A DNA stretch of 64,000 nucleotides from Lyngbya confervoides BDU141951 (GTDB lineage: Bacteria; Cyanobacteriota; Cyanobacteriia; Thermosynechococcales; Thermosynechococcaceae). The stretch spans positions 62,001 through 126,000 of the forward strand of contig NZ_JTHE03000104.1 in the NCBI RefSeq assembly GCF_000817775.3, read 5' to 3'. This document shows, in pieces, positions 1-64,000 of this stretch (its first letter is position 1; each line of letters begins with the position of its first letter). The notes beneath the pieces are model-generated. The model worked only from the letters and a program-made list of their open reading frames with translations, did not search any database and was not told where the DNA came from. The translations under genes and the position numbers were made by a program.

Positions 1-2
1 GA

Positions 3-377
3 TTAAAAGGCCAGGTGAACTGCTTGGGTCCATAAATTGCGCAGGCGATCGCTCCAGGTGGGCCGGGGAACTGCTGGGGAACCGCGCCAGAGATCCAGGA
101 CTTGGCGGCCTAGGGGCGTGAGTCGAAAGCTGTCAGTCAATCCTTGACCATCCACCTCGCGGCGCAGCACGCCTACCCGGATCAGCCAGAGCAGAGATTG
201 CTCGGCTTTCAGTTCCGGGATGGGGGCGCGGGTGTACTGATTAAAGTAACCGCAGTCACCGGAAATTTCGGCCAGGGAAACGCTGCTCCGGCGCATTTGG
301 GTAAACAGCTTTAGCTCAAAGGGGCTACAGGCAATCGCTCGTTTGGCTCGAGTTAGGGTCTTACGGGGGAATTCCAT
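3..377 (-). CDS. Npun_F0494 family conserved protein
   Basis: 124-residue protein of unknown function that I match from memory to the cyanobacterial Npun_F0494 family. The visible core is a helical segment (KTLTRAKRAI, then SPFELKLF), followed by a winged-helix-like stretch (LLWLIRVGVLRREVDGQG, then DSFRLTPLGRQ). That last part resembles the C-terminal wing of small DNA-binding proteins, but this is inference. The reading frame extends upstream to 581. I chose the internal ATG at 377 because family similarity begins at MEFPRKTL and the upstream part is low-complexity and unlike any protein. The stop codon is at 3-5, so the gene is complete. Confidence 0.75.
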   Translation of the reverse strand: MEFPRKTLTRAKRAIACSPFELKLFTQMRRSSVSLAEISGDCGYFNQYTRAPIPELKAEQSLLWLIRVGVLRREVDGQGLTDSFRLTPLGRQVLDLWRGSPAVPRPTWSDRLRNLWTQAVHLAF

Positions 378-868
378 GCGAACGCTTGAAGGACAGAACG
401 ACGGCCATCCGTGGGGCCTTTTATTGTAAAGCCATTGTAACGCTTGCACCGATCCTTGGTAGAAACCAGCGCTTGGCCCAAGCGTGCTGCCTAGGTCATC
501 ATCGGTGGGCGATTGCCCTGACCCGCCCTCTGCGATCGGGGGAGTGCATGGGCGCGCGGGCAGTGGATATGGGCAAGCCACCGATCAAACCGGGGGCATC
601 CGCATAAATACGGTTATGGGGTCGCCGTTTCGTTTAAATACAGGTCTGGGGTTGCGTGAAAATACTGGAAGAGTGGGGAAGACTTAAACATTCAAAGAAT
701 AAAAATCCGTAATTCTCCCCTAGGGTCCTGGCGGCGAATTCTCAATAATAGGACAAGGAGGGTCTCCAATCTCAACGGATTGGGGGAGTCCTCGATTTGA
801 AAGATGGTTTTACAAAATGGGTCTGATATTTAGGCCAGATTCAAAGATTAACTTTTAGGAACACCTGT
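378..868. other. Gene-free upstream region
   Basis: No convincing gene is present. Short frames here have no recognisable product. A hairpin (CTCCAATC, loop, GATTGGGG) lies at about 764-785. AT-rich sequence at about 790-860 probably carries the promoter of the downstream GGDEF-EAL gene, whose ATG at 869 is preceded by AGGA. No tRNA or repeat was seen. Confidence 0.4.
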
Positions 869-3457
869 ATGGCGGATTGGTCTTCTCGGGAGCCAGATCA
901 TGGGATTGATCGGTTGGACATGAGTGAGTTATTCACCCTGGGACGACCGGCCAACTCAGAACGTGAGGATCTCCCCCGTGGGGCAAAGACCTCCTCCTCC
1001 ATGCGTCATTTGCTGGTTCTGCGCGAGGGAGACCAGGAGCGCGTCATTACTCTGGATGCAGCCACCTACTCCCTGGGACGACATCCTGCTAATTCGATTG
1101 TGGTTGAGGATAAATTGGTTTCTCGCCAACATGCAATTTTGTTGCGAATTCCCAAACCCCAAAGTGGGGACTGTTTTTTTAGGATCATTGACGGAAACCT
1201 TCAGGGACGACGCAGCCAAAATGGCATTTGGGTCAATGGTAAACGTCTTTATTCTCGAGATCTCCGTGATCGCGATGTGATTGCAATTAGCAACTCCATC
1301 CATGCGACCTATCATCAGATTCAGGCAACCGACACCGACTTGAACGCTTTGCCGTCTGATGAGTCACCTTCTGCGGCGCAAGGACGCATAGACAGTACCT
1401 TTTTAGACTCTGCTGAACAAGAGCAGTACAGTGAGGCGGTGCTGGTGCGCCTGTCTTCATTTCCGGAAATGGCACCCCATCCCATTGTAGAAATGGATTT
1501 GCATGGGGGGATTACCTATCTAAATCCGGCGGCAGACCAGGAGTTTTCAGGCATTCGAGACCAGCCCGATCATCCGGCGCGGGTGGGGGTTCGACAGCTG
1601 ATGCTCCAAAACGCTAACTACTGTGGAACTCGGGAAATTGAGGTGGCCGGGCGTATCTATGAACAGTCCATTCAGGGAATTCCCCAAAGTCAATTGATTC
1701 GCTGCTATCTCATTGACATTACCCAACGGCGGCAGATGGAAAGGGCTGTCCGCAAAAGCGAAGAGCGCTATGCGCTAGCCGCACGCGGGGCCAATGACGG
1801 ACTGTGGGATTGGGATTTAAACCAGAATGCCGTTTATCTGTCTCCGCGCTGGAAGGCCATGATTGGCTATGCTGAGGACGAAATCTCAACTCAGATTCAG
1901 GAATGGCTAGGGCGGATCCACTCCGAGGATCAAAGTCGAGTGCAAACCGAAATTGAACGCCACCTGACCGGGCAAAAGCCGTACTTTGAATGCGAATTTC
2001 GGCTACTGCATAAAAATGGGGACTACCGCTACGTTCGCAGTCGCGGCATGGCGGTGTTTGACTCCCAGAATCAGCCCTTGCGGATGGCCGGGTCCCAAAC
2101 TGATATTACAGAGTACCATTTGGCCCGAGAGCAGCTGCTCCACGATGCCTTTTACGATGCCATGACTGGCTTGCCGAATCGAGTGCTACTGCTAGATCGC
2201 GTTAGTCAGGCGCTAAAAAAATGCAAGCGACATCAGCAGGATCGCTGCGCGGTTTTATTTTTGGATTTAGACCGCTTTAAGGTGATTAATGACAGCCTGG
2301 GGCACATGATGGGCGACAAGCTGATTGTGGAGGTATCGAAGCGGCTGCTGAATTGTCTCCGATCTGAAGACACGGTAGCGCGGCTGGGCGGAGACGAGTT
2401 TGTGATATTGCTCAAGGATGTGGAGGGGGTTGATGGTGCGATCGCCGCGGCCCAAAAGGTCCAGCAAATATTAGCAATGCCCTTTGATCTGGCGGGTCGA
2501 GAAGTGTTTACCTCGGTCAGTATTGGCATTGCCTTGGGCCACCGGCACTATGAGCGACCTGAAGATCTGCTCAGGGATGCGGATGCCGCGATGTATCAGG
2601 CCAAGCAGGAGGGCAAAGATAGCTACATTGTGTTTCAGAGCGCTATGCATACTCAGGCTGTGGCACTGCTTGAGCTCGAAAATGATCTTCGCCGGGCAAT
2701 TGAGCGTCAAGAGTTTCAACTGTACTATCAACCGATTATTGATTTAAATACCCACCAGATTCGATCCTTTGAAGCATTAGTCCGTTGGTTTCATCCAGAG
2801 CGGGGCTTGGTGCCGCCTTCGGACTTTATCCCCCTGGCCGAAGACACCGGCCTGATTATTCCCATGGGATATGGGCTGTTGCGGGAGGCTTGCCAGCAGC
2901 TTCAGCAGTGGCAGCAGCTGGCACCTGCTCCCCTGTCTGTCTGCGTGAACATTGCCAGCCGTCAATTTGCCCATGCAGACTTTGTAAACTATCTTCAACA
3001 GATTCTCACGGAGATTCCATTACCTCCAGGTAGCCTCAAGCTGGAAATTACAGAAGGGGTGATCATGAAACGGCCGGATCTGGTCGCTGATAAACTTGCC
3101 CAGCTCAAAGATTTAGGGGTTCAGCTCAGTGTGGATGACTTTGGTACGGGATATTCTTCCTTGAGCTACTTGCAGACGTTCCCCGTTGATACGCTGAAAG
3201 TGGACCGATCCTTTGTCATGAAGATGGGGCATCCGGACAGTCGCGAGATTGTGAAAACCATCGTCACGCTGGCCCACAACCTGGGACTGGATGTGGTCGC
3301 CGAAGGTGTAGAAACCCAGGCTCAGGCTCAGTTACTGAAGGCCATGGGCTGTGAATATGCCCAAGGCTACCACTTTGCGCGACCCATGGAGCCTGATGCG
3401 GTTCTATCCCTGCTCGGGACAAAAGATCAGCGGTCTGTTCCCCATCCTGCCCTGTGA
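869..3457 (+). CDS. FHA-PAS-PAS-GGDEF-EAL c-di-GMP turnover protein
   Basis: 862-residue cytoplasmic signalling protein predicted to make and/or break down cyclic di-GMP. Domains in order: FHA phosphothreonine-binding domain (about 67-125, with SLGRH and SRQHAIL); a first PAS-like domain (about 195-285); a second PAS/PAC (about 300-415, with LWDWDLN); GGDEF (about 425-590, intact GGDEF at 507-511, inhibitory-site RxxD at 498-501); and EAL (about 605-850, EAL at 635-637, DDFGTGYSSL and AEGVETQ present). Both catalytic signatures look intact, so either or both activities are possible. An FHA domain in front suggests control by a Ser/Thr kinase. No membrane segment is seen. The start is the ATG after AGGAACACCTGT. 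It stands alone in its orientation apart from the hydrolase gene 75 bp downstream. Confidence 0.93.
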   Translation: MADWSSREPDHGIDRLDMSELFTLGRPANSEREDLPRGAKTSSSMRHLLVLREGDQERVITLDAATYSLGRHPANSIVVEDKLVSRQHAILLRIPKPQSGDCFFRIIDGNLQGRRSQNGIWVNGKRLYSRDLRDRDVIAISNSIHATYHQIQATDTDLNALPSDESPSAAQGRIDSTFLDSAEQEQYSEAVLVRLSSFPEMAPHPIVEMDLHGGITYLNPAADQEFSGIRDQPDHPARVGVRQLMLQNANYCGTREIEVAGRIYEQSIQGIPQSQLIRCYLIDITQRRQMERAVRKSEERYALAARGANDGLWDWDLNQNAVYLSPRWKAMIGYAEDEISTQIQEWLGRIHSEDQSRVQTEIERHLTGQKPYFECEFRLLHKNGDYRYVRSRGMAVFDSQNQPLRMAGSQTDITEYHLAREQLLHDAFYDAMTGLPNRVLLLDRVSQALKKCKRHQQDRCAVLFLDLDRFKVINDSLGHMMGDKLIVEVSKRLLNCLRSEDTVARLGGDEFVILLKDVEGVDGAIAAAQKVQQILAMPFDLAGREVFTSVSIGIALGHRHYERPEDLLRDADAAMYQAKQEGKDSYIVFQSAMHTQAVALLELENDLRRAIERQEFQLYYQPIIDLNTHQIRSFEALVRWFHPERGLVPPSDFIPLAEDTGLIIPMGYGLLREACQQLQQWQQLAPAPLSVCVNIASRQFAHADFVNYLQQILTEIPLPPGSLKLEITEGVIMKRPDLVADKLAQLKDLGVQLSVDDFGTGYSSLSYLQTFPVDTLKVDRSFVMKMGHPDSREIVKTIVTLAHNLGLDVVAEGVETQAQAQLLKAMGCEYAQGYHFARPMEPDAVLSLLGTKDQRSVPHPAL

Positions 3458-3532
3458 TGGAGCGCACTGCTGTGTCGGCAGTGGTTCTCGATAATAGCCC
3501 CGTTGTGATTCAATTGCTGGGGGATCGGTCCC

Positions 3533-4582
3533 TTGACCACCATTTATTTTGGAACCAATCGACAGCTGTTGCCAGGGAATGACTTTGGGCCGCGCTTTAG
3601 CGAGGAGGGGCTGGATAATCTCCGCTTTGGTCGAGCTGAAGTTCAAGGCGAGAATTTTAATCAGTACGAAATTCAGGTGGCCCCTGAAAACCTTGCAGCC
3701 CGCGAACCGGTGCTGGGTAGTGTGCAGGTGTTTAGTCAGGTGCAGGCTGAAATGCAGGCCGCTGCTGAGGACACTATTCTGTTTATCCATGGGTTCAATA
3801 CTTCGTTTCGAGAAGCACTCACGGCGGCAGCTCAGCTTCACCATAAGATCACAACCCCCAAAAATGCTGCGGAGCCTCGACTGCGGCTGAATATGTGTTT
3901 GTTTTCCTGGCCCTCAGATGGAGAAACAATCCTGTCGGGGGCAAACGCCCAAAGTCGCATTGCTTACCATAACGATCGCCTGGATGCCCGTGCCTCCGGC
4001 GCAGCCTTTGCCCGCGGTTTTCTGAAGCTAGCCGACTTTATTCACGGCGGTACCCAGCGCTGTCCTCGCCGAATTCATTTACTGGCCCACAGTATGGGGA
4101 ACTATGTTCTGCGCTATGCGCTGCAAGATCTCCGCAGTTTTAGGGGCGATCGCCTGCCGCGGCTCTTTGATCAAATGATCCTGATGGCGGCGGATGAGGA
4201 CGATGATGCCTTTGAGTCTGACGATAAGCTGGGGCTGCTAACCCAGTTGACCCGCCGCACCAGCGTTTACTTTAACCGAGAAGATCTGGCGCTGTGGGCA
4301 AGCGATCGCATTAAGGGAAATCCCCCGCGATTAGGCAGTGACGGTCCGCTGCATCCCCAAACATTGCCGCGCAATGTTTATCCCATTGACTGCACCGATG
4401 TTGTATCGCGGTTGAGCGAACCAAGCGAGCATAGTTACCACATCCGGGTGGAGCGAGTATTGCAGGACCTGCGGCAGGTCTTGGCTGGGAACATCCCCGA
4501 TGAAATTCGCGGCCGCAAGTTTGTGGCAGAAACCAATCGTTACCGCCTCTTAATGAATGCAAATCAGCTCCAAATTCGCTAG
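3533..4582 (+). CDS. Alpha/beta hydrolase, DUF900-like
   Basis: 349-residue predicted serine hydrolase of the DUF900-type alpha/beta-hydrolase group; the substrate is unknown. Visible elements are the oxyanion-hole region LFIHGFNTSF (about residue 83), the nucleophile elbow LAHSMGN (Ser in the GxSxG-like position, about residue 187) and a later acidic and His-containing region. No signal peptide or membrane segment is evident, so it is probably cytoplasmic. The start is a TTG at 3533; the family N-terminus (YFGTNR) begins immediately, which supports it. It follows the GGDEF-EAL gene on the same strand and converges with the CHAT protease gene, 32 bp away. Confidence 0.85.
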   Translation: MTTIYFGTNRQLLPGNDFGPRFSEEGLDNLRFGRAEVQGENFNQYEIQVAPENLAAREPVLGSVQVFSQVQAEMQAAAEDTILFIHGFNTSFREALTAAAQLHHKITTPKNAAEPRLRLNMCLFSWPSDGETILSGANAQSRIAYHNDRLDARASGAAFARGFLKLADFIHGGTQRCPRRIHLLAHSMGNYVLRYALQDLRSFRGDRLPRLFDQMILMAADEDDDAFESDDKLGLLTQLTRRTSVYFNREDLALWASDRIKGNPPRLGSDGPLHPQTLPRNVYPIDCTDVVSRLSEPSEHSYHIRVERVLQDLRQVLAGNIPDEIRGRKFVAETNRYRLLMNANQLQIR

Positions 4583-4614
4583 AGCACCTGTCCCCCGGTG
4601 CTGTGGAGTCGGCT

Positions 4615-5982
4615 TTACCAGGGACTACTCAGCAGGGTGAATCCGGCCCAGAAGTAGGGGTGGGAAAACTCATGGGTCTGGGGGGCTGGAGAATCCGGTG
4701 ACCCGGCGGTGATCTCTGGTCCCAATCCGCTTCGACCTTGGGAAGCAGCGGGTAAAAGGGGACTTTCATTAGCGTAAACCTTGCCCTTCAGCAGCTGAAG
4801 TTGGGCCTGCTGGAGCGCGTGGGCCTTGGTCGGGGTGCGCGGTAAATAGTGGTAGAACTCATCCATAAGCGCCAGGGTTCCCACATCACTGACCTGCCAA
4901 AGACTTCCCATCGCCGACTTAATTCGAGACTTCAGGGCAACGCCAGCAAACCCCAACTCAGCGCCTGGATCGCCCAGGGCGGTTTTACAGGCACTCAGAA
5001 CCAGTAAATCCAGGGTGGGCGGCCATACCAGATCATCCATTTGATCCAGTCTGAGGCGCCGATCGTGAAACTGGATGAAGGACTGTTGGGGACGGCCTGG
5101 CTTAAACTCTGCGTGGGTGGCCAAATGCACAATATTGAGGGGATGCTGCTGCAGTTCCGTTTCCACATTACTCAGGGTAAAGCGCTGATTGAGTAGCGAT
5201 CGCCCCTGCCAAATCTGAGAACTGATGGGACTGTTCCGGAGCTGGGACTGCACCCGCTCTAGCTCGGTGGGCACGGCTGGCAGAGGAGCGAGGGACTGAA
5301 ATTGGGAGGCACCCGCGGCTAAAATTTCCCCCCGGCGAATGGGACGGTATTGGGTTTGAATTAAATTAAAAGCCGGGATACTGGTTACGCTGTACTGTTC
5401 GATCAGATAGCTAGACTCGTTGCGTAAGGCTGCCAGGGGTAATCCGCGCAGGCCATTACCCAAGCAAAATAGTAGGGAATCAATCTGATTGGGTTCTAGA
5501 TAGTCGTCCTGAAAAGGGGCAATGATCCAGTCGTAGAGCTGTTGTGCAGCCTGGGAACGGCGGGGATCTTGACTGAGATCGGCCATCTCTTTTTGAAAGG
5601 TGCGGACCGTGGTTAAAAGTAAGGACTGTGGCACATGGTCGAGATCTCGCACCACCGGATCTCCGTCAGGGGTGAGCAACACCAGATGCAAATGGTCCAG
5701 GCGCGGGATCACCCAAAGCACTGCCGCCCGACTTTGGGTTTGGGTTGCCCGCTCGGCGAGGATGCCGGCAACCGCTTGAGGCGTTTGGGTAACGGTGGCG
5801 AGATCTTCCCCGAAGTAGCGTTCAAAATCCTGCTCTAAACTCCGTTCCATGGTCAGAAAATTGCGGGTAGCCTGCGGCGAAGGAGTGGCCGCAGCCGGAC
5901 CGCGTTGTGCGAGGAAGATTGCCCCAAGAATTCCCAGTCCCAGGCGCAGGGGAATGGGATGACCGCGATTTGCGTGACTCAT
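4615..5982 (-). CDS. Secreted CHAT-domain (caspase-like) protease
   Basis: 455-residue protein with a CHAT peptidase domain (caspase/separase clan). The N-terminus has a hydrophobic segment (about 12-32) ending in APAA-like small residues, so it is probably exported or membrane-anchored. The CHAT domain spans about 150-455. The predicted catalytic dyad is His290 (HLATHAEF) and Cys332 (LSACKTALGD). The domain ends in the usual HPYFWAGFTL motif. Unlike many cyanobacterial CHAT proteins there are no TPR repeats; the part before the domain is short and of unknown fold. No obvious protease partner or substrate gene is adjacent. The ATG start at 5982 follows a GGGGG stretch. Confidence 0.88.
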   Translation of the reverse strand: MSHANRGHPIPLRLGLGILGAIFLAQRGPAAATPSPQATRNFLTMERSLEQDFERYFGEDLATVTQTPQAVAGILAERATQTQSRAAVLWVIPRLDHLHLVLLTPDGDPVVRDLDHVPQSLLLTTVRTFQKEMADLSQDPRRSQAAQQLYDWIIAPFQDDYLEPNQIDSLLFCLGNGLRGLPLAALRNESSYLIEQYSVTSIPAFNLIQTQYRPIRRGEILAAGASQFQSLAPLPAVPTELERVQSQLRNSPISSQIWQGRSLLNQRFTLSNVETELQQHPLNIVHLATHAEFKPGRPQQSFIQFHDRRLRLDQMDDLVWPPTLDLLVLSACKTALGDPGAELGFAGVALKSRIKSAMGSLWQVSDVGTLALMDEFYHYLPRTPTKAHALQQAQLQLLKGKVYANESPLLPAASQGRSGLGPEITAGSPDSPAPQTHEFSHPYFWAGFTLLSSPW

Positions 5983-6027
5983 GTTGCCCCCAGGGTAGGC
6001 CTTTAAACCCTAGTTTAGCGGACGTGA

Positions 6028-7899
6028 TTAGCGAGCGGAGGGCGATGGCGCGGTGCTTTTGTCGGCGCAATGAGCAGCGTAGAGCTGTTGGAGGGCCTGA
6101 TCAGCGGCGGCTTGCTTGGCCAGACTTTTACGGCTGCCGCTGCCAAACCCCAAGACAATCTCCTGGGCGGCTTCCACCTGGCATTCGCATAAAAAACCGT
6201 TTTCTTCTGTGAGGAAGCTGTAGCTGGGGCTGTCCCATTGAAATTTTTGACACAGTTCGTTGAGCCAGCTCACGGCATTTTGCTGAGGGGATGCGGGCGG
6301 CAACACAGTCGGTACGGTCTGGGCGACAGGGACAGCCAGATGTTCCCAGCAACGTGCTTCGGGCGGCACTAACTGATTCTCCACGTAGGCTTGGAGCCAG
6401 ATTAAACAGGCTTGGTGTCGCGCTTGTTGCTTACGCTGGGCAAAACTGCCCTGTGCTGTGGTCCAACGTTGTCCCTCCAGGGTCACCTCCAGCCAAACGG
6501 CAAAGGGAGACTCGTTGTTCATCTGCACGTATTCGGATCTTTCCCAGGTTTCAAGCTGAGTCTGGGCGATGGAAATAATGCTGGGAGCATCACAAACTTG
6601 CTGGGTCAGTTTTTGAAAGACTCGATCCTTGAGGGATCGATCCTGACCGAGCAGGAGCACTACAAACTGATCTTCAACGGAAAGATGACCTTGCGCCAGG
6701 CGTTGCTCCACCAGCCCCGTGAGGGCACTGAGCTGATGGGTGGTAATCGCATGGCGCAGCAGTCGCGAAAACTCTCGATCCTCTATGGATTCCAGTGGCT
6801 GCGGCTGGTTCAGCTGCGCCTCGAAACGGGCCAGGTGCTGGGTTTTAAAGTAGGCTTTCGTTTCGTCTGCTTGGGCCTGGTTCACCGCTTCAATCTGCTC
6901 ACATAGCTTTGTGAGGGCTTGCGTGGAATAGGGCAAGGGTTGATGCTTCAGCTGCGCCTTCACGATGCGGTGGTTAATTAAATCGGCAAGGCGACGAATG
7001 GGGGAGGTGAAATGGCAGTAAGCCGATAGCTTCAGGGCAAAATGTCCCACGGGCTGAACTTGATATTCAGCTCGGCATAAGTCACATTGAAGCTGGCGGT
7101 GCAGATCGCCGCTCCAGTTCTGCTGACGGAGTTGGGCAAACAGGGAGGCTGGATCAAAGATCTCGGTGTTGGGAATGTGATTCCGGTAGAGTGCTGGGCT
7201 CCCTCGCTGGGCTAGCCAATGGGCGATCGCCCGGTTGGCCAGAATCATAAACTCTTGAATAATCCGATAGGCATGATAGCGGCTCCCTTCACTGATAATC
7301 CAGGTGCCATTTTCATCTAACCAGGCACCCGCGGGCATATCCGGGTTGCGGCGCTGTTCGGGATCGGTGCGCTGCTGGTAAAGCCGATCTGCCCAGGTGA
7401 GACAGGTGTGAAAGAAGGAATAGAAGGGCGAGGTGGGCTGATTCAGGATGCGGTCCACCTGGGCATAGGCCATCTGATCCAGGGACTGGACCCAGGACTC
7501 CAACACCTGAACTGCCTGAATTTGTGCGTGAACATTCAGGGTGATATTGACGGTGAGGGTGGGGCGGGGCTGCTGGGCTAAAAGGCTGAGGCGATTTTCC
7601 GACAGCAGCTTGGGCAGCATGGGATCGCTCCCTTGCTTAAGATAGCGAGTCTGGGTCCGGGCGATCGCTGCTCTATCTAGGGGAGAATCAAGGGGGATAA
7701 ACTCGGACACATCGGCAATATGCACCGAAATTACCACCCCTTGCGGATGATCCTGAACCCAGATCGCATCGTCCAAATCCCGCGATTCCGGCCCGTCAAT
7801 CGTGAGGCCTGGAAACTGCGGACGATTCCAAAGGTCAGGCGCAAAGGCAATCTGCTTGGCTTGGTCAAGGGCAGACCGAGAAAAGAAGTGCTTTCGCAT
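6028..7899 (-). CDS. RNase II-family (RNB) exonuclease with dsRBD-like C-terminus
   Basis: Predicted 3'-to-5' exoribonuclease of 623 residues. The RNB domain starts almost at the N-terminus. Asp35, Asp41, Asp43 and Asp44 (in IDGPESRDLDDAI) reproduce the spacing of the metal-binding aspartates of E. coli RNase II (D201, D207, D209, D210). The cold-shock domains that usually precede RNB are absent. No S1 domain is seen. Instead the C-terminus has a clear dsRBD-like unit at about 541-610 (ending KSLAKQAAADQAL) and a weaker similar unit at about 440-507 (RKQQARHQACLIWL). I chose the ATG at 7899; a GTG six codons upstream is possible. It is divergent from the metallophosphoesterase-like gene. Confidence 0.85.
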   Translation of the reverse strand: MRKHFFSRSALDQAKQIAFAPDLWNRPQFPGLTIDGPESRDLDDAIWVQDHPQGVVISVHIADVSEFIPLDSPLDRAAIARTQTRYLKQGSDPMLPKLLSENRLSLLAQQPRPTLTVNITLNVHAQIQAVQVLESWVQSLDQMAYAQVDRILNQPTSPFYSFFHTCLTWADRLYQQRTDPEQRRNPDMPAGAWLDENGTWIISEGSRYHAYRIIQEFMILANRAIAHWLAQRGSPALYRNHIPNTEIFDPASLFAQLRQQNWSGDLHRQLQCDLCRAEYQVQPVGHFALKLSAYCHFTSPIRRLADLINHRIVKAQLKHQPLPYSTQALTKLCEQIEAVNQAQADETKAYFKTQHLARFEAQLNQPQPLESIEDREFSRLLRHAITTHQLSALTGLVEQRLAQGHLSVEDQFVVLLLGQDRSLKDRVFQKLTQQVCDAPSIISIAQTQLETWERSEYVQMNNESPFAVWLEVTLEGQRWTTAQGSFAQRKQQARHQACLIWLQAYVENQLVPPEARCWEHLAVPVAQTVPTVLPPASPQQNAVSWLNELCQKFQWDSPSYSFLTEENGFLCECQVEAAQEIVLGFGSGSRKSLAKQAAADQALQQLYAAHCADKSTAPSPSAR

Positions 7900-7930
7900 G
7901 TGTGACAAAGAAACCACGCTTAGCGAGATT

Positions 7931-7966
7931 TTAGCTTGGATTTTAGTTCCGATCTGACCAAGCTAA
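7931..7966. promoter_or_regulatory. Inverted repeat in divergent promoter region
   Basis: A perfect 9-bp inverted repeat (TTAGCTTGG at 7931-7939, CCAAGCTAA at 7958-7966) lies between the divergent RNB ribonuclease and metallophosphoesterase-like genes. Partial symmetry continues outward (AGCG/CGCT). It may be a regulator site or an mRNA hairpin in the leader of either gene; the sequence does not decide. Confidence 0.4.
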
Positions 7967-8021
7967 GATAACGCTAGTAAATCAATAAAACGAGAATGAA
8001 TCAAAACGAGGTTTCATAGCG

Positions 8022-9059
8022 GTGCTCAGATTGGGGCGATGGGCGATGGGAATGATTGCGGGTTGTGCTTGTGGGCCAGGAATGGTCGGCGGGGCTTTCC
8101 AGCATCAGGGGTTGGCCCAGCCGACTGCTACCCCCTTTCAATTTGTGGCGGTGGGTGATATGCCCTATTCTCCGCAAGAGTCTGCGTTGCTGAGCGGTGA
8201 GATTAAGGAGGCCATTACTGCGGCCCAGGTGCCCTTTCTGGTGCATTATGGGGATTTTAAGCCGGGGAATCAATCCTGTACTGATCCCCTCTTGCAGCAG
8301 TCTCGGGACCAGATTTATGGTCTGCATGCCCAGGTGTGGTTTACGCCAGGGGATAACGACTGGACCGACTGCGATCGCCAAGGGTTAGCGGAGCCTAAAT
8401 CTGAACTAGATCGACTGGATTATTTACGTCAGATTTTCTTTTCCCCAACTGTGGGCCTGTCCTCAAAGGGCGAAATCCAGATCGATCAGCCCGAAAATGC
8501 CCGCTGGTGGCACCAGAATGTTTTATTCGTCACCTTGCATGTGGTGGGAACCAGCAATGGCCGCACCCAAATTTTAAAAGACGACCCTGAGCAAGCGATG
8601 GCCGCAGTCGATCTTCGAGATCAACGGAACCAGCACTGGCTTCAGGACAGCTTTGCGGAAGCGACGAGCCAACAGGCTGCAGCGGTGGTGGTGGTCATGC
8701 AGGCAGATATCACCCAGCCCGCCGCCGAAGCCGACTGTTCCTCCACCCCCCGTGTCTGTGATGCCTATGAACCCTATCGCCATCAGCTCGTTCAGGCTGC
8801 AGCGCAGTTTCGGAACCCTGACCAGCGTCTAAAGCCAGTTCTGCTGCTTCACGGGGATACGTTTCCCTACTGTTGGGATAAAACCTTTGGCGCAGATATC
8901 GCCCCCAACCTTTGGCGATTAAATGCCTGGGGTGATTTTCAGCAACCTGCGGACGTTACCCTGATTCAGGTACAGCCCCAGGATTCTGAACAGCCCTTTG
9001 TGGCGAAGACCCTCTCCCATCAGATTCAACCGGCCTTAACCTGCTCCGCTAGATTTTGA
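8022..9059 (+). CDS. Metallophosphoesterase-like exported protein
   Basis: 345-residue protein resembling calcineurin-like metallophosphoesterases. A hydrophobic N-terminus (about 8-32) with small residues before QPTATP suggests export. Metal-site-like motifs are VGDMPYS (about residue 43), VHYGDFK (about 75) and the phosphoesterase-type GDNDW (about 110; the canonical form is GDNE/GDND). A later LLLHGDTF (about 285) matches the C-terminal GH motif. The natural substrate is unknown. The start is GTG at 8022 after ACGAGG; an ATG eight codons later is an alternative that would still leave a signal peptide. It is divergent from the RNB ribonuclease gene. Confidence 0.75.
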   Translation: MLRLGRWAMGMIAGCACGPGMVGGAFQHQGLAQPTATPFQFVAVGDMPYSPQESALLSGEIKEAITAAQVPFLVHYGDFKPGNQSCTDPLLQQSRDQIYGLHAQVWFTPGDNDWTDCDRQGLAEPKSELDRLDYLRQIFFSPTVGLSSKGEIQIDQPENARWWHQNVLFVTLHVVGTSNGRTQILKDDPEQAMAAVDLRDQRNQHWLQDSFAEATSQQAAAVVVVMQADITQPAAEADCSSTPRVCDAYEPYRHQLVQAAAQFRNPDQRLKPVLLLHGDTFPYCWDKTFGADIAPNLWRLNAWGDFQQPADVTLIQVQPQDSEQPFVAKTLSHQIQPALTCSARF

Positions 9060-9090
9060 GGGACCCTACTGCGGGTGTGGTTCCAGGGAC

Positions 9091-9106
9091 TGTGATCAAG
9101 ATCACC
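9091..9106. promoter_or_regulatory. CRP/FNR-type operator candidate
   Basis: TGTGATCAAGATCACC matches the CRP-family consensus TGTGA-N6-TCACA in nine of ten fixed positions, with a perfect GTGATC/GATCAC dyad. Its centre is about 66 bp upstream of the predicted start of the small RNA at 9161, a distance compatible with class I activation. A cyanobacterial cAMP receptor protein (SyCRP1) or a relative is the likely reader. It is also only 32 bp after the stop of the upstream gene. Confidence 0.5.
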
Positions 9107-9160
9107 TGTCCTAGGTGATACGACGCTTAGGGACGGGCCGTTGAGCGTGCCATAGTATGA

Positions 9161-9235
9161 ACAACTCGGTGTTAGCTGAGTTTTCAATGGGGAACACACG
9201 TTTGCCGACAAGCTCAAAGGAGGTTGTCGGTTTTT
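9161..9235 (+). ncRNA. Yfr2-like small RNA candidate
   Basis: Predicted RNA of about 75 nt. A TAGTAT -10 box (9153-9158) precedes it. The 5' hairpin is AACTCGG/CTGAGTT (about 9163-9182). A single-stranded centre with GGGGAACACACG follows (about 9189-9200). The 3' end is an intrinsic terminator, CCGACAA/TTGTCGG (9205-9230) then TTTTT. Two hairpins around an unpaired GGAAACA-like centre is the architecture I remember for the cyanobacterial Yfr2 (Cyano-1) family. The match is by architecture only and should be tested with a covariance model. No ORF of note lies inside. Confidence 0.5.
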
Positions 9236-9257
9236 ACTGCGCCCGCCCAACGGCAGG

Positions 9258-9287
9258 AAAAAAAATCCCTGACCGGTAGGTCAGGGA
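9258..9287 (-). terminator. Intrinsic terminator of minus-strand RNA
   Basis: Perfect 9-bp stem TCCCTGACC/GGTCAGGGA with a 4-nt loop, followed on the minus strand by eight T residues. It ends the structured RNA described above. Confidence 0.85.
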
Positions 9288-9463
9288 GAAGAACTTGCTG
9301 TGTATCTTGGGGAGGAGAAGCCCCAGCTTGACGCTTTAAGAAGGTTGTTGGACGTTTGTCACACCCAAGGAAAACCGAGAACCATTTGAGTGCCCACTGT
9401 GGGGCAACGCTCGCCAACCCAGCTGAACGGCTCAAATCAATTTCTGGAGTTTGTAACCTCTTG
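9258..9463 (-). ncRNA. Unidentified structured RNA of about 200 nt
   Basis: Noncoding transcript inferred from a strong promoter (TTGCAA, 17 nt, TACATT at 9498-9470) and an intrinsic terminator (9287-9258) on the same strand. Internal stems on the RNA are ATTTGAG/CTCAAAT enclosing GCCC/GGGC, and TGGGG/CCCCA with a short loop. The 73-codon frame overlapping it has no ribosome-binding site, no family resemblance and runs through the terminator, so I do not call it. Length and solitary expression would suit 6S RNA, but I could not recognise 6S conserved elements with confidence. The start is estimated about 7 nt after the -10 box. Confidence 0.55.
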
Positions 9464-9469
9464 TGAAAT

Positions 9470-9498
9470 AATGTAACACTTTGTTAAAGATGTTGCAA
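9470..9498 (-). promoter_or_regulatory. Sigma70-type promoter of minus-strand RNA
   Basis: On the minus strand: -35 TTGCAA (9498-9493), 17-nt spacer, -10 TACATT (9475-9470). No protein-coding start follows within 200 nt; the terminator at 9287-9258 does. Confidence 0.6.
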
Positions 9499-9619
9499 TG
9501 ATTTTGGTTTATATTCTTGCAAGCCCACCCGCTAGCCCCATTGGTTACGTTCAGGGGGAGAGGGTGCAGGGTGCTGAGGTAAATCTTAAAGAGTGTTGAT
9601 CTCTGGGACGGTAGTGTGA

Positions 9620-10384
9620 ATGTTAATGGTGATATCGCCAGCTAAGACCTTAGAGTTCCAGGGGGAGCCGTGGGAAGATTTCTCCATCCCCGAACAGCTA
9701 GATCGGAGTCAAGTTCTGGTGGATTCCCTGCGGGCGCTGAGTGCTGAAGATCTAGGTCATCTGATGAAGATTAGTCCCAGGCTGGCGCAGCTTAATTTTC
9801 AGCGGTTTCAGGCCTTTCGAACCCCGTTTACGCCCCAGAATGCGCGCCAGGCGCTGTTTGCGTTTCGAGGAGACGTCTATAAGGGCATCGATATTGACAC
9901 CTATGAGCGGGAAGACTTGCAGTTTGCCCAGCGGTCCTTGCGGATTCTCTCGGGACTTTACGGCGTGCTACGGCCCTTGGATTTGATTCAGCCCTACCGC
10001 CTAGAAATGGGCACGAAGCTGCAAACCGCCCAGGGCAACACCCTCTATGGGTTTTGGGGACGTCACATTTCTGAACAACTCAAGGGGGCTTTGTCCGATC
10101 ATGACTATCCTTGCTTAATTAACCTGGCGTCTAGCGAGTACTTTAAGGCCGTTGACCCAGCGGCCCTGCACTATCCCGTGATTTCGATGGTTTTTAGGGA
10201 GAAAAAAGCTGAGAAATATAAAGTTGTGGCGATTCATGCCAAGCGGGCGCGGGGATTAATGGTGGACTATGCGATTCGCCAGCGCATTGAGCAGCCTGAG
10301 AAGTTACAGCAGTTTGCGGTGGAAGGGTATCGCTTCAGCCCGCAGCTTTCCTCCGATTATGAGTGGGTGTTCTGCCGGGGGTGA
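9620..10384 (+). CDS. yaaA: Peroxide stress protein YaaA
   Basis: 254-residue member of the YaaA/DUF328 family. In E. coli YaaA limits intracellular free iron during hydrogen peroxide stress. Family hallmarks are the N-terminal ISPAKTL motif, the FRGDVYKGID segment (about 83-92), LRILSGLYGVLRPLD (about 110-124) and the GFWG and NLASSEYFKAV motifs. The length is typical. The ATG start is two codons before the usual MVISPAKT, so Met3 is an alternative. The 3' end overlaps the convergent VanY-type peptidase gene by 28 bp. Confidence 0.95.
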   Translation: MLMVISPAKTLEFQGEPWEDFSIPEQLDRSQVLVDSLRALSAEDLGHLMKISPRLAQLNFQRFQAFRTPFTPQNARQALFAFRGDVYKGIDIDTYEREDLQFAQRSLRILSGLYGVLRPLDLIQPYRLEMGTKLQTAQGNTLYGFWGRHISEQLKGALSDHDYPCLINLASSEYFKAVDPAALHYPVISMVFREKKAEKYKVVAIHAKRARGLMVDYAIRQRIEQPEKLQQFAVEGYRFSPQLSSDYEWVFCRG

Positions 10385-11373
10385 CGAGGATCCAGAGGGG
10401 GGCAGGCAGATACTGCGCTGAGCAGCTGAGAGGCACGGGGAGCAATTTGTAAGCCAACATGCATCCCCAGACTGCGGTCAACGGCTGCAAAATTTGGGGG
10501 ATGGGTGACGAGACTTTGCCGGAGAGTAGCTGTAAGGGCCTCAAGCTGAACCGGGGGGACCGGGGCCAGTCCTAGGGCAGAGCGCGATCGCGCTGACAGG
10601 TAGCGAATATGCCAGGGTTCAGGCGTAATTCCAAAGGGGTTACCAGCTTGAAAGCTAATTTCCCACCCGTAGGCAGGGCCATGCTGCTGCACCCACTGCC
10701 AAACGGCGCGGTCTTGGACCGGATGCAATAGGCCGCTGATATCGCTGCCGGCAAGATCTAGGGCGTAGCCGGTGTGATGCTCACTGTAGCCTGGTGGTGC
10801 GGACCATTGGGCTGCGGCTACCCTATTGCCGCGACGCTGAACTTGCCGGGCAAAGAGGCGCGCCTGCTCAGCCTCGGTTCGGTAGGAGTCGGCAATGGCC
10901 AGTTGGATCCCCGCTGCGCGGGCGGCCCTTTGCATTTGAAACCAAGCTTGGGCGGCTTCTGGCCTTAAATATTCATCCCGTTGGCCGGGACCTGCCCCCG
11001 GTAATCGCTGCAGCTGCGATCGCTCCGCTGGCACCGTTTGCCGATGCCCGTACTGTAGCGGAGTGATCGGGGTAAAGCGTGCCTGCTCTACCAGAGCGCT
11101 TTGATAGGCCACAGCGTAGTAAGTTTGAGCCGGATTCAGCCCAATCTGCTTGGCGGCTGGCAACACTGAGGCGAGGGTTCCGGCGCCGTCCACCCCTACC
11201 GTTGGAAATAGCGAGGTATAAATATCCAGCAAGCAGCGATGGCTGGCGGTTTGCCCTGGACCCATGCTGCCTAGCGTTCCCAGGAATAGGAAACCGGCTA
11301 GAACGAACAGACTCAACCTCACTCCTCGACATTCAATCCATTGAGGCAGCAGGTTAGCTAGAATCCTGACCAT
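10357..11373 (-). CDS. VanY/DacB-like LD- or DD-carboxypeptidase (M15B)
   Basis: Predicted zinc peptidase acting on peptidoglycan stem peptides in the periplasm. The N-terminus has a membrane anchor or signal segment (LSLFVLAGFLFLGTL). The M15 domain shows SYRTEAEQ, the zinc motif SEHHTGYALDLA (SxHxxGxAxD pattern) and EPWHIRY, which carries the catalytic Glu and third zinc ligand. Between anchor and domain is a poorly conserved linker of about 100 residues. I chose the ATG at 11373 just before the hydrophobic stretch; ATG at 11421 or TTG at 11445 are possible. It is convergent with yaaA, with a 28-bp overlap. Confidence 0.88.
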   Translation of the reverse strand: MVRILANLLPQWIECRGVRLSLFVLAGFLFLGTLGSMGPGQTASHRCLLDIYTSLFPTVGVDGAGTLASVLPAAKQIGLNPAQTYYAVAYQSALVEQARFTPITPLQYGHRQTVPAERSQLQRLPGAGPGQRDEYLRPEAAQAWFQMQRAARAAGIQLAIADSYRTEAEQARLFARQVQRRGNRVAAAQWSAPPGYSEHHTGYALDLAGSDISGLLHPVQDRAVWQWVQQHGPAYGWEISFQAGNPFGITPEPWHIRYLSARSRSALGLAPVPPVQLEALTATLRQSLVTHPPNFAAVDRSLGMHVGLQIAPRASQLLSAVSACPPLDPRHPRQNTHS

Positions 11374-11571
11374 CGGGACAACAGTTGATTGGAAAAAGTC
11401 ATGCCTAATGTTCCAACCCATGCCTTCCAAGCGATACTTGGCCAACCGATATTTCCCAATGACTCCTGGCAGCGGTTGTGGTCTAACCCCGCAGCCAAAA
11501 ACGAGCCTCTGTGCGAAAACTCATCCACTGGGAATTCCTCCAGGCATGAATTCGGGGGGAACTACCAGGAC

Positions 11572-12063
11572 TTAGTCAACCAGCGAAAACATCAGCTCAC
11601 CCTCGGACGCCAACTGTCCATCCACCTCCGCACGGGCCTGCATTTTGCCAAAGCGTCGCTGTTTAATACAGAGCAGCTCCACTGTCATGATCAACTGGTC
11701 CCCAGGAACCACCGGACGACGGAACCGGACCTTATCAATTCCAGCAAACAGCGAAAGCTTGTCATGCAGGTCATCCATTTGAAGCAGCACTAGACCTCCC
11801 ACCTGAGCCATGGCCTCAACAATGAGTACCCCAGGCATGATGGGCCGACCTGGGAAATGCCCTTGAAAAAACGGCTCATTCATGGTCACATTCTTGACCC
11901 CGACAGCCCGCTTCCCCGGCGTATTTTCAATAATGCGGTCAACTAAGAGAAAAGGATATCGATGGGGAAGTAGCTTTAAAATATCTTCGACGTTTAAGGT
12001 TTGTGGGTGAGCAGCCACATCCTCCGCGATCGTTGATAGAGGTGGGTTGGTTAGGGTAGGCAT
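11572..12063 (-). CDS. fabZ: (3R)-hydroxyacyl-ACP dehydratase FabZ
   Basis: 163-residue hot-dog-fold enzyme that dehydrates (3R)-hydroxyacyl-ACP in fatty-acid elongation. Motifs: [12 protein letters not shown] at the N-terminal side, active-site His in [11 protein letters not shown] and Glu in VEAMAQ. I chose ATG 12063 over the upstream GTG at 12078. In many cyanobacteria fabZ sits in an lpxC-fabZ-lpxA-lpxB block behind bamA. Here bamA is upstream but ends in a terminator, and no lpx gene flanks fabZ. Confidence 0.96.
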
Positions 12064-12229
12064 AGTCAACTCGTACACTACGTCATCGATACCGCCAAAA
12101 GAGGCTGCAATTTAGTCTTGCGCTGATCCAGTTGGCATGCATCCGGGGTTACACCTAGGTAAGCATACACTAGACTATCACCTTATCAGAATGCTCAACA
12201 CGGGAGCTGGATGAACATTCTGAACTTCC

Positions 12230-12260
12230 AAAAGTAGGCTAGATTCAAAGGATCTAGCCT
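12230..12260 (-). terminator. Terminator after bamA
   Basis: Perfect 9-bp stem AGGCTAGAT/ATCTAGCCT (12236-12260) followed on the minus strand by ACTTTT. It lies 42 bp after the bamA stop and separates bamA from fabZ. Confidence 0.75.
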
Positions 12261-12301
12261 GAATGCTGCCTTGATGGGTTGGCCCGTTTGGGTTGGGAGG
12301 C

Positions 12302-14851
12302 TTAGAATCGCTGTCCGAATCCAAAATGAACCCGGTCCCTCCCTTCATCATTAATGGCGTAGTCAATTCGCACGGGGCCAATGGGGGTTTTGACACGCAC
12401 TCCGGCTCCGAATCCGAATCCGTCTCCGGGCTTGCCTCGAATTAAGCTGGGGACCCCTGGGACTTCGCTATCGCTGCCCAGGACCGTCCCGTAATCGACG
12501 AAGAGAACCCCGCCAATGCCGCCGAGAAAATCAATCAGCGGGAATCGATATTCGGCAGTGGCTTGCAGGAAGCTGCGGCCGCTGCCCACATCGCCGTCGT
12601 CAAAGCCCCGCACTGAGTTGCTGCCTCCTAAATTAAAGGCTTCATAGGGCGGAAGATCGCCCAGAATCGTTCCCCCTTGGACATTGAACGCTAAGGCTTG
12701 GGGACCTTTGGCAAGTCTCAGGAGTTTGACTGGAAAAAATTGGCTGTAGCTGGCTCTCAAACGGGTAAAGGCAATGGATCCGGACCCAATTGGCACGGTT
12801 TGCTCAAGTCCAACTCGAATCAGGTTTCCTTTGGTGGGATCAACAGGATCGTTGCGTAAATCTCGGGCAATGCCAAATTGAACGCTCAATAGGTCATCTT
12901 GAGCGTCTAAATTTAAGGCGCGGATGGCTGCAATCTGCGCGGGTGTCAGATCTTGGTTGATGTCAAAGCCTGCCGCTCGCGCCTCCTTGACGCCGCTGAA
13001 GGTGAGCGGTTTGCCCAGTTCATCAACGGGAGCCAAGTCCAAATCAGAATCTCGTGCTGAGATCCGCTCGTAGCGAATTCCCACTGAGCCAACCCAGGCG
13101 CGCGGCAGCTTATCTGGATTTTTCGTGAACGGTCGTGTAAAGGAGACGCCTCCCCCAAGACGATTAATTCTGGGGCGACCGCCGCGAATAAATTCGCCCG
13201 TATCGGGATCAATCGTGCCGGGGAGGCGCACATCACAGGGGCTGTTAATGCCGGGGTTTACCACCTCGCTACAGGCAGGACTGTTGACGTTGAGATTGGG
13301 GTCGGCGGGATTAATGAAGGTGGTGTTGTCAAACACGCCACCGTCAAACACCAAGGGGAGGGTGAGACGGTTAAAGCCATTGACGGTATAGGAAGTGCGG
13401 TAGGGATCGCCCTTAATCCAGGGATTGGTTAAGCCAATATCAAACAGAAATTCTCGGGTGCCTACCTGCGCTTGGGCGTTAAGCTTGAGGTTGCGGCCCA
13501 GAAGGTTGGTTTGGGTGTAGGAACCGGTTCCAAAAAATCCGCTGCTGGAGCTAAAGCCTGCCCCAGCAGAAAAGCTACCGGTTTTGCGCTCTTGAACATT
13601 CAGGTTCACCACCACCTTGCGCGGATCTTCTCCTGGTTCAAGGGCCACTTGCACATCTTCAAAAAGGCCCAGGGCAAAAATTCGCTGGAGATCGGCCTGA
13701 AGCCTATCGCGGTTGAGGATTTCTCCAGGCTGAGATCGCATCTCCCGCGTAATAATGTATTCCTTGGTTTTCCCCTTTTTCGGTTCACCTTCTTCATTCT
13801 GGTAGCGAATGGCGATGCTTTCAATCTCGCCTTCGGCAACCTGGAGGGTGACTGTGCCGTCTGCATCAATTTGAGGGGCGCCCACCACCTGTCCGAGAAC
13901 GTAGCCGCTCTCTTGGTAATATTGGTTAATTTCGTCGATTCCTGTCTGTAACTGGTTGAGGTTGAGAACCTCACCATATTGCGAGGCGAAGATTTTTTCG
14001 ACCTCCTCCTCAGTGAGCACTTTGTTTCCAGCTAGCTGAACCGATCGCAATACGGGGTTCGGCAGCACAAAATAGGTGACCCGCACCCCCAGGGGGGTAT
14101 CGCTGGGGGCCACCTGCACATTGCTGAAGTATCCTGTGTTGTAGATGGCGTTGATGTCCGACTGAATTTGCGATCGCGTGGCGGTTCCACCTGGACGTGT
14201 GGCGATGGCTTCGTAGACAGCAGTGATCAACTCAGGATCTTGGGTGCCTTCAACTGCGACCTCAGACACCAGGACCAGGGGTTCAGGTGTGCCGCTCTCC
14301 TGAGTTTGACCGGGACTGACCGGGGGAGGAACTGTGGGTACCGGTGTCGGGGGGATATCTCCTGCCGGGGGGACATCTCCTGCCGGGGGGACATCTCCTG
14401 CCGGGGGGGGAGAGAGGGGATCTTCCGTATCCAGGGGAGGAGGAGGTGTCCCTGGGGGATCTTCGCCGGTTGAATCTAGATCTTCGATCTCGCCATTCTC
14501 TTCGACTGAGCCATTGGGCCGGGTATTCTCTTCAACGCCCGGTGCCTCGGTGGAGTTGACCCCGTTCATTTCTAGCTCGCTATCAGGTTGTGCGGGAGCT
14601 TCAGGGATTGAGTTGTCCTCGGATGGGGGGGCGAGATCGGCTTGGGCCAGGAGGGGAATGCTCTGGGTCTGGGCGATCGCCGCGGGTTGGAAGTCGGATG
14701 ATGCCGCCTCTGCAGGGGGCTGAACGAGACAGAAGAAAAGACCTGAACCAAGAATATTCAACCCAAGAATGGGCGACAGAAGTTTATTTTTCAATTTTTT
14801 TTTCACTCCACTCAACACCCATAGATGACCCGTGTCATCTTGGAAACCCAC
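12302..14851 (-). CDS. bamA: BamA/Omp85-family outer-membrane assembly protein
   Basis: 849-residue outer-membrane protein predicted to insert beta-barrel proteins. Order: signal peptide after a basic KKKLKNK stretch; an acidic, Pro-rich linker (about 65-190) with a PPAGD repeat; POTRA-like domains (about 190-430, with VAVEGTQD, VQLAGNKVLTEEEV and the FSNVQV and FEDVQV turns); and a C-terminal 16-strand-type barrel ending in HFGFGQRF, with terminal Phe. The conserved barrel motif NSVRGFDDG is present (VRGF/Y-type loop 6). The start is ATG 14851; GTG at 14806, directly before the basic stretch, would give a more standard signal peptide. It is downstream of purC on the same strand. Confidence 0.95.
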   Translation of the reverse strand: MGFQDDTGHLWVLSGVKKKLKNKLLSPILGLNILGSGLFFCLVQPPAEAASSDFQPAAIAQTQSIPLLAQADLAPPSEDNSIPEAPAQPDSELEMNGVNSTEAPGVEENTRPNGSVEENGEIEDLDSTGEDPPGTPPPPLDTEDPLSPPPAGDVPPAGDVPPAGDIPPTPVPTVPPPVSPGQTQESGTPEPLVLVSEVAVEGTQDPELITAVYEAIATRPGGTATRSQIQSDINAIYNTGYFSNVQVAPSDTPLGVRVTYFVLPNPVLRSVQLAGNKVLTEEEVEKIFASQYGEVLNLNQLQTGIDEINQYYQESGYVLGQVVGAPQIDADGTVTLQVAEGEIESIAIRYQNEEGEPKKGKTKEYIITREMRSQPGEILNRDRLQADLQRIFALGLFEDVQVALEPGEDPRKVVVNLNVQERKTGSFSAGAGFSSSSGFFGTGSYTQTNLLGRNLKLNAQAQVGTREFLFDIGLTNPWIKGDPYRTSYTVNGFNRLTLPLVFDGGVFDNTTFINPADPNLNVNSPACSEVVNPGINSPCDVRLPGTIDPDTGEFIRGGRPRINRLGGGVSFTRPFTKNPDKLPRAWVGSVGIRYERISARDSDLDLAPVDELGKPLTFSGVKEARAAGFDINQDLTPAQIAAIRALNLDAQDDLLSVQFGIARDLRNDPVDPTKGNLIRVGLEQTVPIGSGSIAFTRLRASYSQFFPVKLLRLAKGPQALAFNVQGGTILGDLPPYEAFNLGGSNSVRGFDDGDVGSGRSFLQATAEYRFPLIDFLGGIGGVLFVDYGTVLGSDSEVPGVPSLIRGKPGDGFGFGAGVRVKTPIGPVRIDYAINDEGRDRVHFGFGQRF
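14357..14410. repeat. Three 18-bp tandem repeats inside bamA
   Basis: Three near-identical 18-bp units (ATCTCCTGCCGGGGGGAC on the plus strand). On the coding strand they encode PPAGDI/PPAGDV in the Pro-rich linker in front of the POTRA domains. Unit length is a multiple of three, so copy changes keep the frame. Confidence 0.9.
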
Positions 14852-14943
14852 ATTTTTCTCAGAAGCAGGCAGTATTTTAGCCTACTGAGGGACGCCCTGC
14901 CAGGGGATCGCGGCTCAACGAGCCAGCGAGCGCGACAGAGGGT

Positions 14944-15675
14944 TTACTGGACGGGTTGAGCTAAAACCCGTTCCATGACTTGAGCATAGGCTGACTCCAC
15001 TTCGCCTAGGTCTCGACGAAAGCGATCCTTATCCATAACGCGGCGATCGGGATCGGTTTCTGCTTGATTCCACAGGCGACAGGTATCAGGACTAATCTCA
15101 TCGGCAAGCAGGATTTGGCCCTGGCCATCCAGGCCAAACTCCAGCTTGAAATCTACTAGCGTGATGGCGCACTGCTGAAAAAACTCCATCAAAATTTGGT
15201 TGATGTGCAGTGCGCTTTGGGTGATCCAGTCCAGTTGCTCGAGGGTTGCGACTTCCAGAAGTAAGATGCGATCGCGGGAGAGAAAGGGATCTCCCAGAGC
15301 ATCATCTTTGTAGTAGAAGTCTACCAAGGGCTTCGGAAGCTCTGTGCCCAAGGTCAACCCTGTTTGTTGACAGAGACTCCCGGCTGCAATGTTCCTGACA
15401 ACCACTTCCAAGGGAATGATGGTGACCGCCTTGATCCGCATTTGGTCAGGGGCTGGCTGGTCGATAAAGTGCGTTGCGACACCAGAGGCCTCCAGTTTCT
15501 GGAATAAATGGGTGGCAATGCTACAGTTCATCCGACCTTTGCCCATAATCTGCCCTTTTTTTTGAGCGTTGTAGGCGGTGGCGTCGTCTTTGTATTGCGC
15601 TAACAAGATGTGAGGATCATCCGTTGCATAAATGATCTTCGCTTTGCCTTCGTATAGTGCTTTCCCTGTGGCCAT
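14944..15675 (-). CDS. purC: SAICAR synthetase PurC
   Basis: 243-residue phosphoribosylaminoimidazole-succinocarboxamide synthase, the ATP-dependent step that joins CAIR and aspartate in purine synthesis. Typical motifs: LYEGKAKIIY at the N-terminus, KDDATAYNAQKKG, the substrate-binding VVRNIAAGS, and LADEISPDTCRLW. Length is standard for the bacterial single-domain enzyme. It precedes bamA on the same strand by 92 bp, a neighbourhood I recall from other cyanobacteria. Confidence 0.97.
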   Translation of the reverse strand: MATGKALYEGKAKIIYATDDPHILLAQYKDDATAYNAQKKGQIMGKGRMNCSIATHLFQKLEASGVATHFIDQPAPDQMRIKAVTIIPLEVVVRNIAAGSLCQQTGLTLGTELPKPLVDFYYKDDALGDPFLSRDRILLLEVATLEQLDWITQSALHINQILMEFFQQCAITLVDFKLEFGLDGQGQILLADEISPDTCRLWNQAETDPDRRVMDKDRFRRDLGEVESAYAQVMERVLAQPVQ

Positions 15676-15799
15676 GGCGTTCTACTCAACCCGGTTCACT
15701 AGTATGGTACAGATCCAGAATATCCCGGCGGGCACTATGGCACTTTTGAGACTGTTTGAGCGAGACCGAGTGAGATTGTATTGCCTGGGATCTCGCGGA

Positions 15800-16609
15800 T
15801 CAGGACTCAGGGGCAGGGGCGCGGCTTGCCTGAATCAAGGTTTGAAACTGATCAATCCAATCTGGTTGGTTGACGACCAGGGTCGGAAAGGGGCGATCGC
15901 GATAGTTGTGTCCAGGCATCAGAGGAAAGGGGGGCTGGTCATCCAGGGGGATCCAGCTGGCACCTGCGGCCTGAAGAATGGGCCAAACCCCGGCGATATC
16001 CCAAATTTTTGGAGTGGCCTCCACTGCCCCAACCAGTGAACCGAGGGCTACCCCCAAAAGGTTATAGCTGGCTACGCCCAACATTCGCACCTTACAGGGA
16101 AAAGGACGCCTTAGCAGGCCAATACTGCGAGCGCAGAGGCTAAAGCATTGATTGGCGGCAGGGGCCGCCGCTCTAGTGTGGATGGGATGGCCGTTGAGAA
16201 AGGCTCCATCTTCCTGGCCGGGGGCTTGCCAATATCCGTAGATGGCGTGATCCAGGGGGGGCACGTACACGTAGCCAAATACGGGGGTGCCCTGGTAGAG
16301 CAGGCCCAGGGAAATGGCCCAGAGCGGAATGCCTCGGGTAAAGTTGGTGGTACCGTCGATGGGATCTACAACCCAGCACCAGTCCTGGACGGGAAAAATG
16401 TGGCTGACTTCTTCGCTCAGAACGCCGTGGTCGGGGAAGGTTTGGGTAAGGGCGCGGCGAATTCGATCATCGGACCAGCGATCGCAGCGAGTCACGAGGC
16501 TGCCGTCAGACTTTTCATCGGCCTGGACCTGACCGTAGTCCTTTAAAATTTGTCCGCCAACTTCGCGGGTGATTGTTTCAGCAAAGTGAAAAACCTGTTC
16601 CCAATCCAT
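15800..16609 (-). CDS. Inositol monophosphatase-family phosphatase
   Basis: 269-residue Mg-dependent phosphatase of the inositol-monophosphatase superfamily. The metal-binding signature is WVVDPIDGTTNF (about residue 83), with the Glu-containing LSEEVS motif before it and the C-terminal WDIAGVWPILQAAG motif after it. Superfamily members act on inositol phosphates, histidinol phosphate or 3'-phosphoadenosine nucleotides; the sequence does not tell which here. The ATG start at 16609 lies in CCATGGG with no strong ribosome-binding site. It is on the same strand as purC, 124 bp upstream of it. Confidence 0.93.
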   Translation of the reverse strand: MDWEQVFHFAETITREVGGQILKDYGQVQADEKSDGSLVTRCDRWSDDRIRRALTQTFPDHGVLSEEVSHIFPVQDWCWVVDPIDGTTNFTRGIPLWAISLGLLYQGTPVFGYVYVPPLDHAIYGYWQAPGQEDGAFLNGHPIHTRAAAPAANQCFSLCARSIGLLRRPFPCKVRMLGVASYNLLGVALGSLVGAVEATPKIWDIAGVWPILQAAGASWIPLDDQPPFPLMPGHNYRDRPFPTLVVNQPDWIDQFQTLIQASRAPAPES

Positions 16610-16682
16610 GGGCCTCCCATTGACCTACCCTACTGTCTGCCCCGTCATTTTATAGTGTTTTAGCGGTTTCACCCTGGGGCTT

Positions 16683-17630
16683 TTAAGGACTAGCAGAGGG
16701 GCTGATCTCTGCCGGTGGGGTGGGGCTGCTGGCGCTTTGCACCTCAGCCCGCAGCACCTCCTTGGCAGAATAGCCCTGTCCTTCGGTGCCGATGTACCAC
16801 AGGGCGGCGGCCGCCTCCGCACGAGTGACTGGCTTCTGAGGCTGAAGCAACAGCGAAGCCCCCACCATGCGACGAATATTGGCTAAATCGCCGTTGGCAT
16901 GATCGGCGACAATGGCGCTGGCGGCAGGGGTGGAAACCTGATCTGAATCTTTAAATCCCCAGAGTTCCTTGACCTTTGCCGCCGTGGCCGTGGGCAGAAT
17001 TTTCTGTTGATCCACAGGAACTTTCCAGTTGAGTAGCGTTTCTCGAGTTAGGGGGGCAGCGGGTCGGAAGGTTTTTTCATTGACATCTCCCGTGAGAGGG
17101 CTGGGCAAATATCCTGCCTCCGCCAAGCCCTGGATGTAGGGGAAGTCTGGATGGGTTGGAGGCACGTCCGTATAGACTGGCTGAGCCGATTCTGCCTCTG
17201 CCAGGCGAAGCTGGCGTGTGGGGCGATCGCGGTACAGCCGATTGTTCGTTTGGACCAGCCAGCGAACAAAGGTGGCGCGATCAATGGGCTGGTTGGGTTC
17301 AAATAAAGGATCTCCCGCATTGGTTTGGCTGCCTGGGTTGAGCAACTCTAGACGGGCTAAGTCTTCAATGAGAGGGCGCAGATTGCTAGGTGCCGACTCT
17401 AGATCCACAAATTGCTGGGGTGTTTCTAGCGTGGGCGTAACGGTTACCTTGGGTTGAGGCGTTTCTTTGGCGGCGGGTTGGGGCGAGGTGAGTTCAGGCG
17501 ATGGGCTATTCCAGCGCTGTGTTTCTGGATCGGGAGCGAGTGCTTTTTCCAGGCTTTGTCCGTCGCATCCAATCAGAGCGCCCGCGATGACGACCAGCAG
17601 CATCCACCGATGCAGTTGACTTACAAACAC
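16683..17630 (-). CDS. SLH-domain lipoprotein
   Basis: Predicted lipoprotein of about 315 residues. A lipobox (ALIGC) follows a short hydrophobic helix, so it is probably anchored in a membrane facing the periplasm. After a Pro/Thr-rich linker, three SLH-type repeats follow. Recognisable pieces are FEPNQPIDRATFVRWLV, FPYIQGLAEAGYL and KPVTRAEAAAALWYIG. SLH repeats bind peptidoglycan-linked polymers, so the protein may tether envelope layers. The start is uncertain: GTG 17630 gives a signal peptide with His and Arg before the helix, while ATG 17603 begins at the helix itself. Confidence 0.82.
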   Translation of the reverse strand: MFVSQLHRWMLLVVIAGALIGCDGQSLEKALAPDPETQRWNSPSPELTSPQPAAKETPQPKVTVTPTLETPQQFVDLESAPSNLRPLIEDLARLELLNPGSQTNAGDPLFEPNQPIDRATFVRWLVQTNNRLYRDRPTRQLRLAEAESAQPVYTDVPPTHPDFPYIQGLAEAGYLPSPLTGDVNEKTFRPAAPLTRETLLNWKVPVDQQKILPTATAAKVKELWGFKDSDQVSTPAASAIVADHANGDLANIRRMVGASLLLQPQKPVTRAEAAAALWYIGTEGQGYSAKEVLRAEVQSASSPTPPAEISPSASP

Positions 17631-17707
17631 AAAATTACTTGACCATGGAATTAAATTTACTCTAGCGAATTGCAACCAGGCTGAGTCGAGGATTCTAAAA
17701 AAACGCG

Positions 17708-17735
17708 AAAAAAAACGCGGCCCTGGCCAGGGCCG
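17708..17735 (-). terminator. Terminator after the small membrane-protein operon
   Basis: The stem CGGCCC/GGGCCG sits inside an 18-bp palindrome (17718-17735), followed on the minus strand by a run of eight T (17715-17708). It ends the two-gene unit at 17763-18718. Confidence 0.8.
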
Positions 17736-17762
17736 GACTTGAGGCCCATCCTGATTGACTCC

Positions 17763-18116
17763 TTAGCGAACCGCTTTGCGAAACACCAGAATGCTGGAAA
17801 CTGAAAACATTCCCGCCATGAAATACACGGGAAAGACCCAAGATTCAGCTGCTGGAGTGCGATCTGACCTTTGAGGATCCCATTGGACCTGAGAGTCGAG
17901 GTAAGTTCCCCCCAAAATGGTGGACACTGCACTGAGGGACAGAAAAATCCCAATAAAGATTTGAGCGGGAGAAATGTCTTTTTGCTGACGCAGGCGCTGC
18001 TGCTGTTGGTCAAGCTTAAGGGTTGACCGCATGGCTCGATACTCGTCTTCGTACTGGCGGATCAAATGGGTGGCATTGAGGTCACCGGCAACCTGGATGG
18101 AATTGGAATCTGGCAT
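17763..18116 (-). CDS. Unknown protein with two membrane segments
   Basis: 117 residues and not recognised. A polar N-terminus with a Gln-rich helix (LDQQQQRLRQQK, about 35-47) leads into a hydrophobic segment (about 52-70). A short loop and a second hydrophobic segment (about 92-110) follow, then a basic C-terminus (FRKAVR). It is the second gene of a probable operon, 44 bp after the coiled-coil protein gene, and is followed by a strong terminator. The ATG start at 18116 is unambiguous within the frame. Confidence 0.7.
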   Translation of the reverse strand: MPDSNSIQVAGDLNATHLIRQYEDEYRAMRSTLKLDQQQQRLRQQKDISPAQIFIGIFLSLSAVSTILGGTYLDSQVQWDPQRSDRTPAAESWVFPVYFMAGMFSVSSILVFRKAVR

Positions 18117-18160
18117 GGTGTGCTTGCTGTATGGGTTAGGTTTGCTGATCCCTGGTCTGG

Positions 18161-18718
18161 CTATTGTGACAGGGGCTGAGAGCTGTTGCTATCGGGTGCT
18201 GCTTCTTCCTGGGGGCGAAGCAGGGGGTCCTGCTTCAGGGATCGCTTCAAGGTTAAGAGCCGATCTTTTTCCATCTTGGCAATTTGCTCCTTGAGTCGGG
18301 TATTTTCTGACTCCAAAAATGAAATGGTTTGGGCCTTAGACTGATTCTCTTGCTGCTGATGGTTAAGCGTTTCGGCAACGTCATGATTTTCAGTTTGTAA
18401 ATGGTGAATTTCCAGCTTGTTTTGGTTCACCAGGTTTTGAAAGCCCGATCGGACATCCGCCTCAATCAGCTTGAACTTGTAATATTCCAGCTCGTGCTGC
18501 CTTTCTAAAAGCTGCCGCTGGAGTTCCTCGGTTTCCTCTGATTGATTTTCTGATTGATCCCAGCTGCTTTTTTGCAGGCTGTAGAGGGCAACGCTGCCCC
18601 CCAGGATGGCTCCGGAGGCATTCACCTGCCCCTGGGTGGCTAGAAACGCAGAGTAGCCCAGCAAACTGTAGAGAAATAGATATTTGAGAGCAAGGCTGCT
18701 CTGGAGGTGTTTTGACAT
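18161..18718 (-). CDS. Unknown membrane-anchored coiled-coil protein
   Basis: 185 residues and not recognised. Two hydrophobic stretches near the N-terminus (about 10-28 and 35-48) precede a long, charged helical region (about 60-165). That region has heptad-like spacing (ELQRQLLERQHELEYYK, then ENTRLKEQIAKMEKD), a probable coiled coil. The tail is low-complexity. It is first in a two-gene operon with the smaller membrane protein; the pairing suggests they act together. Function unknown. Confidence 0.7.
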   Translation of the reverse strand: MSKHLQSSLALKYLFLYSLLGYSAFLATQGQVNASGAILGGSVALYSLQKSSWDQSENQSEETEELQRQLLERQHELEYYKFKLIEADVRSGFQNLVNQNKLEIHHLQTENHDVAETLNHQQQENQSKAQTISFLESENTRLKEQIAKMEKDRLLTLKRSLKQDPLLRPQEEAAPDSNSSQPLSQ

Positions 18719-19014
18719 TTTCTTGCAAGAGTTACGAAGGGCAAAACCCAGATTCAGACCGTCCTACCATGCCTGCCCTCTAAAATCAAATCAGTCCATG
18801 GGATTAAAAAAAAATGCAAAGGAATGCCTTTATCTTTTTTGGTGTATTATTCGGAAATTAACCTGAATACGATTAAAAAATAGGCTTTTAGCCCCTTATC
18901 TTGCCACCATAGACAAAGGTCGCTTGATTTGTTAAGGGGAAGGACAGATCAAATCCGCACTTATTGTTAAAATTATGAGAATGCGTGTCACGAATGTTTA
19001 GGAAATTTTAAATT

Positions 19015-20178
19015 ATGGGTCGCGTCGGGGTTTTGCTACTAAATTTGGGTGGACCGGAACAGCCCAGCGATGTTCGCCCGTTTCTGTACAACCTCTTTTC
19101 GGATCCTGAAATCATTCGACTGCCATTTTCCTGGCTCCAAAAACCTCTCGCTTGGGTTATTGCAACCAGCCGAGCCAAGCGATCGCAGGAAAATTACAAG
19201 GAAATTGGGGGAGGGTCGCCCCTAAGACGCATCACGGAGGAGCAGGCCCATGCCCTAGCCGAGAATTTAAGGGCCAAGGGGAATGACGCCCAGGTCTACA
19301 TCGGGATGCGCTACTGGCATCCCTTTACTGAAGAAGCTGTGGACCGGATCAAGGCCGACGACATTAGCGACCTGGTCATTTTGCCCCTTTATCCCCAGTT
19401 TTCCATTAGCACCAGTGGGTCGAGCTTTCGGCTGTTAGAGGACCTCTGGACCCAGGATGAAGCCCTCAAGCAAATTAATTACACGGTGATTCCGTCCTGG
19501 TACGATCGACCAGGCTACGTGCAAGCCATGGCTCATTTGCTTGCGCAAGAGCTGGATCAGTGTGAAAACCCCCATGAGGCAGTCATCTTCTTCAGTGCCC
19601 ATGGGGTTCCGGTGAGCTATGTTGAGGAGGCTGGCGATCCCTATCAGCAGGAAATTGAGGGCTGCGTCGACGCAATTTTGAAAACCCTTCAGCGTCCGAA
19701 CGATCACGTGCTGGCTTACCAGAGCCGGGTTGGCCCAGTGGAATGGCTGCAGCCCTATACCGAAGATATGCTGCAAGAGCTAGGCAACCAGGGCGTGAAA
19801 GAAATTGTGGTGGTGCCCATTAGCTTTATTTCCGAGCATATTGAAACCCTGCAGGAAATTGATATTGAATATCGAGAAGTGGCAGAGGAAGCTGGGATTC
19901 AAAATTTCCGACGGGTGCCCGCGCTCAATACCAATCCTGAGTTTATCGATGACTTGGCCAACATGGTGATTGAGGCACGTCAGCAGACTCCCATCCACTT
20001 TTCAGAGGTGATGCGCCCCCAAAACAACGTCAAGCTCTATCCCCAAGAGCGTTGGGAATGGGGATTGACGAACGCGGCGGAGCGTTGGAATGGGCGTTTG
20101 GCGATGATTGGGTTCCTAGCGCTGATGCTGGAACTGTTCAGTGGGCATGGTCCCCTCCATAGCTTGGGCCTGCTTTAG
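19015..20178 (+). CDS. hemH: Ferrochelatase with C-terminal CAB helix
   Basis: 387-residue ferrochelatase, which inserts Fe(II) into protoporphyrin IX to make haem. Motifs: [14 protein letters not shown] at the N-terminus, [16 protein letters not shown] (catalytic His) and [18 protein letters not shown]. The last roughly 45 residues form the cyanobacterial/plastid extension: a linker then a chlorophyll-a/b-binding-like membrane helix ([20 protein letters not shown]). This extension is known to affect dimerisation and pigment binding in Synechocystis. It is solitary on the plus strand; AT-rich promoter sequence lies at 18940-19010. It converges with the four-CBS gene. Confidence 0.97.
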
Positions 20179-20227
20179 AAGGTTTGAGGATGGGCAAACA
20201 CTTAGATCCGGAACCCAGGGAGGCTTT

Positions 20228-21412
20228 CTATCGGTTGCGCCCTAACCGGGAGTCCAGGGCCGCCACTGCGGCTTGAGCCTGGTGTAGCTGTTTCAGGTCT
20301 TTGGCTTGCAGATGTTGATTCTGAGCCAGAGCATTCAAAGCGCGGTGAATGATCTGCAGTTCGGGGGGCGATCTATGGCCTCCTGTGCTGAGCGCCGATT
20401 TCTGTGTAGGGGGCGCAGTGTTGTTTGAGATGGCTGGGTATGCGGGGGCCATGTCCATGGGGGGATTTTTCCCGCGGGAAGCCAGTTGCTCCTGCTGCAG
20501 CTGGTGCAGGGTTTGCTGCAGGTTTTCGATCACCCCATAGAGTTCCATGGGATCGAAGACTCGTAGCAGACTGGTTTGGGTGATGATTCCCAAGCCTTGA
20601 CCCCAATTCCAGGAAACCACCAACCGCCCCACGTGCCGTCGCTGCATTTCCTGGTGCGCTTTCCAAAGGGAGTCCTCGGGGCTGAGTAAAAACAGGGGAG
20701 TGCTCATGACCTGTGCGGCTTGCGTCTTCAGAAGATTGAGGCCAAGGGCCTGAAATTGCACGATGTCTCGCTCTGTGACAATGCCGACGGGTTTGGGATT
20801 GCCTTGACCGTCTGGCGTGGTAATCACGACACAGCTGACATGGTGTTCGGCCATGAGCCAGGCAAGCTGAAAGGCGGAGGTGTGCAGTGAGGCGTGGATA
20901 ACCTGGGGCGTCATGACGTCGGCCACCCGCCGGGACTGAAGCAGGTTGGCGGGCCGCAGAACTTTACGGATGCTTTCATGGGTCATCACGCCGTAGAGTT
21001 TTCCCTGGGCCTCTAAAATGGGCAAATGGCGAATTCGGTAGCGTCGCAGCAGAAACAGGGCTGCAAAAATATCTTGAAGGGTGTCTTTGGCAAGGGTGAC
21101 CACAGGTTGAATCATGACCTGGGAGACGAGGGTTGACTGCAAATCCCTGGCTTCGGCGGTGAGTCGCACAATGTCTCGCTCCGTGATGATTCCCTGAATC
21201 TGATGGTTTTGCACAATCAGGACGCAGCTCGTGCAGGAGGGCTGGAAGTCTTCAACGGGATCGCTCCCGCGCAGGCAGCAGCGGTTATGGTGGGCCTGAC
21301 TGATTCGGGCAATGGCCTCGGTAAGGGGAGCATGGGGGGGCAAGATCAAGGGCTGACGATCAATGGCGTCTTGCAGGTTGGGGGCCCAAGTCAAATCTGG
21401 CTGAGACGACAT
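20228..21412 (-). CDS. Stand-alone protein with four CBS domains
   Basis: 394-residue soluble protein with two Bateman modules (four CBS domains, about 15-300), each pair containing a GIVTERDIV/GIITERDIV-type motif. A Gln-rich helical tail follows (about 290-390, including LQQTLHQLQQEQ and a Pro-rich segment). CBS pairs usually bind adenine nucleotides. In cyanobacteria such four-CBS arrays often form the N-terminus of large kinases or GGDEF proteins. Here there is no catalytic domain and no kinase gene beside it, so its partner is unknown. The ATG start at 21412 has no strong ribosome-binding site. Confidence 0.85.
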   Translation of the reverse strand: MSSQPDLTWAPNLQDAIDRQPLILPPHAPLTEAIARISQAHHNRCCLRGSDPVEDFQPSCTSCVLIVQNHQIQGIITERDIVRLTAEARDLQSTLVSQVMIQPVVTLAKDTLQDIFAALFLLRRYRIRHLPILEAQGKLYGVMTHESIRKVLRPANLLQSRRVADVMTPQVIHASLHTSAFQLAWLMAEHHVSCVVITTPDGQGNPKPVGIVTERDIVQFQALGLNLLKTQAAQVMSTPLFLLSPEDSLWKAHQEMQRRHVGRLVVSWNWGQGLGIITQTSLLRVFDPMELYGVIENLQQTLHQLQQEQLASRGKNPPMDMAPAYPAISNNTAPPTQKSALSTGGHRSPPELQIIHRALNALAQNQHLQAKDLKQLHQAQAAVAALDSRLGRNR

Positions 21413-21593
21413 GTGATGAAATTACCCTGGCTTATCTAAAGAGATGAAACAATATAAAGATTGGATATCCCTCATATTATAGGCTCTAACAGTTTATGGT
21501 GGAGCTGAGGAGCAGGGGTCGGTTGGAGATGCGTTGGCATCAGCGATGACGGTTGCGGAGTGTGGCACTGAGTTTGGGGAGTTTGTTCACGGT

Positions 21594-22004
21594 TTAGATC
21601 TGATGGGGCAAAGTCTTTCGATGTGGAAATGCCTTGTCCTCTGAGGTCTGGGGTTGAGAACGGAGGGATGGGGGTTCAAGGTGGCTGAGTCGAGACATCC
21701 GTCCATAGAGGCGATCTAGGACGCGTTTTACCGAAATGCGTCGCCAGAGTTGTCCTCTTTTGGTTCGGTATCCCTGCTCATTGAGCCAATCTGCTATTTT
21801 CTGGAGCGATTTCCCTGACTTATGGTGACGGCGGATCAGCTCAATGACCTGGCCTTCGCTGGGATCCTCTACAAGTTCGCCGTTTTCAACCCGTTGACCG
21901 TAGGGCGGCGAACCGTAGCCTGCGTAGCCTCCCTTGGCGGCCTTTGCCTGACGCCCCTGTTCAAGGCGTTCCCAAAGGGAGTGGCGGTCAAGATGTTCAC
22001 CCAT
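21594..22004 (-). CDS. Serine-recombinase DNA-binding fragment without catalytic domain
   Basis: 136 residues resembling only the Recombinase/zinc-ribbon-linked DNA-binding part of large serine recombinases: GGYAGYGSPPYGQRV, then a helix-turn-helix-like segment (SLQKIADWLNEQGYRTKRG and ISVKRVLDR). The N-terminal resolvase domain with its catalytic Ser is missing, and the upstream 160 bp do not encode it in any frame I can see. It is either a remnant or a stand-alone DNA-binding protein; similar short proteins occur in cyanobacteria. The start is ATG 22004; a TTG at 22025 is also in frame. Confidence 0.6.
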   Translation of the reverse strand: MGEHLDRHSLWERLEQGRQAKAAKGGYAGYGSPPYGQRVENGELVEDPSEGQVIELIRRHHKSGKSLQKIADWLNEQGYRTKRGQLWRRISVKRVLDRLYGRMSRLSHLEPPSLRSQPQTSEDKAFPHRKTLPHQI

Positions 22005-22182
22005 GGCCTGATATCTTGCCAACAAACTATACTACCAACCGATGTCTGTATCCTACCCTACCCGATTTCCCTGTGATTGAATGCTGGCGCTCCTGCCACG
22101 TTCTGTATCGACATGGATCACTTGGGTGGCGTGTGTGGAATGGGTGAGGGATTGACGGAGTTTATCGGCGGAGAGGATTAAC

Positions 22183-22413
22183 ATGCAAAAGACTCAAATT
22201 GTCCATTGCCCCACCTGTGGAAGTTTGGCGAAGCGACAGCTCATCACCATTGAGCTTGCCTCACTCCCCCACAGAGAGGAGAGGCCCCAGTGTATTCGGA
22301 CGGAATGCCCGCACTGTGACTACCTGATGGTGCTCTGCGTATGCGAGAATCAGCTGACGCAGGTTTATGCGCCGATTACCAACCTGACGCGTGCGGTTTC
22401 TTCCCCTCAGTAA
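22183..22413 (+). CDS. Small zinc-ribbon protein
   Basis: 76-residue protein with a probable zinc ribbon built from CPTCG (residues 9-13) and ECPHCDY (about 41-47), plus two extra Cys (VCVC-type) soon after. A good ribosome-binding site (GGAGAGGA) precedes the ATG. No catalytic domain is present. Small cyanobacterial proteins of this kind are sometimes annotated as PriA-like because of the CPxC pairs; I see no helicase motif. It lies 106 bp upstream of the CBS/CP12-tail gene on the same strand. Confidence 0.7.
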   Translation: MQKTQIVHCPTCGSLAKRQLITIELASLPHREERPQCIRTECPHCDYLMVLCVCENQLTQVYAPITNLTRAVSSPQ

Positions 22414-22519
22414 TCCGTTGCTCGGTCATGCTTTGCAGTCAAAGATGCAGTCATCGATGTCAGGATAGATTGCAGGGATTGTTCGACCCACCCATGAAAT
22501 AAAAAGGAAAATTTCTCCA

Positions 22520-22975
22520 ATGATGCGAGCTGAAGAAATTATGACCCGCGATGTGGCTACCATTAGCGGGTCGGCTACGGTGGCTGAAGCGGTGGACCAG
22601 ATGAAGCAAAAAGGGCTGCGGGCTTTAATTGTCGAGCCTCGCCATGATGCTGATCCCTACGGAATGGTGACTGAGACTGATATTGTTTACAAGGTGGCAG
22701 CCCACGGACTTGATCCGCGCAAAATGCGGGTGTTTGAGGTGATGACCAAGCCCTGTGTGGTGGTTAATCCAGAACTTGGGGTTGAGTATGTGGCACGGCT
22801 GTTTTCTCAGGCCAAGATTCGCCGCGCACCAGTGATTAAAGATGGGCTGATGGGAATTGTGTCGGTTACCGATATCTTACGCAAGAGTGACTTTGTAGAA
22901 AATCCAAAGAGTCAGTTTGAGATGTACTGTGAAGAGTTTCCTGAGGCCTTAGAAGCTCGATGCTATGACATCTAG
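22520..22975 (+). CDS. CBS-pair protein with CP12-like C-terminal tail
   Basis: 151-residue protein with two CBS domains (about 1-60 and 70-128; motifs VTETDIVYKV and VSVTDIL) that probably bind adenine nucleotides. Residues 133-151 (FEMYCEEFPEALEARCYDI) look like the C-terminal end of CP12, the redox linker of PRK and GAPDH. Family knowledge: CBS-CP12 fusions exist in cyanobacteria. Here the CP12 helical core with its AWDxVEEL motif is absent. Cys137 is present, but the second Cys lies two positions later (148) than in CP12, where Ala146 stands. Two ATG codons start the frame (22520, 22523). Confidence 0.82.
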   Translation: MMRAEEIMTRDVATISGSATVAEAVDQMKQKGLRALIVEPRHDADPYGMVTETDIVYKVAAHGLDPRKMRVFEVMTKPCVVVNPELGVEYVARLFSQAKIRRAPVIKDGLMGIVSVTDILRKSDFVENPKSQFEMYCEEFPEALEARCYDI

Positions 22976-23080
22976 GCGAGGAACTGAAGCGGTCAATATA
23001 GGTCGTCGATCTCCTGTAGTTGTTCTCCCTGGCGGCGAGTAAGGGTTCTAGGAGAGACAAAAGTCCATTGGACTGCAGCG

Positions 23081-23197
23081 TTATGGGTTCTGCTTGCGCT
23101 TTATATCGGATACGAGATAAGCAGATAGGCCGATTGCAATAATAATTTCGCTGAAAATGGTGGATAAGAAGCTCAGTGAAGTGGGCTCAGAAAACAT
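23081..23197 (-). CDS. 38-residue single-span membrane protein candidate
   Basis: Short frame on the minus strand. A Pro/Ser-containing N-terminus leads into one hydrophobic helix (about residues 9-31, including IIIAIGLSAYLV) and a basic tail (DIKRKQNP), which predicts N-out/C-in topology. AAGG lies 8-9 nt before the ATG. A TATATACT -10-like box is about 75 nt upstream on the same strand. The composition is that of photosynthetic or respiratory small subunits, but I could not match it to any known one (PsaM, PetM, PsbX, PsbY, Ycf12 checked from memory). Confidence 0.5.
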   Translation of the reverse strand: MFSEPTSLSFLSTIFSEIIIAIGLSAYLVSDIKRKQNP

Positions 23198-23341
23198 GGA
23201 AAATACCTTGTGATCAATGAGTTTGCTGATAGCTCTATTGTTACCCATCTTCTCAAAGCCGGGGGTCAGTATATATTCGGAAATCCAATTTCATCAGAAT
23301 GTTTTAAGCTTTCCTAAAACAGGCGAATAAGCTGGCAGGGG

Positions 23342-24307
23342 CTACTGGATGAGCTGAATCCAGCGGTGAAAGACTTCGGCACTCCATCCTCCTCCTAAGG
23401 ATTCTGTGCGATCGCGGTGGTTGCCGTAGAGGAGCTGGAGGACCTGCTCAATTTTGGTATAGTTCAGCCCCGGAATGGGATTGAGAAACAGTCGTAAGGT
23501 TCGACGCTGGAGCGATAGGGGAGCCTCTGCCAGTTTCTGGCGATCAATCTGCCTGACGTTCTCTGGATTGAGGGCAGCAATGAAAAGTTTCTGAGCTTGC
23601 TTCTCCAGGTACTCGACGTCTGCTTGGAGAAGTTCAGCGGTTTGGGCGATCGCCCGGTCAACCTGGGGATTGAAATGTTCTCGTAGATAGGGCAGGACAT
23701 CCAGGCGCAGGCGATTGCGCCGGTAATGATAATCCTGGTTCATACTATCATTCCAGATCGGCAGGTTGAGCTCCTGGCAGAAGGTTTGGGTTTGGGCACG
23801 AGTCGTTGCCAGCAGCGGGCGTACTAAGGTCACGATATCCGTGAGCTTTCGTTGCCAGAGAAGGGCCTGAAGACCATCCATGCCGCTACCGCGCACCAGG
23901 TTATAGAGGAGGGTTTCAGCGCGATCGCTGGCGGTGTGTGCGGTAACGAGATGGGTATAGCCTTGCTGCTGGGCCAAGTCGCTCATAACTTGATAGCGCC
24001 AGGTCCGCCCTTCGGCTTCGCCCTTGAGACGTTTGGGGGCAAGGAAGGAATGGAGCGTGATCTGCCAGGTTTGGGCCAGTTGCGCTACATGCTGGGCATT
24101 GAGATGGGAGTCCGGGGGCCAGCGGTGATCGCAGTGGGCGATCGCCAGATCCCAATGCCATTTAGGTTGCAGGTCGCGCAGCAGCTGCAATAGGCATAGG
24201 GAATCCTGGCCACCAGAAAACCCGAGGAGCAGGCGCGATCGCGGGGGGAGGTAGGGATGCTGGCGCAGGAGGGTATGGAGGTAAGCGTGGAGAGGGGTCC
24301 AAACCAT
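23342..24307 (-). CDS. tilS: tRNA(Ile)-lysidine synthase TilS
   Basis: About 321 residues. It modifies C34 of the CAU-anticodon isoleucine tRNA to lysidine, using ATP and lysine. The PP-loop SGGQDS lies near residue 31. Further family motifs are AIAHCDHRWPPDS, VTAHTASDRAETLLYNLVRGSG and NDSMNQDYHYRRNRLR. The C-terminal part is short, as in cyanobacterial enzymes. I chose ATG 24307 (WTPLHAYL start); ATG 24361 adds 18 residues rich in Pro and Ser. It is the last gene of a minus-strand series. Confidence 0.95.
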   Translation of the reverse strand: MVWTPLHAYLHTLLRQHPYLPPRSRLLLGFSGGQDSLCLLQLLRDLQPKWHWDLAIAHCDHRWPPDSHLNAQHVAQLAQTWQITLHSFLAPKRLKGEAEGRTWRYQVMSDLAQQQGYTHLVTAHTASDRAETLLYNLVRGSGMDGLQALLWQRKLTDIVTLVRPLLATTRAQTQTFCQELNLPIWNDSMNQDYHYRRNRLRLDVLPYLREHFNPQVDRAIAQTAELLQADVEYLEKQAQKLFIAALNPENVRQIDRQKLAEAPLSLQRRTLRLFLNPIPGLNYTKIEQVLQLLYGNHRDRTESLGGGWSAEVFHRWIQLIQ

Positions 24308-24403
24308 GGATGGAAAGGATGGAGAGAGGTATTGAGGATACTGTAGCGGGATCTCGCCCATTCCTGAAGCGTGTTGAGAGTGTTCTGGAGGGTGTTCTGA
24401 ATT

Positions 24404-24438
24404 TTGTCTCGAGACAATACTTCACTCGAGACAATACT
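24404..24438. promoter_or_regulatory. Palindrome and direct repeat upstream of tilS
   Basis: TTGTCTCGAGACAA (24404-24417) is a perfect 14-bp palindrome. Its right half recurs: CTCGAGACAATACT stands at 24408-24421 and again at 24425-24438, a 17-bp period. It is about 100 bp upstream of the tilS start. It could be an operator; no regulator is identified. Confidence 0.4.
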
Positions 24439-24510
24439 CCACCGGAATGGCCTCTGCGCTTGGCGACCTTCCCGAAGAATATAGGGAGCTTAACCCACCC
24501 AACGCCACAA

Positions 24511-24777
24511 TCAGCGATCGCCCTCGATATCGCCCTCAAGATTGCCCTCAAGATTGATCCAAGCGTTGCTCAGCCGAGCATCGACGTATCGCTTCGCCCT
24601 CTTGATCGCATCGGACTGGGTGAGGGCACAGGGAACAGCGACTGCGCAGCCCTTCTCGTGAATGGCCCACACAGCATACAGGACCTGACCGTTGTCCTCA
24701 CTCTGGTCAACCTCTAGCCGCCATCCCCGATAAGTAAAGGACCAGATAATGTGCGGGAAATCAGGATCTAGGATCAT
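24511..24777 (-). CDS. Small conserved-looking hypothetical protein
   Basis: 88 residues, function unknown. A beta-rich N-terminal half (IIWSFTYRGWRLEVDQSE) is followed by a helix with DAIKRAKRYVDARLS. The C-terminus is made of a short acidic repeat (LEGNLEGDIEGDR) encoded by three roughly 12-bp DNA repeats at 24515-24555, which suggests slippage. There is no signal peptide or membrane segment. It lies between sodB and tilS on the same strand and is separated from sodB by a hairpin. Confidence 0.6.
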   Translation of the reverse strand: MILDPDFPHIIWSFTYRGWRLEVDQSEDNGQVLYAVWAIHEKGCAVAVPCALTQSDAIKRAKRYVDARLSNAWINLEGNLEGDIEGDR

Positions 24778-24803
24778 AATTCAATGGGATCAAAGGGAAT
24801 AAT

Positions 24804-24830
24804 CAGCTCTGTCTCAGTGAAACAGAGCTG
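24804..24830 (-). terminator. Hairpin after sodB
   Basis: A 9-bp perfect stem CAGCTCTGT/ACAGAGCTG with a 9-nt loop lies 60 bp after the sodB stop. On the minus strand it is followed only by ATTATT, so termination may be partial; it could allow read-through into the 88-residue gene. Confidence 0.5.
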
Positions 24831-24889
24831 TTGATCACAGGTCTCAGCTGAGCCAGGAAGAAACAGGAACCGGCCCGCGGCTGGATTGC

Positions 24890-25489
24890 CTAGGCCGTCG
24901 CTAGGTTTTGAGCTGCAAAATCCCAATTCACTAGGCTCTCTAAGAAGGCTCCGATATAATCGGGACGCTTGTTCTGGTAATCCAGGTAGTAGGCATGTTC
25001 CCAGACATCCATGGTCAGCAGCGGAACCTGTCCATGGGTGAGGGGGTTATCCGCATTCAGCGTCTTGGTTACCTTGAGAGTGCCCTGATCTAGAACCAAC
25101 CATGCCCATCCACTCCCGAATTGAGTCGCGCCTGCGTCCTTGAAGGCATCTATAAATTTTTCAAAGCCACCAAAATCAGCCTCAATTTTCTTTGCCAGGT
25201 CTCCGGTGGGACTCCCTCCGCCCCCAGGTTTCATGCTGTTCCAGTAGAAGGTATGGTTCCATGCTTGGGCAGCGTTATTAAAAACGCCAGTCTTTTCAGC
25301 ATCGCCTGCCACGGTTTTAATGACCTCTTCAATGGGTTTGTCCTCTAGCTCAGTCCCCTGAATCGCACTATTAAATTTGTTGACATAGGCCGCATGGTGC
25401 TTGTCGTGGTGAAACTCCAGGGTACTCTTTGAGATATATGGTTCAAGAGCAGTGTAAGCGTAGGGTAAGGTTGGCAGTTCGTAAGCCAT
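24890..25489 (-). CDS. sodB: Superoxide dismutase [Fe], SodB
   Basis: 199-residue cytoplasmic superoxide dismutase. Metal ligands are His27, His79 (AWNHTFYW), Asp161 and His165 (DVWEHAYY). The ATQFGSGWAWL segment favours the iron form over manganese. The start is ATG 25489 (MAYELPTLPY, the usual family N-terminus), preceded by GAGAGAGG; the frame's longer upstream extension is ignored. Direct repeats of CACAAAAC about 105 bp upstream may be regulatory. Confidence 0.96.
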   Translation of the reverse strand: MAYELPTLPYAYTALEPYISKSTLEFHHDKHHAAYVNKFNSAIQGTELEDKPIEEVIKTVAGDAEKTGVFNNAAQAWNHTFYWNSMKPGGGGSPTGDLAKKIEADFGGFEKFIDAFKDAGATQFGSGWAWLVLDQGTLKVTKTLNADNPLTHGQVPLLTMDVWEHAYYLDYQNKRPDYIGAFLESLVNWDFAAQNLATA

Positions 25490-26045
25490 AATTCGGATGC
25501 CTCTCTCAAGAAAACGGAATAGATGTTCTGGAGGAATGAACAGAGAAAAAATTAACAATTCGCAGGAATGAGACTCATGGAGTCGTTAAACTACACAAAA
25601 CACCACACAAAACGCGAAGTGTAAAATCTTAGTTGTGATTCACTCGTCTCACCGTATCAAATCGCTCTCTGCATATCTATACCCCTTAGGGGCATAATCC
25701 TTCCGTAGAAATCATCGTATTCGCTCTATTTGATACTGTTTGCGCCAGTTTAGACGATCCTGGAATCAGGGGAGGTGGAATAGACTTAAAGGGCAATGAA
25801 AGGAGATGTGGCATATGGCACTCTGCCCGCTGCCGTGGTGTTTCAGATCCTTCACGCCTTTGATCCTGGGGAGGGGTGCTGTTCGCCACAAAATATGCAC
25901 AGGCTTGCAGCACTCCGCTGAGGTTCTGGCTGAGGCTCATGGCCAACGAAAGGAGGAATGGAGCGATCGCGCCAGCGTGTGCGAGATGGGCCGATTCTCG
26001 GAAGCCGCTAGGCCAAAGTGCGATTGAACTTGGGCAAGCTCTGCC
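25490..26045. other. Long gene-free region between sodB and pta
   Basis: 556 bp with no credible gene. It holds the sodB promoter side: direct repeat CACAAAAC at 25594-25601 and 25606-25613 (12-bp period), inverted repeat GACTC/GAGTC at about 25571-25583, and palindrome CCCCTTAGGGG at about 25682. A GGGCA/TGCCC hairpin at about 26033-26048 spans the pta stop. An 86-codon minus-strand frame (25686-25946) has coding-unlike composition. Confidence 0.4.
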
Positions 26046-28160
26046 CTAAGTCTGAGCCTGAATCGCTGTAATCACCACCGTATTGACAATGTCTTCTACG
26101 GAACAGCCGCGACTGAGATCGTTCACGGGGCGCTTTAAGCCCTGCAAAATTGGCCCAATGGCGATCGCCCCTGTTTCCCGCTGTACGGCCTTATAGGTGT
26201 TGTTTCCGGTGTTCAAATCCGGGAAAATCAGAACCGTAGCGCGTCCGGCCACCGTTGAACCCGGCAGCTTTTGGGCCGCGATCGCCGGATCGACCGCCGC
26301 ATCGTACTGAATGGGACCTTCAATGGACAAATCAGGGCGGCGTTGCCGCGCAATTTGAGTTGCCTGGCGCACCTTGTCCACCTCATCCCCTTGCCCTGAC
26401 TCCCCCGAGGAGTAAGACAGGAGCGCCAGGCGAGGTTCAATGCCAAAGGCCTGAGCCGTTTGGGCCGAAGCCAGGGCGATCTCTGCCAGCTGATCGGCAT
26501 TGGGGGTAGGATTGACCGCACAGTCCCCATACACCAGCACCCGATCCTCCAGATACATTAAAAAGACCGAAGACACGAGGGAGACCCCAGGTTTGGCCTT
26601 GATCAGTTGAAGTGCTGGCCGGATGGTGTGTTGGGTGGTGTGGATTGCTCCGGAAACCATTCCATCTGCATCGCCCCGATAGACCATCATCGTGCCGTAG
26701 TAGGTGGCATCGAGCATGTAATCATGGGCAATATCCAGGGTGGCACCTTTATGCTGCCTGAGCTGGTAAAAGGTTTGGCTATAGTCTTTTAGACAGGGAC
26801 TTTCAGCCGGATGAATGATGTTGACCTCCTCTAAATTAAGGGCAATCCCCTGCTGTTTAATTAACCGCTCAATGTCTTCCCGCTGGCCCAGCAGCGTCAG
26901 CCGCACCAAATTCTGGGACTGGAGTAGGGCCGCCGCCTTCAGAATTCTGGGGTCCTGGCTTTCGGGAAGAACAATATGCTGCTGTTTTGCCCTGGCCTGC
27001 TGCATCAGATTGTAGTTGAACATCCGCGGCGTCGGCTCTTGGGGGGGGACCAGGCTGATGCGCTCCTGTAAACGGGGCCATGCCACATGCTGCTCAAAGG
27101 TGTGGATACTTAACTCGATTTTGGTGCGATCGTCGGGCCGCAGGGGACTGTGAATTTCGCGAATTTGGGAAACGGTTTGATAGGTGTCGGTTTTCACAGA
27201 CAGAATTGGTAAGGGCTGGGCCAATCCTTCAATAAGCTTGGTAATGGCCGGATCGGGCTTGAGGCCTGTGGACAGCAACATACCGGCTAAATTGGGATAA
27301 TTGAGGGACTGGTGGGCTTGGATCATCCCCACAATCACATCTCCGCGATCGCCCGGCGTGATGATTAAACTGTCCTCCTGAATCCAGCCAAGGGCATGCT
27401 GCATCTGCATTGCCACCACGACAAAGTGAGCCGCAAGCCGGTCTAGCGCCCCGTGGCCATAAATGACCTCTGCCTGGAGCTGTTGGGCAATGTCTCGAAC
27501 GCGGGGACAGCTCAAACGGCGATCGTAGGGAATCACTCCTAGCACGTAGCGCGAGGCTCCAAAGCTTTCCACCAGGGCAGTCCGTAGCGCCTCCACCTGA
27601 TCGGCACTGGCCTTGTTCAAGAGAATCCCCACCACATTGCAGCTATGCCGTTCGTAGGTATCCACGGCAATCTTAAGGGGGCGCAAGGTATCTGCGACGG
27701 ATCGATGGTCCGCATTGCCCAGTACCAGAATCGGGGCGCCCAGCGCCTTGGCGACTTCCTGATTTAAATTAAACTCAAAGGCTGATCCCTCCCCCAGGTA
27801 GTCCGAGCCTTCGCAGAGGACAAACCCCCCTTGCTGCTCTAGGTGCTTAAATTTGGCAATGATATTCTCTAACGCTTCGTTGATGCGGTTTTGAGCCATC
27901 AACGTATTAATCTGACGAGAGCTTAACCCATAGGATTCGGGGTAGGTCTGGGGCAGATTAAAGTGGCGCAGCATCAGTTCAATATCTTCATCGGCCTGCG
28001 GATCTGGGCTCAGTCCGCGATCCCACGGTCGCTCCTGAATGACGGGGCGAAAGAAGTTGACCTTTGAGGTTTGTCGCAGCAGGAGATGAATCATGCCGAG
28101 GGCAATCAGTGCTTTCCCGCTCCCCGCTTCGGTGGTACTGATGTAGAGGGATTGACTCAT
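26046..28160 (-). CDS. pta: Phosphate acetyltransferase with BioD-like N-terminus
   Basis: 704-residue long-form Pta, which interconverts acetyl phosphate and acetyl-CoA. Order: N-terminal P-loop BioD/CobB-like region (STTEAGSGK, about residues 8-16, to about 230), a DRTGG domain (about 230-350; the signature varies here), and the catalytic PTA_PTB domain (about 390-700, with LPESQDPRILKAA and TGNNTYKAVQR). The start is ATG 28160; the upstream frame runs into the 13-bp repeat array and is not coding. It is divergent from xfp, so together with xfp and ackA it completes a phosphoketolase-acetate route. Confidence 0.95.
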   Translation of the reverse strand: MSQSLYISTTEAGSGKALIALGMIHLLLRQTSKVNFFRPVIQERPWDRGLSPDPQADEDIELMLRHFNLPQTYPESYGLSSRQINTLMAQNRINEALENIIAKFKHLEQQGGFVLCEGSDYLGEGSAFEFNLNQEVAKALGAPILVLGNADHRSVADTLRPLKIAVDTYERHSCNVVGILLNKASADQVEALRTALVESFGASRYVLGVIPYDRRLSCPRVRDIAQQLQAEVIYGHGALDRLAAHFVVVAMQMQHALGWIQEDSLIITPGDRGDVIVGMIQAHQSLNYPNLAGMLLSTGLKPDPAITKLIEGLAQPLPILSVKTDTYQTVSQIREIHSPLRPDDRTKIELSIHTFEQHVAWPRLQERISLVPPQEPTPRMFNYNLMQQARAKQQHIVLPESQDPRILKAAALLQSQNLVRLTLLGQREDIERLIKQQGIALNLEEVNIIHPAESPCLKDYSQTFYQLRQHKGATLDIAHDYMLDATYYGTMMVYRGDADGMVSGAIHTTQHTIRPALQLIKAKPGVSLVSSVFLMYLEDRVLVYGDCAVNPTPNADQLAEIALASAQTAQAFGIEPRLALLSYSSGESGQGDEVDKVRQATQIARQRRPDLSIEGPIQYDAAVDPAIAAQKLPGSTVAGRATVLIFPDLNTGNNTYKAVQRETGAIAIGPILQGLKRPVNDLSRGCSVEDIVNTVVITAIQAQT

Positions 28161-28649
28161 GAGTGATTCAGTTTCCTTGTGAGGGGCAGCCCCAGCTTGC
28201 ATGAAGGGTAGGGTAATCTTGGCAGACCCCGATCTCGATGGAGGGGGGAATCCGCTTAGTATAGAACGATAGACATTGATTACTCCCCTGCGTCTGTTCG
28301 CCATGGGCGATATCCATGGGCGATATCCATGGGCGATATCCATGGGCGATATCCATGGGCGATGTCCACCGCTGAGGCAAGTTTCCTATTGGATTCTCCA
28401 ATCCTGACTATCAATTCCAGGGAGGGAAATCCTCACGTTTTGTGAACCCCTGAGCGGTGGCTCCTGATGGGTAGATCCCTTGTGGTTCAACCCTTTGCAT
28501 GCATAGTCGAGGGGAAACGGGAGCGACTTGATTGGGGGCGCTTGTATTCCCAATTACTTTTTCTTTTGGGTGAAGCAGAGACGATCCTCCGTGCAAAGTC
28601 AGGAGTTGGGTCCTAGACTTGAAGCAGTTTTGCCAGGGAGGACCATTGC
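28161..28649. other. Divergent promoter region of pta and xfp
   Basis: 489 bp without a gene. The only striking content is the 13-bp tandem array at 28301-28365. Both divergent promoters must lie here; AT-rich TTACTTTTTCTTTTG at about 28554-28568 precedes xfp. No known riboswitch was recognised. Confidence 0.4.
28301..28365. repeat. Five 13-bp tandem repeats
   Basis: Unit CCATGGGCGATAT, four exact copies and a fifth with one change (GATGT). The unit contains CCATGG and, at the junctions, GATATC palindromes, so the array can fold on itself. It sits in the shared pta/xfp promoter region. Confidence 0.95.
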
Positions 28650-31061
28650 ATGGTTCAAACGTCAAGCTTTGATCAGATTAAGGCCAATCCCCTCACCCAA
28701 AGTGAACTAGATCAGCTCAATGCCTACTGGCGCGCCTGTAATTATTTGGCTGTGGGAATGATTTATCTGCGCGCCAATCCCCTCCTGCATCAGCCCCTCC
28801 AGCCCGATCATGTGAAGCGTCGTCTTCTGGGCCATTGGGGGGCCTCTCCTGCCCTCAGCTTCACCTACGTGCACTTAAACCGGCTGATTAAAAAGCACGA
28901 CCTCAACGCTATTTTCATTGCTGGCCCAGGCCATGGGGCCCCCGGTGTATTGGGCCCTGTCTATTTAGAAGGGACTTACTCAGAGATATACCCAGATAAG
29001 AGTGAGGATGTGGCAGGTCTGGAGGAATTTTTCCGACAGTTTTCCTTTCCAGGCCAGATCGGTAGCCACTGCACTCCAGAAATGCCCGGATCTATCCATG
29101 AGGGCGGTGAGCTAGGCTACAGTCTTTCCCATGCCTACGGTGCGGTCTTTGATCACCCCGATCTGCTGGCTACGGTGGTGGTGGGAGATGGAGAAGCCGA
29201 AACCGGTCCCTTAGCCACGGCCTGGCATTCCAATAAGTTTCTCAATCCGGTGCGAGATGGGGCTGTGCTGCCCATTTTGAACCTGAATGGCTATAAAATT
29301 GCCAATCCTTCAATTCTGGCCCGGATTTCACCCCAGGAGTTGGAAAGCTTATTTGTGGGCTATGGCTATGAGCCATACCTGGTGGAGGGCAGCGACCCCG
29401 CCGCCATGCATCAAATGATGGCAGCCACGCTGGATGTTTGTATTGACCAAATCCGAGCGATTCAAACCGAAGCCCGGCGCAGCGGTGAGGCCCAGCGGCC
29501 CCGCTGGCCGATGATCATTTTGCGATCGCCCAAGGGATGGACCGGTCCTAGGGAAGTGGATGGTCACCAGGTAGAGGGAACCTGGCGATCGCATCAGGTC
29601 CCGGTGAGTCAAATTCACAGCAACCCGGATCATCTGCAAATTCTCCAGGACTGGCTCAGCAGCTATCGTCCTCAGGAACTGTTTGATGCTGAAGGCAAGC
29701 TGATCCCCGAGCTAAAGGCCCTAGCGCCCGTTGGGCAGCGCCGCATGAGCGCCAATCCGGTGGCCAATGGCGGGCTGATTCGCAAAGAACTCAACCTGCC
29801 CAATTTCCGCGACTTTGCCGTGGATCTCGCCCATCCCGGTCGGATAGAAGTTGAAAATACCAAGATTATGGGAGACTATCTGCGGGAGGTGATGCGTCGT
29901 AATCTTCACACCTTCCGTTTGTTTGGTCCCGATGAAACCGCTTCCAATCGCTTAAGTTCGGTCTATGAGGTTACCCCCAAGACCTGGATGGCGCAGAGGC
30001 AGCCGGAGGATGCTGATGGGGGATGGCTCTCTCCGGAGGGCCGGGTGATGGAAATGCTGAGTGAGCATACCCTCCAGGGTTGGTTAGAAGGCTACCTGCT
30101 CACCGGACGTCATGGCCTGTTTCACACCTACGAGGCCTTTGCCCATGTGGTCGATTCTATGTTTAATCAGCATGCCAAATGGTTGGACATCTGCAAGCAA
30201 GAAGTCCCCTGGCGATCGCCCATTTCTTCACTGAACATCCTGCTCTCTTCCCTGGTGTGGCGGCAGGACCACAATGGCTTTAGTCATCAAGATCCTGGGT
30301 TTATTGATCTGGTCACCAATAAAAGTGCCGATGTCACCCGCATTTACTTGCCCCCGGATGCGAACTGTCTGCTGTCGGTCACCGATCACTGTTTGCGCAG
30401 TACCAACTATGTGAATGTGATTGTGGCCGATAAACAGATGCACCTGCAGTATCTATCCATGGAAGAGGCGGTGAAGCACTGCACCAAGGGCATCGGCATT
30501 TGGGACTGGGCCAGCAATGATGATCAGGGCAAGGCCCCGGATATTCCTGATGTGGTGATGGCTTGCTGCGGCGATATTCCCACCATGGAGTCCCTGGCCG
30601 CCACGGCGATTTTGCGAGAAGAGTTTCCCGATCTGAAGGTCCGCTTTATTAACGTGGTCGATCTCTACAAACTGCAGCCCGAACGTGAGCATCCCCACGG
30701 CCTCTCGGACCGTGATTTTGATAGCCTCTTTACCCCGGATAAACCCGTGGTGTTTAATTTCCATGGTTATCCTTGGCTCATTCATAAACTGACCTATCGT
30801 CGCACCCGGCAGGAGCGGATTCATGTTCGAGGCTACAAGGAGAAGGGCAATATTAATACTCCTCTGGAACTGGCCATTCGCAACCAGATTGATCGCTTTA
30901 ACCTGGTGATTGATGTGATTGATCGGGTGCCCAAGCTGGGCTCTGCTGCCGCCTACGTAAAGGAGCGTATGAAAAATCAAATAATTGACCACCTCCACCA
31001 TGCTTACACCCATGGTGTCGATCGCCCCGAAATGACCCAATGGACTTGGCCCTTTGACTGA
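28650..31061 (+). CDS. xfp: Phosphoketolase
   Basis: 803-residue thiamine-diphosphate enzyme that splits xylulose 5-phosphate and/or fructose 6-phosphate with phosphate, giving acetyl phosphate. Family motifs: [10 protein letters not shown] (about residue 91), [18 protein letters not shown], the ThDP-binding [19 protein letters not shown] (about 178-196) and the C-terminal [10 protein letters not shown]. Length is typical. A strong ribosome-binding site (GGGAGGA) precedes the ATG. It leads a plus-strand unit with glgP and ackA and is divergent from pta. Confidence 0.97.
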
Positions 31062-31090
31062 GGGATCATGGCTGAAGGGTGATGATCCCT
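31061..31090 (+). other. Intercistronic hairpin between xfp and glgP
   Basis: A perfect 9-bp stem AGGGATCAT/ATGATCCCT with a 12-nt loop begins at the xfp stop codon. No T-run follows, so it is more likely an mRNA stability or processing element than a terminator. Confidence 0.5.
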
Positions 31091-31119
31091 CCGTCCATTT
31101 ATGCAAATAGCCGCCCCCT

Positions 31120-33648
31120 ATGACAGCCTCCTCCCAGATCCCACCTGCGATTCAAATCGAAGATGATCGCACCGGAGTGACGATTCCCACCCTCCGCCGC
31201 GCCTTGGCCGATAATCTGTACTACGTGTTGGGTAAACCGCCCGATGGGGCCACCCTGAACGACTATTATCTTGCCCTGGCCTATACCGTGCGCGATCGCC
31301 TCATGCAGCGCTGGATGGCCTCGACCCACACCCATCGCTTGCCCACGATCAAGCAGGTGATCTATCTCTCGGCGGAATATCTGCCCGGCCCTCATCTGGG
31401 GAACAATCTCATGAACCTGGGCCTTTATGAGACGGTGCAGCAGGCCGTGGCAGAGTCGGGGTTAGACTTAGCAACCCTCCTGGCCTGCGAGGAGGAGCCG
31501 GGGCTTGGCAATGGTGGTTTGGGGCGGCTAGCCGCCTGCTTTATGGACTCCCTGGCCACTCTGGAGATTCCCGCCATCGGCTATGGTATTCGCTACGAGT
31601 TTGGAATTTTCGACCAGGAGATTCGCGAGGGCTGGCAGGCGGAAATTACGGATAAATGGCTCCAGTCGGGCAATCCTTGGGAAATTGCCCGACCTGAAGA
31701 TGCGGTGTTTGTCAAACTCGGGGGCCACACCGAGGCCAGCACCGATGAGACAGGGTGCTACCAGGTGCGCTGGATACCGCACCAAACCGTTAAAGGCATC
31801 CCCTACGATACGCCAATTCCAGGTTATCGAGTCAACACGGTAAATACGCTACGGCTCTGGAAGGCAGAGGCTCCGGAATCCTTTGACCTGAGTGTCTTCA
31901 ATCATGGTGACTACTATGGGGCCGTAGATCAAAAGGTCATCTCGGAAAACCTGACCAAGGTCCTCTATCCCAATGATGAGCCGATCCAGGGCAAGCAGCT
32001 GCGCCTTAAGCAGCAATACTTTTTTGTCTCCTGTGCCCTCCAGGATTTAATTCGCACCCACCTTGCCCAGGGAGGACGACTAGAGCGTTTCCACGAAAAG
32101 TTTGCGGTGCAGCTCAACGATACCCACCCCGCCATCGCCATTCCCGAACTGATGCGCCTGCTCGTCGATGATCACCACGTTCCCTGGGACCTGGCCTGGA
32201 CGATTACGCAGCAAACCTTTGCCTACACCAACCACACCTTGCTCCCGGAGGCTCTGGAGGTCTGGTCCCTGGATCTGCTGGGACAGCTGCTGCCTCGTCA
32301 TCTGGAAATTATTATGGAAATTAACCGCCGCTTTTTAGAGGATGTGCGCCTCAAGTTCCCGGACAATGGGGAAAAGATGGGGCAACTCTCGCTGATTGCT
32401 GATCAGCCTTTTCGGTCTGTGCGGATGGCCTATTTAGCGTCTGTCGGGAGCCATGCCATTAACGGGGTCGCAGCCCTCCATAGCCAGCTCCTCCAGAAAA
32501 CGGTCCTGCGCGGCTTCTACGATCTGTGGCCTGAAAAGTTCCTGAATATCACCAACGGGGTGACGCCCCGGCGTTGGATGCTTCTCAGTAATCCCAGACT
32601 CGCTCAGTTAATTACGCGCAGGATTGGCGATCGCTGGATCATTCATCTTCAGGACCTCCGAGACCTGGAACCCCTGGCAGAGGATCCGGAGTTTCGCGCT
32701 GCCTGGCGATCTGTCAAACAAGCCAATAAGCAAGCTCTGGCCCAGCGTATTCTGGAGCGGACTGGGATTCAGGTGAACGTGGAATCTCTGTTTGATGTGC
32801 AGGTCAAGCGCATTCATGAGTACAAGCGGCAGCACTTAAATGTGCTGCACATTATCACCCTCTACAATCGCCTGAAGCAGAATCCCAGTCTGGATCTGGT
32901 GCCTCGCACCTTTATCTTTGCGGGGAAGGCTGCCCCCGGCTACGTCCAGGCTAAGCTGATCATTCGGCTGATTACTGCTGTTGGGGAGGTGATCAACCGA
33001 GATCCGGCGGTGGGCGATCGCCTCAAGGTCGTGTTTCTCCCGGACTATAACGTCACCAACGGCCAACCCATCTACCCGGCAGCGGATCTCTCCGAGCAAA
33101 TTTCGACCGCGGGCAAAGAAGCCTCAGGCACAGGCAACATGAAGTTTGCCCTCAACGGGGCCTTAACCATTGGCACCTTGGATGGGGCCAACATTGAAAT
33201 TCGAGAGGCCGTGGGATCTGAGAACTTCTTTCACTTTGGACACAAGGTGGAGGAGCTATCGCAACTTCGATCCCAGGGCTATGATCCCCGCCGCTATTGC
33301 GACCACAGTCCCGAATTAAACCGGGCGATTCATCGCCTTGAGTCTGGCTTCTTTGCCCAGGGCAATCGAGACCTGTTTCGCCCCCTGGTGCAGTCTTTGC
33401 TGAACGACGATCCCTATTTTCTGATGGCCGACTATCTGTCTTACCTGAATTGTCAGGAACAAGTGAGCCAAGCCTTTCTCAATGAAGCGACCTGGATTCG
33501 GCGCTCCATCTTGAATACTGCACGCATGGGTGAGTTTTCCTCTGACCGGTCGATCCGAGAGTATGCTCACCAGGTCTGGCAGGTTCAGTCGGTTCCGATT
33601 AACCTCCAGCCCTATAGCCAATCGGAGGCTGGGTTGAGGGTTCCTTAG
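31120..33648 (+). CDS. glgP: Glycogen phosphorylase
   Basis: 842-residue PLP enzyme releasing glucose 1-phosphate from glycogen. Motifs: EEPGLGNGGLGRLAACFMDS in the N-terminal half, NDTHPAIAIPELMR, and the PLP-lysine segment EASGTGNMKFALNGA (about residue 670), followed by LDGANIEI. Length is standard. It starts 58 bp after xfp stops, with the hairpin between them, and 67 bp before ackA, so the three genes are probably transcribed together and link glycogen breakdown to acetyl-phosphate formation. Confidence 0.97.
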   Translation: MTASSQIPPAIQIEDDRTGVTIPTLRRALADNLYYVLGKPPDGATLNDYYLALAYTVRDRLMQRWMASTHTHRLPTIKQVIYLSAEYLPGPHLGNNLMNLGLYETVQQAVAESGLDLATLLACEEEPGLGNGGLGRLAACFMDSLATLEIPAIGYGIRYEFGIFDQEIREGWQAEITDKWLQSGNPWEIARPEDAVFVKLGGHTEASTDETGCYQVRWIPHQTVKGIPYDTPIPGYRVNTVNTLRLWKAEAPESFDLSVFNHGDYYGAVDQKVISENLTKVLYPNDEPIQGKQLRLKQQYFFVSCALQDLIRTHLAQGGRLERFHEKFAVQLNDTHPAIAIPELMRLLVDDHHVPWDLAWTITQQTFAYTNHTLLPEALEVWSLDLLGQLLPRHLEIIMEINRRFLEDVRLKFPDNGEKMGQLSLIADQPFRSVRMAYLASVGSHAINGVAALHSQLLQKTVLRGFYDLWPEKFLNITNGVTPRRWMLLSNPRLAQLITRRIGDRWIIHLQDLRDLEPLAEDPEFRAAWRSVKQANKQALAQRILERTGIQVNVESLFDVQVKRIHEYKRQHLNVLHIITLYNRLKQNPSLDLVPRTFIFAGKAAPGYVQAKLIIRLITAVGEVINRDPAVGDRLKVVFLPDYNVTNGQPIYPAADLSEQISTAGKEASGTGNMKFALNGALTIGTLDGANIEIREAVGSENFFHFGHKVEELSQLRSQGYDPRRYCDHSPELNRAIHRLESGFFAQGNRDLFRPLVQSLLNDDPYFLMADYLSYLNCQEQVSQAFLNEATWIRRSILNTARMGEFSSDRSIREYAHQVWQVQSVPINLQPYSQSEAGLRVP

Positions 33649-33715
33649 GTCCATTCGATGGCTTTCCAGTGGTTTGAGGCGGTAGGGTGACCTGATTGGG
33701 GTATGCAAAAGTAGG

Positions 33716-34933
33716 ATGAAGATTCTGGTGGTGAATGGCGGATCGAGTAGCCATAAATGCAGTCTCTATACCCTAGACGGTGCCTTGCCCAGGCATCCGC
33801 CAACGCCGGACTGGTCAGCTCAGTTAGACTGGCATGCCCAGCAGTCCACCGCTACCCTCACCCTTCAAACGGGGCCAGGGATCCGAGATCAACGCCTTGT
33901 CGCTGAGGACCCTAGCGAGGCGCTGGTTCAGCTCTTGGCAACCCTATGGGACGGTGCCCATAGGGTCCTGAGCGGGCCAGAAGCCGTGGACTGCATTGGA
34001 CATCGGGTGGTTCATGGGGGCGAAACCTACCAGCGCCCCGTTGTTATTGATGACTCGGTTAAGGCCGCGATCGATCGCTTCACTGCCCTGGCTCCCCTTC
34101 ACAATTCTATTAATCTGGCCGGCATCCAATTAACCGAGTCCCTGTTCCCTAAGACTCCCCAGGTTGCCGTCTTCGATACGGCGTTTCATCGACAGCTTCC
34201 AGCCGCAGCCGCCATCTATCCCGGTCCCTATGGCTGGATTGACCAGGGTATCCGACGCTATGGGTTTCACGGAATTAGCCATGAATACTGCGCTCGGCAA
34301 GCCGCAATGCTGCTGGACAAAAATCTGGCTGATTTAAGCTTGATGATCTGTCACCTGGGCAACGGCAGCTCACTTTCGGCGGTGCAAAACGGCCACAGCG
34401 TTGATACAACCATGGGATTTACTCCCCTGGAGGGGTTGATGATGGGCACTCGCTCTGGATCGATTGATCCGGGTATCTTGATCGCCCTGATGCGTCAGGG
34501 TGCCTCGGCTGAAGACCTCGACCATTTGCTTAATCAGGAGTCGGGTTTGCAGGGGATTTCGGGCGTCTCCTCGGACTGGCGCCAGATCGAGGCTGCCGTC
34601 GCCCAGGGCAATCAGCGGGCTCAGCTCGCCCGCGAGATCTATCTGCATCGGCTGAAAGCAGAAATGGGCCGCATGTTGATGAGCCTGAATGGTCATCTTG
34701 ATGCGCTCCTGTTTACCGCAGGGATTGGCGAACATGCATCGGCTTTGCGATCGCAAGTCTGTGCAGCGCTGGAGTTTATCGGGATGCGGCTGGACCAGGC
34801 AAAGAACCAGGCGAATCTGGTCAATCAAAATATTGCAGATCCCAACTCCCAAATACAGGTTTTTGTGATTGAAGCCCAGGAAAATTGGGCAATTGCTCAG
34901 GCTTGCCATCGACTTTTCCCAACCCAGCCTTAG
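33716..34933 (+). CDS. ackA: Acetate kinase
   Basis: 405-residue enzyme converting acetyl phosphate and ADP to acetate and ATP. Motifs: VVNGGSSS at the N-terminus, IGHRVVHGGE, FDTAFH, RYGFHGISHEY, CHLGNGSS (phosphate binding) and FTAGIGEH. Length matches the family. It is the third gene of the xfp-glgP-ackA unit; with xfp it allows ATP production from sugar phosphates without the lower glycolytic path. Confidence 0.96.
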   Translation: MKILVVNGGSSSHKCSLYTLDGALPRHPPTPDWSAQLDWHAQQSTATLTLQTGPGIRDQRLVAEDPSEALVQLLATLWDGAHRVLSGPEAVDCIGHRVVHGGETYQRPVVIDDSVKAAIDRFTALAPLHNSINLAGIQLTESLFPKTPQVAVFDTAFHRQLPAAAAIYPGPYGWIDQGIRRYGFHGISHEYCARQAAMLLDKNLADLSLMICHLGNGSSLSAVQNGHSVDTTMGFTPLEGLMMGTRSGSIDPGILIALMRQGASAEDLDHLLNQESGLQGISGVSSDWRQIEAAVAQGNQRAQLAREIYLHRLKAEMGRMLMSLNGHLDALLFTAGIGEHASALRSQVCAALEFIGMRLDQAKNQANLVNQNIADPNSQIQVFVIEAQENWAIAQACHRLFPTQP

Positions 34934-35154
34934 AGGTTAATCCCGGCCCCCCTGCAGGGGCTGCCTGGGGCTTGAGCCGCCAAGAATTCATGGGTGGGCC
35001 AACCCTCCTGCCTCTAGGGAACGCCACGAAAAGATTCGGGTAGACAGTTTATTCTCTGAAAAGATAAATTTAGATATCCTGGTCGCTAAAACTCTGTGCA
35101 TTAACAGCGCTTGGGGGTAGAGTCTGGCTAGGGTTTGGTGTCCCATTTTTTACA

Positions 35155-35670
35155 ATGCTTATGTCAGCCCTTTTGAGTCGGTCTAATGCTCCCAACAGAA
35201 GGATTGGGCAGATTTTGCTGGATGCCCACCTGATTTCCGAGGCCAAGCTGCAAGTGGCGCTCTATGAGCGTCAGATTTTTACCTCTCGTCTGGGTGAAAT
35301 CTTGGTGGTGCATGGTTGGGCCAAGCCGGAAACGGTGGAATTTTTCGCTGAGCAGTGGCGTTTTCTGTGTGAGCAGACGGTGCGCTATCCGTTGGGACAG
35401 TATTTTGTGGCGGCTGGCCTGATTGATCCTGGGCAGATTGATCAAATTCTTTGGGCTCAGACCCATGTGGGTTGTCGCTTTGGGACAACGGCGGTGCTCT
35501 TGGGTTTGGTGAAGCAGGGCACCCTGGATTTTTTCCTGACCCATTTGTTTCCCCACCAGTCTGTATCGGTGGGCGTCGATCCTGAACAAACTTGGATTCA
35601 GCCCCAAATTTTAGATCCGGTGGACCTCTATGGCCAGGAGAATTTTCATCCCTTGCAGCGCTACTGGTAG
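35155..35670 (+). CDS. Tandem MshEN-like protein, predicted c-di-GMP binder
   Basis: 171-residue soluble protein. Nearly the whole chain is four consecutive MshEN-type motifs of 23-24 residues: 16-39 (RIGQILLDAHLI start), 45-67 (RLGEILVVHG start), 79-102 (PLGQYFVAAGLI start) and 108-130 (RFGTTAVLLGLV start). Motifs 1-2 and 3-4 are each separated by exactly 5 residues, as in the MshEN domain of type II secretion/pilus ATPases, where the pair binds c-di-GMP. No ATPase domain follows; a short tail (131-171) is unlike anything I know. Function as a c-di-GMP effector is inference. The ATG start lies in a weak context; Met3 is an alternative. Confidence 0.75.
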   Translation: MLMSALLSRSNAPNRRIGQILLDAHLISEAKLQVALYERQIFTSRLGEILVVHGWAKPETVEFFAEQWRFLCEQTVRYPLGQYFVAAGLIDPGQIDQILWAQTHVGCRFGTTAVLLGLVKQGTLDFFLTHLFPHQSVSVGVDPEQTWIQPQILDPVDLYGQENFHPLQRYW

Positions 35671-35679
35671 GGGGGCTCT

Positions 35680-35700
35680 GCCCTGGTTTTTTCCCAGGGC
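35680..35700. terminator. Shared hairpin between convergent genes
   Basis: A 7-bp stem GCCCTGG/CCAGGGC with a T-rich loop sits in the 31-bp gap between the MshEN-like gene and tex. It may serve both directions, though no long T-run follows either side. Confidence 0.4.
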
Positions 35701-35701
35701 T

Positions 35702-37852
35702 CTAAGCCTTTAGGGACAATCCAATCCGCTTCAGGGCTGCGTTGACCTCCAGGACCGTGACCTGGACCACTTGCCCCACCTTTACAATCTCCTTGGGGTC
35801 GCGCACAAATTGATGGGCCATTTGGGAGATATGCACCAGGCCATCCTGGTGGACCCCGATGTCTACAAAGGCACCAAAGTTGGTGACGTTTGTGACCACC
35901 CCTTCCAGGCGTAGCCCCGGCTGGAGGTCGCTCAAGCGAGTAATATCTTCTCGAAAGTGAGCCGTTTTAAACTCAGCCCGGGGATCGCGTCCGGGTTTCT
36001 CCAGCTCAGCTAAAATATCCCGCAGTGTCGGTTCCCCAATGGTGTCGGTTAGGTAGGCTTTTAAAGATCGACCCTGGAGGCGCTGGGCGATGGCGGTGGG
36101 CTGATCGAGGGAGAGCTGAAGATCTTTGGCCATGGCCTCGACAATTCCATAGCTTTCTGGATGAACGGCGGTATTGTCGAGGGGGTTAGATCCCCGGCGG
36201 ATGCGCAGAAATCCGGCGGATTGCTCAAAGGCTTTGGGACCTAGCTTTTTGACCTTGAGCAGCTGCTGGCGATCGCCGAAGGCGCCATGCTGGTTTCGAT
36301 ATTCAATAATCTGGTGGGCCAGGGTGGGGGTGATGCCTGAGACATAGGTGAGTAGCTCTTGAGAGGCGGTGTTGAGGTCCACGCCGACATAGTTCACGCA
36401 GCTTTCCACGGTTTCGGTGAGCTTGCGGCGCAGGGCCTTTTGATCGACATCGTGCTGATACTGACCCACGCCGATGGATTTGGGGTCAATTTTGACCAGC
36501 TCCGCTAGAGGATCCTGGAGACGGCGGCCAATGCTAATGGCGCCGCGCACGGTGACATCTAGATCGGGAAATTCAGCGATGGCCAGGGGACTGGCAGAAT
36601 AAATAGAGGCTCCGGATTCATTCACCATCACTTGGGTTGGCGGTGAGGATAGAGACGAGAGAACCTCTCCCACAAAGGCATCGGTTTCCCGGCTAGCGGT
36701 GCCGTTACCGATGGCAATCAGCTCAATTTGATAGTCAGTGATGAGCCGCTGGAGCGTTGTGGCAGCTTCCTGGCGCTGGCGTGGCCCCTGGTGCGGAAAA
36801 AGGGCCTGATAGTCAATAAACTGCCCGGTGGCATCCAGCACGGCCACCTTGCAGCCGGTTCGAAACCCAGGGTCGATGCCCAAGGTGGGTTTCATTCCCG
36901 CTGGGCTGGCCAGCAGTAGATCGCGCAGATTAGCCGCAAAGGTTTGGATAGACTGCTCATCGGCCTGGGCTTTACATTGGCTGCGGATTTCTTTCACCAA
37001 GGCTGGCTTGAGCAATCGCTGAAAGGCATCTTGAATCATGGCCTGGAAGAACTGTCGCACCTCCATCTGCTGGGATTGGAGGGTGTCCTGCTCTAGCTGG
37101 GTCAGGAGGCGATCGCTATCAAAGTCGAGATCCACGCGGAGAATCCCCTCGGCTTCACCACGAAACAGCGCCAGTAAATTGTGGGCCGAGATCTGGCTAA
37201 CTCGGACCCGGAACTGGCGATACATTTCGTACTTCGTGGATCCTTCTGGATATTTTTTAGGAATTTTCGCCGTAAAATCCCCAGATTGCCAGAAAAATTG
37301 ACGAATTTTAGCCCGCAAATCGGCCTGATCCGCAAATTCCTCCGCCAGGATATCGGCAGCTCCCTGCAATGCTTGGTCTACGCTGTCCACCCCCCGATCG
37401 GTTTGGACAAAGGGACTGGCCAGGCTTTTGAACGGTGGGGCGGCTATGCCCCGCTGATTGAGCGCCTCAATCTGCCGCGCTAGCGGCTCTAGGCCCTGCT
37501 CGCGGGCCATGGTTGCCCGAGTCCGGCGCTTGGGTCGATAGGGAAGATAGAGATCCTCCAGCTCTGTTTTTTGCCGACAGGCCTGAATCTGCTGTTGCAA
37601 GGCTGGGGTCAGTTTGCCCTGATGATCAATTTCTGTCAGAATCACCCCTTTGCGGTCTTCGAGTTCCGTGAGATAGGTATGGCGCTCTGCGATCGCGCGA
37701 AGCTGCACCTCATCTAAGCCCCCGGTGCGCTCCTTCCGATAGCGGGCGATGAAGGGAACCGTTGCCCCCTCCGCCAAGAGGGCTAGGGCGCTGTGGACCT
37801 GTTGAGTTGAAACTTGAAGTTCTTGGGCAATAAGGTGAGCAAGATTGACCAT
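35702..37852 (-). CDS. tex: Tex-family S1 RNA-binding protein
   Basis: About 716 residues. Tex (YhgF) proteins are transcription-associated nucleic-acid-binding factors. Order: N-terminal helical region with ATVPFIARYRKERTGGLDE; YqgF/RNase-H-like domain (about 300-440, with GIDPGFRTGCKVAVLD); helix-hairpin-helix units (about 460-540, with LNTASQELLTYVSGI); and a C-terminal S1 domain (about 635-705, with GVVTNVTNFGAFVDIGVHQDGLVHISQM). I chose ATG 37852, which matches family starts better than ATG 37912. It is divergent from the serine protease gene. Confidence 0.95.
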   Translation of the reverse strand: MVNLAHLIAQELQVSTQQVHSALALLAEGATVPFIARYRKERTGGLDEVQLRAIAERHTYLTELEDRKGVILTEIDHQGKLTPALQQQIQACRQKTELEDLYLPYRPKRRTRATMAREQGLEPLARQIEALNQRGIAAPPFKSLASPFVQTDRGVDSVDQALQGAADILAEEFADQADLRAKIRQFFWQSGDFTAKIPKKYPEGSTKYEMYRQFRVRVSQISAHNLLALFRGEAEGILRVDLDFDSDRLLTQLEQDTLQSQQMEVRQFFQAMIQDAFQRLLKPALVKEIRSQCKAQADEQSIQTFAANLRDLLLASPAGMKPTLGIDPGFRTGCKVAVLDATGQFIDYQALFPHQGPRQRQEAATTLQRLITDYQIELIAIGNGTASRETDAFVGEVLSSLSSPPTQVMVNESGASIYSASPLAIAEFPDLDVTVRGAISIGRRLQDPLAELVKIDPKSIGVGQYQHDVDQKALRRKLTETVESCVNYVGVDLNTASQELLTYVSGITPTLAHQIIEYRNQHGAFGDRQQLLKVKKLGPKAFEQSAGFLRIRRGSNPLDNTAVHPESYGIVEAMAKDLQLSLDQPTAIAQRLQGRSLKAYLTDTIGEPTLRDILAELEKPGRDPRAEFKTAHFREDITRLSDLQPGLRLEGVVTNVTNFGAFVDIGVHQDGLVHISQMAHQFVRDPKEIVKVGQVVQVTVLEVNAALKRIGLSLKA

Positions 37853-37972
37853 GGTTTGATGCTGTGCATCTGACAAAAAGCTAGTCCATTGTAGGCCGTT
37901 GATGTAGGCCATGGATGGGAGCTGTTATAGGGGTTACGAATGGGGGTTACAAAGGGGGGCTGTTGAACCCAG

Positions 37973-39232
37973 GTGTCCCACTTGACAGGGAGTTTCAGAC
38001 CGAGCAACATCGGGGAACCGCTTAGGGTAGGATGGCGCTGGGTAGGGTTGCCGGTTAGCAAGGCTCTCCCTGGGAGCGATACCCACAGAAAATTCATACA
38101 GCGCCGTTTCTTTCTCTTTCTCATGGCCTCGGCTTGGCTGGGGGCCATCGCCCTCTCCAGGAGGGCTCGGGCACTCTCGGGTCGGGAGATTCGCGATCGC
38201 GCCGCCGCGATTACGGTGCAAATTCAGGCGGCCGGCAGTTCGGGCTCCGGGGTGCTTCTACAGCGCCAGGGAAATCGCTATGCGGTGCTGACGGCGAAGC
38301 ATGTGGTGGACGCCACCCAGCCCGGTGAGGAACTTTACGCGGTGACCAGCGATGGTCGATTCCATGGGGGGGTGGTCCAGGAAATGGTTTTGCTCGCGGG
38401 GCTAGATGTGGCCCTGTTGTGGTTTGCCGTCGCCCCAGAGGCCCCGGACTATGCTCTGGCAGTGGTGGGAAACTCGGATGCGCTGGTGGAGACGGATCGG
38501 ATTTACGTGGCGGGATTTCCCCAGACGGGACTGGCCATTACTCGCCCCACCTTCACCATTACCCAGGGAGTGGTCACTGGAAAAGGCACCTACGAGCGTG
38601 GCTATGGCCTGATTGATGACAATGTCACCCAGACGGGGATGAGCGGCGGACCCATTCTCAATCAGCAGGGCCAACTGGTGGGAATTCATGGCCTGGCGGA
38701 GCAGGTGGTGCAGGGGGTGCCCGTTAAGGCCGGACTGAGCCTGGGGATTCCCATTCAGACGGCGATCGCGGTGCTGCCGATTGCGGTGCCTGTCTTGTCC
38801 CCGGAAGATCCCCCGGCGCCCGCCGATACCTTTGATCAGTTTCTAGATCGCTACTATGCGGCCCTGCCCCGTCTCCTGGAAAAGCGCGATGCCCTTAGTC
38901 TCTATAGCTTCATGCCTATTCACAAGGAGCGGTTTCGCTACAGAACCCGCACCGGCAAAGTCCAGGACTACAATGCCCGCTTGGTGGGTGCCACCGAGTT
39001 CTATCAAAGGTCTCTGGCCCGCGGCGAATCCTGGACCATTCTCTTTGACGAAATTTCCATCCATCGCCCCGATCCCAATCGCGCCCTCGTGACCCACAGG
39101 GAAACCGTGAAATGGTCCCTGTGGCCAGGACTCCTGCGCGGGGTGTCTCGCCGCCAGGAAACCTATGAATGGGAGCGCTTTGACCATCAGTGGATGATTG
39201 TTTCAGGATCAGAACGAGTTTTGGATGATTGA
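37973..39232 (+). CDS. Trypsin-like serine protease with extra C-terminal domain
   Basis: Up to 419 residues. A basic then hydrophobic segment (FIQRRFFLFLMASAWLGAIAL) predicts export. The S1-type protease core has TAKHVVD (His, with Lys before it where HtrA has Ala), GLDVALLWF (Asp) and TGMSGGP (Ser). No PDZ domain follows; instead about 130 residues resemble an NTF2-like fold (FLDRYYAALP to WERFDHQWMIVSG). The start is uncertain (GTG 37973, TTG 38048, ATG 38123; only the first two keep the full signal peptide). The TGA stop at 39230-39232 is inside the terminal TTGA of an IS relic, so the C-terminus may have been shortened. Confidence 0.82.
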   Translation: MSHLTGSFRPSNIGEPLRVGWRWVGLPVSKALPGSDTHRKFIQRRFFLFLMASAWLGAIALSRRARALSGREIRDRAAAITVQIQAAGSSGSGVLLQRQGNRYAVLTAKHVVDATQPGEELYAVTSDGRFHGGVVQEMVLLAGLDVALLWFAVAPEAPDYALAVVGNSDALVETDRIYVAGFPQTGLAITRPTFTITQGVVTGKGTYERGYGLIDDNVTQTGMSGGPILNQQGQLVGIHGLAEQVVQGVPVKAGLSLGIPIQTAIAVLPIAVPVLSPEDPPAPADTFDQFLDRYYAALPRLLEKRDALSLYSFMPIHKERFRYRTRTGKVQDYNARLVGATEFYQRSLARGESWTILFDEISIHRPDPNRALVTHRETVKWSLWPGLLRGVSRRQETYEWERFDHQWMIVSGSERVLDD

Positions 39233-39389
39233 CATCCTCTCTCTCTGACCCTGAAAGGTCAGAGGAAGATTCCCTGGTTCACATCAAGGATTTCCTGCTT
39301 CAGTGCCAGTTGACTAGAATTCATGACTGAACTCCCCGTCACCCCGACTCCCCAGGCATTTTCTATTCCCCGTTGCCCACGGAAATCAC
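39229..39389 (-). mobile_element. IS200/IS605 right-end relic, copy 1
   Basis: Right end of an IS605-type element, read on the minus strand. It carries the last codons of tnpB (degenerate, with RGQRGIENA-like and LKQEIL pieces), then a hairpin CTCTGACC/GGTCAGAG and the terminal tetranucleotide TCAA, the same right cleavage tetranucleotide known for IS608. 27 nt at 39363-39389 are identical to 60205-60231 in copy 2, and the outer 13 nt (GAGAGGATGTCAA on the minus strand) are shared. No transposase and no left end were found nearby; the remaining 39390-39542 holds no gene. Confidence 0.8.
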
Positions 39390-39542
39390 GTAGCGTAAAG
39401 CCTGGATCTCCTGACCTCCTCAGCCTGATCTCACGCCAAAAGTCGTCCTTGCCCCTGCGGCAGCGGGCTTGGTGGGTGTATTCAGGAGGCGAAGAGATTC
39501 ATTCCTGAGGCCAGCGCACAGCGGTCCCTAGGCCCAAGGATT

Positions 39543-40772
39543 CTACACACCCAGGATATGGTGGCGATCGCGCTTTGCCCTGGCCACTGCCTTAAACCAG
39601 CCATATTTCAAAATCAAGCGAATGACGTGGATAGGACAGTATAAAAACGAGAGATAGGGAGGCAGCCGGACTAAATTTCGGTCGGCTTGGTTGGGGGTGA
39701 GGCTAAAGCGAATAAACTTCCACAGCCAGTGCCAGGCGTACCGGAGGCGATCGCGGGGGCGCTCCCGAATCCGCAGATAAAACCTGTGGTCTAAATCCCG
39801 GAAAAACTCCCAAAATCCCACTTCGGCGCGGCGCGGTTTGGGATGATCCACCTCATACCACAGCTTTTGTTGGACCTGCTGCGCTAGATCCTGGGCCACT
39901 CGCTGATCGATCAGCTGCGCCTGAACAGCGGGCGGTAGCGGAAAGGCCAGTACCTCCTGGATCAGACAAATCGACATCCAGAGTAGGCGATGGCAGCCCA
40001 GGGCGCGGGCTTGTTCCTGCACCAAAGCAAATTCCAGATCCGGGTGCGATCGCCACAACTCGGCTAGGTCAAACAGCTGACTCAGGCAAAGCTTCCAGTG
40101 GCAGCAGTCTTTCCCGATCTGAATGCACAGCAGCAAAAACCAGGACTCCAGACTGGGCCGGTCCTGCTGGGGATTGATAAATTCATCGGGAAGATAAAAG
40201 TAGTCAGGGCACAGGCGTCGATGCAGATCAATATTGACCTGCTGATCGGCGCTGGCATATTGATTTTCCCAGCTTAAGTTCATGATCTGAGTGTAGCCAG
40301 CCCCTTCTAAAACCGCCTGAGCAGTACAAAACTGATCAGGATGCACCAGTAAGTCCAGGTCGCAAAATTCGCGCAGAGCCAGGTTTCCGTAGGCCATCTG
40401 CGCCAGGACCGGGCCCTTATAGGCCAGGACCGGAACTTGCTGCTGCTGGAAAAGCTGAAGCAGCCCCTTGAGTTGATGGGTCAGAAACAGATTCTTCAAA
40501 TGATTCAGGTGATAGCGCTGCTTCAAGTAGGCCGTAATTGCCTTGGGCACCCGCTCGGGACAGCCTTGGGCAAGTCCCTGAAACAAAAGCGGCGTGATCC
40601 GATGCCGGGCCGCAGTCCGTAACACATACTCCCAATCCAGCCCTTGATCCAAGAGGGCCGCAATGGTGGTGCGATGGTCCGGGACCAGGTGCAGACCCGC
40701 ACAGGCCAGGAGTAACCTGATCTCACCCCTGAGTGGAGATGGCGAGGACAAGGGGGTCGGGGAGATACTCAT
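39543..40772 (-). CDS. Nucleotidyltransferase-like protein (NTP_transf_5 type)
   Basis: 409-residue protein resembling the uncharacterised nucleotidyltransferase family PF14907. The helical N-terminal half ends in VLAYKGPVLAQMAYGN. The nucleotidyltransferase-type metal motif is REFCDLDLLVHPD (D-x-D, about residue 139), with a further acidic site in NIDLHRRL. Members are often found near polysaccharide or peptide-modification genes, but here both neighbours are unrelated, so substrate and role are unknown. Well-formed ATG at 40772 without a strong ribosome-binding site. Confidence 0.8.
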   Translation of the reverse strand: MSISPTPLSSPSPLRGEIRLLLACAGLHLVPDHRTTIAALLDQGLDWEYVLRTAARHRITPLLFQGLAQGCPERVPKAITAYLKQRYHLNHLKNLFLTHQLKGLLQLFQQQQVPVLAYKGPVLAQMAYGNLALREFCDLDLLVHPDQFCTAQAVLEGAGYTQIMNLSWENQYASADQQVNIDLHRRLCPDYFYLPDEFINPQQDRPSLESWFLLLCIQIGKDCCHWKLCLSQLFDLAELWRSHPDLEFALVQEQARALGCHRLLWMSICLIQEVLAFPLPPAVQAQLIDQRVAQDLAQQVQQKLWYEVDHPKPRRAEVGFWEFFRDLDHRFYLRIRERPRDRLRYAWHWLWKFIRFSLTPNQADRNLVRLPPYLSFLYCPIHVIRLILKYGWFKAVARAKRDRHHILGV

Positions 40773-41030
40773 AGAAGTTGAGGCCGCTTCCAGAACCGAG
40801 GGTCGAAGGAGGCCAGTTTACAAACCCTAGGCTCCAACTCAAGCGTCAGGGGTAGACTAGGCGATTTATTCATCAGCTTTGCCGAGACATTCGGGGCCAC
40901 AGGTCAAAAAACGTTTCCTTACCTTATCGTTCACCTAGAGAATATCTCAAAGATCAATCAAAACAGGATGAGCCCCAGTGGAGGAATGCCCCTAAGACCC
41001 CGAAAAAGGCGCGGGGATGCCCCCTTGAAG

Positions 41031-41068
41031 TCTTGACGTTTTCTTGATATTTGGCTGTTACTTTAATA
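41031..41068 (+). promoter_or_regulatory. Direct-repeat activator site and -10 of an orphan transcript
   Basis: TCTTGACG (41031-41038) and TCTTGATA (41042-41049) form a direct repeat with an 11-bp period, typical of PhoB/OmpR-type regulators. A TTTAAT/TTAATA -10-like element (41062-41068) lies 12-13 bp after the second half, as in activator-dependent promoters. The same repeat type occurs at 43163-43181 in front of the response regulator gene. Confidence 0.5.
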
Positions 41069-41074
41069 ACTGAC

Positions 41075-41213
41075 ACACCCTAACAGGTCTTCAGAACAGT
41101 GACTCCCTGGAGCCTACTGGTCTTCGGAGGCCACTTCAACCAGGCTTTATTGGCTCTGGTGATGTATTTATCCTCACACTCTATAGCGCAGTTCCTTGAG
41201 AGCTGCGTTTTTT
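41075..41213 (+). ncRNA. Short terminated transcript candidate
   Basis: Predicted RNA of about 140 nt between the -10 at 41062-41068 and the intrinsic terminator at 41187-41213. No good ORF is contained (a 70-codon frame from 41099 runs through the terminator). It lies tail-to-tail with the histidine kinase gene, so it could also act as a limit to antisense transcription. The start point is an estimate. Confidence 0.4.
41187..41213 (+). terminator. Intrinsic terminator with no plus-strand gene in front
   Basis: The stem CGCAGTTC/GAGCTGCG (8 bp with one G-T pair) has a 5-nt loop and is followed by TTTTTT. The T-run is only on the plus strand, so it serves a plus-strand RNA rather than the minus-strand kinase gene. 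Confidence 0.75.
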
Positions 41214-41217
41214 ACGT

Positions 41218-42465
41218 TCAGGCCAGGGGAAGTTTAACCGTAAAGCAGCTCCCCTGCTTGATCTGGCTGGTCACGCTAATATTTCCGCCGTGGCGGTTAA
41301 CAATGGCTTGAGCGATGGCTAATCCGAGGCCGCTACCGCCGCTCGTGGCGCTGCGAGAGGATTCTGCCTGCCAGAAGCGGTCAAACACCTTGGATAGCTG
41401 ATGTGGCGCGATTCCAATGCCGGTATCCTCTACAGTGACAACGGCCTGCGTCAAGGTGGTGCGGCTGTGGATCGTGACTTTGCCCTGATCCGGTGTGTAG
41501 CGCAGCGCATTCACAATCAAGTTCGTGAACAAACGCTTTAGCTGGGCTTCGTCACCGGTGACCGCAATCGGTCCGTTCCCAGACTTGTAGGCTAATTGAA
41601 TCTCCTTGGCGTCCGCTTCGGATTGATACAGGTGACGCAAATGATCCAGCATGGCCACTAGATCTATTCGTTGACGATGCCGACGGGGCGCTTTCTCGGT
41701 CCGCGCTAAAAATAGCAGATCCTCCGTGAGCTGAGCCATCTGCATACTGGCGCTGACGATGGCCTCCAGCTTATCGCCGTCGCTGGCGCGCATGCCCTCG
41801 GGATATTTGAGCGCTACCTTGGCGTTGCTGGTAATGACCATCAGGGGACTGCGCAACTCGTGGGATGCATCGGCGGTAAACTGCTTGAGCTGCTCGTAAC
41901 TTGCCTCAATGGGGCGAATGGACTGCTGCATCAGCCAAAAACCGCCCATGCCGCTAAACATAAGCGCAATCAGGCTACCCAGACCCAATCCCAGGTCCAG
42001 TTGCTCCACCGCGGTTTCCACAGGTTCCAGGGACTGGCTCGCGCGCACAAACCCTGTGATCATCTCACTGCCTTCCGTGGTGACCGGAACCGTAACGGCC
42101 AGAACCTTGTGGGGAAAATCCCCCTGCACCTGCTCCACTTGCACAGAGGCATTGGGGTTGAGTGGAGAACGGATAATGTTTTGGCCGGAATGTCCAATGC
42201 TGTGACCCTGGGAATTGAACCATTCTAGGGCTTCGTTACGGGCCGTCAGCTTGCTGGCGGTGAAGGCATCGGTTATCCGTAGCTGCCCCCCCCGAAAGTC
42301 TGCGACTGTGGCCGCTGCCTTTGCCAGCAGGAACATCTCTTCAATTTGGGTTTCGGTTAAGCTACGAATAAAAACGGTCCGCACCGCTAGGGAAAAAATA
42401 GTCAGAATTCCTGCCAGCACCCCTAAATAGGAGAGGAGGAGTCGCGTACGAATGGGTTCAAACAT
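41218..42465 (-). CDS. Membrane sensor histidine kinase
   Basis: 415-residue sensor kinase. Two membrane helices (about 10-30 and 158-180) flank a periplasmic domain of about 125 residues with no recognised fold. A HAMP-like linker leads to HisKA (His202 in ADASHELRSP) and HATPase (NLIVNALRYTPDQG N-box, VEDTGIGI and SGLGLAIAQAI glycine boxes). It starts 3 bp after the response regulator gene, a clear operon. I recall related pairs in cyanobacteria (RppA-RppB, NrsR-NrsS, ManR-ManS) for redox or metal stress; the signal here is not determined. Confidence 0.93.
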   Translation of the reverse strand: MFEPIRTRLLLSYLGVLAGILTIFSLAVRTVFIRSLTETQIEEMFLLAKAAATVADFRGGQLRITDAFTASKLTARNEALEWFNSQGHSIGHSGQNIIRSPLNPNASVQVEQVQGDFPHKVLAVTVPVTTEGSEMITGFVRASQSLEPVETAVEQLDLGLGLGSLIALMFSGMGGFWLMQQSIRPIEASYEQLKQFTADASHELRSPLMVITSNAKVALKYPEGMRASDGDKLEAIVSASMQMAQLTEDLLFLARTEKAPRRHRQRIDLVAMLDHLRHLYQSEADAKEIQLAYKSGNGPIAVTGDEAQLKRLFTNLIVNALRYTPDQGKVTIHSRTTLTQAVVTVEDTGIGIAPHQLSKVFDRFWQAESSRSATSGGSGLGLAIAQAIVNRHGGNISVTSQIKQGSCFTVKLPLA

Positions 42466-42468
42466 GCC

Positions 42469-43149
42469 CTACTTTTTCCGCTGATTTAAGCGATATCCCA
42501 GCCCATAAACCGTCTCAATCAGCTTTCCAGAGGCCCCTGCTACTTTGAGTTTGCGGCGCAGATTGGTGAGGTGGGTCTTGACGGTTTGCTCACCAGAGAC
42601 TTGATCAAAATTCCAGAGCCGGTCCAAGATGGCGGAGCGGGTTAGAACCTGACCGGGATGTTTGAGAAACAGTTCTAGAATCATATATTCCTTAGGGGTT
42701 AGGTCCAAGGGCTGCTGATTGTAGGTCACTGTGCAGCGTCCGGGATCGAGCTGCAGCTTCCCGTGGGACAGCACGGGGTGGCTCACCTCTCGACTGCGTC
42801 GGGAGAGAGCACGGATGCGGGCCGAGAGCTCCTCTAATTCGAAGGGCTTAATCAGATAGTCATCGGCACCGGCATCTAGCCCCAGGACCTTATCGGCGGT
42901 GGTGTCTCGAGCGGTTAACATCAGGACAAACGCGGTGGATCCAGACTGGCGAATTTTTTTACACAGGGCAATGCCATCCAGTTTGGGCAGCATCACATCG
43001 AGCAAAATCAAGTCGTAGTCGGTGGCCTGGGTGCAATGCCATCCCATTTCACCATCTAGGGCAATATCCACGGCATGGTTTTGGTACTGTAAATCCTCAG
43101 CCAGGGGCTGGGCAATGCGTTTGTCATCTTCAACAATCAAAATTTTCAT
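42469..43149 (-). CDS. OmpR/PhoB-type response regulator
   Basis: 226-residue DNA-binding response regulator. The receiver domain (1-120) has the acidic pair EDD near residue 8, the phospho-acceptor Asp in LILLDVMLP (about residue 51), Thr in LTARD and Lys in YLIKPFE. The winged-helix domain (about 128-222) has LDLTPKEYMILELFLKHPG and VKTHLTNLRRKL and ends in ETVYGLGYRL. It is the first gene of an operon with the histidine kinase and divergent from the HtrA-type protease, with direct repeats of the expected 11-bp period in the gap. The relation to RppA/ManR-like regulators is by resemblance only. Confidence 0.94.
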   Translation of the reverse strand: MKILIVEDDKRIAQPLAEDLQYQNHAVDIALDGEMGWHCTQATDYDLILLDVMLPKLDGIALCKKIRQSGSTAFVLMLTARDTTADKVLGLDAGADDYLIKPFELEELSARIRALSRRSREVSHPVLSHGKLQLDPGRCTVTYNQQPLDLTPKEYMILELFLKHPGQVLTRSAILDRLWNFDQVSGEQTVKTHLTNLRRKLKVAGASGKLIETVYGLGYRLNQRKK

Positions 43150-43162
43150 AAATTCCCCCGCG

Positions 43163-43181
43163 TCTTAACAAGTTCTTGACA
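43163..43181. promoter_or_regulatory. Direct repeat upstream of response regulator and HtrA gene
   Basis: TCTTAACA (43163-43170) and TCTTGACA (43174-43181), 11-bp period, start 13 bp upstream of the response regulator start. The form and period suit binding by an OmpR/PhoB-type dimer, so autoregulation is plausible. The orientation points toward the HtrA-type gene, with a TAGCCT -10-like box at 43191-43196. Confidence 0.5.
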
Positions 43182-43429
43182 CTGTTTTTTTAGCCTATGG
43201 CCATACGCACTTCTCGAGGGAGATGACTTCTCTACCCTTAAGGAAAGTTTTTTCCTTCAAGTGTTCCTCATTGATGCATACCCCACTATCTCTTGCGGGA
43301 AGTGTTGTTCTCTCCTACGCCTTGGCCCAGATCAATCAGACTCAATCTGTTGGGGTCAAGGCATTCCTAGCTCATTTTGTAAGGACTGATTGTAATTGTT
43401 GATGTCCCGATTTCGGGAGATTTTTTTCT

Positions 43430-44764
43430 ATGACTCTATCGTCCCAGCATCGTGATACGAGGTCGCCTGATTCCGGTGAACCCATGCATCTGTCACCGGA
43501 GCTGGCCTCGGAATTTCCACCTGAAATTGCTTCTCAAGAAATCTCCCTTGGCTATGGGGCTAACGCTGATCTGGAGGCACACCGAGTAGATGCCCCGCAC
43601 CCACGCTCACTGGTGCAGACCTTTTTTTCAGCGCTTGGCCTAGTTGCATTGGGGGCCGGTCTTATGGTTGCGGGGGGTTATGCAACGACCGGCACCCCTT
43701 TCCCCTTCAGGGTCGAAACAGCTTCAGATTCGGTGCCGCCCCTGGCCCCTCGACCCTCAAGCTTTAATCCTGGTCCAGAGACCTTTGTGTCTACCGTTGT
43801 AGAGTCTGCGGGGCCGGCTGTGGTGCGGATCGAGGCTGCTACACCTGGGGCTAAGGGCTTTCAAGGGTCTATGCCGCGCGAATTCCTCGGCAATCGAGGG
43901 CAGGAAGATCCAAGGGTGCAGCAGGGCGTGGGATCAGGATTCGTCTTTAGCGATCGCGGTGAAATCATTACCAATGCCCATGTCGTTAACGGTGCCGACG
44001 AGGTGACCGTGACTCTCAAGGATGGCCGCAGCTTTACAGGGCAGGTGCTGGGTGCTGACCCGGTCACTGACCTTGCGGTGGTTAAAATTGACGCTCAAAA
44101 CTTACCCACGGTTCGCTTTGGAGATGCCCAACGGCTTCAGCCCGGCGAATGGGCGATCGCCATTGGAAATCCCCTAGGGCTAGATAATACGGTGACCACG
44201 GGCATTATCAGCGCCCTGGGTCGCAGCAGCGGTCAGTTGGGGATTCCCGATCAGCGGGTGGAGTTTATTCAGACCGACACGGCCATTAATCCTGGAAATT
44301 CCGGTGGGCCGTTGCTCAATGCTCGCGGCGAGGTGATTGGGGTCAACACTGCCATTATCCAGGGGGCACAGGGCATTGGTTTTGCCATTCCGGTCAACAC
44401 TGTTCAGAAAATTGCCCAGCAGCTCATTGCCACCGGCGAAGTTCAGCATCCCTATCTGGGGATTCAAATGGCCACCCTCACGCCAGATCTGCGCCAACGG
44501 CTGGCGGCGGAAAATCAAAACCTGCCGGTTTCCGTGGACCAGGGAGTTCTGGTGGCCGGGGTTTTGCCCAATTCTCCTGCAGCACGGGCGGGTCTGAGGA
44601 CGGGAGATGTCATTCAGTCCCTGGGCGATCGCCCAGTGCAGACAGCTGAGGGCGTTCAACGGTTAGTGGAGGACAGTACGATTGGTCAATCGCTGCCCCT
44701 GAACATTAATCGCGGCGGTCAGTCAGTGGCGCTGACCGTAAGGCCAGGTCGGCTGCCCAGCTAG
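43430..44764 (+). CDS. HtrA/Deg-family protease with one PDZ domain
   Basis: 444-residue Deg protease, of the group of cyanobacterial HhoA/HhoB/HtrA. A cytoplasmic N-tail of about 60 residues leads to one membrane or signal helix (about 62-86). The protease core has the triad His184 (TNAHVV), Asp214 (VTDLAVV) and Ser291 (GNSGGP). A single PDZ domain follows (about 345-440, with YLGIQM at its front and [17 protein letters not shown]). It acts in the periplasm or thylakoid lumen on misfolded proteins. It is divergent from the two-component operon, which may control it through the shared direct repeats. Which of the three paralogues it equals cannot be told. Confidence 0.95.
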
Positions 44765-44786
44765 CTAGCTGCTAGCCGTTTGCGAC

Positions 44787-44810
44787 ATGGGATGCCGAGC
44801 AGCATCCCAT
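44787..44810 (+). terminator. Hairpin after HtrA-type gene
   Basis: Perfect 9-bp stem ATGGGATGC/GCATCCCAT with a 6-nt loop, 23 bp after the stop. Only CGTGTTT follows, so termination may be weak. Confidence 0.5.
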
Positions 44811-44841
44811 CGTGTTTAGGAGGCCGCAGCCATCTTAAAAA

Positions 44842-46611
44842 ATGGCAATAAAGTATCAATCCAGGGCGCAACGGGAATCACAATGGGAATATTCCTTTGT
44901 TGAGTCTGCCATGGTTGAAAACGCTCAAACGTCTACACCCTATGCCCTCTCGGATTTTTGGCGGGGTGCGGTCATCTATCAAATCTATCCCCTCACCTTT
45001 GCCGATGGCAATGGGGATGGCATTGGTGACTTGCGGGGAATTATTCGGCGCCTAGACTACCTGAACGATGGAAACCCTCAGAGTCAGACCTCCCTGGGCG
45101 TGGATGCCATTTGGCTCTCACCGATCAATCATTCCCCCATGGTGGACAACGGGTATGACATTAGCGATTACTGCGATATTGCACCCGTGTTCGGCACGCT
45201 TAAGGACTTTCGAGAGCTGCTGCGCGAAGCTCACCGCCGTGGAATTCGCGTCATTTTGGATTTGGTGGTGAATCACACCTCTAATAAGCATCCTTGGTTC
45301 ATGGAATCGGCGGCAGGCCGCCACACTCCTAAGGCGGACTGGTATCTCTGGCAAGACCCCATGCCCGGTGGGAAACCTCCCAATAACTGGCTTTCTTATT
45401 TTGGGGGCAGTGGATGGGAATATTGCGAGGCCCGTGGACAATATTACTTTCACACCTTTAACGTCAACCAACCGGATCTCAACTGGCATAATCCCCAGGT
45501 CAAGCGTGCGGTCTTCAACATTGTTCGTTACTGGCTGGATATGGGCGTGGATGGCTTTCGCCTGGATGCTTCCAGCGTATTTATTAAGGACCCGTTCTTC
45601 CGAGATAATCCCCTCAAATATGGAGAATCGGCCCTGTCCGGCTATCGCAGCTTTCACCATATCTACGATAAAAATTTGCCCGATAACCACCAGATTATTC
45701 AGGATATCCGCGCCATTATCGATGAATATGACGATCGCCTTCTGATTGGTGAAACCTTTATTGATTGCTCGGTCTATGACTCGATTATTTTCTATGGGGT
45801 TGACAATGACGAGCTACACCTGCCCATTACCTTTGAGTTTCCCTTTAGTCCCTGGTATCCGGGCTTTCTGCAGCGGCTGATTGAAAAGCAAGAACGCCTG
45901 ACCCCCCCCGGTGCCTGGCCCACCTATTTTCTCGATAATCACGACATTCCTCGTCATCTCGCGCGCTGGGTGGACTGTAGCCTCTGTGTGGACTCAAGGG
46001 CGATCGCGCGGGCAGCAGCCACGTTGCTGCTCACCATTCGCGGCACGCCACTGCTCTACTATGGTCAGGAATTGGGCATGGTTGACAACGATGAAATTCC
46101 GCCAGAATTCCTCAAGGATGCGGCGGTGATGCTCAGCGATGTGGGAAATTCTCCCCTGCCCCGCGACGGTGCCAGAACGCCCATGCAGTGGGATCGTTCC
46201 ATCCACGCGGGCTTTAGCTTTGGTCAAACGCCCACGCCCTTTCTTCCGGTCCATGAAAACTATTTCACGGTCAACGTAGAGACGGAGCTACAGCACCCCG
46301 ATTCGATTCTCAATTTCTACCGTCGACTCATCCAGACCCGCCGCCAGAGCGCCGCCCTGCGATTGGGGGATTGGAAAACTCTGGTACACTTTCCCCATGA
46401 GCATCTGGCCTACCTGCGATCGCTAGCCTCAGAAACCGTGCTGGTGCTGATTAATTTTTCCTTTGAGAAACCCCTGAACCTCGATTACCCACTGCCCCCA
46501 GGCCCCTGGCGAGTGCTGCTGTCCACCCACTATCCCACCGAGGCCATGGTGGATCTCTCGGACACCTTGAATACCTACGAAGTCTCTCTTTTTCAGCAGC
46601 GGACCGCCTAA
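44842..46611 (+). CDS. GH13 alpha-glucosidase (oligo-1,6-glucosidase type)
   Basis: 589-residue glycoside hydrolase family 13 enzyme. Catalytic residues by motif: Asp242 (DGFRLDAS), Glu304 (LIGETF) and transition-state Asp368 (LDNHDIPR). The region-V sequence QPDLNW (about 210-215) is the form associated with alpha-glucosidase/oligo-1,6-glucosidase specificity; trehalose synthase is a less likely alternative, because family similarity is shared. No signal peptide. Probably it trims malto- or isomalto-oligosaccharides from glycogen. The start is ATG 44842; ATG 44911 would remove a poorly conserved leader. It follows the HtrA-type gene on the same strand. Confidence 0.88.
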   Translation: MAIKYQSRAQRESQWEYSFVESAMVENAQTSTPYALSDFWRGAVIYQIYPLTFADGNGDGIGDLRGIIRRLDYLNDGNPQSQTSLGVDAIWLSPINHSPMVDNGYDISDYCDIAPVFGTLKDFRELLREAHRRGIRVILDLVVNHTSNKHPWFMESAAGRHTPKADWYLWQDPMPGGKPPNNWLSYFGGSGWEYCEARGQYYFHTFNVNQPDLNWHNPQVKRAVFNIVRYWLDMGVDGFRLDASSVFIKDPFFRDNPLKYGESALSGYRSFHHIYDKNLPDNHQIIQDIRAIIDEYDDRLLIGETFIDCSVYDSIIFYGVDNDELHLPITFEFPFSPWYPGFLQRLIEKQERLTPPGAWPTYFLDNHDIPRHLARWVDCSLCVDSRAIARAAATLLLTIRGTPLLYYGQELGMVDNDEIPPEFLKDAAVMLSDVGNSPLPRDGARTPMQWDRSIHAGFSFGQTPTPFLPVHENYFTVNVETELQHPDSILNFYRRLIQTRRQSAALRLGDWKTLVHFPHEHLAYLRSLASETVLVLINFSFEKPLNLDYPLPPGPWRVLLSTHYPTEAMVDLSDTLNTYEVSLFQQRTA

Positions 46612-46660
46612 ATTTGGATAGGATTGCTAGGACGACCTTGCAACGCGGGATAAAAATTCG

Positions 46661-47050
46661 ATGGGACAGTACGAGCGCCTGATGCTGATGGCTCAAGACG
46701 AGCTAACCCAGTACAGCACCGATGCGCGCAAAATAGAAAGGCTACGTCAAAAAATAGGCCTCTCGGTGCCCCCGGTTGAGCAGCGCCAGATCAAAGCGCA
46801 GCTTGAGGCAGAACTACCCACCGGTGGTCTGATGAAGCTGCTGGAAACCCAGCGCCAAACCGTCGCGCTTCCCTTTTGGGGGATTGCCGGGCTGGGGATG
46901 CTGCTGGGAATTTCCATGCTTCAGCCCCTGGATTTTCTGGCCACCCTGCTGGGTGGGGCGATCGCCATCTATCTGCAGCGCCTAGGATGGAGCCTGGAGG
47001 CCAAACGCCTGCTGCTCAATACCTTGATGGACCTGGATAGTTCTGCTTAA
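46661..47050 (+). CDS. Unknown protein with two adjacent membrane helices
   Basis: 129 residues and not recognised. A charged helical N-terminal half (MAQDELTQYSTDARKIERLRQK and EQRQIKAQLEAEL) precedes two close hydrophobic segments (about 70-86 and 90-105), separated by a short turn. A helical tail (SLEAKRLLLNTLMDL) follows. The shape suggests a hairpin membrane anchor with a cytosolic helix. It lies 49 bp after the GH13 gene and 45 bp before an intrinsic terminator, so it closes that transcription unit. Confidence 0.7.
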   Translation: MGQYERLMLMAQDELTQYSTDARKIERLRQKIGLSVPPVEQRQIKAQLEAELPTGGLMKLLETQRQTVALPFWGIAGLGMLLGISMLQPLDFLATLLGGAIAIYLQRLGWSLEAKRLLLNTLMDLDSSA

Positions 47051-47094
47051 GTCGATCCCCATTCCCTAGACTCGTTTCTGGTTTGTACGAGGAG

Positions 47095-47119
47095 CCGGGG
47101 CTGTTCAGCCCCGGTTTTT
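47095..47119 (+). terminator. Intrinsic terminator
   Basis: Perfect 8-bp stem CCGGGGCT/AGCCCCGG with a 4-nt loop, then TTTTT. It separates the GH13 unit from the ethylene-type kinase operon. Confidence 0.9.
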
Positions 47120-47206
47120 CCGATCTTATTGCTAGGATAAACTCAATTCCTGCGGCATAAATCACTTTTCTCAGATAAAAATGTCAAATTTAGCAAAGCA
47201 GCCCTG

Positions 47207-48313
47207 ATGTATTCCGATCTTGTCTCAATTTTGGTCGCCTCCAGTTATATTCCCCATGGGCATTGCTACCTCTGGGATCCAGCTCTGGTTTGGCTCCATG
47301 TTCTCTCAGATGGGCTGATTGGCTGTTCTTATTTTTCCATTCCCATGGCGCTGGTTTATTTTGTCCGGCAGCGAAAAGACGTCCCCTATCCCTGGATTTT
47401 CTTTTTGTTTGGGGCCTTTATTACCGCCTGCGGGATCACCCATTTATTCTCAATCTGGACCCTGTGGTCTCCCAACTATTGGCTGTCCGGATTAGTGAAA
47501 AGCGGCACGGCCTTAATCTCCCTGGCCACCGCTTTTAGCCTGATTCCCGTGATTCCTGGGGCCTTATCGCTTCCGAGTCAATCGGAACTTCTCCAATCTA
47601 AGGCTGAACTTGAGCAGCGAGTGTCCGAACGAACTCAGGCCCTGGAAACTTCGCTGGCGGAAAAGAATTCGATGTTGAAGGAAGTTCATCATCGGGTAAA
47701 AAATAACTTGCAAATCATCAGTAGCCTGTTGAGTTTGCAATCCTTTGCTAACGAAAATACCGCTGTCAAAAGTCTGATGGAGGACTGTCAGCATCGAATC
47801 CTTTCCATGGCGCTAATCCATGAAAAGCTCTATCGATCCAAAGACTTAGCCAGTATCGATATGGCGGAATATCTGCGAGATTTTTTAGAGCAGATATTTG
47901 CGGCCTATCGCGTTAACTTACCCCAGGTTCGTTTCTGTTTAAATTCAGAGGATATTGCCCTTGATATCGACGCGGCAATCCCCTGTGGGCTGATCGTGAA
48001 TGAACTGTTTTCTAACGCCCTGAAGCATGCCTTTGTGGGCCGAGACCAGGGAAGAATCACGGTTAATTTTTTTCGGCTGCCAGAGACAACCTGCGTGCTG
48101 CAAATTTTAGATGATGGAGTCGGAATGCGCACAGACATTGACTGGCAAGCGACTCGAACTCTAGGTTTAGCCATGGTGAAGGGCTTGGCTCAACAAATCT
48201 CTGGGACTATTTCAGCCATGGAGGGGGAAGGAACCGGCTTTGAAATTATCTTTCCGGCTCCGAAGGCTAACAAACTGAGTTCATTACACACAGGGGCCGT
48301 CGTGGCAGGGTGA
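47207..48313 (+). CDS. Ethylene-receptor-like histidine kinase
   Basis: 368 residues. The N-terminal 115 residues form three membrane helices closely like plant ETR1. Asp35, Tyr42, Ile45 and Pro46 (SDGLIGCSYFSIP) and Cys75/His79 (ACGITH) occupy the positions of ETR1 Asp25, Tyr32, Ile35, Pro36 and the copper-binding Cys65/His69. A coiled linker (about 125-155) connects directly to a HisKA_2-type kinase (phospho-His in EVHHRVKNNLQ, 161-162) and HATPase (LIVNELFSNALKHAF N-box, LDDGVGM). There is no GAF or phytochrome domain, unlike Synechocystis SynEtr1. It is 7 bp upstream of the receiver-GGDEF-EAL gene. Confidence 0.93.
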   Translation: MYSDLVSILVASSYIPHGHCYLWDPALVWLHVLSDGLIGCSYFSIPMALVYFVRQRKDVPYPWIFFLFGAFITACGITHLFSIWTLWSPNYWLSGLVKSGTALISLATAFSLIPVIPGALSLPSQSELLQSKAELEQRVSERTQALETSLAEKNSMLKEVHHRVKNNLQIISSLLSLQSFANENTAVKSLMEDCQHRILSMALIHEKLYRSKDLASIDMAEYLRDFLEQIFAAYRVNLPQVRFCLNSEDIALDIDAAIPCGLIVNELFSNALKHAFVGRDQGRITVNFFRLPETTCVLQILDDGVGMRTDIDWQATRTLGLAMVKGLAQQISGTISAMEGEGTGFEIIFPAPKANKLSSLHTGAVVAG

Positions 48314-48320
48314 GGTTGGA

Positions 48321-50441
48321 ATGGTGTATGTCGGTGAGCAATCCCAGATTAATGTTCTTGTGGTTGAGGACGAGGCCATTGTGGCCCTGGATTTACAGCG
48401 CCGCCTGGAGCGACTTGGATATCAGGTTCCTCATATTTTTGCATCGGGGCATGACGTGCTCGACCGTCTGGCTCAGCTTCAGTGTGATCTCGTGCTGATG
48501 GATATTCGCCTTCCCGGTGAGCTCAATGGGATTGAGACTGCGGAGCGCATTCAGCAACAGCGCAATATTCCGATTATTTTTCTGACGGCCTTTACTGACC
48601 CGGAAACGATTGAGCAGGCCCGACGCCTTGAGCCAGTGGGATATCTGGTGAAACCCTTTAGTGAGCCGAGCTTGAACTCCACGATCCAGGTGGGGCTGTA
48701 TCGGCATCAGATGCGGCTTGCCCTCCAGTCCCAGAAGGCCCGCCTCAAAACGATTCTCGACAGCATCTCCGATGCCGTGGTGGCCACCGATTCCGAGGGA
48801 CGCATTACCTTTATGAATCCGGTGGCAGAGACCTTAACAGCCTGGATGCAGCATCAGGCCGAGGGCTACCCGATTGATCAGGTCATTCAATGTTTTCAGC
48901 ATGGACCCAATGCGGAGGAGATCCCTGTTCCCAATCCTGCCTTGGAGGCTCTGGTGAGCGGGACCCCCGTGTCTTTACCTGAGGATGTGGTCTTGCGCAA
49001 CCGCGCACAAAAGAACATTCCCATTGACGATAGCGCGGCTCCGATTCTGGAGCCGGATGGCCGAATTTCCGGCGCTGTCATGGTGTTTCGAGATATTTCA
49101 GAGCGCATCCAATACCGTAAACAGTTGCTTCACCGGGCCCTGTACGACCCACTCACGGGGTTGCCGAACCGGGAGTTGCTCCTCAATCGCCTGGAACAGG
49201 CCATGGTGCGCTTCGTTCGATACCCGGCAGATGGCTATGCGCTGCTGTTTATCGATCTTGATCGCTTTAAGGCGGTCAATGATGGATTTGGGCATCTGGC
49301 GGGCGATGATCTGCTCAAGCAGGTGGGTGAACGGTTACAGCGCTGTTTGCGTCCCTCCGATACGGTGGCCCGCCTGGGTGGGGATGAATTTGCGGCGCTG
49401 CTGGAGCATGCGGCGGATCTGACGCAGGTGCGCACTGTGGCAGCTCGGATTTTGCAAACCCTGGGTGATCCCTTTGGATACCGTGGCCAGCAATTTTACG
49501 TTTCTGCCAGCATTGGCATTGTCTATGGAGAAACTGCCTACCGACATCCGCAGGATGTGATCCGAGATGCAGATATTGCCATGTACCATGCTAAAACCTC
49601 CGGAAAAGGGCGCTATACCATTTTTAATAGTCAGATGAAGTCTCAACTGCTTCAGCGCGTCCGCTTGGAAAACGATCTCCGCCAGGCCCTGGCCAATCAG
49701 GAGCTGGGCATTCGATATCAGCCGATTGTGGCCTTGGCGTCTCGAAGGGTGGTGGGGTTTGAGGCGCTGATGCAATGGCATCATCCCACCGAGGGGATAA
49801 TTGCCCCGGATCGCTTTATTCCGCTAGCTGAAGAGCTGGGGCTGATTCAAGATCTCGATCTGTGGATTTTACGCCAGGCTTGTGCTCAACTGCAGAGGTG
49901 GCGGGATGATTTTCCCGACTGTGGTCCGCTCACGGTGAGCGTGAATTTTTCAGGCAAAATTTTTAGCCACGCCCACTGCTTTGAAACCATTACGCAAATT
50001 TTCAAGGAGACTCAATTGCCGCCGAGTGCCCTGGTGATTGAAATCACTGAGAGCATCCTCATTGAGCATTCGGAGGCCGCAGAGCAACTGTTGGAGAACC
50101 TGAAATGTTTAGGAGTGGAGATTCACCTGGACGACTTTGGCACCGGATATTCTTCCTTGAGCTATCTGCACCACTTTCCCATTGATGCCCTCAAAATTGA
50201 TCGCTCCTTTGTCGACATCCTTTCCCAGGATGAACAGCATTCCTTTTTAATTAGCACGATTGTGACCCTGGCCCATGCCATGGATCTGCCCGCCATCGCT
50301 GAGGGGATTGAAACCCAAGATCAGTACGACATGATTCAGGCCCTCGGGTGCGATTTGGGTCAAGGGTATCTTTTCCATCGACCCCAGAGTCCGGCTCAAA
50401 TTTCAGCACTGTTGCGATCGCTGACCCCAGCGACCGAATGA
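48321..50441 (+). CDS. Response regulator with PAS, GGDEF and EAL domains
   Basis: 706 residues. The receiver domain (about 10-125) has acidic residues EDE at 16-18, phospho-acceptor Asp61 (LVLMDIRLP), Thr in FLTAF and Lys in YLVKPF. PAS follows (about 138-265), then GGDEF (about 268-435; intact GGDEF at 353-357, inhibitory RxxD at 346-349) and EAL (about 445-695; EAL at 481-483, HLDDFGTGYSSL and AEGIETQ present). Both catalytic sites look intact. It starts 7 bp after the ethylene-receptor-like kinase stops, so it is the likely phosphorylation partner and converts the signal into a c-di-GMP change. Confidence 0.93.
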   Translation: MVYVGEQSQINVLVVEDEAIVALDLQRRLERLGYQVPHIFASGHDVLDRLAQLQCDLVLMDIRLPGELNGIETAERIQQQRNIPIIFLTAFTDPETIEQARRLEPVGYLVKPFSEPSLNSTIQVGLYRHQMRLALQSQKARLKTILDSISDAVVATDSEGRITFMNPVAETLTAWMQHQAEGYPIDQVIQCFQHGPNAEEIPVPNPALEALVSGTPVSLPEDVVLRNRAQKNIPIDDSAAPILEPDGRISGAVMVFRDISERIQYRKQLLHRALYDPLTGLPNRELLLNRLEQAMVRFVRYPADGYALLFIDLDRFKAVNDGFGHLAGDDLLKQVGERLQRCLRPSDTVARLGGDEFAALLEHAADLTQVRTVAARILQTLGDPFGYRGQQFYVSASIGIVYGETAYRHPQDVIRDADIAMYHAKTSGKGRYTIFNSQMKSQLLQRVRLENDLRQALANQELGIRYQPIVALASRRVVGFEALMQWHHPTEGIIAPDRFIPLAEELGLIQDLDLWILRQACAQLQRWRDDFPDCGPLTVSVNFSGKIFSHAHCFETITQIFKETQLPPSALVIEITESILIEHSEAAEQLLENLKCLGVEIHLDDFGTGYSSLSYLHHFPIDALKIDRSFVDILSQDEQHSFLISTIVTLAHAMDLPAIAEGIETQDQYDMIQALGCDLGQGYLFHRPQSPAQISALLRSLTPATE

Positions 50442-50730
50442 TTGCCGGTCTCTGTGAACCCAGGGGTCCCGGTTGCACCCGATCCCCTCAAACTGGCAAG
50501 TCTCGGAGTTTAGAGACCTACAATGGAGGGTGGCTGGCTCCCGAATTGTATCCTGGGTGGGGCAGTCCCCATGTTTGCTCCTCGGGTCTGCGGCCTCTGG
50601 TTGGGGGGTCGGGAGTGGATCATGGGGGACATCTGAGCCTACCCTCTAGGCTGGGCGGGTCGCCCTTGGCCCCGTTGCCCTGGGTCCAGTGGCAGCGGCC
50701 ACTGTTTCTTTTTCATCGCTTGTGTTTCCT

Positions 50731-53532
50731 ATGAAGTCCCCGCTCCGTTCTCCCGCTGCGATAGACTGGCATGCCTTGACTGTGCCAGAGGCGGTGGCGG
50801 CCCTCGATAGCGATCTTCATCAGGGACTGCCTCTGGATCGGGTGCAGCAGCGGCGTCAACAGTATGGGCCAAACGAGCTGGAAGAGGCGGTGGGGCGATC
50901 GCCGCTGGCTATTTGGCTCGATCAGTTCAAAAACATCATGCTGCTGATGTTGATTGCGGTGGCCCTGATCTCGGCCGGCCTGGATTTGCGCGATCAGCAG
51001 TTTCCCAAGGATGCCATTGCAATTTTTATCATTATTTTCCTGAATGCCTGGTTGGGGTACGTGCAGGAAAGTCGAGCTGAAAAGGCCCTGGCGGCCCTCA
51101 AGCAGATGACCTCGCCCCAGGTGCGGGTAATTCGCGGGGGGCAAGATATTGAGGTGAACGCGAAGGAGTTGGTACCGGGAGATCTGATCCATCTGGAGGC
51201 AGGGGTTACCGTGCCAGCCGATGGACGCCTGATTAGCGCCAACCATTTGGAGCTGCGCGAGTCGGCCTTGACGGGGGAGGCGGCGGTGGTCCGCAAGCGA
51301 TGCGACCAAACCCTGCCCGAAGCAACGGTGCTGGGCGATCGCATCAATCTGGTGTTCCAGGGAACTGAGGTGGTCCAGGGTCGAGGGGTGGCGCTGGTGA
51401 CCGCCATTGGAATGCAAACCGAACTGGGCCACATTGCCGAAATGTTGCAAACTGTGGAAGCAGAACCCACACCGCTTCAGCAGCGGATGACCCAGTTGGG
51501 CAATGCGTTGGTGGGCGGATCGCTAACCCTGGTGGTGCTGGTGGTCATGGGGGGAATTTGGCAGACTGGCAACCTGGGCCTCATCGATGAGCTGCTGGAG
51601 ATCTCCTTGAGTATGGCGGTGGCGGTGGTGCCGGAGGGCTTGCCCGCTGTGATTACGGTAACCCTGGCCCTGGGCACCCAGCGCATGGTGCGCCGTCAGG
51701 CCCTGATTCGCAAGCTTCCCGCCGTAGAAACTCTGGGATCTGTCACCACCATCTGTTCCGATAAGACGGGCACCCTCACCCAAAATAAAATGGTTGTGCA
51801 GCGATTGCAGCTGGCGGGAAAAGCCGTGCAGGTGACCGGCAATGGCTACGATCCTCGCGGCGAATTTCTCGATCACACCTATGCCTTTAAACCAGAGCGT
51901 CACCCAGATTTAATGCGGTTGCTGGTGACTGGTGCCCTCTGCAACGATGCCGCGCTGCAAAAAGAGGCGGGGGATTGGTCCATCCTGGGTGATCCCACCG
52001 AAGGCGCCCTGCTGGTGCTCGCCCGCAAGGCCGGGTTTGATCCCCAGCAGTGGAACAGTGCCTTTGCACGCCAGGCTGAAATTCCCTTTTCCTCAGAACG
52101 CAAGCGGATGAGTGTTCTCTGTGCCACCCATGCTGCGGATCCGCAGCTCCAGGCCCTCTTTCCCCAGGACTATGCCCAGTTTATTAAGGGTTCACCGGAA
52201 CTGGTGCTAGAGCGCAGCACCCGTATCCAGGTGGGCGATCGCATTAAGCCCCTTACCCAGGCGGATCGCCAGGCAATCCTGGCTCAAAATAACCAGTTAG
52301 CCAGTCAAGGCCTGCGCGTCCTGGGGTTGGCCTATGAGTCCCTGCATCGGCTGCCACCGCTGGATGATCCCGCCTGGGAAAGTGAGGCCTTAATCTGGCT
52401 GGGACTGGTGGGGATGTTAGATGCCCCCCGCTCGGAGGCCAAGGCTGCGGTGGCTCTCTGCCAAGCGGCGGGGATTCGTCCGGTGATGATTACCGGTGAC
52501 CATCAGCTCACCGCCATGGCCATTGCCCGGTCCCTGGGAATTGCCCGGGAGGGAGAACCGGTCCTCAATGGTCACGATTTAGAACAGCTTTCACCAGAGG
52601 AACTAGAGCAGCAGGTGGACTGCGTTAATGTCTATGCTCGGGTTGCCCCCGAACATAAGCTGCGAATCGTTCGGGCCTTGCAGCGCCATCGAGCGGTGGT
52701 CGCGATGACCGGAGACGGGGTCAATGATGCCCCCGCCCTTAAACAGGCCGATATTGGCATTGCCATGGGCATCACGGGCACAGATGTAAGCAAGGAGGCC
52801 AGCGATATGGTGCTCCTCGACGATAATTTTGCGACAATCGTGGCGGCGACGGAGGAGGGACGCGTTATTTACAGCAATATTCGCCGCTTTATCAAGTATA
52901 TTTTAGGCAGCAACATTGGCGAAGTCTTTACCATTGCCGCGGCTCCTCTCCTCGGCCTCGGCACGGTTCCCCTCACCCCGCTACAAATCCTCTGGATGAA
53001 CTTGGTGACCGATGGTCTCCCGGCCCTGGCCTTGGCGATGGAGCCCGCCGAGGATGGGGTGATGCAGCGACCGCCACACCATCCGCGTGAGAGTATTTTC
53101 GCCCGCGGCCTAGGGTTTTACATGATTCGCATTGGGATTGTTCTGTCAATTTTAACGATTACCCTGATGAGCTGGGCCTTTCGCTACACTCAATCACCGG
53201 GGTATACCGGTGACCCCGAAAATTGGAAAACCATGGTGTTTACGACCCTCTGTCTGGCCCAAATGGGCCATGCCCTGGCGGTGCGCTCAGCCACCCGGAT
53301 GACAATTCAAATTAACTTTTGGAGTAACCCCTATCTCATCGGGGCCATTGCCTTGACCACGCTACTGCAGATGTGTTTGCTGTACATTCCGCCGGTGCAG
53401 CAATTTTTTGGCGTGCGACCTTTAAGTCTGATGGAGTTGGGAATTTGCTTTGGGGTGAGCACGCTGATGTTTGTCTGGGTCGAGCTGGAAAAGGGAGTTG
53501 TGTGTGCGGTGAAGGCCTGGCGACATCGTTGA
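50731..53532 (+). CDS. pacL: P2A-type cation ATPase (Ca2+/Mn2+)
   Basis: About 933-residue P-type ATPase. Order: cation-ATPase N-domain; M1-M2; actuator domain ([10 protein letters not shown]); M3-M4 with VAVVPEGLP; phosphorylation site [10 protein letters not shown]; nucleotide domain; hinge [21 protein letters not shown]; and a C-terminal six-helix part. Ligand residues typical of Ca pumps are present in M4 (Glu of PEGLP), M5 (Asn and Glu of GSNIGEV) and M6 (Asn, Thr and Asp of WMNLVTDG), so Ca2+ or Mn2+ export is likely. I chose ATG 50731; a GTG 42 bp upstream is also in frame. The symbol follows cyanobacterial PacL and is tentative for substrate. Confidence 0.9.
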
Positions 53533-53560
53533 TGCTCATCCCTGGAGTCCTGGCGCGGGG

Positions 53561-54280
53561 CTATTGGAGGTTGAGCAGCAGCGCAAAGAGCCCGGTGCCG
53601 AGTACAAAGGCGGGAAAGTAGGTTTCGCGCTCTGGGGGAAGTTCGCGCTTGAGCACTTGTAGGATAATGCTGCCGGCCAGAAAAGACCAAATAATGGCAA
53701 TCGCCGCCTCATTGAGGTCCGTGGCTCGTCCAAGGGCCATGCCCACCACCACCGCGGCGGCGAGGACCCAGCGACCTATGCCATCGTAGGGGACCCGATG
53801 GTGCTCCCGCAGATGCTCATCAATGACGAATAAATGCAGTCCCAGGGCAATAAACAGCAACAGACAGGAAAATAGGCTGTGATTGGAGAGATCTTGCAAG
53901 AGGTAACCCAAAATCCCGTTGATCAGGGCAAAGGAGAGCAGATGAATCCAAAAAAATGCTGTGGGTTCTGGAACTGCGGGATCGGCCAGCTTGAGGGCTA
54001 TTTTATCCAGGCCGTAAAAGATCACTAACCCCAGGAGGGCCAGCAGATAAATATGGTTTTCCAGATAGGCGATCGCCGATAGCTTGGAATGCACCAGTGT
54101 TTCCTGGGCATGGCTCAGCTCTGGAAAAATCTCCAAAAATACGTAGCCTAGGGAGACGCCTCCGGCAAAGGATACCCAGCGATGGCGCGAGATAAACCGT
54201 TCACTGGGAAGCTGAGAGGCAAAGCCATGAATCAGGGCCAGACTCAGGGCCAGAATGATGCCCGGCCAGGTAATCATCAT
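53561..54280 (-). CDS. ZIP-like membrane protein
   Basis: 239 residues with about seven hydrophobic segments. The pattern resembles ZIP-family metal permeases: SFAGGVSLGYVFLEIFPEL (about 37-55), a His-rich loop (HLFVIDEHLREHHR, about 150-163) and a conserved-type end, AIIWSFLAGSIILQVLKRELP. The classical ZIP HNxxD motif in helix IV is not obvious, so transport of metal is inference. It converges with the P2A ATPase gene with 28 bp between them; two possible metal transporters are thus adjacent but in opposite orientation. Confidence 0.7.
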   Translation of the reverse strand: MMITWPGIILALSLALIHGFASQLPSERFISRHRWVSFAGGVSLGYVFLEIFPELSHAQETLVHSKLSAIAYLENHIYLLALLGLVIFYGLDKIALKLADPAVPEPTAFFWIHLLSFALINGILGYLLQDLSNHSLFSCLLLFIALGLHLFVIDEHLREHHRVPYDGIGRWVLAAAVVVGMALGRATDLNEAAIAIIWSFLAGSIILQVLKRELPPERETYFPAFVLGTGLFALLLNLQ

Positions 54281-54499
54281 GGGTGATGCCCCGCAGGGTC
54301 CGGGGCGGAGGACGGTGTGGGGTGATGGTGATCCAGGAGACTCATCCTGGGTGGGCTCCAGGTAGCTAACCCTATGGCCACCGCTCCATGGGCCTCAATA
54401 CCGATCGACAGTCCGGGATGCTTTGGGGTCGGGGGGGTCATGCTGGGGTCGGAAAGTCAATGTAACCGAGTATAGTGCAGGGGGGAGTCCGATCAATGT

Positions 54500-56425
54500 T
54501 TAGGAGGGATTGGGGTCGGGGCGATCTGCTTCCGGGGGTGGGGGCTCCGGCTGTTCCCTGGGATTGGGCGCATTCGGGGGCTTGATCTGGAGCACGAGCT
54601 GAACCTTGGGATTGCTGCCTTCTTCCTGAACCTCCGGGGGGCCAGAGACCTGAATACGATTGCGATCGATGCCTTCTACGAGGTTGAGATGATCCTGAAT
54701 GGCCTCAATGCGAAGGTTTGCGAGGGGAAAGGGGGGATCTCCGTCGGACTCTGGCGAGGGGGGGGCCGCCTGTTCCGCAGGGGGAACTTGAGATCGGAGC
54801 AGCAGCTGCAGGTTTTCGTAGGTCTTAAGCTGCCCAGCAATGTTTCGCAGGGTTTGCTTTGCCGCGGGGGTTAAGGTGGTCTGTTCGGGGTTAAAGGAGA
54901 GATTTTGAAATTGACGAGGAATATGCTGCAAGCGGACTTGGGCTTGAGGCAGCTGCAGGCGCGAGCGGATATTGTCGCTAAGAAAATATTCTCCATCTGG
55001 GTCTAAGGGGCGATCGCTCAGGTAGGCAATCTCAACCGTGAGCCTGCTGCTGTCGTACAGGCGGATACCGTAGCCCAAAAGCTGGTGGGTTCCTGGGGGG
55101 AACTCCAGGGATTTGAGCGAGGCGGTGACCAGGGACCACAGTTCCGCCTGGGTTTCGGCCACGCTTTTGATATCTGGGGTTTCAGGTGTGGGTTGCCGGA
55201 AGGGGTTGAGCAAGCTGCTCGCGGAGGTGGGGATTTGGATAAGCTGCACGGAAATGTCCCCTTTGCGCTTATTGAGGCGATCGGCAAGTCGTTGGGCAAA
55301 GGTTTGTTCCTCGGCGGCGGTAAAGTCGCGTTTGGTAAACACACGCATTTTTACAAAGACCTTGGCATTCTCAACCGTGGTGTCCAGGGTGTCAATCTGG
55401 GCGCGTTCTTCCTCTTGCCCATCTTGCTGAACCTGTTTGGCAAAGCCATCCTCCCAGATACTCTGGATTTCGCTGTTAATAAAGTTTTGTCGTTGCCGGG
55501 TCAACACTTCGCTTTGGAGTTGACCCAGGGACTGGCCCAAGGGAAACATCAGGGCCAGGATAGGAATCAGCAGCACGATAAATCGGTTGCGCACCGACCC
55601 AATCACCTCCAGGCGGTTCATGCCAGGGAGGCTCTCAAACAGTCGCTGCATCCACTTGCTTTCGGGGTCGTTGCGGTGCCACTCTTCCGCCTGGCGCTTG
55701 ATTAAGGGTGTATCGACGCGGATGATTAAAAACACCAGCATTGCCATCAGGGTGATGGCGGTGAGATTGGTGATGAACAGCAGGCCGCCCCCCGCCGCAA
55801 TTCGCAGCCCAGCCAGACTTTGCAAGCTGACCCCCAAACCAATCCCATAGCCCACCACGCACAGCGGCGGCATGAGCGCCACGGCGATCGCCACTCCTGG
55901 AATGGAGGTCACCACCCCTTTGGCTTCCTTGGCCGTGGCGATGGTGCCCAGTGCCCCAGAAAACAAAGCAATGACCAGATCCAGTAAATTGGGCTCGGTG
56001 CGGGCTAAAATTTCGGCGGTTTGATCTTTAAAGGGCAAAATGGCAATCAGGATCATGGCAAATCCCACCGCCATGAAACAGCTGAGGCTCAGGCAGAGCA
56101 GCGCCCGGAGCGCAAAGACCAGATCTCCCACGGCAAACGCCATACCGGTGGCCAGGATAGGCCCCATGAGCGGAGAGATAAGCATTGCCCCAATGACGAC
56201 GGCGGGGCTGTTCAAGGCCAGCCCCAGTGTGGCAATTCCCGCGGAAAAGAGCACCTGAAGCCAATAGCTAGAATCCCTCAGGCTCACGGACTTCAGCAGA
56301 TCTTGGTAAATTTCCAGCTTGCGATTTTGATCAACGCCTAGGTTGAGCGCAAACCAGTGACGAATCATTCGGATGGGCCGGAACCGGAACTTATGATTCG
56401 AATTAGAAGAATTGGAGGAAGTCAT
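54500..56425 (-). CDS. DUF389 membrane protein with long extramembrane C-terminus
   Basis: 641 residues. The N-terminal third is a DUF389 domain with about seven membrane helices (about 55-265; NSPAVVIGAMLISPLMGPILA and AVALMPPLCVVGYGIGLG are typical). One more helix (about 280-300) leads into a C-terminal half of about 330 residues. This half has a possible OmpA/BON-like region (QTTLTPAAKQTLRNIAGQL, about 520-540, then a VEGIDRNRIQVSGPP segment) and a Pro/Glu-rich end. Function unknown; DUF389 proteins are sometimes called stress-linked, without firm evidence. The ATG start follows GGAGG. Confidence 0.88.
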   Translation of the reverse strand: MTSSNSSNSNHKFRFRPIRMIRHWFALNLGVDQNRKLEIYQDLLKSVSLRDSSYWLQVLFSAGIATLGLALNSPAVVIGAMLISPLMGPILATGMAFAVGDLVFALRALLCLSLSCFMAVGFAMILIAILPFKDQTAEILARTEPNLLDLVIALFSGALGTIATAKEAKGVVTSIPGVAIAVALMPPLCVVGYGIGLGVSLQSLAGLRIAAGGGLLFITNLTAITLMAMLVFLIIRVDTPLIKRQAEEWHRNDPESKWMQRLFESLPGMNRLEVIGSVRNRFIVLLIPILALMFPLGQSLGQLQSEVLTRQRQNFINSEIQSIWEDGFAKQVQQDGQEEERAQIDTLDTTVENAKVFVKMRVFTKRDFTAAEEQTFAQRLADRLNKRKGDISVQLIQIPTSASSLLNPFRQPTPETPDIKSVAETQAELWSLVTASLKSLEFPPGTHQLLGYGIRLYDSSRLTVEIAYLSDRPLDPDGEYFLSDNIRSRLQLPQAQVRLQHIPRQFQNLSFNPEQTTLTPAAKQTLRNIAGQLKTYENLQLLLRSQVPPAEQAAPPSPESDGDPPFPLANLRIEAIQDHLNLVEGIDRNRIQVSGPPEVQEEGSNPKVQLVLQIKPPNAPNPREQPEPPPPEADRPDPNPS

Positions 56426-56445
56426 GGGTCATCGGCGTAAATCCA

Positions 56446-56475
56446 ATCGGTTCTGGCATGATCGGTTCTAGCATG
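56446..56475. repeat. Two 15-bp tandem repeats
   Basis: ATCGGTTCTGGCATG followed directly by ATCGGTTCTAGCATG, one mismatch, about 20 bp upstream of the DUF389 start. A third, partial GGCATG follows. It may be a regulatory repeat or slippage. Confidence 0.7.
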
Positions 56476-56704
56476 ATGGCATGGAGTCGGGAGAGCGGAG
56501 CTAGAAAGCCAGCCATAATTAAAGATTTTCCCATAGGTTTGCTCGTTCCTGGCTCCCTTAAACGTGCTCAGGAGGCTTTTGCAAATACTCGCTTCGCTCT
56601 GCTGTTCTCAGAACCTCTGCGGTGATGGGGTGCCCTAAGACCTCGCTGCAGGAAACGCCAAGACTGGGTAAGGGGCATCATCCCGTCAGAGGGGGCCTAG
56701 AGGC

Positions 56705-58012
56705 TCACAGCTCAATCGCCGCCTTGATTTGCAAATTCGTCAGGTTCTTCGCCAGGTCGCTAGAGGCTCGATCTAGCTGAATGTGAACCTCCACGATCCG
56801 CGCCTCTCTGGGGGCCGTTGGGTCTGCACTGATCCTGTTCGACGGCTGAATCTTGGTGTCCACCCGCTCCACGGTTCCGGTGAGATTCTGGTGAAGCGAG
56901 TCACTGGTCACCGTTGCGCGTTGACCCGGCTGAATCTTAAAAATATCGCTTTGATAAATCTCGGCGATCGCGTACATGTGATCGGTTTGGCCAATCTCAG
57001 CGATGCCCTCACGTCCAATCACTTCCCCTGGGCGCGTCAGAATTTCCAGGACCGTTCCATCCTGGGGCGATCGCACATAGGCTTCCTCCAGCTTCACCTC
57101 AGCCTGCTTCAAGGTGGCCTGGGCTTGCTCAACCTCCGCTTGGGCGGCGCGAATATCAACGGGGCGCACCTCTGCCACGCGATGAACATTCGCCTTGGCC
57201 TGGGCCAACTGCTGATCCCCAACCGCTTTCAGGGTGACCAGACGGGCCTTCGCGTCTTGAATTTGACGCTCGGCGGTGGCGGTGGTGCGTTCAATCGCCG
57301 CCTGGGCCTCACTCACCTGCTGCTGCGCAGTTTCATAGCTGAGCCGTTTGCCATCGCGCTGGGCATTGGACACGACCCCCTCGCCATAGAGGCGGTCGTA
57401 GCGCTCGTACTCTAGGGCCGCATTGCGAAAGGCTGCTTCTAAGCGTCGAAGCGTGGCATTTTGCTGGGCGAGATCCCCTTCATATTGAGTCTCCAGTCGA
57501 GTAATCAGCTCCCGCTGATCGGCTTCATTCCTGGCAATATCAGCCTTGATCTTGGCGATTTCCGTCAGTTGCGTATTCACCTCCCCAGTCCTGACCCCAG
57601 CCCGCACCTGGGCTAGCTTGGCCTGGGCCATGGCGACTTGACTTTTGGCCTCATCCACATCGGCCTGCAGGCGATCGCGGCTATCTAAAACGGCCACAAT
57701 TTGCCCTTTGCGCAGGGTGTCGCCCTCCTTCACGCGCAGTTGCAGTACCCGGCTGCGTCCACCGGCCGCGGACGGTGCCGAGAGATTGACCACCTCGCCC
57801 TGGGGCTGCAGGCGACCCGGTGCCGTCACTGTCGCAATCAACGGCTCAGATTTCTTTTGAACCTCGGCATTGATGGCCGCGGTTTTGGAATAGTGCTGTA
57901 GGGCAAACAGTGATACCCCTCCCAGGGCAACGGCAAGGGTGGTGAGCAAAACACTCCAGCGGTATCGCTCTAGCTCTGGTTTGGGCCATTGATCCGTGGT
58001 GTCGTGAATCAT
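56705..58012 (-). CDS. DevB-like membrane fusion protein
   Basis: 435-residue HlyD/DevB-type periplasmic adaptor. One membrane helix (about 20-40) anchors it. A lipoyl half-motif (VLQLRVKEGDTLRKGQIVAVLD, about 90-112) precedes a long helical hairpin (about 113-300). The second lipoyl half (VRSPQDGTVLEILTRPGEVI) and beta-barrel part follow. In heterocyst-forming species DevBCA exports glycolipids through a TolC-type channel; related sets in other cyanobacteria export other compounds. No DevC permease or DevA ATPase gene is adjacent, so it is an orphan adaptor here. It is divergent from the TetR-type gene. Confidence 0.9.
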   Translation of the reverse strand: MIHDTTDQWPKPELERYRWSVLLTTLAVALGGVSLFALQHYSKTAAINAEVQKKSEPLIATVTAPGRLQPQGEVVNLSAPSAAGGRSRVLQLRVKEGDTLRKGQIVAVLDSRDRLQADVDEAKSQVAMAQAKLAQVRAGVRTGEVNTQLTEIAKIKADIARNEADQRELITRLETQYEGDLAQQNATLRRLEAAFRNAALEYERYDRLYGEGVVSNAQRDGKRLSYETAQQQVSEAQAAIERTTATAERQIQDAKARLVTLKAVGDQQLAQAKANVHRVAEVRPVDIRAAQAEVEQAQATLKQAEVKLEEAYVRSPQDGTVLEILTRPGEVIGREGIAEIGQTDHMYAIAEIYQSDIFKIQPGQRATVTSDSLHQNLTGTVERVDTKIQPSNRISADPTAPREARIVEVHIQLDRASSDLAKNLTNLQIKAAIEL

Positions 58013-58087
58013 GATTGCCTCCCCTGCACTCTCCCATTCATATCACACCATTCTGGGTGGCTCGATGCTGTAATATCCTACACGGAT

Positions 58088-58123
58088 AATACTGAACTGT
58101 ATAGTTTAGCTATAGTTTAGCTA
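58088..58123. promoter_or_regulatory. Repeat-rich operator candidate between devB-like and tetR
   Basis: TATAGTTTAGC occurs twice head-to-tail (58100-58110, 58111-58121) followed by TAT. AACT-GTAT-AGTT at about 58095-58106 is an inverted repeat overlapping the first unit, and TATAGT is -10-like. A TetR-type repressor encoded next door commonly binds such a divergent region. Confidence 0.5.
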
Positions 58124-58264
58124 TGGACTGAAGCACACCCCAACGCAACCGATGCCCTTGCAATGCCATCGCATCCATGCCGGGGTGCCCCTGGCGGAAG
58201 GGAGACCTGTGGTGGGGTGGCTCAATCCCGCAAAGACACTTGGACGCTGAAAAAGAGAGGTAGG

Positions 58265-58912
58265 GTGGGAATCCAGGGAGTTCGTTCGCAGCGGCAGCTG
58301 TCTTCGGAAAAGACAGCTGCAATTTTGGCAGGGGCCATGCAGCAGTTTTTGCGGTATGGCTATGCCGGTAGCAGCATGGATCGCATTGCAGCGGCGGCGG
58401 GAGTGTCTAAGGCGACGGTGTACAGTCATTTTCGGGATAAGGAGGGGCTGTTTGCGGCCTTAATCCAGCAGATGGCTGTCGAAAAAATGGCCCTTATGGA
58501 TCGTGAGCATTTTGGAGAAGGCAGTGCCCGAGAGTTGCTCCAGCGAATTCTGGCGCAGGGGGTTGGTCAGCTTGAAGAAGATGATGAATATGGCGCTTTT
58601 ATCCGCTTGATCATTGGCGAATCTGGTCGCTTCCCGCAGCTAGCCAGACTATTTGTGGAAAATATTTCCAAACCTGGCGTCGACCGTCTCACGCAGCTTT
58701 TAGCGGCCCATCCACAGGTTCAATGTTCCGATCCCGAGGCTACGGCCCGGATTGTGATTGGGGCGGTTGTGCATTACAAATTAATCCAGGACATTCTGCA
58801 TGGCAGAGACATTATGCCCCTTGAGAGCGATCGCATCATTCAGGCCCTGGTGAATTTAATCTGTGGCGCCCCCGCGCAGGTGTGGCCCTCCGCAGGGGGA
58901 TCGAGGTCATGA
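58265..58912 (+). CDS. TetR/AcrR-family transcriptional regulator
   Basis: About 215 residues. The N-terminal TetR helix-turn-helix (about 18-62, with GYAGSSMDRIAAAAGVSKATVYSHFRDK split across helices 2-4) is followed by an all-helical ligand-binding part with RFPQLARLFVENI, typical of the TetR_C group. I chose GTG 58265, preceded by GAGAGG; the longer frame from 58163 has an unlikely N-terminus. It overlaps eamA by ATGA, so the two are translationally coupled. It is divergent from the DevB-like gene, the likely target together with eamA. The ligand is unknown. Confidence 0.9.
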   Translation: MGIQGVRSQRQLSSEKTAAILAGAMQQFLRYGYAGSSMDRIAAAAGVSKATVYSHFRDKEGLFAALIQQMAVEKMALMDREHFGEGSARELLQRILAQGVGQLEEDDEYGAFIRLIIGESGRFPQLARLFVENISKPGVDRLTQLLAAHPQVQCSDPEATARIVIGAVVHYKLIQDILHGRDIMPLESDRIIQALVNLICGAPAQVWPSAGGSRS

Positions 58913-59901
58913 GCCCCCCTTCTGAGGTTTCTCCTGCTGATCAGGCTTCTCTCCCGCGTCCCCTCACTGCAGTGACGGCGATCGCCGCTCTTTTCCTGGG
59001 CATTCTGGCGGTGTCCTTTGCCGCCATTTTTGTGCGCATCAGTGAACAAGATCTCGGTCCCTATGCCACGATTTCCCATCGCTTCTGGATTGCAGCTCTT
59101 GCCCTGAGCATCGGGCTGGGGGGGCAATCTTCTCTGGGCCAGAGCGTTTCCCTGGGACAATCCTTGGGGTCTTTGGGGCGATCGCAGTGGGGACTGCTGA
59201 TCCTCGCGGGCTTGATTTCGGGGGTGGATTTGTGTGTTTGGGCCACTTCCCTGACGCAGACCAGCGTGGCGAATGCGGCGGTGCTGGGCAACTTAGCCCC
59301 CCTATTTACGGCCTTGGGCACCTGGCTGCTGTGGAAACAGCGCTTTGATCCACGCTTTCTGGTGGGGCTGGCAGTGGCCCTGGCGGGGGCACTCACCATT
59401 GGCCTCCAGGATTTTCAGCTGCTGCCAGGGCAGGTTCGCGGTGATGGACTTGCCCTGCTGTCTGCGGTCTTTTTTAGCGCCTATCTGCTGACGATCGAGC
59501 AGCTGCGATCGCGGTTAACGACGCCGCTCATTCTGCTGGTCTGTTCTGGGGTGGCGGCTCTGGTGAGCGGTGCGATTTCTCTGGGCCTAGAAGACCATTT
59601 TTGGCCCCAGTCGCCCTTGGGGTGGGGCGCGGTGATCGGGTTGGGTCTGATCAGTCAAACCCTGGGTCAGGGATTAGTGGCCTATAGCTTAAGTCAGCTG
59701 TCTTCGGGCTTGGTGTCTGTGACTTTTTTGCTGGAGCCTGTGGTTGCGGCAATCTTTGCCTGGATTTTATTTGGAGAATCGCTGGGCCTACTCAACGGGT
59801 TGGGATTTGCCCTCGTGATTGTAGGGGTCTATCTGGCCATCATGAGTCAGACGGAGCCTACCGGGACCTCCGCTAAGGCCGCGATCGCGGATGTCGAGTA
59901 G
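58909..59901 (+). CDS. EamA/DMT-family transporter
   Basis: 330 residues with ten predicted membrane helices in two EamA repeats (first about 25-150, second about 175-310). Family exporters move small metabolites such as amino acids or drugs out of the cytoplasm; the substrate is not predictable. Typical segments: SFAAIFVRIS, NAAVLGNLAPLFTALGTWLLW and SVTFLLEPVVAAIFAWILFGE. ATG 58909 overlaps the tetR stop. The TAG stop at 59899-59901 is immediately followed, in the same frame, by a tnpB fragment, so the end of this gene borders an IS relic. Confidence 0.9.
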   Translation: MSPPSEVSPADQASLPRPLTAVTAIAALFLGILAVSFAAIFVRISEQDLGPYATISHRFWIAALALSIGLGGQSSLGQSVSLGQSLGSLGRSQWGLLILAGLISGVDLCVWATSLTQTSVANAAVLGNLAPLFTALGTWLLWKQRFDPRFLVGLAVALAGALTIGLQDFQLLPGQVRGDGLALLSAVFFSAYLLTIEQLRSRLTTPLILLVCSGVAALVSGAISLGLEDHFWPQSPLGWGAVIGLGLISQTLGQGLVAYSLSQLSSGLVSVTFLLEPVVAAIFAWILFGESLGLLNGLGFALVIVGVYLAIMSQTEPTGTSAKAAIADVE

Positions 59902-60366
59902 CGGCGCAAAGACTGGCTCGATTCTCGCAAGTCTCCGGTCAATGCTTGTTCAATTCGGCAAGCGTTTACCTTGCCAACGGATGCACCCTTCCCTGATTAC
60001 CACGTTCAGGTAAAGCGGTTGACTGTGGCCAAGGCTGACTTCCCTAGGCTCAAGACTGTTAATGCTCAGGTGCTTCACCAGGTTATCCGAAAGCTGGAAG
60101 CGTCCTGGGAGTCGTGGCGGTTGAAGCGGTCGGGATTCCCTGTCAGTATCTCTTACTGTCTTGAATGTGGGTCAATCCAGCCAAGCGACAGGGCTGCGGC
60201 TCAAGTGATTTCCGTGGGCAACGGGGAATAGACAATGCCTGTGGAGGAGATGGGGCGGGGACTCGGGTTCCTCAGTCTAGCGGTCACCTGTTGAAGCAGG
60301 AAATCTTTAGGGCGACCCTAGGAATCTCTACTCTGTCCCTGAAAGGTCAGAGGGAGAGGATGTCAA
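59902..60366 (+). pseudogene. tnpB remnant and IS200/IS605 right end, copy 2
   Basis: Degenerate IS605-type tnpB. 59902-60154 encodes an N-terminal TnpB piece in frame (RRKDWLDSRKSPVNAC, then NAQVLHQVIRKLEASW and SGFP). The RuvC core is deleted. A fragment of the C-terminal zinc-finger part (CLECGSIQPSDRAAAQVIS) follows, then a frameshift into RGIDNACGGDGAGTRV and HLLKQEIF. The right end has a hairpin CTCTGTCC/GGTCAGAG (one mismatch) at about 60331-60352 and the terminal TCAA at 60363-60366. The first 27 nt of 60205-60231 equal those in copy 1. TnpB is the nuclease whose guide RNA overlaps the right end; neither left end nor tnpA is present. Confidence 0.85.
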
Positions 60367-61547
60367 AGCCCCAAATCTCGAACTCCGGATCGCAGGGTTT
60401 CAGCGGTTGTTGGATCTTGCTGTTCATAAAGCTGAATGGCTTGCTCAAAGGCGGTGCGACTCTCCGAAACTTTCCGCAGCTTAAACAGAGCCACCCCTAG
60501 ATTTTGATAAGCTGCGGCATAGGTAGGATCTAGCTCAATGGCTTGCTGATAAGCTTTAGCCGCCTCCTGCAGGCGATTCAACGACTTCAGCGCCAGTCCT
60601 AAATTGTAGTGGGCGATCGCCACTCCCGGACAGAGGCGAATTACATGGCCCAAAAGCTGCATGGCTGGGGAGGCGGCACCGTGATCTAGGTAAAGGCACC
60701 CTAGATTCATGAAGGCGCCCACCTTCAGCAGATCGTCACAGTCCTGCGCAAGGGCAGTTTTGTAAGCCAGCTCCGTCTGTCGCCAGTCCTTTTGCCTGGC
60801 GTAAATCAACCCCAGATGATAGTTCAACTCATAGCGCACCGCTGCCTCAACGTTAGGCAGCGCAATCCCGCGCTGAATCAGGGCTAGGGCCTCACTCCAA
60901 CGGTTTTGTTCGTAATAGAGCCCTCCCAGCTTGCTCAGCAGATAGGCATCCTCTGGGTGTTGTCGAAGGCCCTTTTCCAGCATCCGCTGGGCGCGCGCGA
61001 GTTTTTCTTTGCTTTGCAGCCGCTGCTGTTGATATCCCTCGTGGCGAAGGGCCAGCGTTGAAATCTGACCAATTTGCCAGTGCGGCTCTGCGCGTTGAAT
61101 CGCAACGACGCTGTCATCCACCAGCTCATGATAGGGACGCTTGAAGGTCATCTGGGGATGATTGCGAAACAGGCGGGACACCAAGGAAATGGGCGTGCGC
61201 TGGGATCCGACTTCCTCGCGCAGGAGCTGAAACAGCAAAATATTCGGATCTTTAATCGCCTGTTTGATGGCGGGCACCGCGGCTGGGAGTAGTTCTTCAT
61301 CGGCATCCAGCACCAGCACCCAGTCCCCTGTGACCTGCGCGAGGCTGTAATTGCGTGCCGCGGCAAAATCGTCACGCCAGACAAAGTCATAAATCCGAGC
61401 GCCAAAGGACCGGGCGATCGCTGCGGTCTCATCCTGAGATCCGGTATCAACCACAATCTGCTCATCGACCAGACCCTGAACGCTTTGTAAGCACCGTGCC
61501 AGCACAGCAGCTTCATCCCTAACAATCATGCACAGGCTCAGAGACAT
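60363..61547 (-). CDS. Family-2 glycosyltransferase with TPR repeats
   Basis: 394 residues. The N-terminal GT2 domain (about 1-215) has LSLCMIVRDEAAVLARCL, DTGSQDET and the nucleotide-sugar/metal motif LDADEEL (DxD, about residue 83). TPR repeats follow (about 215-390, for example AIAHYNLGLALKSLNRLQEAAKAYQQAIELDP). Members of this group probably add sugars to proteins or cell-surface glycans; the acceptor is unknown. I chose ATG 61547, where GT2 similarity begins; the frame upstream to 61739 overlaps cysE and is not family-like. The TGA stop (60365-60363) lies within the terminal TCAA of the IS relic. Confidence 0.9.
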   Translation of the reverse strand: MSLSLCMIVRDEAAVLARCLQSVQGLVDEQIVVDTGSQDETAAIARSFGARIYDFVWRDDFAAARNYSLAQVTGDWVLVLDADEELLPAAVPAIKQAIKDPNILLFQLLREEVGSQRTPISLVSRLFRNHPQMTFKRPYHELVDDSVVAIQRAEPHWQIGQISTLALRHEGYQQQRLQSKEKLARAQRMLEKGLRQHPEDAYLLSKLGGLYYEQNRWSEALALIQRGIALPNVEAAVRYELNYHLGLIYARQKDWRQTELAYKTALAQDCDDLLKVGAFMNLGCLYLDHGAASPAMQLLGHVIRLCPGVAIAHYNLGLALKSLNRLQEAAKAYQQAIELDPTYAAAYQNLGVALFKLRKVSESRTAFEQAIQLYEQQDPTTAETLRSGVRDLGL

Positions 61548-61726
61548 TTCGATAAAAGCACCTTCAAAAAACCCTGTCAGCGTAACTTTAAAGGGTTGGG
61601 CAGTGGTGGGCCAAAAGGTTTTGGGCAAAATCTTGCAGGGGTGCCTCCGGACCTCCACAAGATCCTGATGTGGGACAACCTCAAAAACGCTACCATAAAA
61701 AGTGGTGAATCCAAGGGAGACCGCCT

Positions 61727-62488
61727 GTGGTACTTGCAACCCTGAAAACCGACTTCCAGGTCATCTTTGAAAAAGACCCTGCTGCACGCAATGTGCTGGA
61801 GGTGATGTTTCTTTATCCGGGTTTACAGGCGATCGTGCTGCACCGGTTTGCTCACCTGCTCTACAACCTGAAGCTTCCCTTTATTCCGCGCTTAATTTCC
61901 CACATCTCCCGATTTATCACCGGAATTGAAATCCATCCGGGTGCCACCATCGGGCGTGGACTGTTCATTGACCATGGCATGGGGGTCGTTATCGGGGAAA
62001 CCGCCATCATTGGCGATAACTGTTTGATTTATCAAGGGGTTACCCTGGGCGGTACAGGCAAAGAACTGGGCAAACGCCACCCCACCCTGCAAGATAACGT
62101 GGTGGTGGGCACCGGCGCCAAGGTGCTCGGCAATATTCAAATTGGAACTAATGTGCGCATTGGGGCTGGGTCCGTTGTGCTGCGAGATGTCCCTTCGGAC
62201 TGCACGGTGGTGGGTGTGCCGGGCCGCGTCGTCTATCGTGAAGGCGCGAAGGTGAATCCCCTGGAGCATGGTAAGCTACCTGACTCGGAGGCGCAGGCAA
62301 TTCGGTACTTACTCGATCGCATTGAAGTTCTAGAAAAGGAATTGGCTGAACTTAAAGACTCCACCCACCAGGAGCGCCGACCCGCTGCCGTCGCCTCCGT
62401 TGAGCAGCAGAGCTGTCGGCTACAGGATAAGGCGATTGAGCAATTTCTAGCCGGTTGTTCAGAGTTCTACGGCGATTCTTCGGTTTAG
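61727..62488 (+). CDS. cysE: Serine O-acetyltransferase CysE
   Basis: 253-residue enzyme acetylating serine with acetyl-CoA, the first step of cysteine synthesis. The N-terminal helical region (FEKDPAARN and LHRFAHLLY) precedes a left-handed beta-helix of hexapeptide repeats (about 65-175) with [28 protein letters not shown], the catalytic His and [10 protein letters not shown]-terminal helix (about 190-215) and a loosely conserved tail (about 215-253) follow. GTG start at 61727 after AAGGGAGA. It is divergent from the glycosyltransferase gene and convergent with the DUF2854 gene. Confidence 0.96.
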
Positions 62489-62518
62489 ATTCTCTCAGAC
62501 CGCGACACTGTCAGGCGA

Positions 62519-63097
62519 CTAGGCGACACTGTCCTCGCTGGCCGGGGCTGCCTCTGGCGCGCTAATCAAAGCTAATCGCACCCGATCTTCGCCAAGGTCT
62601 TCTACTTCTGCCGTAATGCCTGGGCCAAAAAATGACTGGATTTTTTCCTGCTGCCCTTGCCACTTCTCAACGCTCACGAGCGGGCTATTAAATTCTAGGG
62701 CCAGGGCATAATGTCCGTGCCGATCTTCCTCATAGATCCCCGTCAGCTCTGGCAAAGCTTCCTTTTTATTACACAGACCCAGCCTGGCCAGAGCCACATC
62801 CAGGTGAATATCCTGGCCGTAGCGGTAGCGCGTCACATCTTTACGCACCTGATTTTGGGTAGGGGTTGCCTCTTTTTCCCGAAGCTGCTTCACTGCCTCC
62901 GGCGTAGGCTTGAGTATGGGTGCGGGTTTTAATTCCGCAATCTTAAAGGCCAACCCGCCTAAAAATAAAGGGATGCCGTAGAAAAAGCCAGCTAGATTTG
63001 CAGTGGCGTTTCCGGAAATGTAGGCAATGAGGCCCACCACCGATAAGATGCCGCCAACGATAAGACCGATTTTGGCCAGGGAGAAACGAGTAAGCAT
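62519..63097 (-). CDS. DUF2854 membrane protein
   Basis: 192-residue member of DUF2854 (PF11016), a family of cyanobacteria and plastid-containing eukaryotes of unknown function. Two membrane helices near the N-terminus (about 8-28 and 36-52; LAGFFYGIPLFLGGLAFKIAELKP) are followed by a soluble domain with RYRYGQDIHLDVALARLGL, which is typical. The C-terminus is acidic. The ATG start at 63097 is consistent with family length. It lies 75 bp downstream of yajQ on the same strand. Confidence 0.9.
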   Translation of the reverse strand: MLTRFSLAKIGLIVGGILSVVGLIAYISGNATANLAGFFYGIPLFLGGLAFKIAELKPAPILKPTPEAVKQLREKEATPTQNQVRKDVTRYRYGQDIHLDVALARLGLCNKKEALPELTGIYEEDRHGHYALALEFNSPLVSVEKWQGQQEKIQSFFGPGITAEVEDLGEDRVRLALISAPEAAPASEDSVA

Positions 63098-63172
63098 TGG
63101 ATTTATATAGATGTGATCGATTTAGATAAAAAAGCCAACCCCAGTGAAGCAGGTGAAGTGGAGATCCATCCC

Positions 63173-63664
63173 CTAACGATAGTTGGTAAATTGCAGCGCC
63201 ACGGGCCAATCGTCTTGCTGAATGCGTTGGATGACCTGCTGTAAATCGTCCTTGGATTTGGCCGAAACGCGCACTGCATCGCCTTGAATCGAGGACTGCA
63301 CCTTTTTAAAGTCATCTCGAATAATCTTGGTGATTTTTTTGGCCAGTTCGCTTTCAATGCCGCGCTTGAGGTGAATGGTCTGCCGCACGCGATTGCCGCT
63401 CGCGGACTCAATTGGGCCGTAGTCAAAAATTTTCAAGGAAAGGTTCCGTTTCACGGCCTTCGTTTGCACGACGTTGTGCAGCGCGTCCAGGGTCAGCTCG
63501 CTGTTCGTTTCAATTTTGATCCCACCTTTGTCTAGCTCTAGCTTTGTTTTAGTATCCTTGAGGTCGTAGCGGGTTTTGATTTCTCGCTGGGCTTGATCGA
63601 TCGCATTGACCAGCTCCTGATGATCAAAATCGCTGACAATATCAAAGGTAAAGTTAGAAGCCAT
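63173..63664 (-). CDS. yajQ: YajQ-family nucleotide-binding protein
   Basis: 163 residues of the YajQ/DUF520 family, two ferredoxin-like domains. Characteristic sequences: SFDIVSD-like start ([11 protein letters not shown]), [18 protein letters not shown] and the C-terminal [16 protein letters not shown] and LQFTNYR. Some members bind c-di-GMP (Xanthomonas) or RNA; the role in cyanobacteria is unproven. I chose ATG 63664 (MASNFTFD), which matches the family; the frame extends seven codons further. The next gene downstream on the same strand is DUF2854. Confidence 0.95.
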
Positions 63665-63808
63665 AGGACAACAAGAATTCAACAAGATTGGCGCAACATG
63701 AGCGGATCGAGGCTATCAATTACGATCAACTTTCACTTCCCCGCTATCGTAAATCATTTTTTCAGCTCCCTTGGCAAACCGCCACTGGAAAACTCCAATC
63801 ACGATCCC

Positions 63809-63845
63809 CAAAAACCATGCCCTAGAGGGTGAATCTAAGGCATGG
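63809..63845 (-). terminator. Intrinsic terminator of the partial gene at the window edge
   Basis: On the minus strand the stem CCATGCCTTAGA/TCTAGGGCATGG (12 bp with one T-G pair) has a 7-nt loop, followed by TTTTT. It lies 57 bp after the stop of the partial gene and separates it from yajQ. Confidence 0.85.
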
Positions 63846-63902
63846 CAAACGCTCAATTCTTTCGTGAGCAATCAATGATCCCAGTGTTGGCAAGAGCGCT
63901 CA

Positions 63903-64000
63903 CTAGGCATCGGGCAGCACCTGATCCACAATATTAAGCTTACCGTCGGATTGCACTTCCCAAATGTCGTACACTCCCAGGACATCTCCGTTTTCATCAA
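63903..64000 (-). CDS. 3' end of a probable ABC-transporter substrate-binding protein
   Basis: Only the last 31 codons and the TAG stop are inside the window; the 5' part lies beyond it. The visible end reads DENGDVLGVYDIWEVQ, then DGKLNIVDQVLPDA. A DxNGDxLGxY stretch followed by a short strand and the stop resembles the C-terminus of branched-chain amino acid or urea ABC-transporter binding proteins. That is a resemblance on little sequence. A strong terminator follows. Confidence 0.5.
   Translation of the reverse strand, partial: DENGDVLGVYDIWEVQSDGKLNIVDQVLPDA

Follow-up and report, generated by a model that had tools for sequence, protein, structure and literature searches.

Whether a transposon that supplies the stop codon of a gene has truncated its host is the question raised by a trypsin-like serine protease gene (37973-39232, plus strand) in the 64,000-nucleotide stretch of Lyngbya confervoides BDU141951 DNA that we analysed, hereafter the window. 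The gene (Pfam Trypsin_2, E = 5.6e-19; likely start ATG at 38123) is full length relative to four orthologues, and its reading frame ends in ...GTT TTG GAT GAT TGA, giving the C-terminus ...VSGSERVLDD. As a preliminary description of the locus had proposed, the stop TGA (39230-39232) is part of a TTGA at 39229-39232 which, read as TCAA on the minus strand, is the terminal tetranucleotide of an IS200/IS605 right end, and a perfect hairpin follows closely, beginning 10 nt after the stop (39243-39264, not assigned to a strand; 8-bp stem, 6-nt loop; arms CTCTGACC at 39243-39250 and GGTCAGAG at 39257-39264). The element is a 161-bp relic (39229-39389, minus strand) bounded at one end by the terminal TCAA and at the other by the position immediately following an internal one; the entire omegaRNA-like scaffold is present, and both left end and tnpB are missing. 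Beside it stands a CTAC (39390-39393, minus strand; GTAG on the plus strand), the target tetranucleotide. On the gene strand, TTGACA at 39229-39234 is a perfect -35 hexamer at the right end; a matching -10 was not found.

The same arrangement, also noted earlier, recurs at a second copy in the window (59904-60366, plus strand), an internally deleted element composed of a fragment of the tnpB start, the tnpB end and the right end, whose terminal TCAA (60363-60366, plus strand) gives a minus-strand glycosyltransferase family 2/TPR gene (60363-61739) its stop. This host ends in GGG CTT TGA, inside TTGA, and its orthologues end a few residues apart with mixed stops (TAG, TGA, TAA); the target of the second copy is unreadable because the left end has been lost. 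At 59899-59904, the TAG of an EamA-type transporter gene (58882-59901) lies 2 bp before the start of the tnpB fragment, so that the lost left side of this copy also adjoins a gene end. Other repeats in the window comprise 13-bp head-to-tail repeats of CCATGGGCGATAT at 28301-28368, 18-bp direct repeats rich in CCGGGGGG at 14345-14408, and a 114-nt repeat shared at 74% identity between 3104-3217 and 50100-50213.

About 20 related right ends are found in the genome of the window (E down to 1e-54), so the match of the right end is not due to chance. The family is of a known kind, namely tnpB-bearing IS200/IS605 elements that are IS1341-like: the one intact member in the genome (G000:C26, 1423 bp) encodes a 416-aa TnpB matching PF01385 (9e-18), PF07282 (4e-10) and PF12323 (5e-10), that is, OrfB_IS605 together with the Zn-finger TNB domain, while the window copies retain tnpB fragments at most and most copies of the family are decaying. 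Of the three PF01797 loci in the genome, that at G000:C78, whose left end is related, lacks the second H of the HUH motif. This locus (L281, 2216-2710) is a tnpA-bearing relic with the same left-end type, its HUH motif damaged to HVY and its divergent tnpB decayed.

The left ends of the family fall into several sequence types. CTAC lies directly 5' of the type-A left ends in 16 of 16 cases, and CTAT precedes those of type B and of the Cyanothece, Symploca and related types wherever the boundary is recognisable; further upstream the sequences of different copies are unrelated, and right flanks are random. Since CTAC or CTAT stands before every left end that can be placed, the target is CTAY (R-TAG when read on the opposite strand); a TTAC target, as in IS608, was rejected because the left-end flanks read CTAY. 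The right end is laid out as GAAT, hairpin, GAGGATG and TCAA, with a subterminal hairpin and guide in which helix 7 covaries.

We consider it highly probable that this CTAY-targeting, TCAA-ended family exchanges stop for stop, leaving the host protein unshortened. The elements would insert 3' of CTAY, mobilised presumably in trans by a Y1 TnpA, whose chemistry we infer. Where CTAY lies opposite the stop codon of a gene, the R-TAG target and the TTGA terminus share the same register, so that insertion would swap one stop for the other, turning NNR-TAG into NNT-TGA with the position of the stop codon unchanged. In coding terms, only the third position of the final sense codon would change, Glu to Asp in the protease and Leu to Leu at the second copy. 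With the stop kept at the same codon, gene 3' ends would be neutral landing sites on which relics can last, probably through neutrality rather than benefit.

At the protease, joining the CTAC at 39390-39393 to the gene restores GAT GAG TAG, and the empty locus would be expected to read ...GAT GAR TAG CGTAAAGCC; precisely which stop the window gene had before the insertion can be deduced in this way, with some reserve, from the CTAC flank and from the orthologues. In cross-species comparisons, at identities from about 50% at protein level for the protease to 80% at DNA level for other hosts, the relic-free protease orthologues of four related genomes end within a couple of residues of the window gene (...VSVEEGERL or similar) on CTG-TAG, CTG-TAG, CTA-TAG and CTA-TAG, all of them R-TAG, the form that the target takes on the strand of the gene, and an element-bearing gene for a substrate-binding protein (genome G012) ends in CGT-TGA where the orthologues without the element in three relatives have CGA-TAG, CGC-TAG and CGT-TAG after the same Arg. 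The preliminary description had counted a common end residue followed by unrelated downstream sequence in such orthologues against its proposal; this pattern is indeed what we found, but we attribute it to an in-register exchange of stops and not to coincidence.

The exchange is family-wide and more general than first observed at the protease and the second copy. We assessed the openness of each frame upstream of the right end in 90 distinct copies, drawn from the window genome, its relatives and loci of a genome-contig scan. Open reading frames of at least 200 codons enter the right end in 16 of the 90, with 15 in the frame of the stop, one in the second frame and none in the third (P = 8e-7 for 15 of 16 against an expected 1/3). 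An ambiguous right-end-like site facing a long other-frame ORF (G000:C71:13392) lacks the omegaRNA block and was left out of the count. One further stop-frame case, L350, came from a second sample, a class-wide pattern search whose hits are mostly chance occurrences within genes and from which L350 alone was used. The stop-frame hosts cover their family profiles almost completely, as seen for PEP synthase (783/784), GcvH (127/129), PucC (400/401) and PcrA (721/725), and DnaK follows the Hsp70 profile as far as 598/599; further hosts of this kind are an aldose epimerase and a Na/H exchanger. The sole out-of-frame host, a PhoD homologue (L234), is cut at 406/574 of its profile.

These data bear on the earlier suggestion that the IS landed within the protease gene and truncated its product. 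The gene does end within the element, and PhoD illustrates that such truncations occur, but the four orthologues finish at the same place, host genes match their family profiles to their ends, and, provided that CTAY is the target, any ORF that reaches the junction in the stop frame must have stopped there already; truncation of the protease is contradicted by the orthologues, and we regard it as very improbable. That the match of stops is mere chance would be a roughly 1-in-9 event if one considers the two in-frame copies that the window contains, yet against the family-wide 15 of 16 and the orthologue evidence its probability becomes negligible. Stop-for-stop exchange accordingly stands as our preferred reading of the gene's end, and a separate matter is why the relic, with its hairpin, has stayed there.

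Over its final ~170 nt the element folds into a covarying structure of 41 pairs, 20 of them with two-sided changes (0 of 500 shuffles), and the scaffold is paired in 95% of cells versus 32-50% in slid controls. By its sequence, the 3' end of the element looks as expected of an omegaRNA, being apparently structured, overlapping the 3' end of tnpB and stopping at the right end; an Rfam search of the window returned no match. As for position, a 464-kb sample of the window genome with simple ORF calls holds R-TAG sites at 46 gene stops, 717 intergenic and 3373 genic places, and TAG is its commonest stop codon (153 of 340 ORF calls), so R-TAG landing sites are frequent. Relative to this baseline, copies of the window genome are in excess at gene ends (9/18 versus 6% of non-genic sites; P = 3e-7), whereas copies elsewhere, sampled mostly via intact tnpB, lie at stops in only ~6/72 cases (~8%), near the 6% baseline. 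Most simply, old relics would persist where they are harmless; a benefit from the relic, or an insertion preference for stops, could also lie behind the own-genome excess.

One such benefit would be that the right end is retained because its hairpin terminates transcription or stabilises the host mRNA at its 3' end, an explanation that draws on this excess and on the hairpin's place directly after the stop. We find it rather unlikely: copies in other genomes sit at stops only at the baseline rate, and the hairpin is the transposon's own conserved right-end stem, kept wherever a copy is located. An intrinsic terminator, taken as a GC-rich stem with a U-run, is unsupported at both the window relic and the second copy, where a terminator scan found none and no U-tract follows the hairpin, and the RNA fold z is only -1.1. 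Of the preliminary proposal that the IS end was kept as a ready-made stop and terminator, the stop stands, as the TGA within TTGA, and the terminator lacks support. Alternatively, the relic could be a domesticated solo omegaRNA whose guide would be antisense to the 3' end of the protease gene and through which a TnpB from elsewhere would cut alleles with an empty CTAC. The 161 bp include the whole covarying scaffold and an intact family TnpB is encoded at G000:C26, but no promoter reading into the relic from the upstream flank rose above shuffle level, there is no tnpB transcript as a source for processing and most copies decay, which makes this role distinctly unlikely.

Under stop-for-stop exchange, the window relic still needs an origin as a solo right end, probably through an internal TCAA acting as a surrogate right end in cutting. 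The relic starts with GTGATTTCC directly after CTAC, where intact copies read GGCTCAA-GTGATTT or GGCTCAA-GTGGTTT; another relic, at C88:84658 (L154), starts with CTGGCACTG after CTAC, where intact copies read AGTCAA-CTGGC; and a fragment of 84 bp (L158; G000:C44:47900-52000, element 2029-2112) lies exactly between these same two internal TCAA sites, with a left flank of CTCC, one base from CTAC. Together these three fragments suggest that an internal TCAA can be cut as a surrogate right end. Either a partial excision could have left the tail behind, or a TCAA-to-TCAA piece could have moved. The wider idea that internal deletions generally join TCAA sites was rejected, as most junctions show other microhomology; the junction of L139/L140 at GGCTCAAG contains TCAA but extends beyond it, and no TCAA precedes the start of the solo right end L176. 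Because ordinary microhomology accounts for other deletions in the family, surrogate right ends are a lead and not a rule.

Stop-for-stop exchange offers a simple, testable reason why some widespread bacterial transposons may lie harmlessly at the ends of important genes such as homologues of dnaK, pcrA and gcvH, and the rule can be checked against every target/terminus pair of IS200/IS605 elements. It also carries a warning for annotation, in that contact between an IS and the end of a gene does not by itself imply truncation, and the solo right ends are relevant to the origin of guide-RNA loci without tnpB. With more doubt than belief, we can imagine that the pairing of target and right-end tetranucleotides is itself selected. 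Lineages of IS200/IS605 whose targets are R-TAG (or GTAA) and whose termini are TTGA would then use stops as safe harbours throughout the genome, and could also generate solo guide-RNA copies devoid of a left end, with internal TCAA sites serving as surrogate right ends. Searches of open-licence papers on IS605/IS608 and stop codons, and on ISs that restore or overlap stops, gave no description of the exchange, which is weak evidence of absence.

Among known systems, IS608 (ISHp608; CL TTAC, CR TCAA, GR GAAT, with C favoured at +1) resembles the present family in right cleavage at TCAA, insertion 3' of a tetranucleotide, GAAT before the right-end hairpin and a preferred C after the target (PMC5934647), and differs in its target, TTAC as opposed to CTAY. 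By its published sites IS608 would likewise turn GTAA into TTGA in phase; that paper makes no mention of this, and a search of it for 'stop codon' gave no hit. IS1341-type elements share the presence of tnpB only, without tnpA, and an omegaRNA-like 3' end, whereas here G000:C78 carries a decayed copy that includes tnpA and has a left end of the same type. MITE/PATE-like IS605 derivatives are similarly short and non-coding with IS605 ends but retain both of them, unlike the three fragments described above, whose left end is missing and whose sequence begins directly behind an internal TCAA. Finally, SCCmec and tRNA-gene islands are integrative elements by which the target gene has its 3' end rebuilt, and as in the present family the sequence of the element keeps the end of the host gene functional; here, by contrast, no homology segment or attB is involved, but a 4-nt target and a 4-nt terminus with their stops in the same register.

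Follow-up and report, generated by a model that had tools for sequence, protein, structure and literature searches.

How might an ethylene-receptor-type sensor in a cyanobacterium act on the cell, and could it do so directly through c-di-GMP? The question is raised by two adjacent genes in a 64,000-nucleotide stretch of Lyngbya confervoides BDU141951 DNA (contig NZ_JTHE03000104.1, positions 62,001 to 126,000; hereafter the window), which encode an ETR1-like membrane sensor kinase (P1) and a response regulator with GGDEF and EAL domains (P2). How bacterial ethylene receptors act inside the cell is poorly understood; the output described in most detail is a transcriptional regulator plus a small RNA. 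Biofilm formation and phototaxis in cyanobacteria change with ethylene, and c-di-GMP controls such behavior; a conserved operon that ties a receptor straight to a c-di-GMP enzyme would provide a short, testable link. The literature searched, which left most subscription papers outside its coverage, contained no tested link between an ethylene receptor and c-di-GMP or a GGDEF protein.

Organization of the gene pair

P1 and P2 are separated by 7 bp (Table 1). A first-pass annotation made from the DNA letters had given the coordinates, frames and spacing exactly, but it called the kinase "fused" to the regulator; the two are separate adjacent frames, and a single fused P1-P2 protein was rejected on this ground. 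The Shine-Dalgarno-like GAGG at the P1 stop codon likely couples translation of the two genes. Six terminator-like sites were found against 4.5 expected, and the hairpin upstream of P1, which has by far the longest stem, stands between P1 and an unrelated small gene. A promoter scan at the pair gave a result not above chance. From the short gap, the GAGG site and the upstream hairpin, we therefore infer a two-gene operon with translational coupling. Chance adjacency of P1 and P2 was rejected, being contradicted by the conservation of the pair described below; the observation of the pair is confirmed and lies far beyond chance.

Table 1. Features of the P1-P2 locus (window positions).
Feature	Position	Strand	Basis
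P1, ETR1-like membrane sensor kinase, 368 aa: three TM helices, helical linker, HisKA_2 with H162, HATPase	47207..48313	+	Pfam, binding residues, AF2, kinase motifs
P2, response regulator REC(D61)-PAS-GGDEF-EAL, 706 aa	48321..50441	+	Pfam, motif positions, orthologs
GAGG, Shine-Dalgarno-like, overlapping the P1 stop codon, 5 nt 5' of the P2 start	48312..48315	+	Sequence reading
Intrinsic-terminator-like hairpin, strong, 14 pairs plus T run, 5' of P1	47089..47120	+	Terminator scan
Terminator-like hairpin, weak, 7 pairs, near chance level, 3' of P2	50687..50704	+	Terminator scan

The small upstream gene (46661-47050) predicts a 129-aa protein with hydrophobic segments and no match in Pfam or NCBIfam. 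Two genes upstream of P1 lies a GH13 alpha-amylase-family enzyme gene (44842-46611), and the published Geitlerinema and Azospirillum ethylene-receptor genes have starch/glycogen phosphorylase genes nearby. The GH13 gene near P1 is probably a coincidence, because the terminator-like hairpin stands between them.

Sensor domain and kinase of P1

Pfam placed ETR1_N (PF25487) at residues 27-122 of P1 (E = 1.4e-41; 141.1 bits vs. a curated cut-off of 27), HisKA_2 at residues 159-234 (E = 3.8e-28; 97.8 bits vs. a cut-off of 22.3) and HATPase_c at residues 262-352. The same scan detected neither GAF nor PAS nor phytochrome domains in P1, and the interval between ETR1_N and the kinase carries no domain. 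P1 thus ends in a HisKA_2 kinase and lacks GAF and phytochrome modules, as the first-pass annotation had read it. Counterparts of all seven AtETR1 ethylene-binding residues are present (D35, Y42, I45, P46, I72, C75, and H79); I72 completes the set of Asp, Tyr, Ile-Pro, Cys75 and His79 recognized earlier. The same seven occur in 67 of 75 aligned ETR1_N sequences. P1 also has K98, the counterpart of ETR1 K91. The functional meaning of these positions comes from work on AzoEtr1, in which D35, C75, H79 and K98 are numbered as in P1 (PMC11819568).

Three N-terminal TM helices are indicated by hydropathy peaks and by AF2 helices at 25-55, 61-86 and 89-120, the latter at moderate confidence. Mean pLDDT of the P1 model was 76, with the linker and kinase core mostly at 82-91. 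The linker (residues 125-161) is helical, and AF2 predicts one unbroken helix from 125 to 181 passing through H162, the candidate phospho-acceptor and the second His of HHRVKNN. H162 and the kinase residues N270, D302, G304, G306 and G320 are invariant. The best PDB matches of the kinase half, by sequence and by fold, were to EL346, an HWE/HisKA_2 light-regulated kinase.

The closest paired kinases contain a PAS domain of ∼130 residues between ETR1_N and HisKA_2, which P1 lacks. Counted from a conserved LP motif, the phospho-His is 40 residues away in P1 vs. 169-170 in the kinases of loci L085, L138 and L052. Among the matches listed from 390 genomes, no second protein joined ETR1_N directly to HisKA_2; ETR1_N joined to other kinase types with no middle domain does occur (L081 and L091). 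The minimal architecture was rejected as a rule for the family, the relatives of P1 having PAS. At 368 residues and free of PAS and GAF, P1 offers a minimal construct for how ethylene binding reaches the kinase.

Domains and motifs of the P2 regulator

P2 consists of REC (residues 12-122), PAS (141-259), GGDEF (273-430) and EAL (451-688) domains, and the Pfam scan found no sigma-like domain in it. The receiver has its acid pair and phospho-acceptor D61. Catalytic motifs are intact, including GGDEF at 353, the inhibitory RPSD I-site at 344, EAL at 481, DDFGTG at 604, EGIE and others, so that the earlier reading of an intact phospho-Asp and apparently intact GGDEF and EAL domains stands. Tandem GGDEF-EAL proteins often retain only one of the two activities. 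The best NCBIfam match to the PAS-GGDEF-EAL half was Tlr1612 of Thermosynechococcus, a c-di-GMP enzyme that is probably a phosphodiesterase though both domains are present (PMC5871770). P2 differs from Tlr1612 in carrying a receiver, and its match covers only the C-terminal half of that model (490 bits vs. a cut-off of 1600); since P2 falls outside this family cut-off, the sign of any c-di-GMP change is not predictable.

The pair also resembles the general stress pair PhyK-PhyR, in that the P1 kinase is similar to PhyK (HisKA_2-type) and the P2 REC to the PhyR receiver, but NCBIfam scores were far below the cut-offs for both P1 (160 vs. 750 bits, PhyK) and P2 (85.7 vs. 240 bits, PhyR). The P1 kinase and P2 receiver thus appear to be of matching class. 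HisKA_2/HWE kinases tend to have partner regulators that lack a DNA-binding domain (PMC10359499).

Conservation of the kinase-regulator pair

We searched 390 cyanobacterial genomes with P2, then fetched the loci and annotated them with purpose-built domain profiles. About 20 full-length relatives scored 577-710 bits; from 507 bits down, the matches mostly reflected shared domains. A HisKA_2 kinase gene lies directly upstream of the P2 ortholog in 19 of 20 readable loci, the window included (L141 and L150, not resolved by annotation, were left out of the count). Only L061 departs from this, with what is left of a degenerate sensor upstream. The distance from the kinase to the P2 ortholog is usually 3-60 bp, with a few predicted start overlaps and one gap of 112 bp. 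Nine more distant REC-GGDEF-EAL genes were also examined, and in none of them is the gene directly upstream a HisKA_2 kinase. Window P2 is 42-48% identical to its orthologs. A phylum-wide search gave no additional ortholog of P2, a plasmid search returned weak matches only, with the pair absent among the matches listed, and a genome scan seeking named relatives yielded only distant non-cyanobacterial ETR1_N or HisKA_2 proteins. HisKA_2 kinase plus REC-PAS-GGDEF-EAL regulator is a conserved operon family, and the window pair is a member. A search of other genomes for the pair had been proposed in the first-pass annotation, which named lack of conservation in relatives as a ground for refuting its reading; the reading passed this check, and the conservation revealed in other cyanobacteria is new.

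Sensors carried by the pairs and their history

An ETR1-like kinase is present in nine pairs from three families (window included; two of the nine are inferred). ETR1_N was found in the paired kinase of the window, L137 (G215), L138 (G292), L083 (G124, the first few sensor residues being out of frame), L085 (G211), L147 (G040) and L152 (G085). The inferred pairs are those of G023, with sensor and regulator on two contig ends (L050 and L136), and G019 (L052), with the regulator cut after PAS by an insertion. All seven binding residues are kept in every complete ETR1-type sensor of the pairs. When the P1 sensor domain was matched against the 390 genomes, the top five sequences (66-69% identity) came from G292, G124, G019, G211 and G023, and all of them are sensors of these pairs. 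Ten P2-ortholog loci carry a kinase without ETR1_N (L139, L140, L142-L146, L148, L149, and L155). In those scanned (L139, L149, L143, and L144) the kinase inputs are PAS or REC, and the family therefore reads as one kinase-regulator module with a swappable sensor.

Two loci show damage. In L061:2287-2847 (G015, a family member), an ETR1_N-like fragment without the copper-binding Cys, most binding residues and the kinase lies upstream of an intact P2 ortholog. In L052:9328-13340 (G019), the P2 ortholog is broken after PAS by ∼1.8 kb of transposase-like frames; GGDEF-EAL persists in a frame of its own, with a further HisKA_2 kinase after it.

In a regulator tree rooted on distant homologs, L167 (with a REC-HisKA_2 kinase) was the first branch, ETR1-type pairs fell in three lineages, and the ten non-ETR1 pairs formed one nested clade. 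The simplest reading would be one early gain of the ethylene-type sensor and one later loss. Window P2 grouped with the L136/L061/L085/L138/L083 clade (99/97), which includes four of the five pairs with the best sensor matches, namely those with an intact regulator. Both window proteins sit on long branches, which makes the exact position of the window less sure; it was unplaced in an earlier tree with fewer rows. A tree of the kinases alone had poor resolution and put the window on a long branch; it was set aside.

Comparison with known ethylene receptors

SynEtr1/UirS of Synechocystis PCC 6803 is, like P1, a cyanobacterial ETR1_N sensor kinase with phosphotransfer to a response regulator, and it affects biofilm and phototaxis. 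Unlike P1, it carries a cyanobacteriochrome light module, and its output, slr1213, turns on CsiR1 RNA and slr1214 transcription and has no GGDEF/EAL (PMC6682694). A light and ethylene system of the SynEtr1/UirS-UirR kind was rejected for the window pair, given the missing GAF in P1 and the GGDEF-EAL output of P2. The GeiEtr2 gene of Geitlerinema sp. PCC 7105 also lies beside a diguanylate-cyclase-domain gene, and the cells bind ethylene (PMC6682694), but the GeiEtr2 receptor has PAS, GAF and a C-terminal receiver. AzoEtr1 of Azospirillum brasilense is a kinase that binds ethylene and has a biofilm phenotype, and its gene shares an overlap with that of a response regulator (PMC11819568). It differs from P1 in its length of 525 aa and its PAS domain, and its partner, unlike P2, is a lone receiver of 135 aa that lacks an output domain. 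L207, an A. brasilense match, was rejected as AzoEtr1 on inspection.

Proposed mechanism and alternative explanations

P1 and P2 probably form a dedicated two-component system, with c-di-GMP turnover under the control of a membrane domain of the ethylene-receptor type. Ethylene would bind at a Cu(I)-dependent site in the three-helix bundle and alter the pose of helix 3; the change would pass through the helical linker to the HisKA_2 dimerization helix carrying H162, by direct relay because no PAS or GAF lies between. The P1 kinase would then phosphorylate D61 of P2, shifting the balance between GGDEF (synthesis) and EAL (breakdown). Ethylene acts as an inhibitor of the ETR1 kinase, and indirect evidence suggests that SynEtr1 responds in the same way (PMC11819568); by analogy, it would most likely lower P1 kinase activity. 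With the operon kept in other cyanobacteria, ethylene gas may directly set the c-di-GMP (biofilm-and-motility) signal. The switch from ethylene to c-di-GMP put forward in the first-pass annotation is now better supported than by motifs alone, through the conserved pair and the seven binding residues; its ligand, phosphotransfer, enzyme output, direction and physiology (biofilm or phototaxis) we still infer.

The same regulator family pairs with quite different sensors, as in the ten loci without ETR1_N, and a real kinase-regulator c-di-GMP system could carry an ETR1-like domain that senses some other cue, such as another small alkene, CO or NO, copper, redox or membrane state. We regard this as unlikely: the ethylene-binding residue set is full in P1 and in the complete ETR1-type sensors of the pairs, and assays show ethylene binding by cyanobacterial ETR1_N proteins and cells (PMC6682694). 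Adjacency could also reflect inheritance rather than cognate signaling, with P1 signaling to other regulators and P2 controlled chiefly through its own PAS or by a different kinase. In two Acaryochloris-like relatives (L136 and L052) the regulator is followed by one more HisKA_2 kinase gene, so the wiring need not be one-to-one. Such an arrangement is nevertheless quite improbable for P1 and P2, considering that a HisKA_2 kinase closely adjoins P2 orthologs near-universally across the class, that the strong hairpin sets the pair apart from the upstream gene, and that a translational coupling signal joins the two.

The direct ETR1_N-HisKA_2 junction is a single example, and P1 could thus be an impaired kinase. 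On a further reading, P1 is a degenerate receptor in which loss of the PAS seen in its closest relatives uncoupled sensor from kinase and left the pair decaying, as the sensor of G015 and the regulator of G019 have decayed. However, each of the two window genes is an open frame of full length in which the catalytic and binding motifs that were checked are intact, AF2 gives a continuous helix from linker into kinase, and the direct ETR1_N-kinase proteins L081 and L091 also do without a middle domain; decay of the pair is very doubtful.

Other ETR1_N proteins and routes to c-di-GMP

An ethylene-type receptor by itself is ordinary. ETR1_N was present in 210 of the 390 cyanobacterial genomes (54%) and in 11 of 29 genomes of the window's family, and the diguanylate cyclase gene adjoining GeiEtr2 had been noted, without a test, in 2019 (PMC6682694); the novelty implied by the first-pass annotation was overstated to this extent. 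The window's own genome has two ETR1_N genes, and the second (L055:7840-9510; G000:C36) encodes ETR1_N-PAS-HisKA, with a receiver-domain gene 11 bp upstream.

Neighbors were surveyed for 94 cyanobacterial ETR1_N genes, a sample not drawn at random. Three encode ETR1_N fused to GGDEF (L059, L100, and L205), and no standard GG[DE]EF motif was found in the L100 fusion. In six, a GGDEF gene comes next after the ETR1_N gene; L054, L056, L183 and L204 have ETR1_N-HisKA-REC followed by REC-GGDEF(-EAL). A receiver protein follows 12 of the 13 sampled ETR1_N-HisKA_2 kinases, and in several cases this receiver protein is REC-PAS-HisKA and not GGDEF-EAL, so that the kinase type predicts a REC-PAS partner while the output varies. 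A broader reading is possible, and we hold it tentatively: cyanobacteria would have a dedicated ethylene-to-c-di-GMP two-component pathway, its ethylene sensor an early input of the operon family that was lost once to PAS-type sensors, with independent wiring through the ETR1_N-GGDEF fusion and REC-GGDEF partners.

The 302-aa L059 fusion (L059:7370-8278; G002, the window's family) has the seven binding residues and an intact GGDEF, and is the simplest possible putative ethylene-regulated diguanylate cyclase. In L157:8948-10969 (G181), where the cluster ends in REC-GGDEF-EAL, the binding-site Pro and Cys of the ETR1_N kinase are replaced (DYIAIGH), and ethylene binding may have been lost. Four ETR1_N kinases of ∼450 aa (L070, L076, L079, and L086) have the binding-site Asp changed to Asn (NYIPICH).
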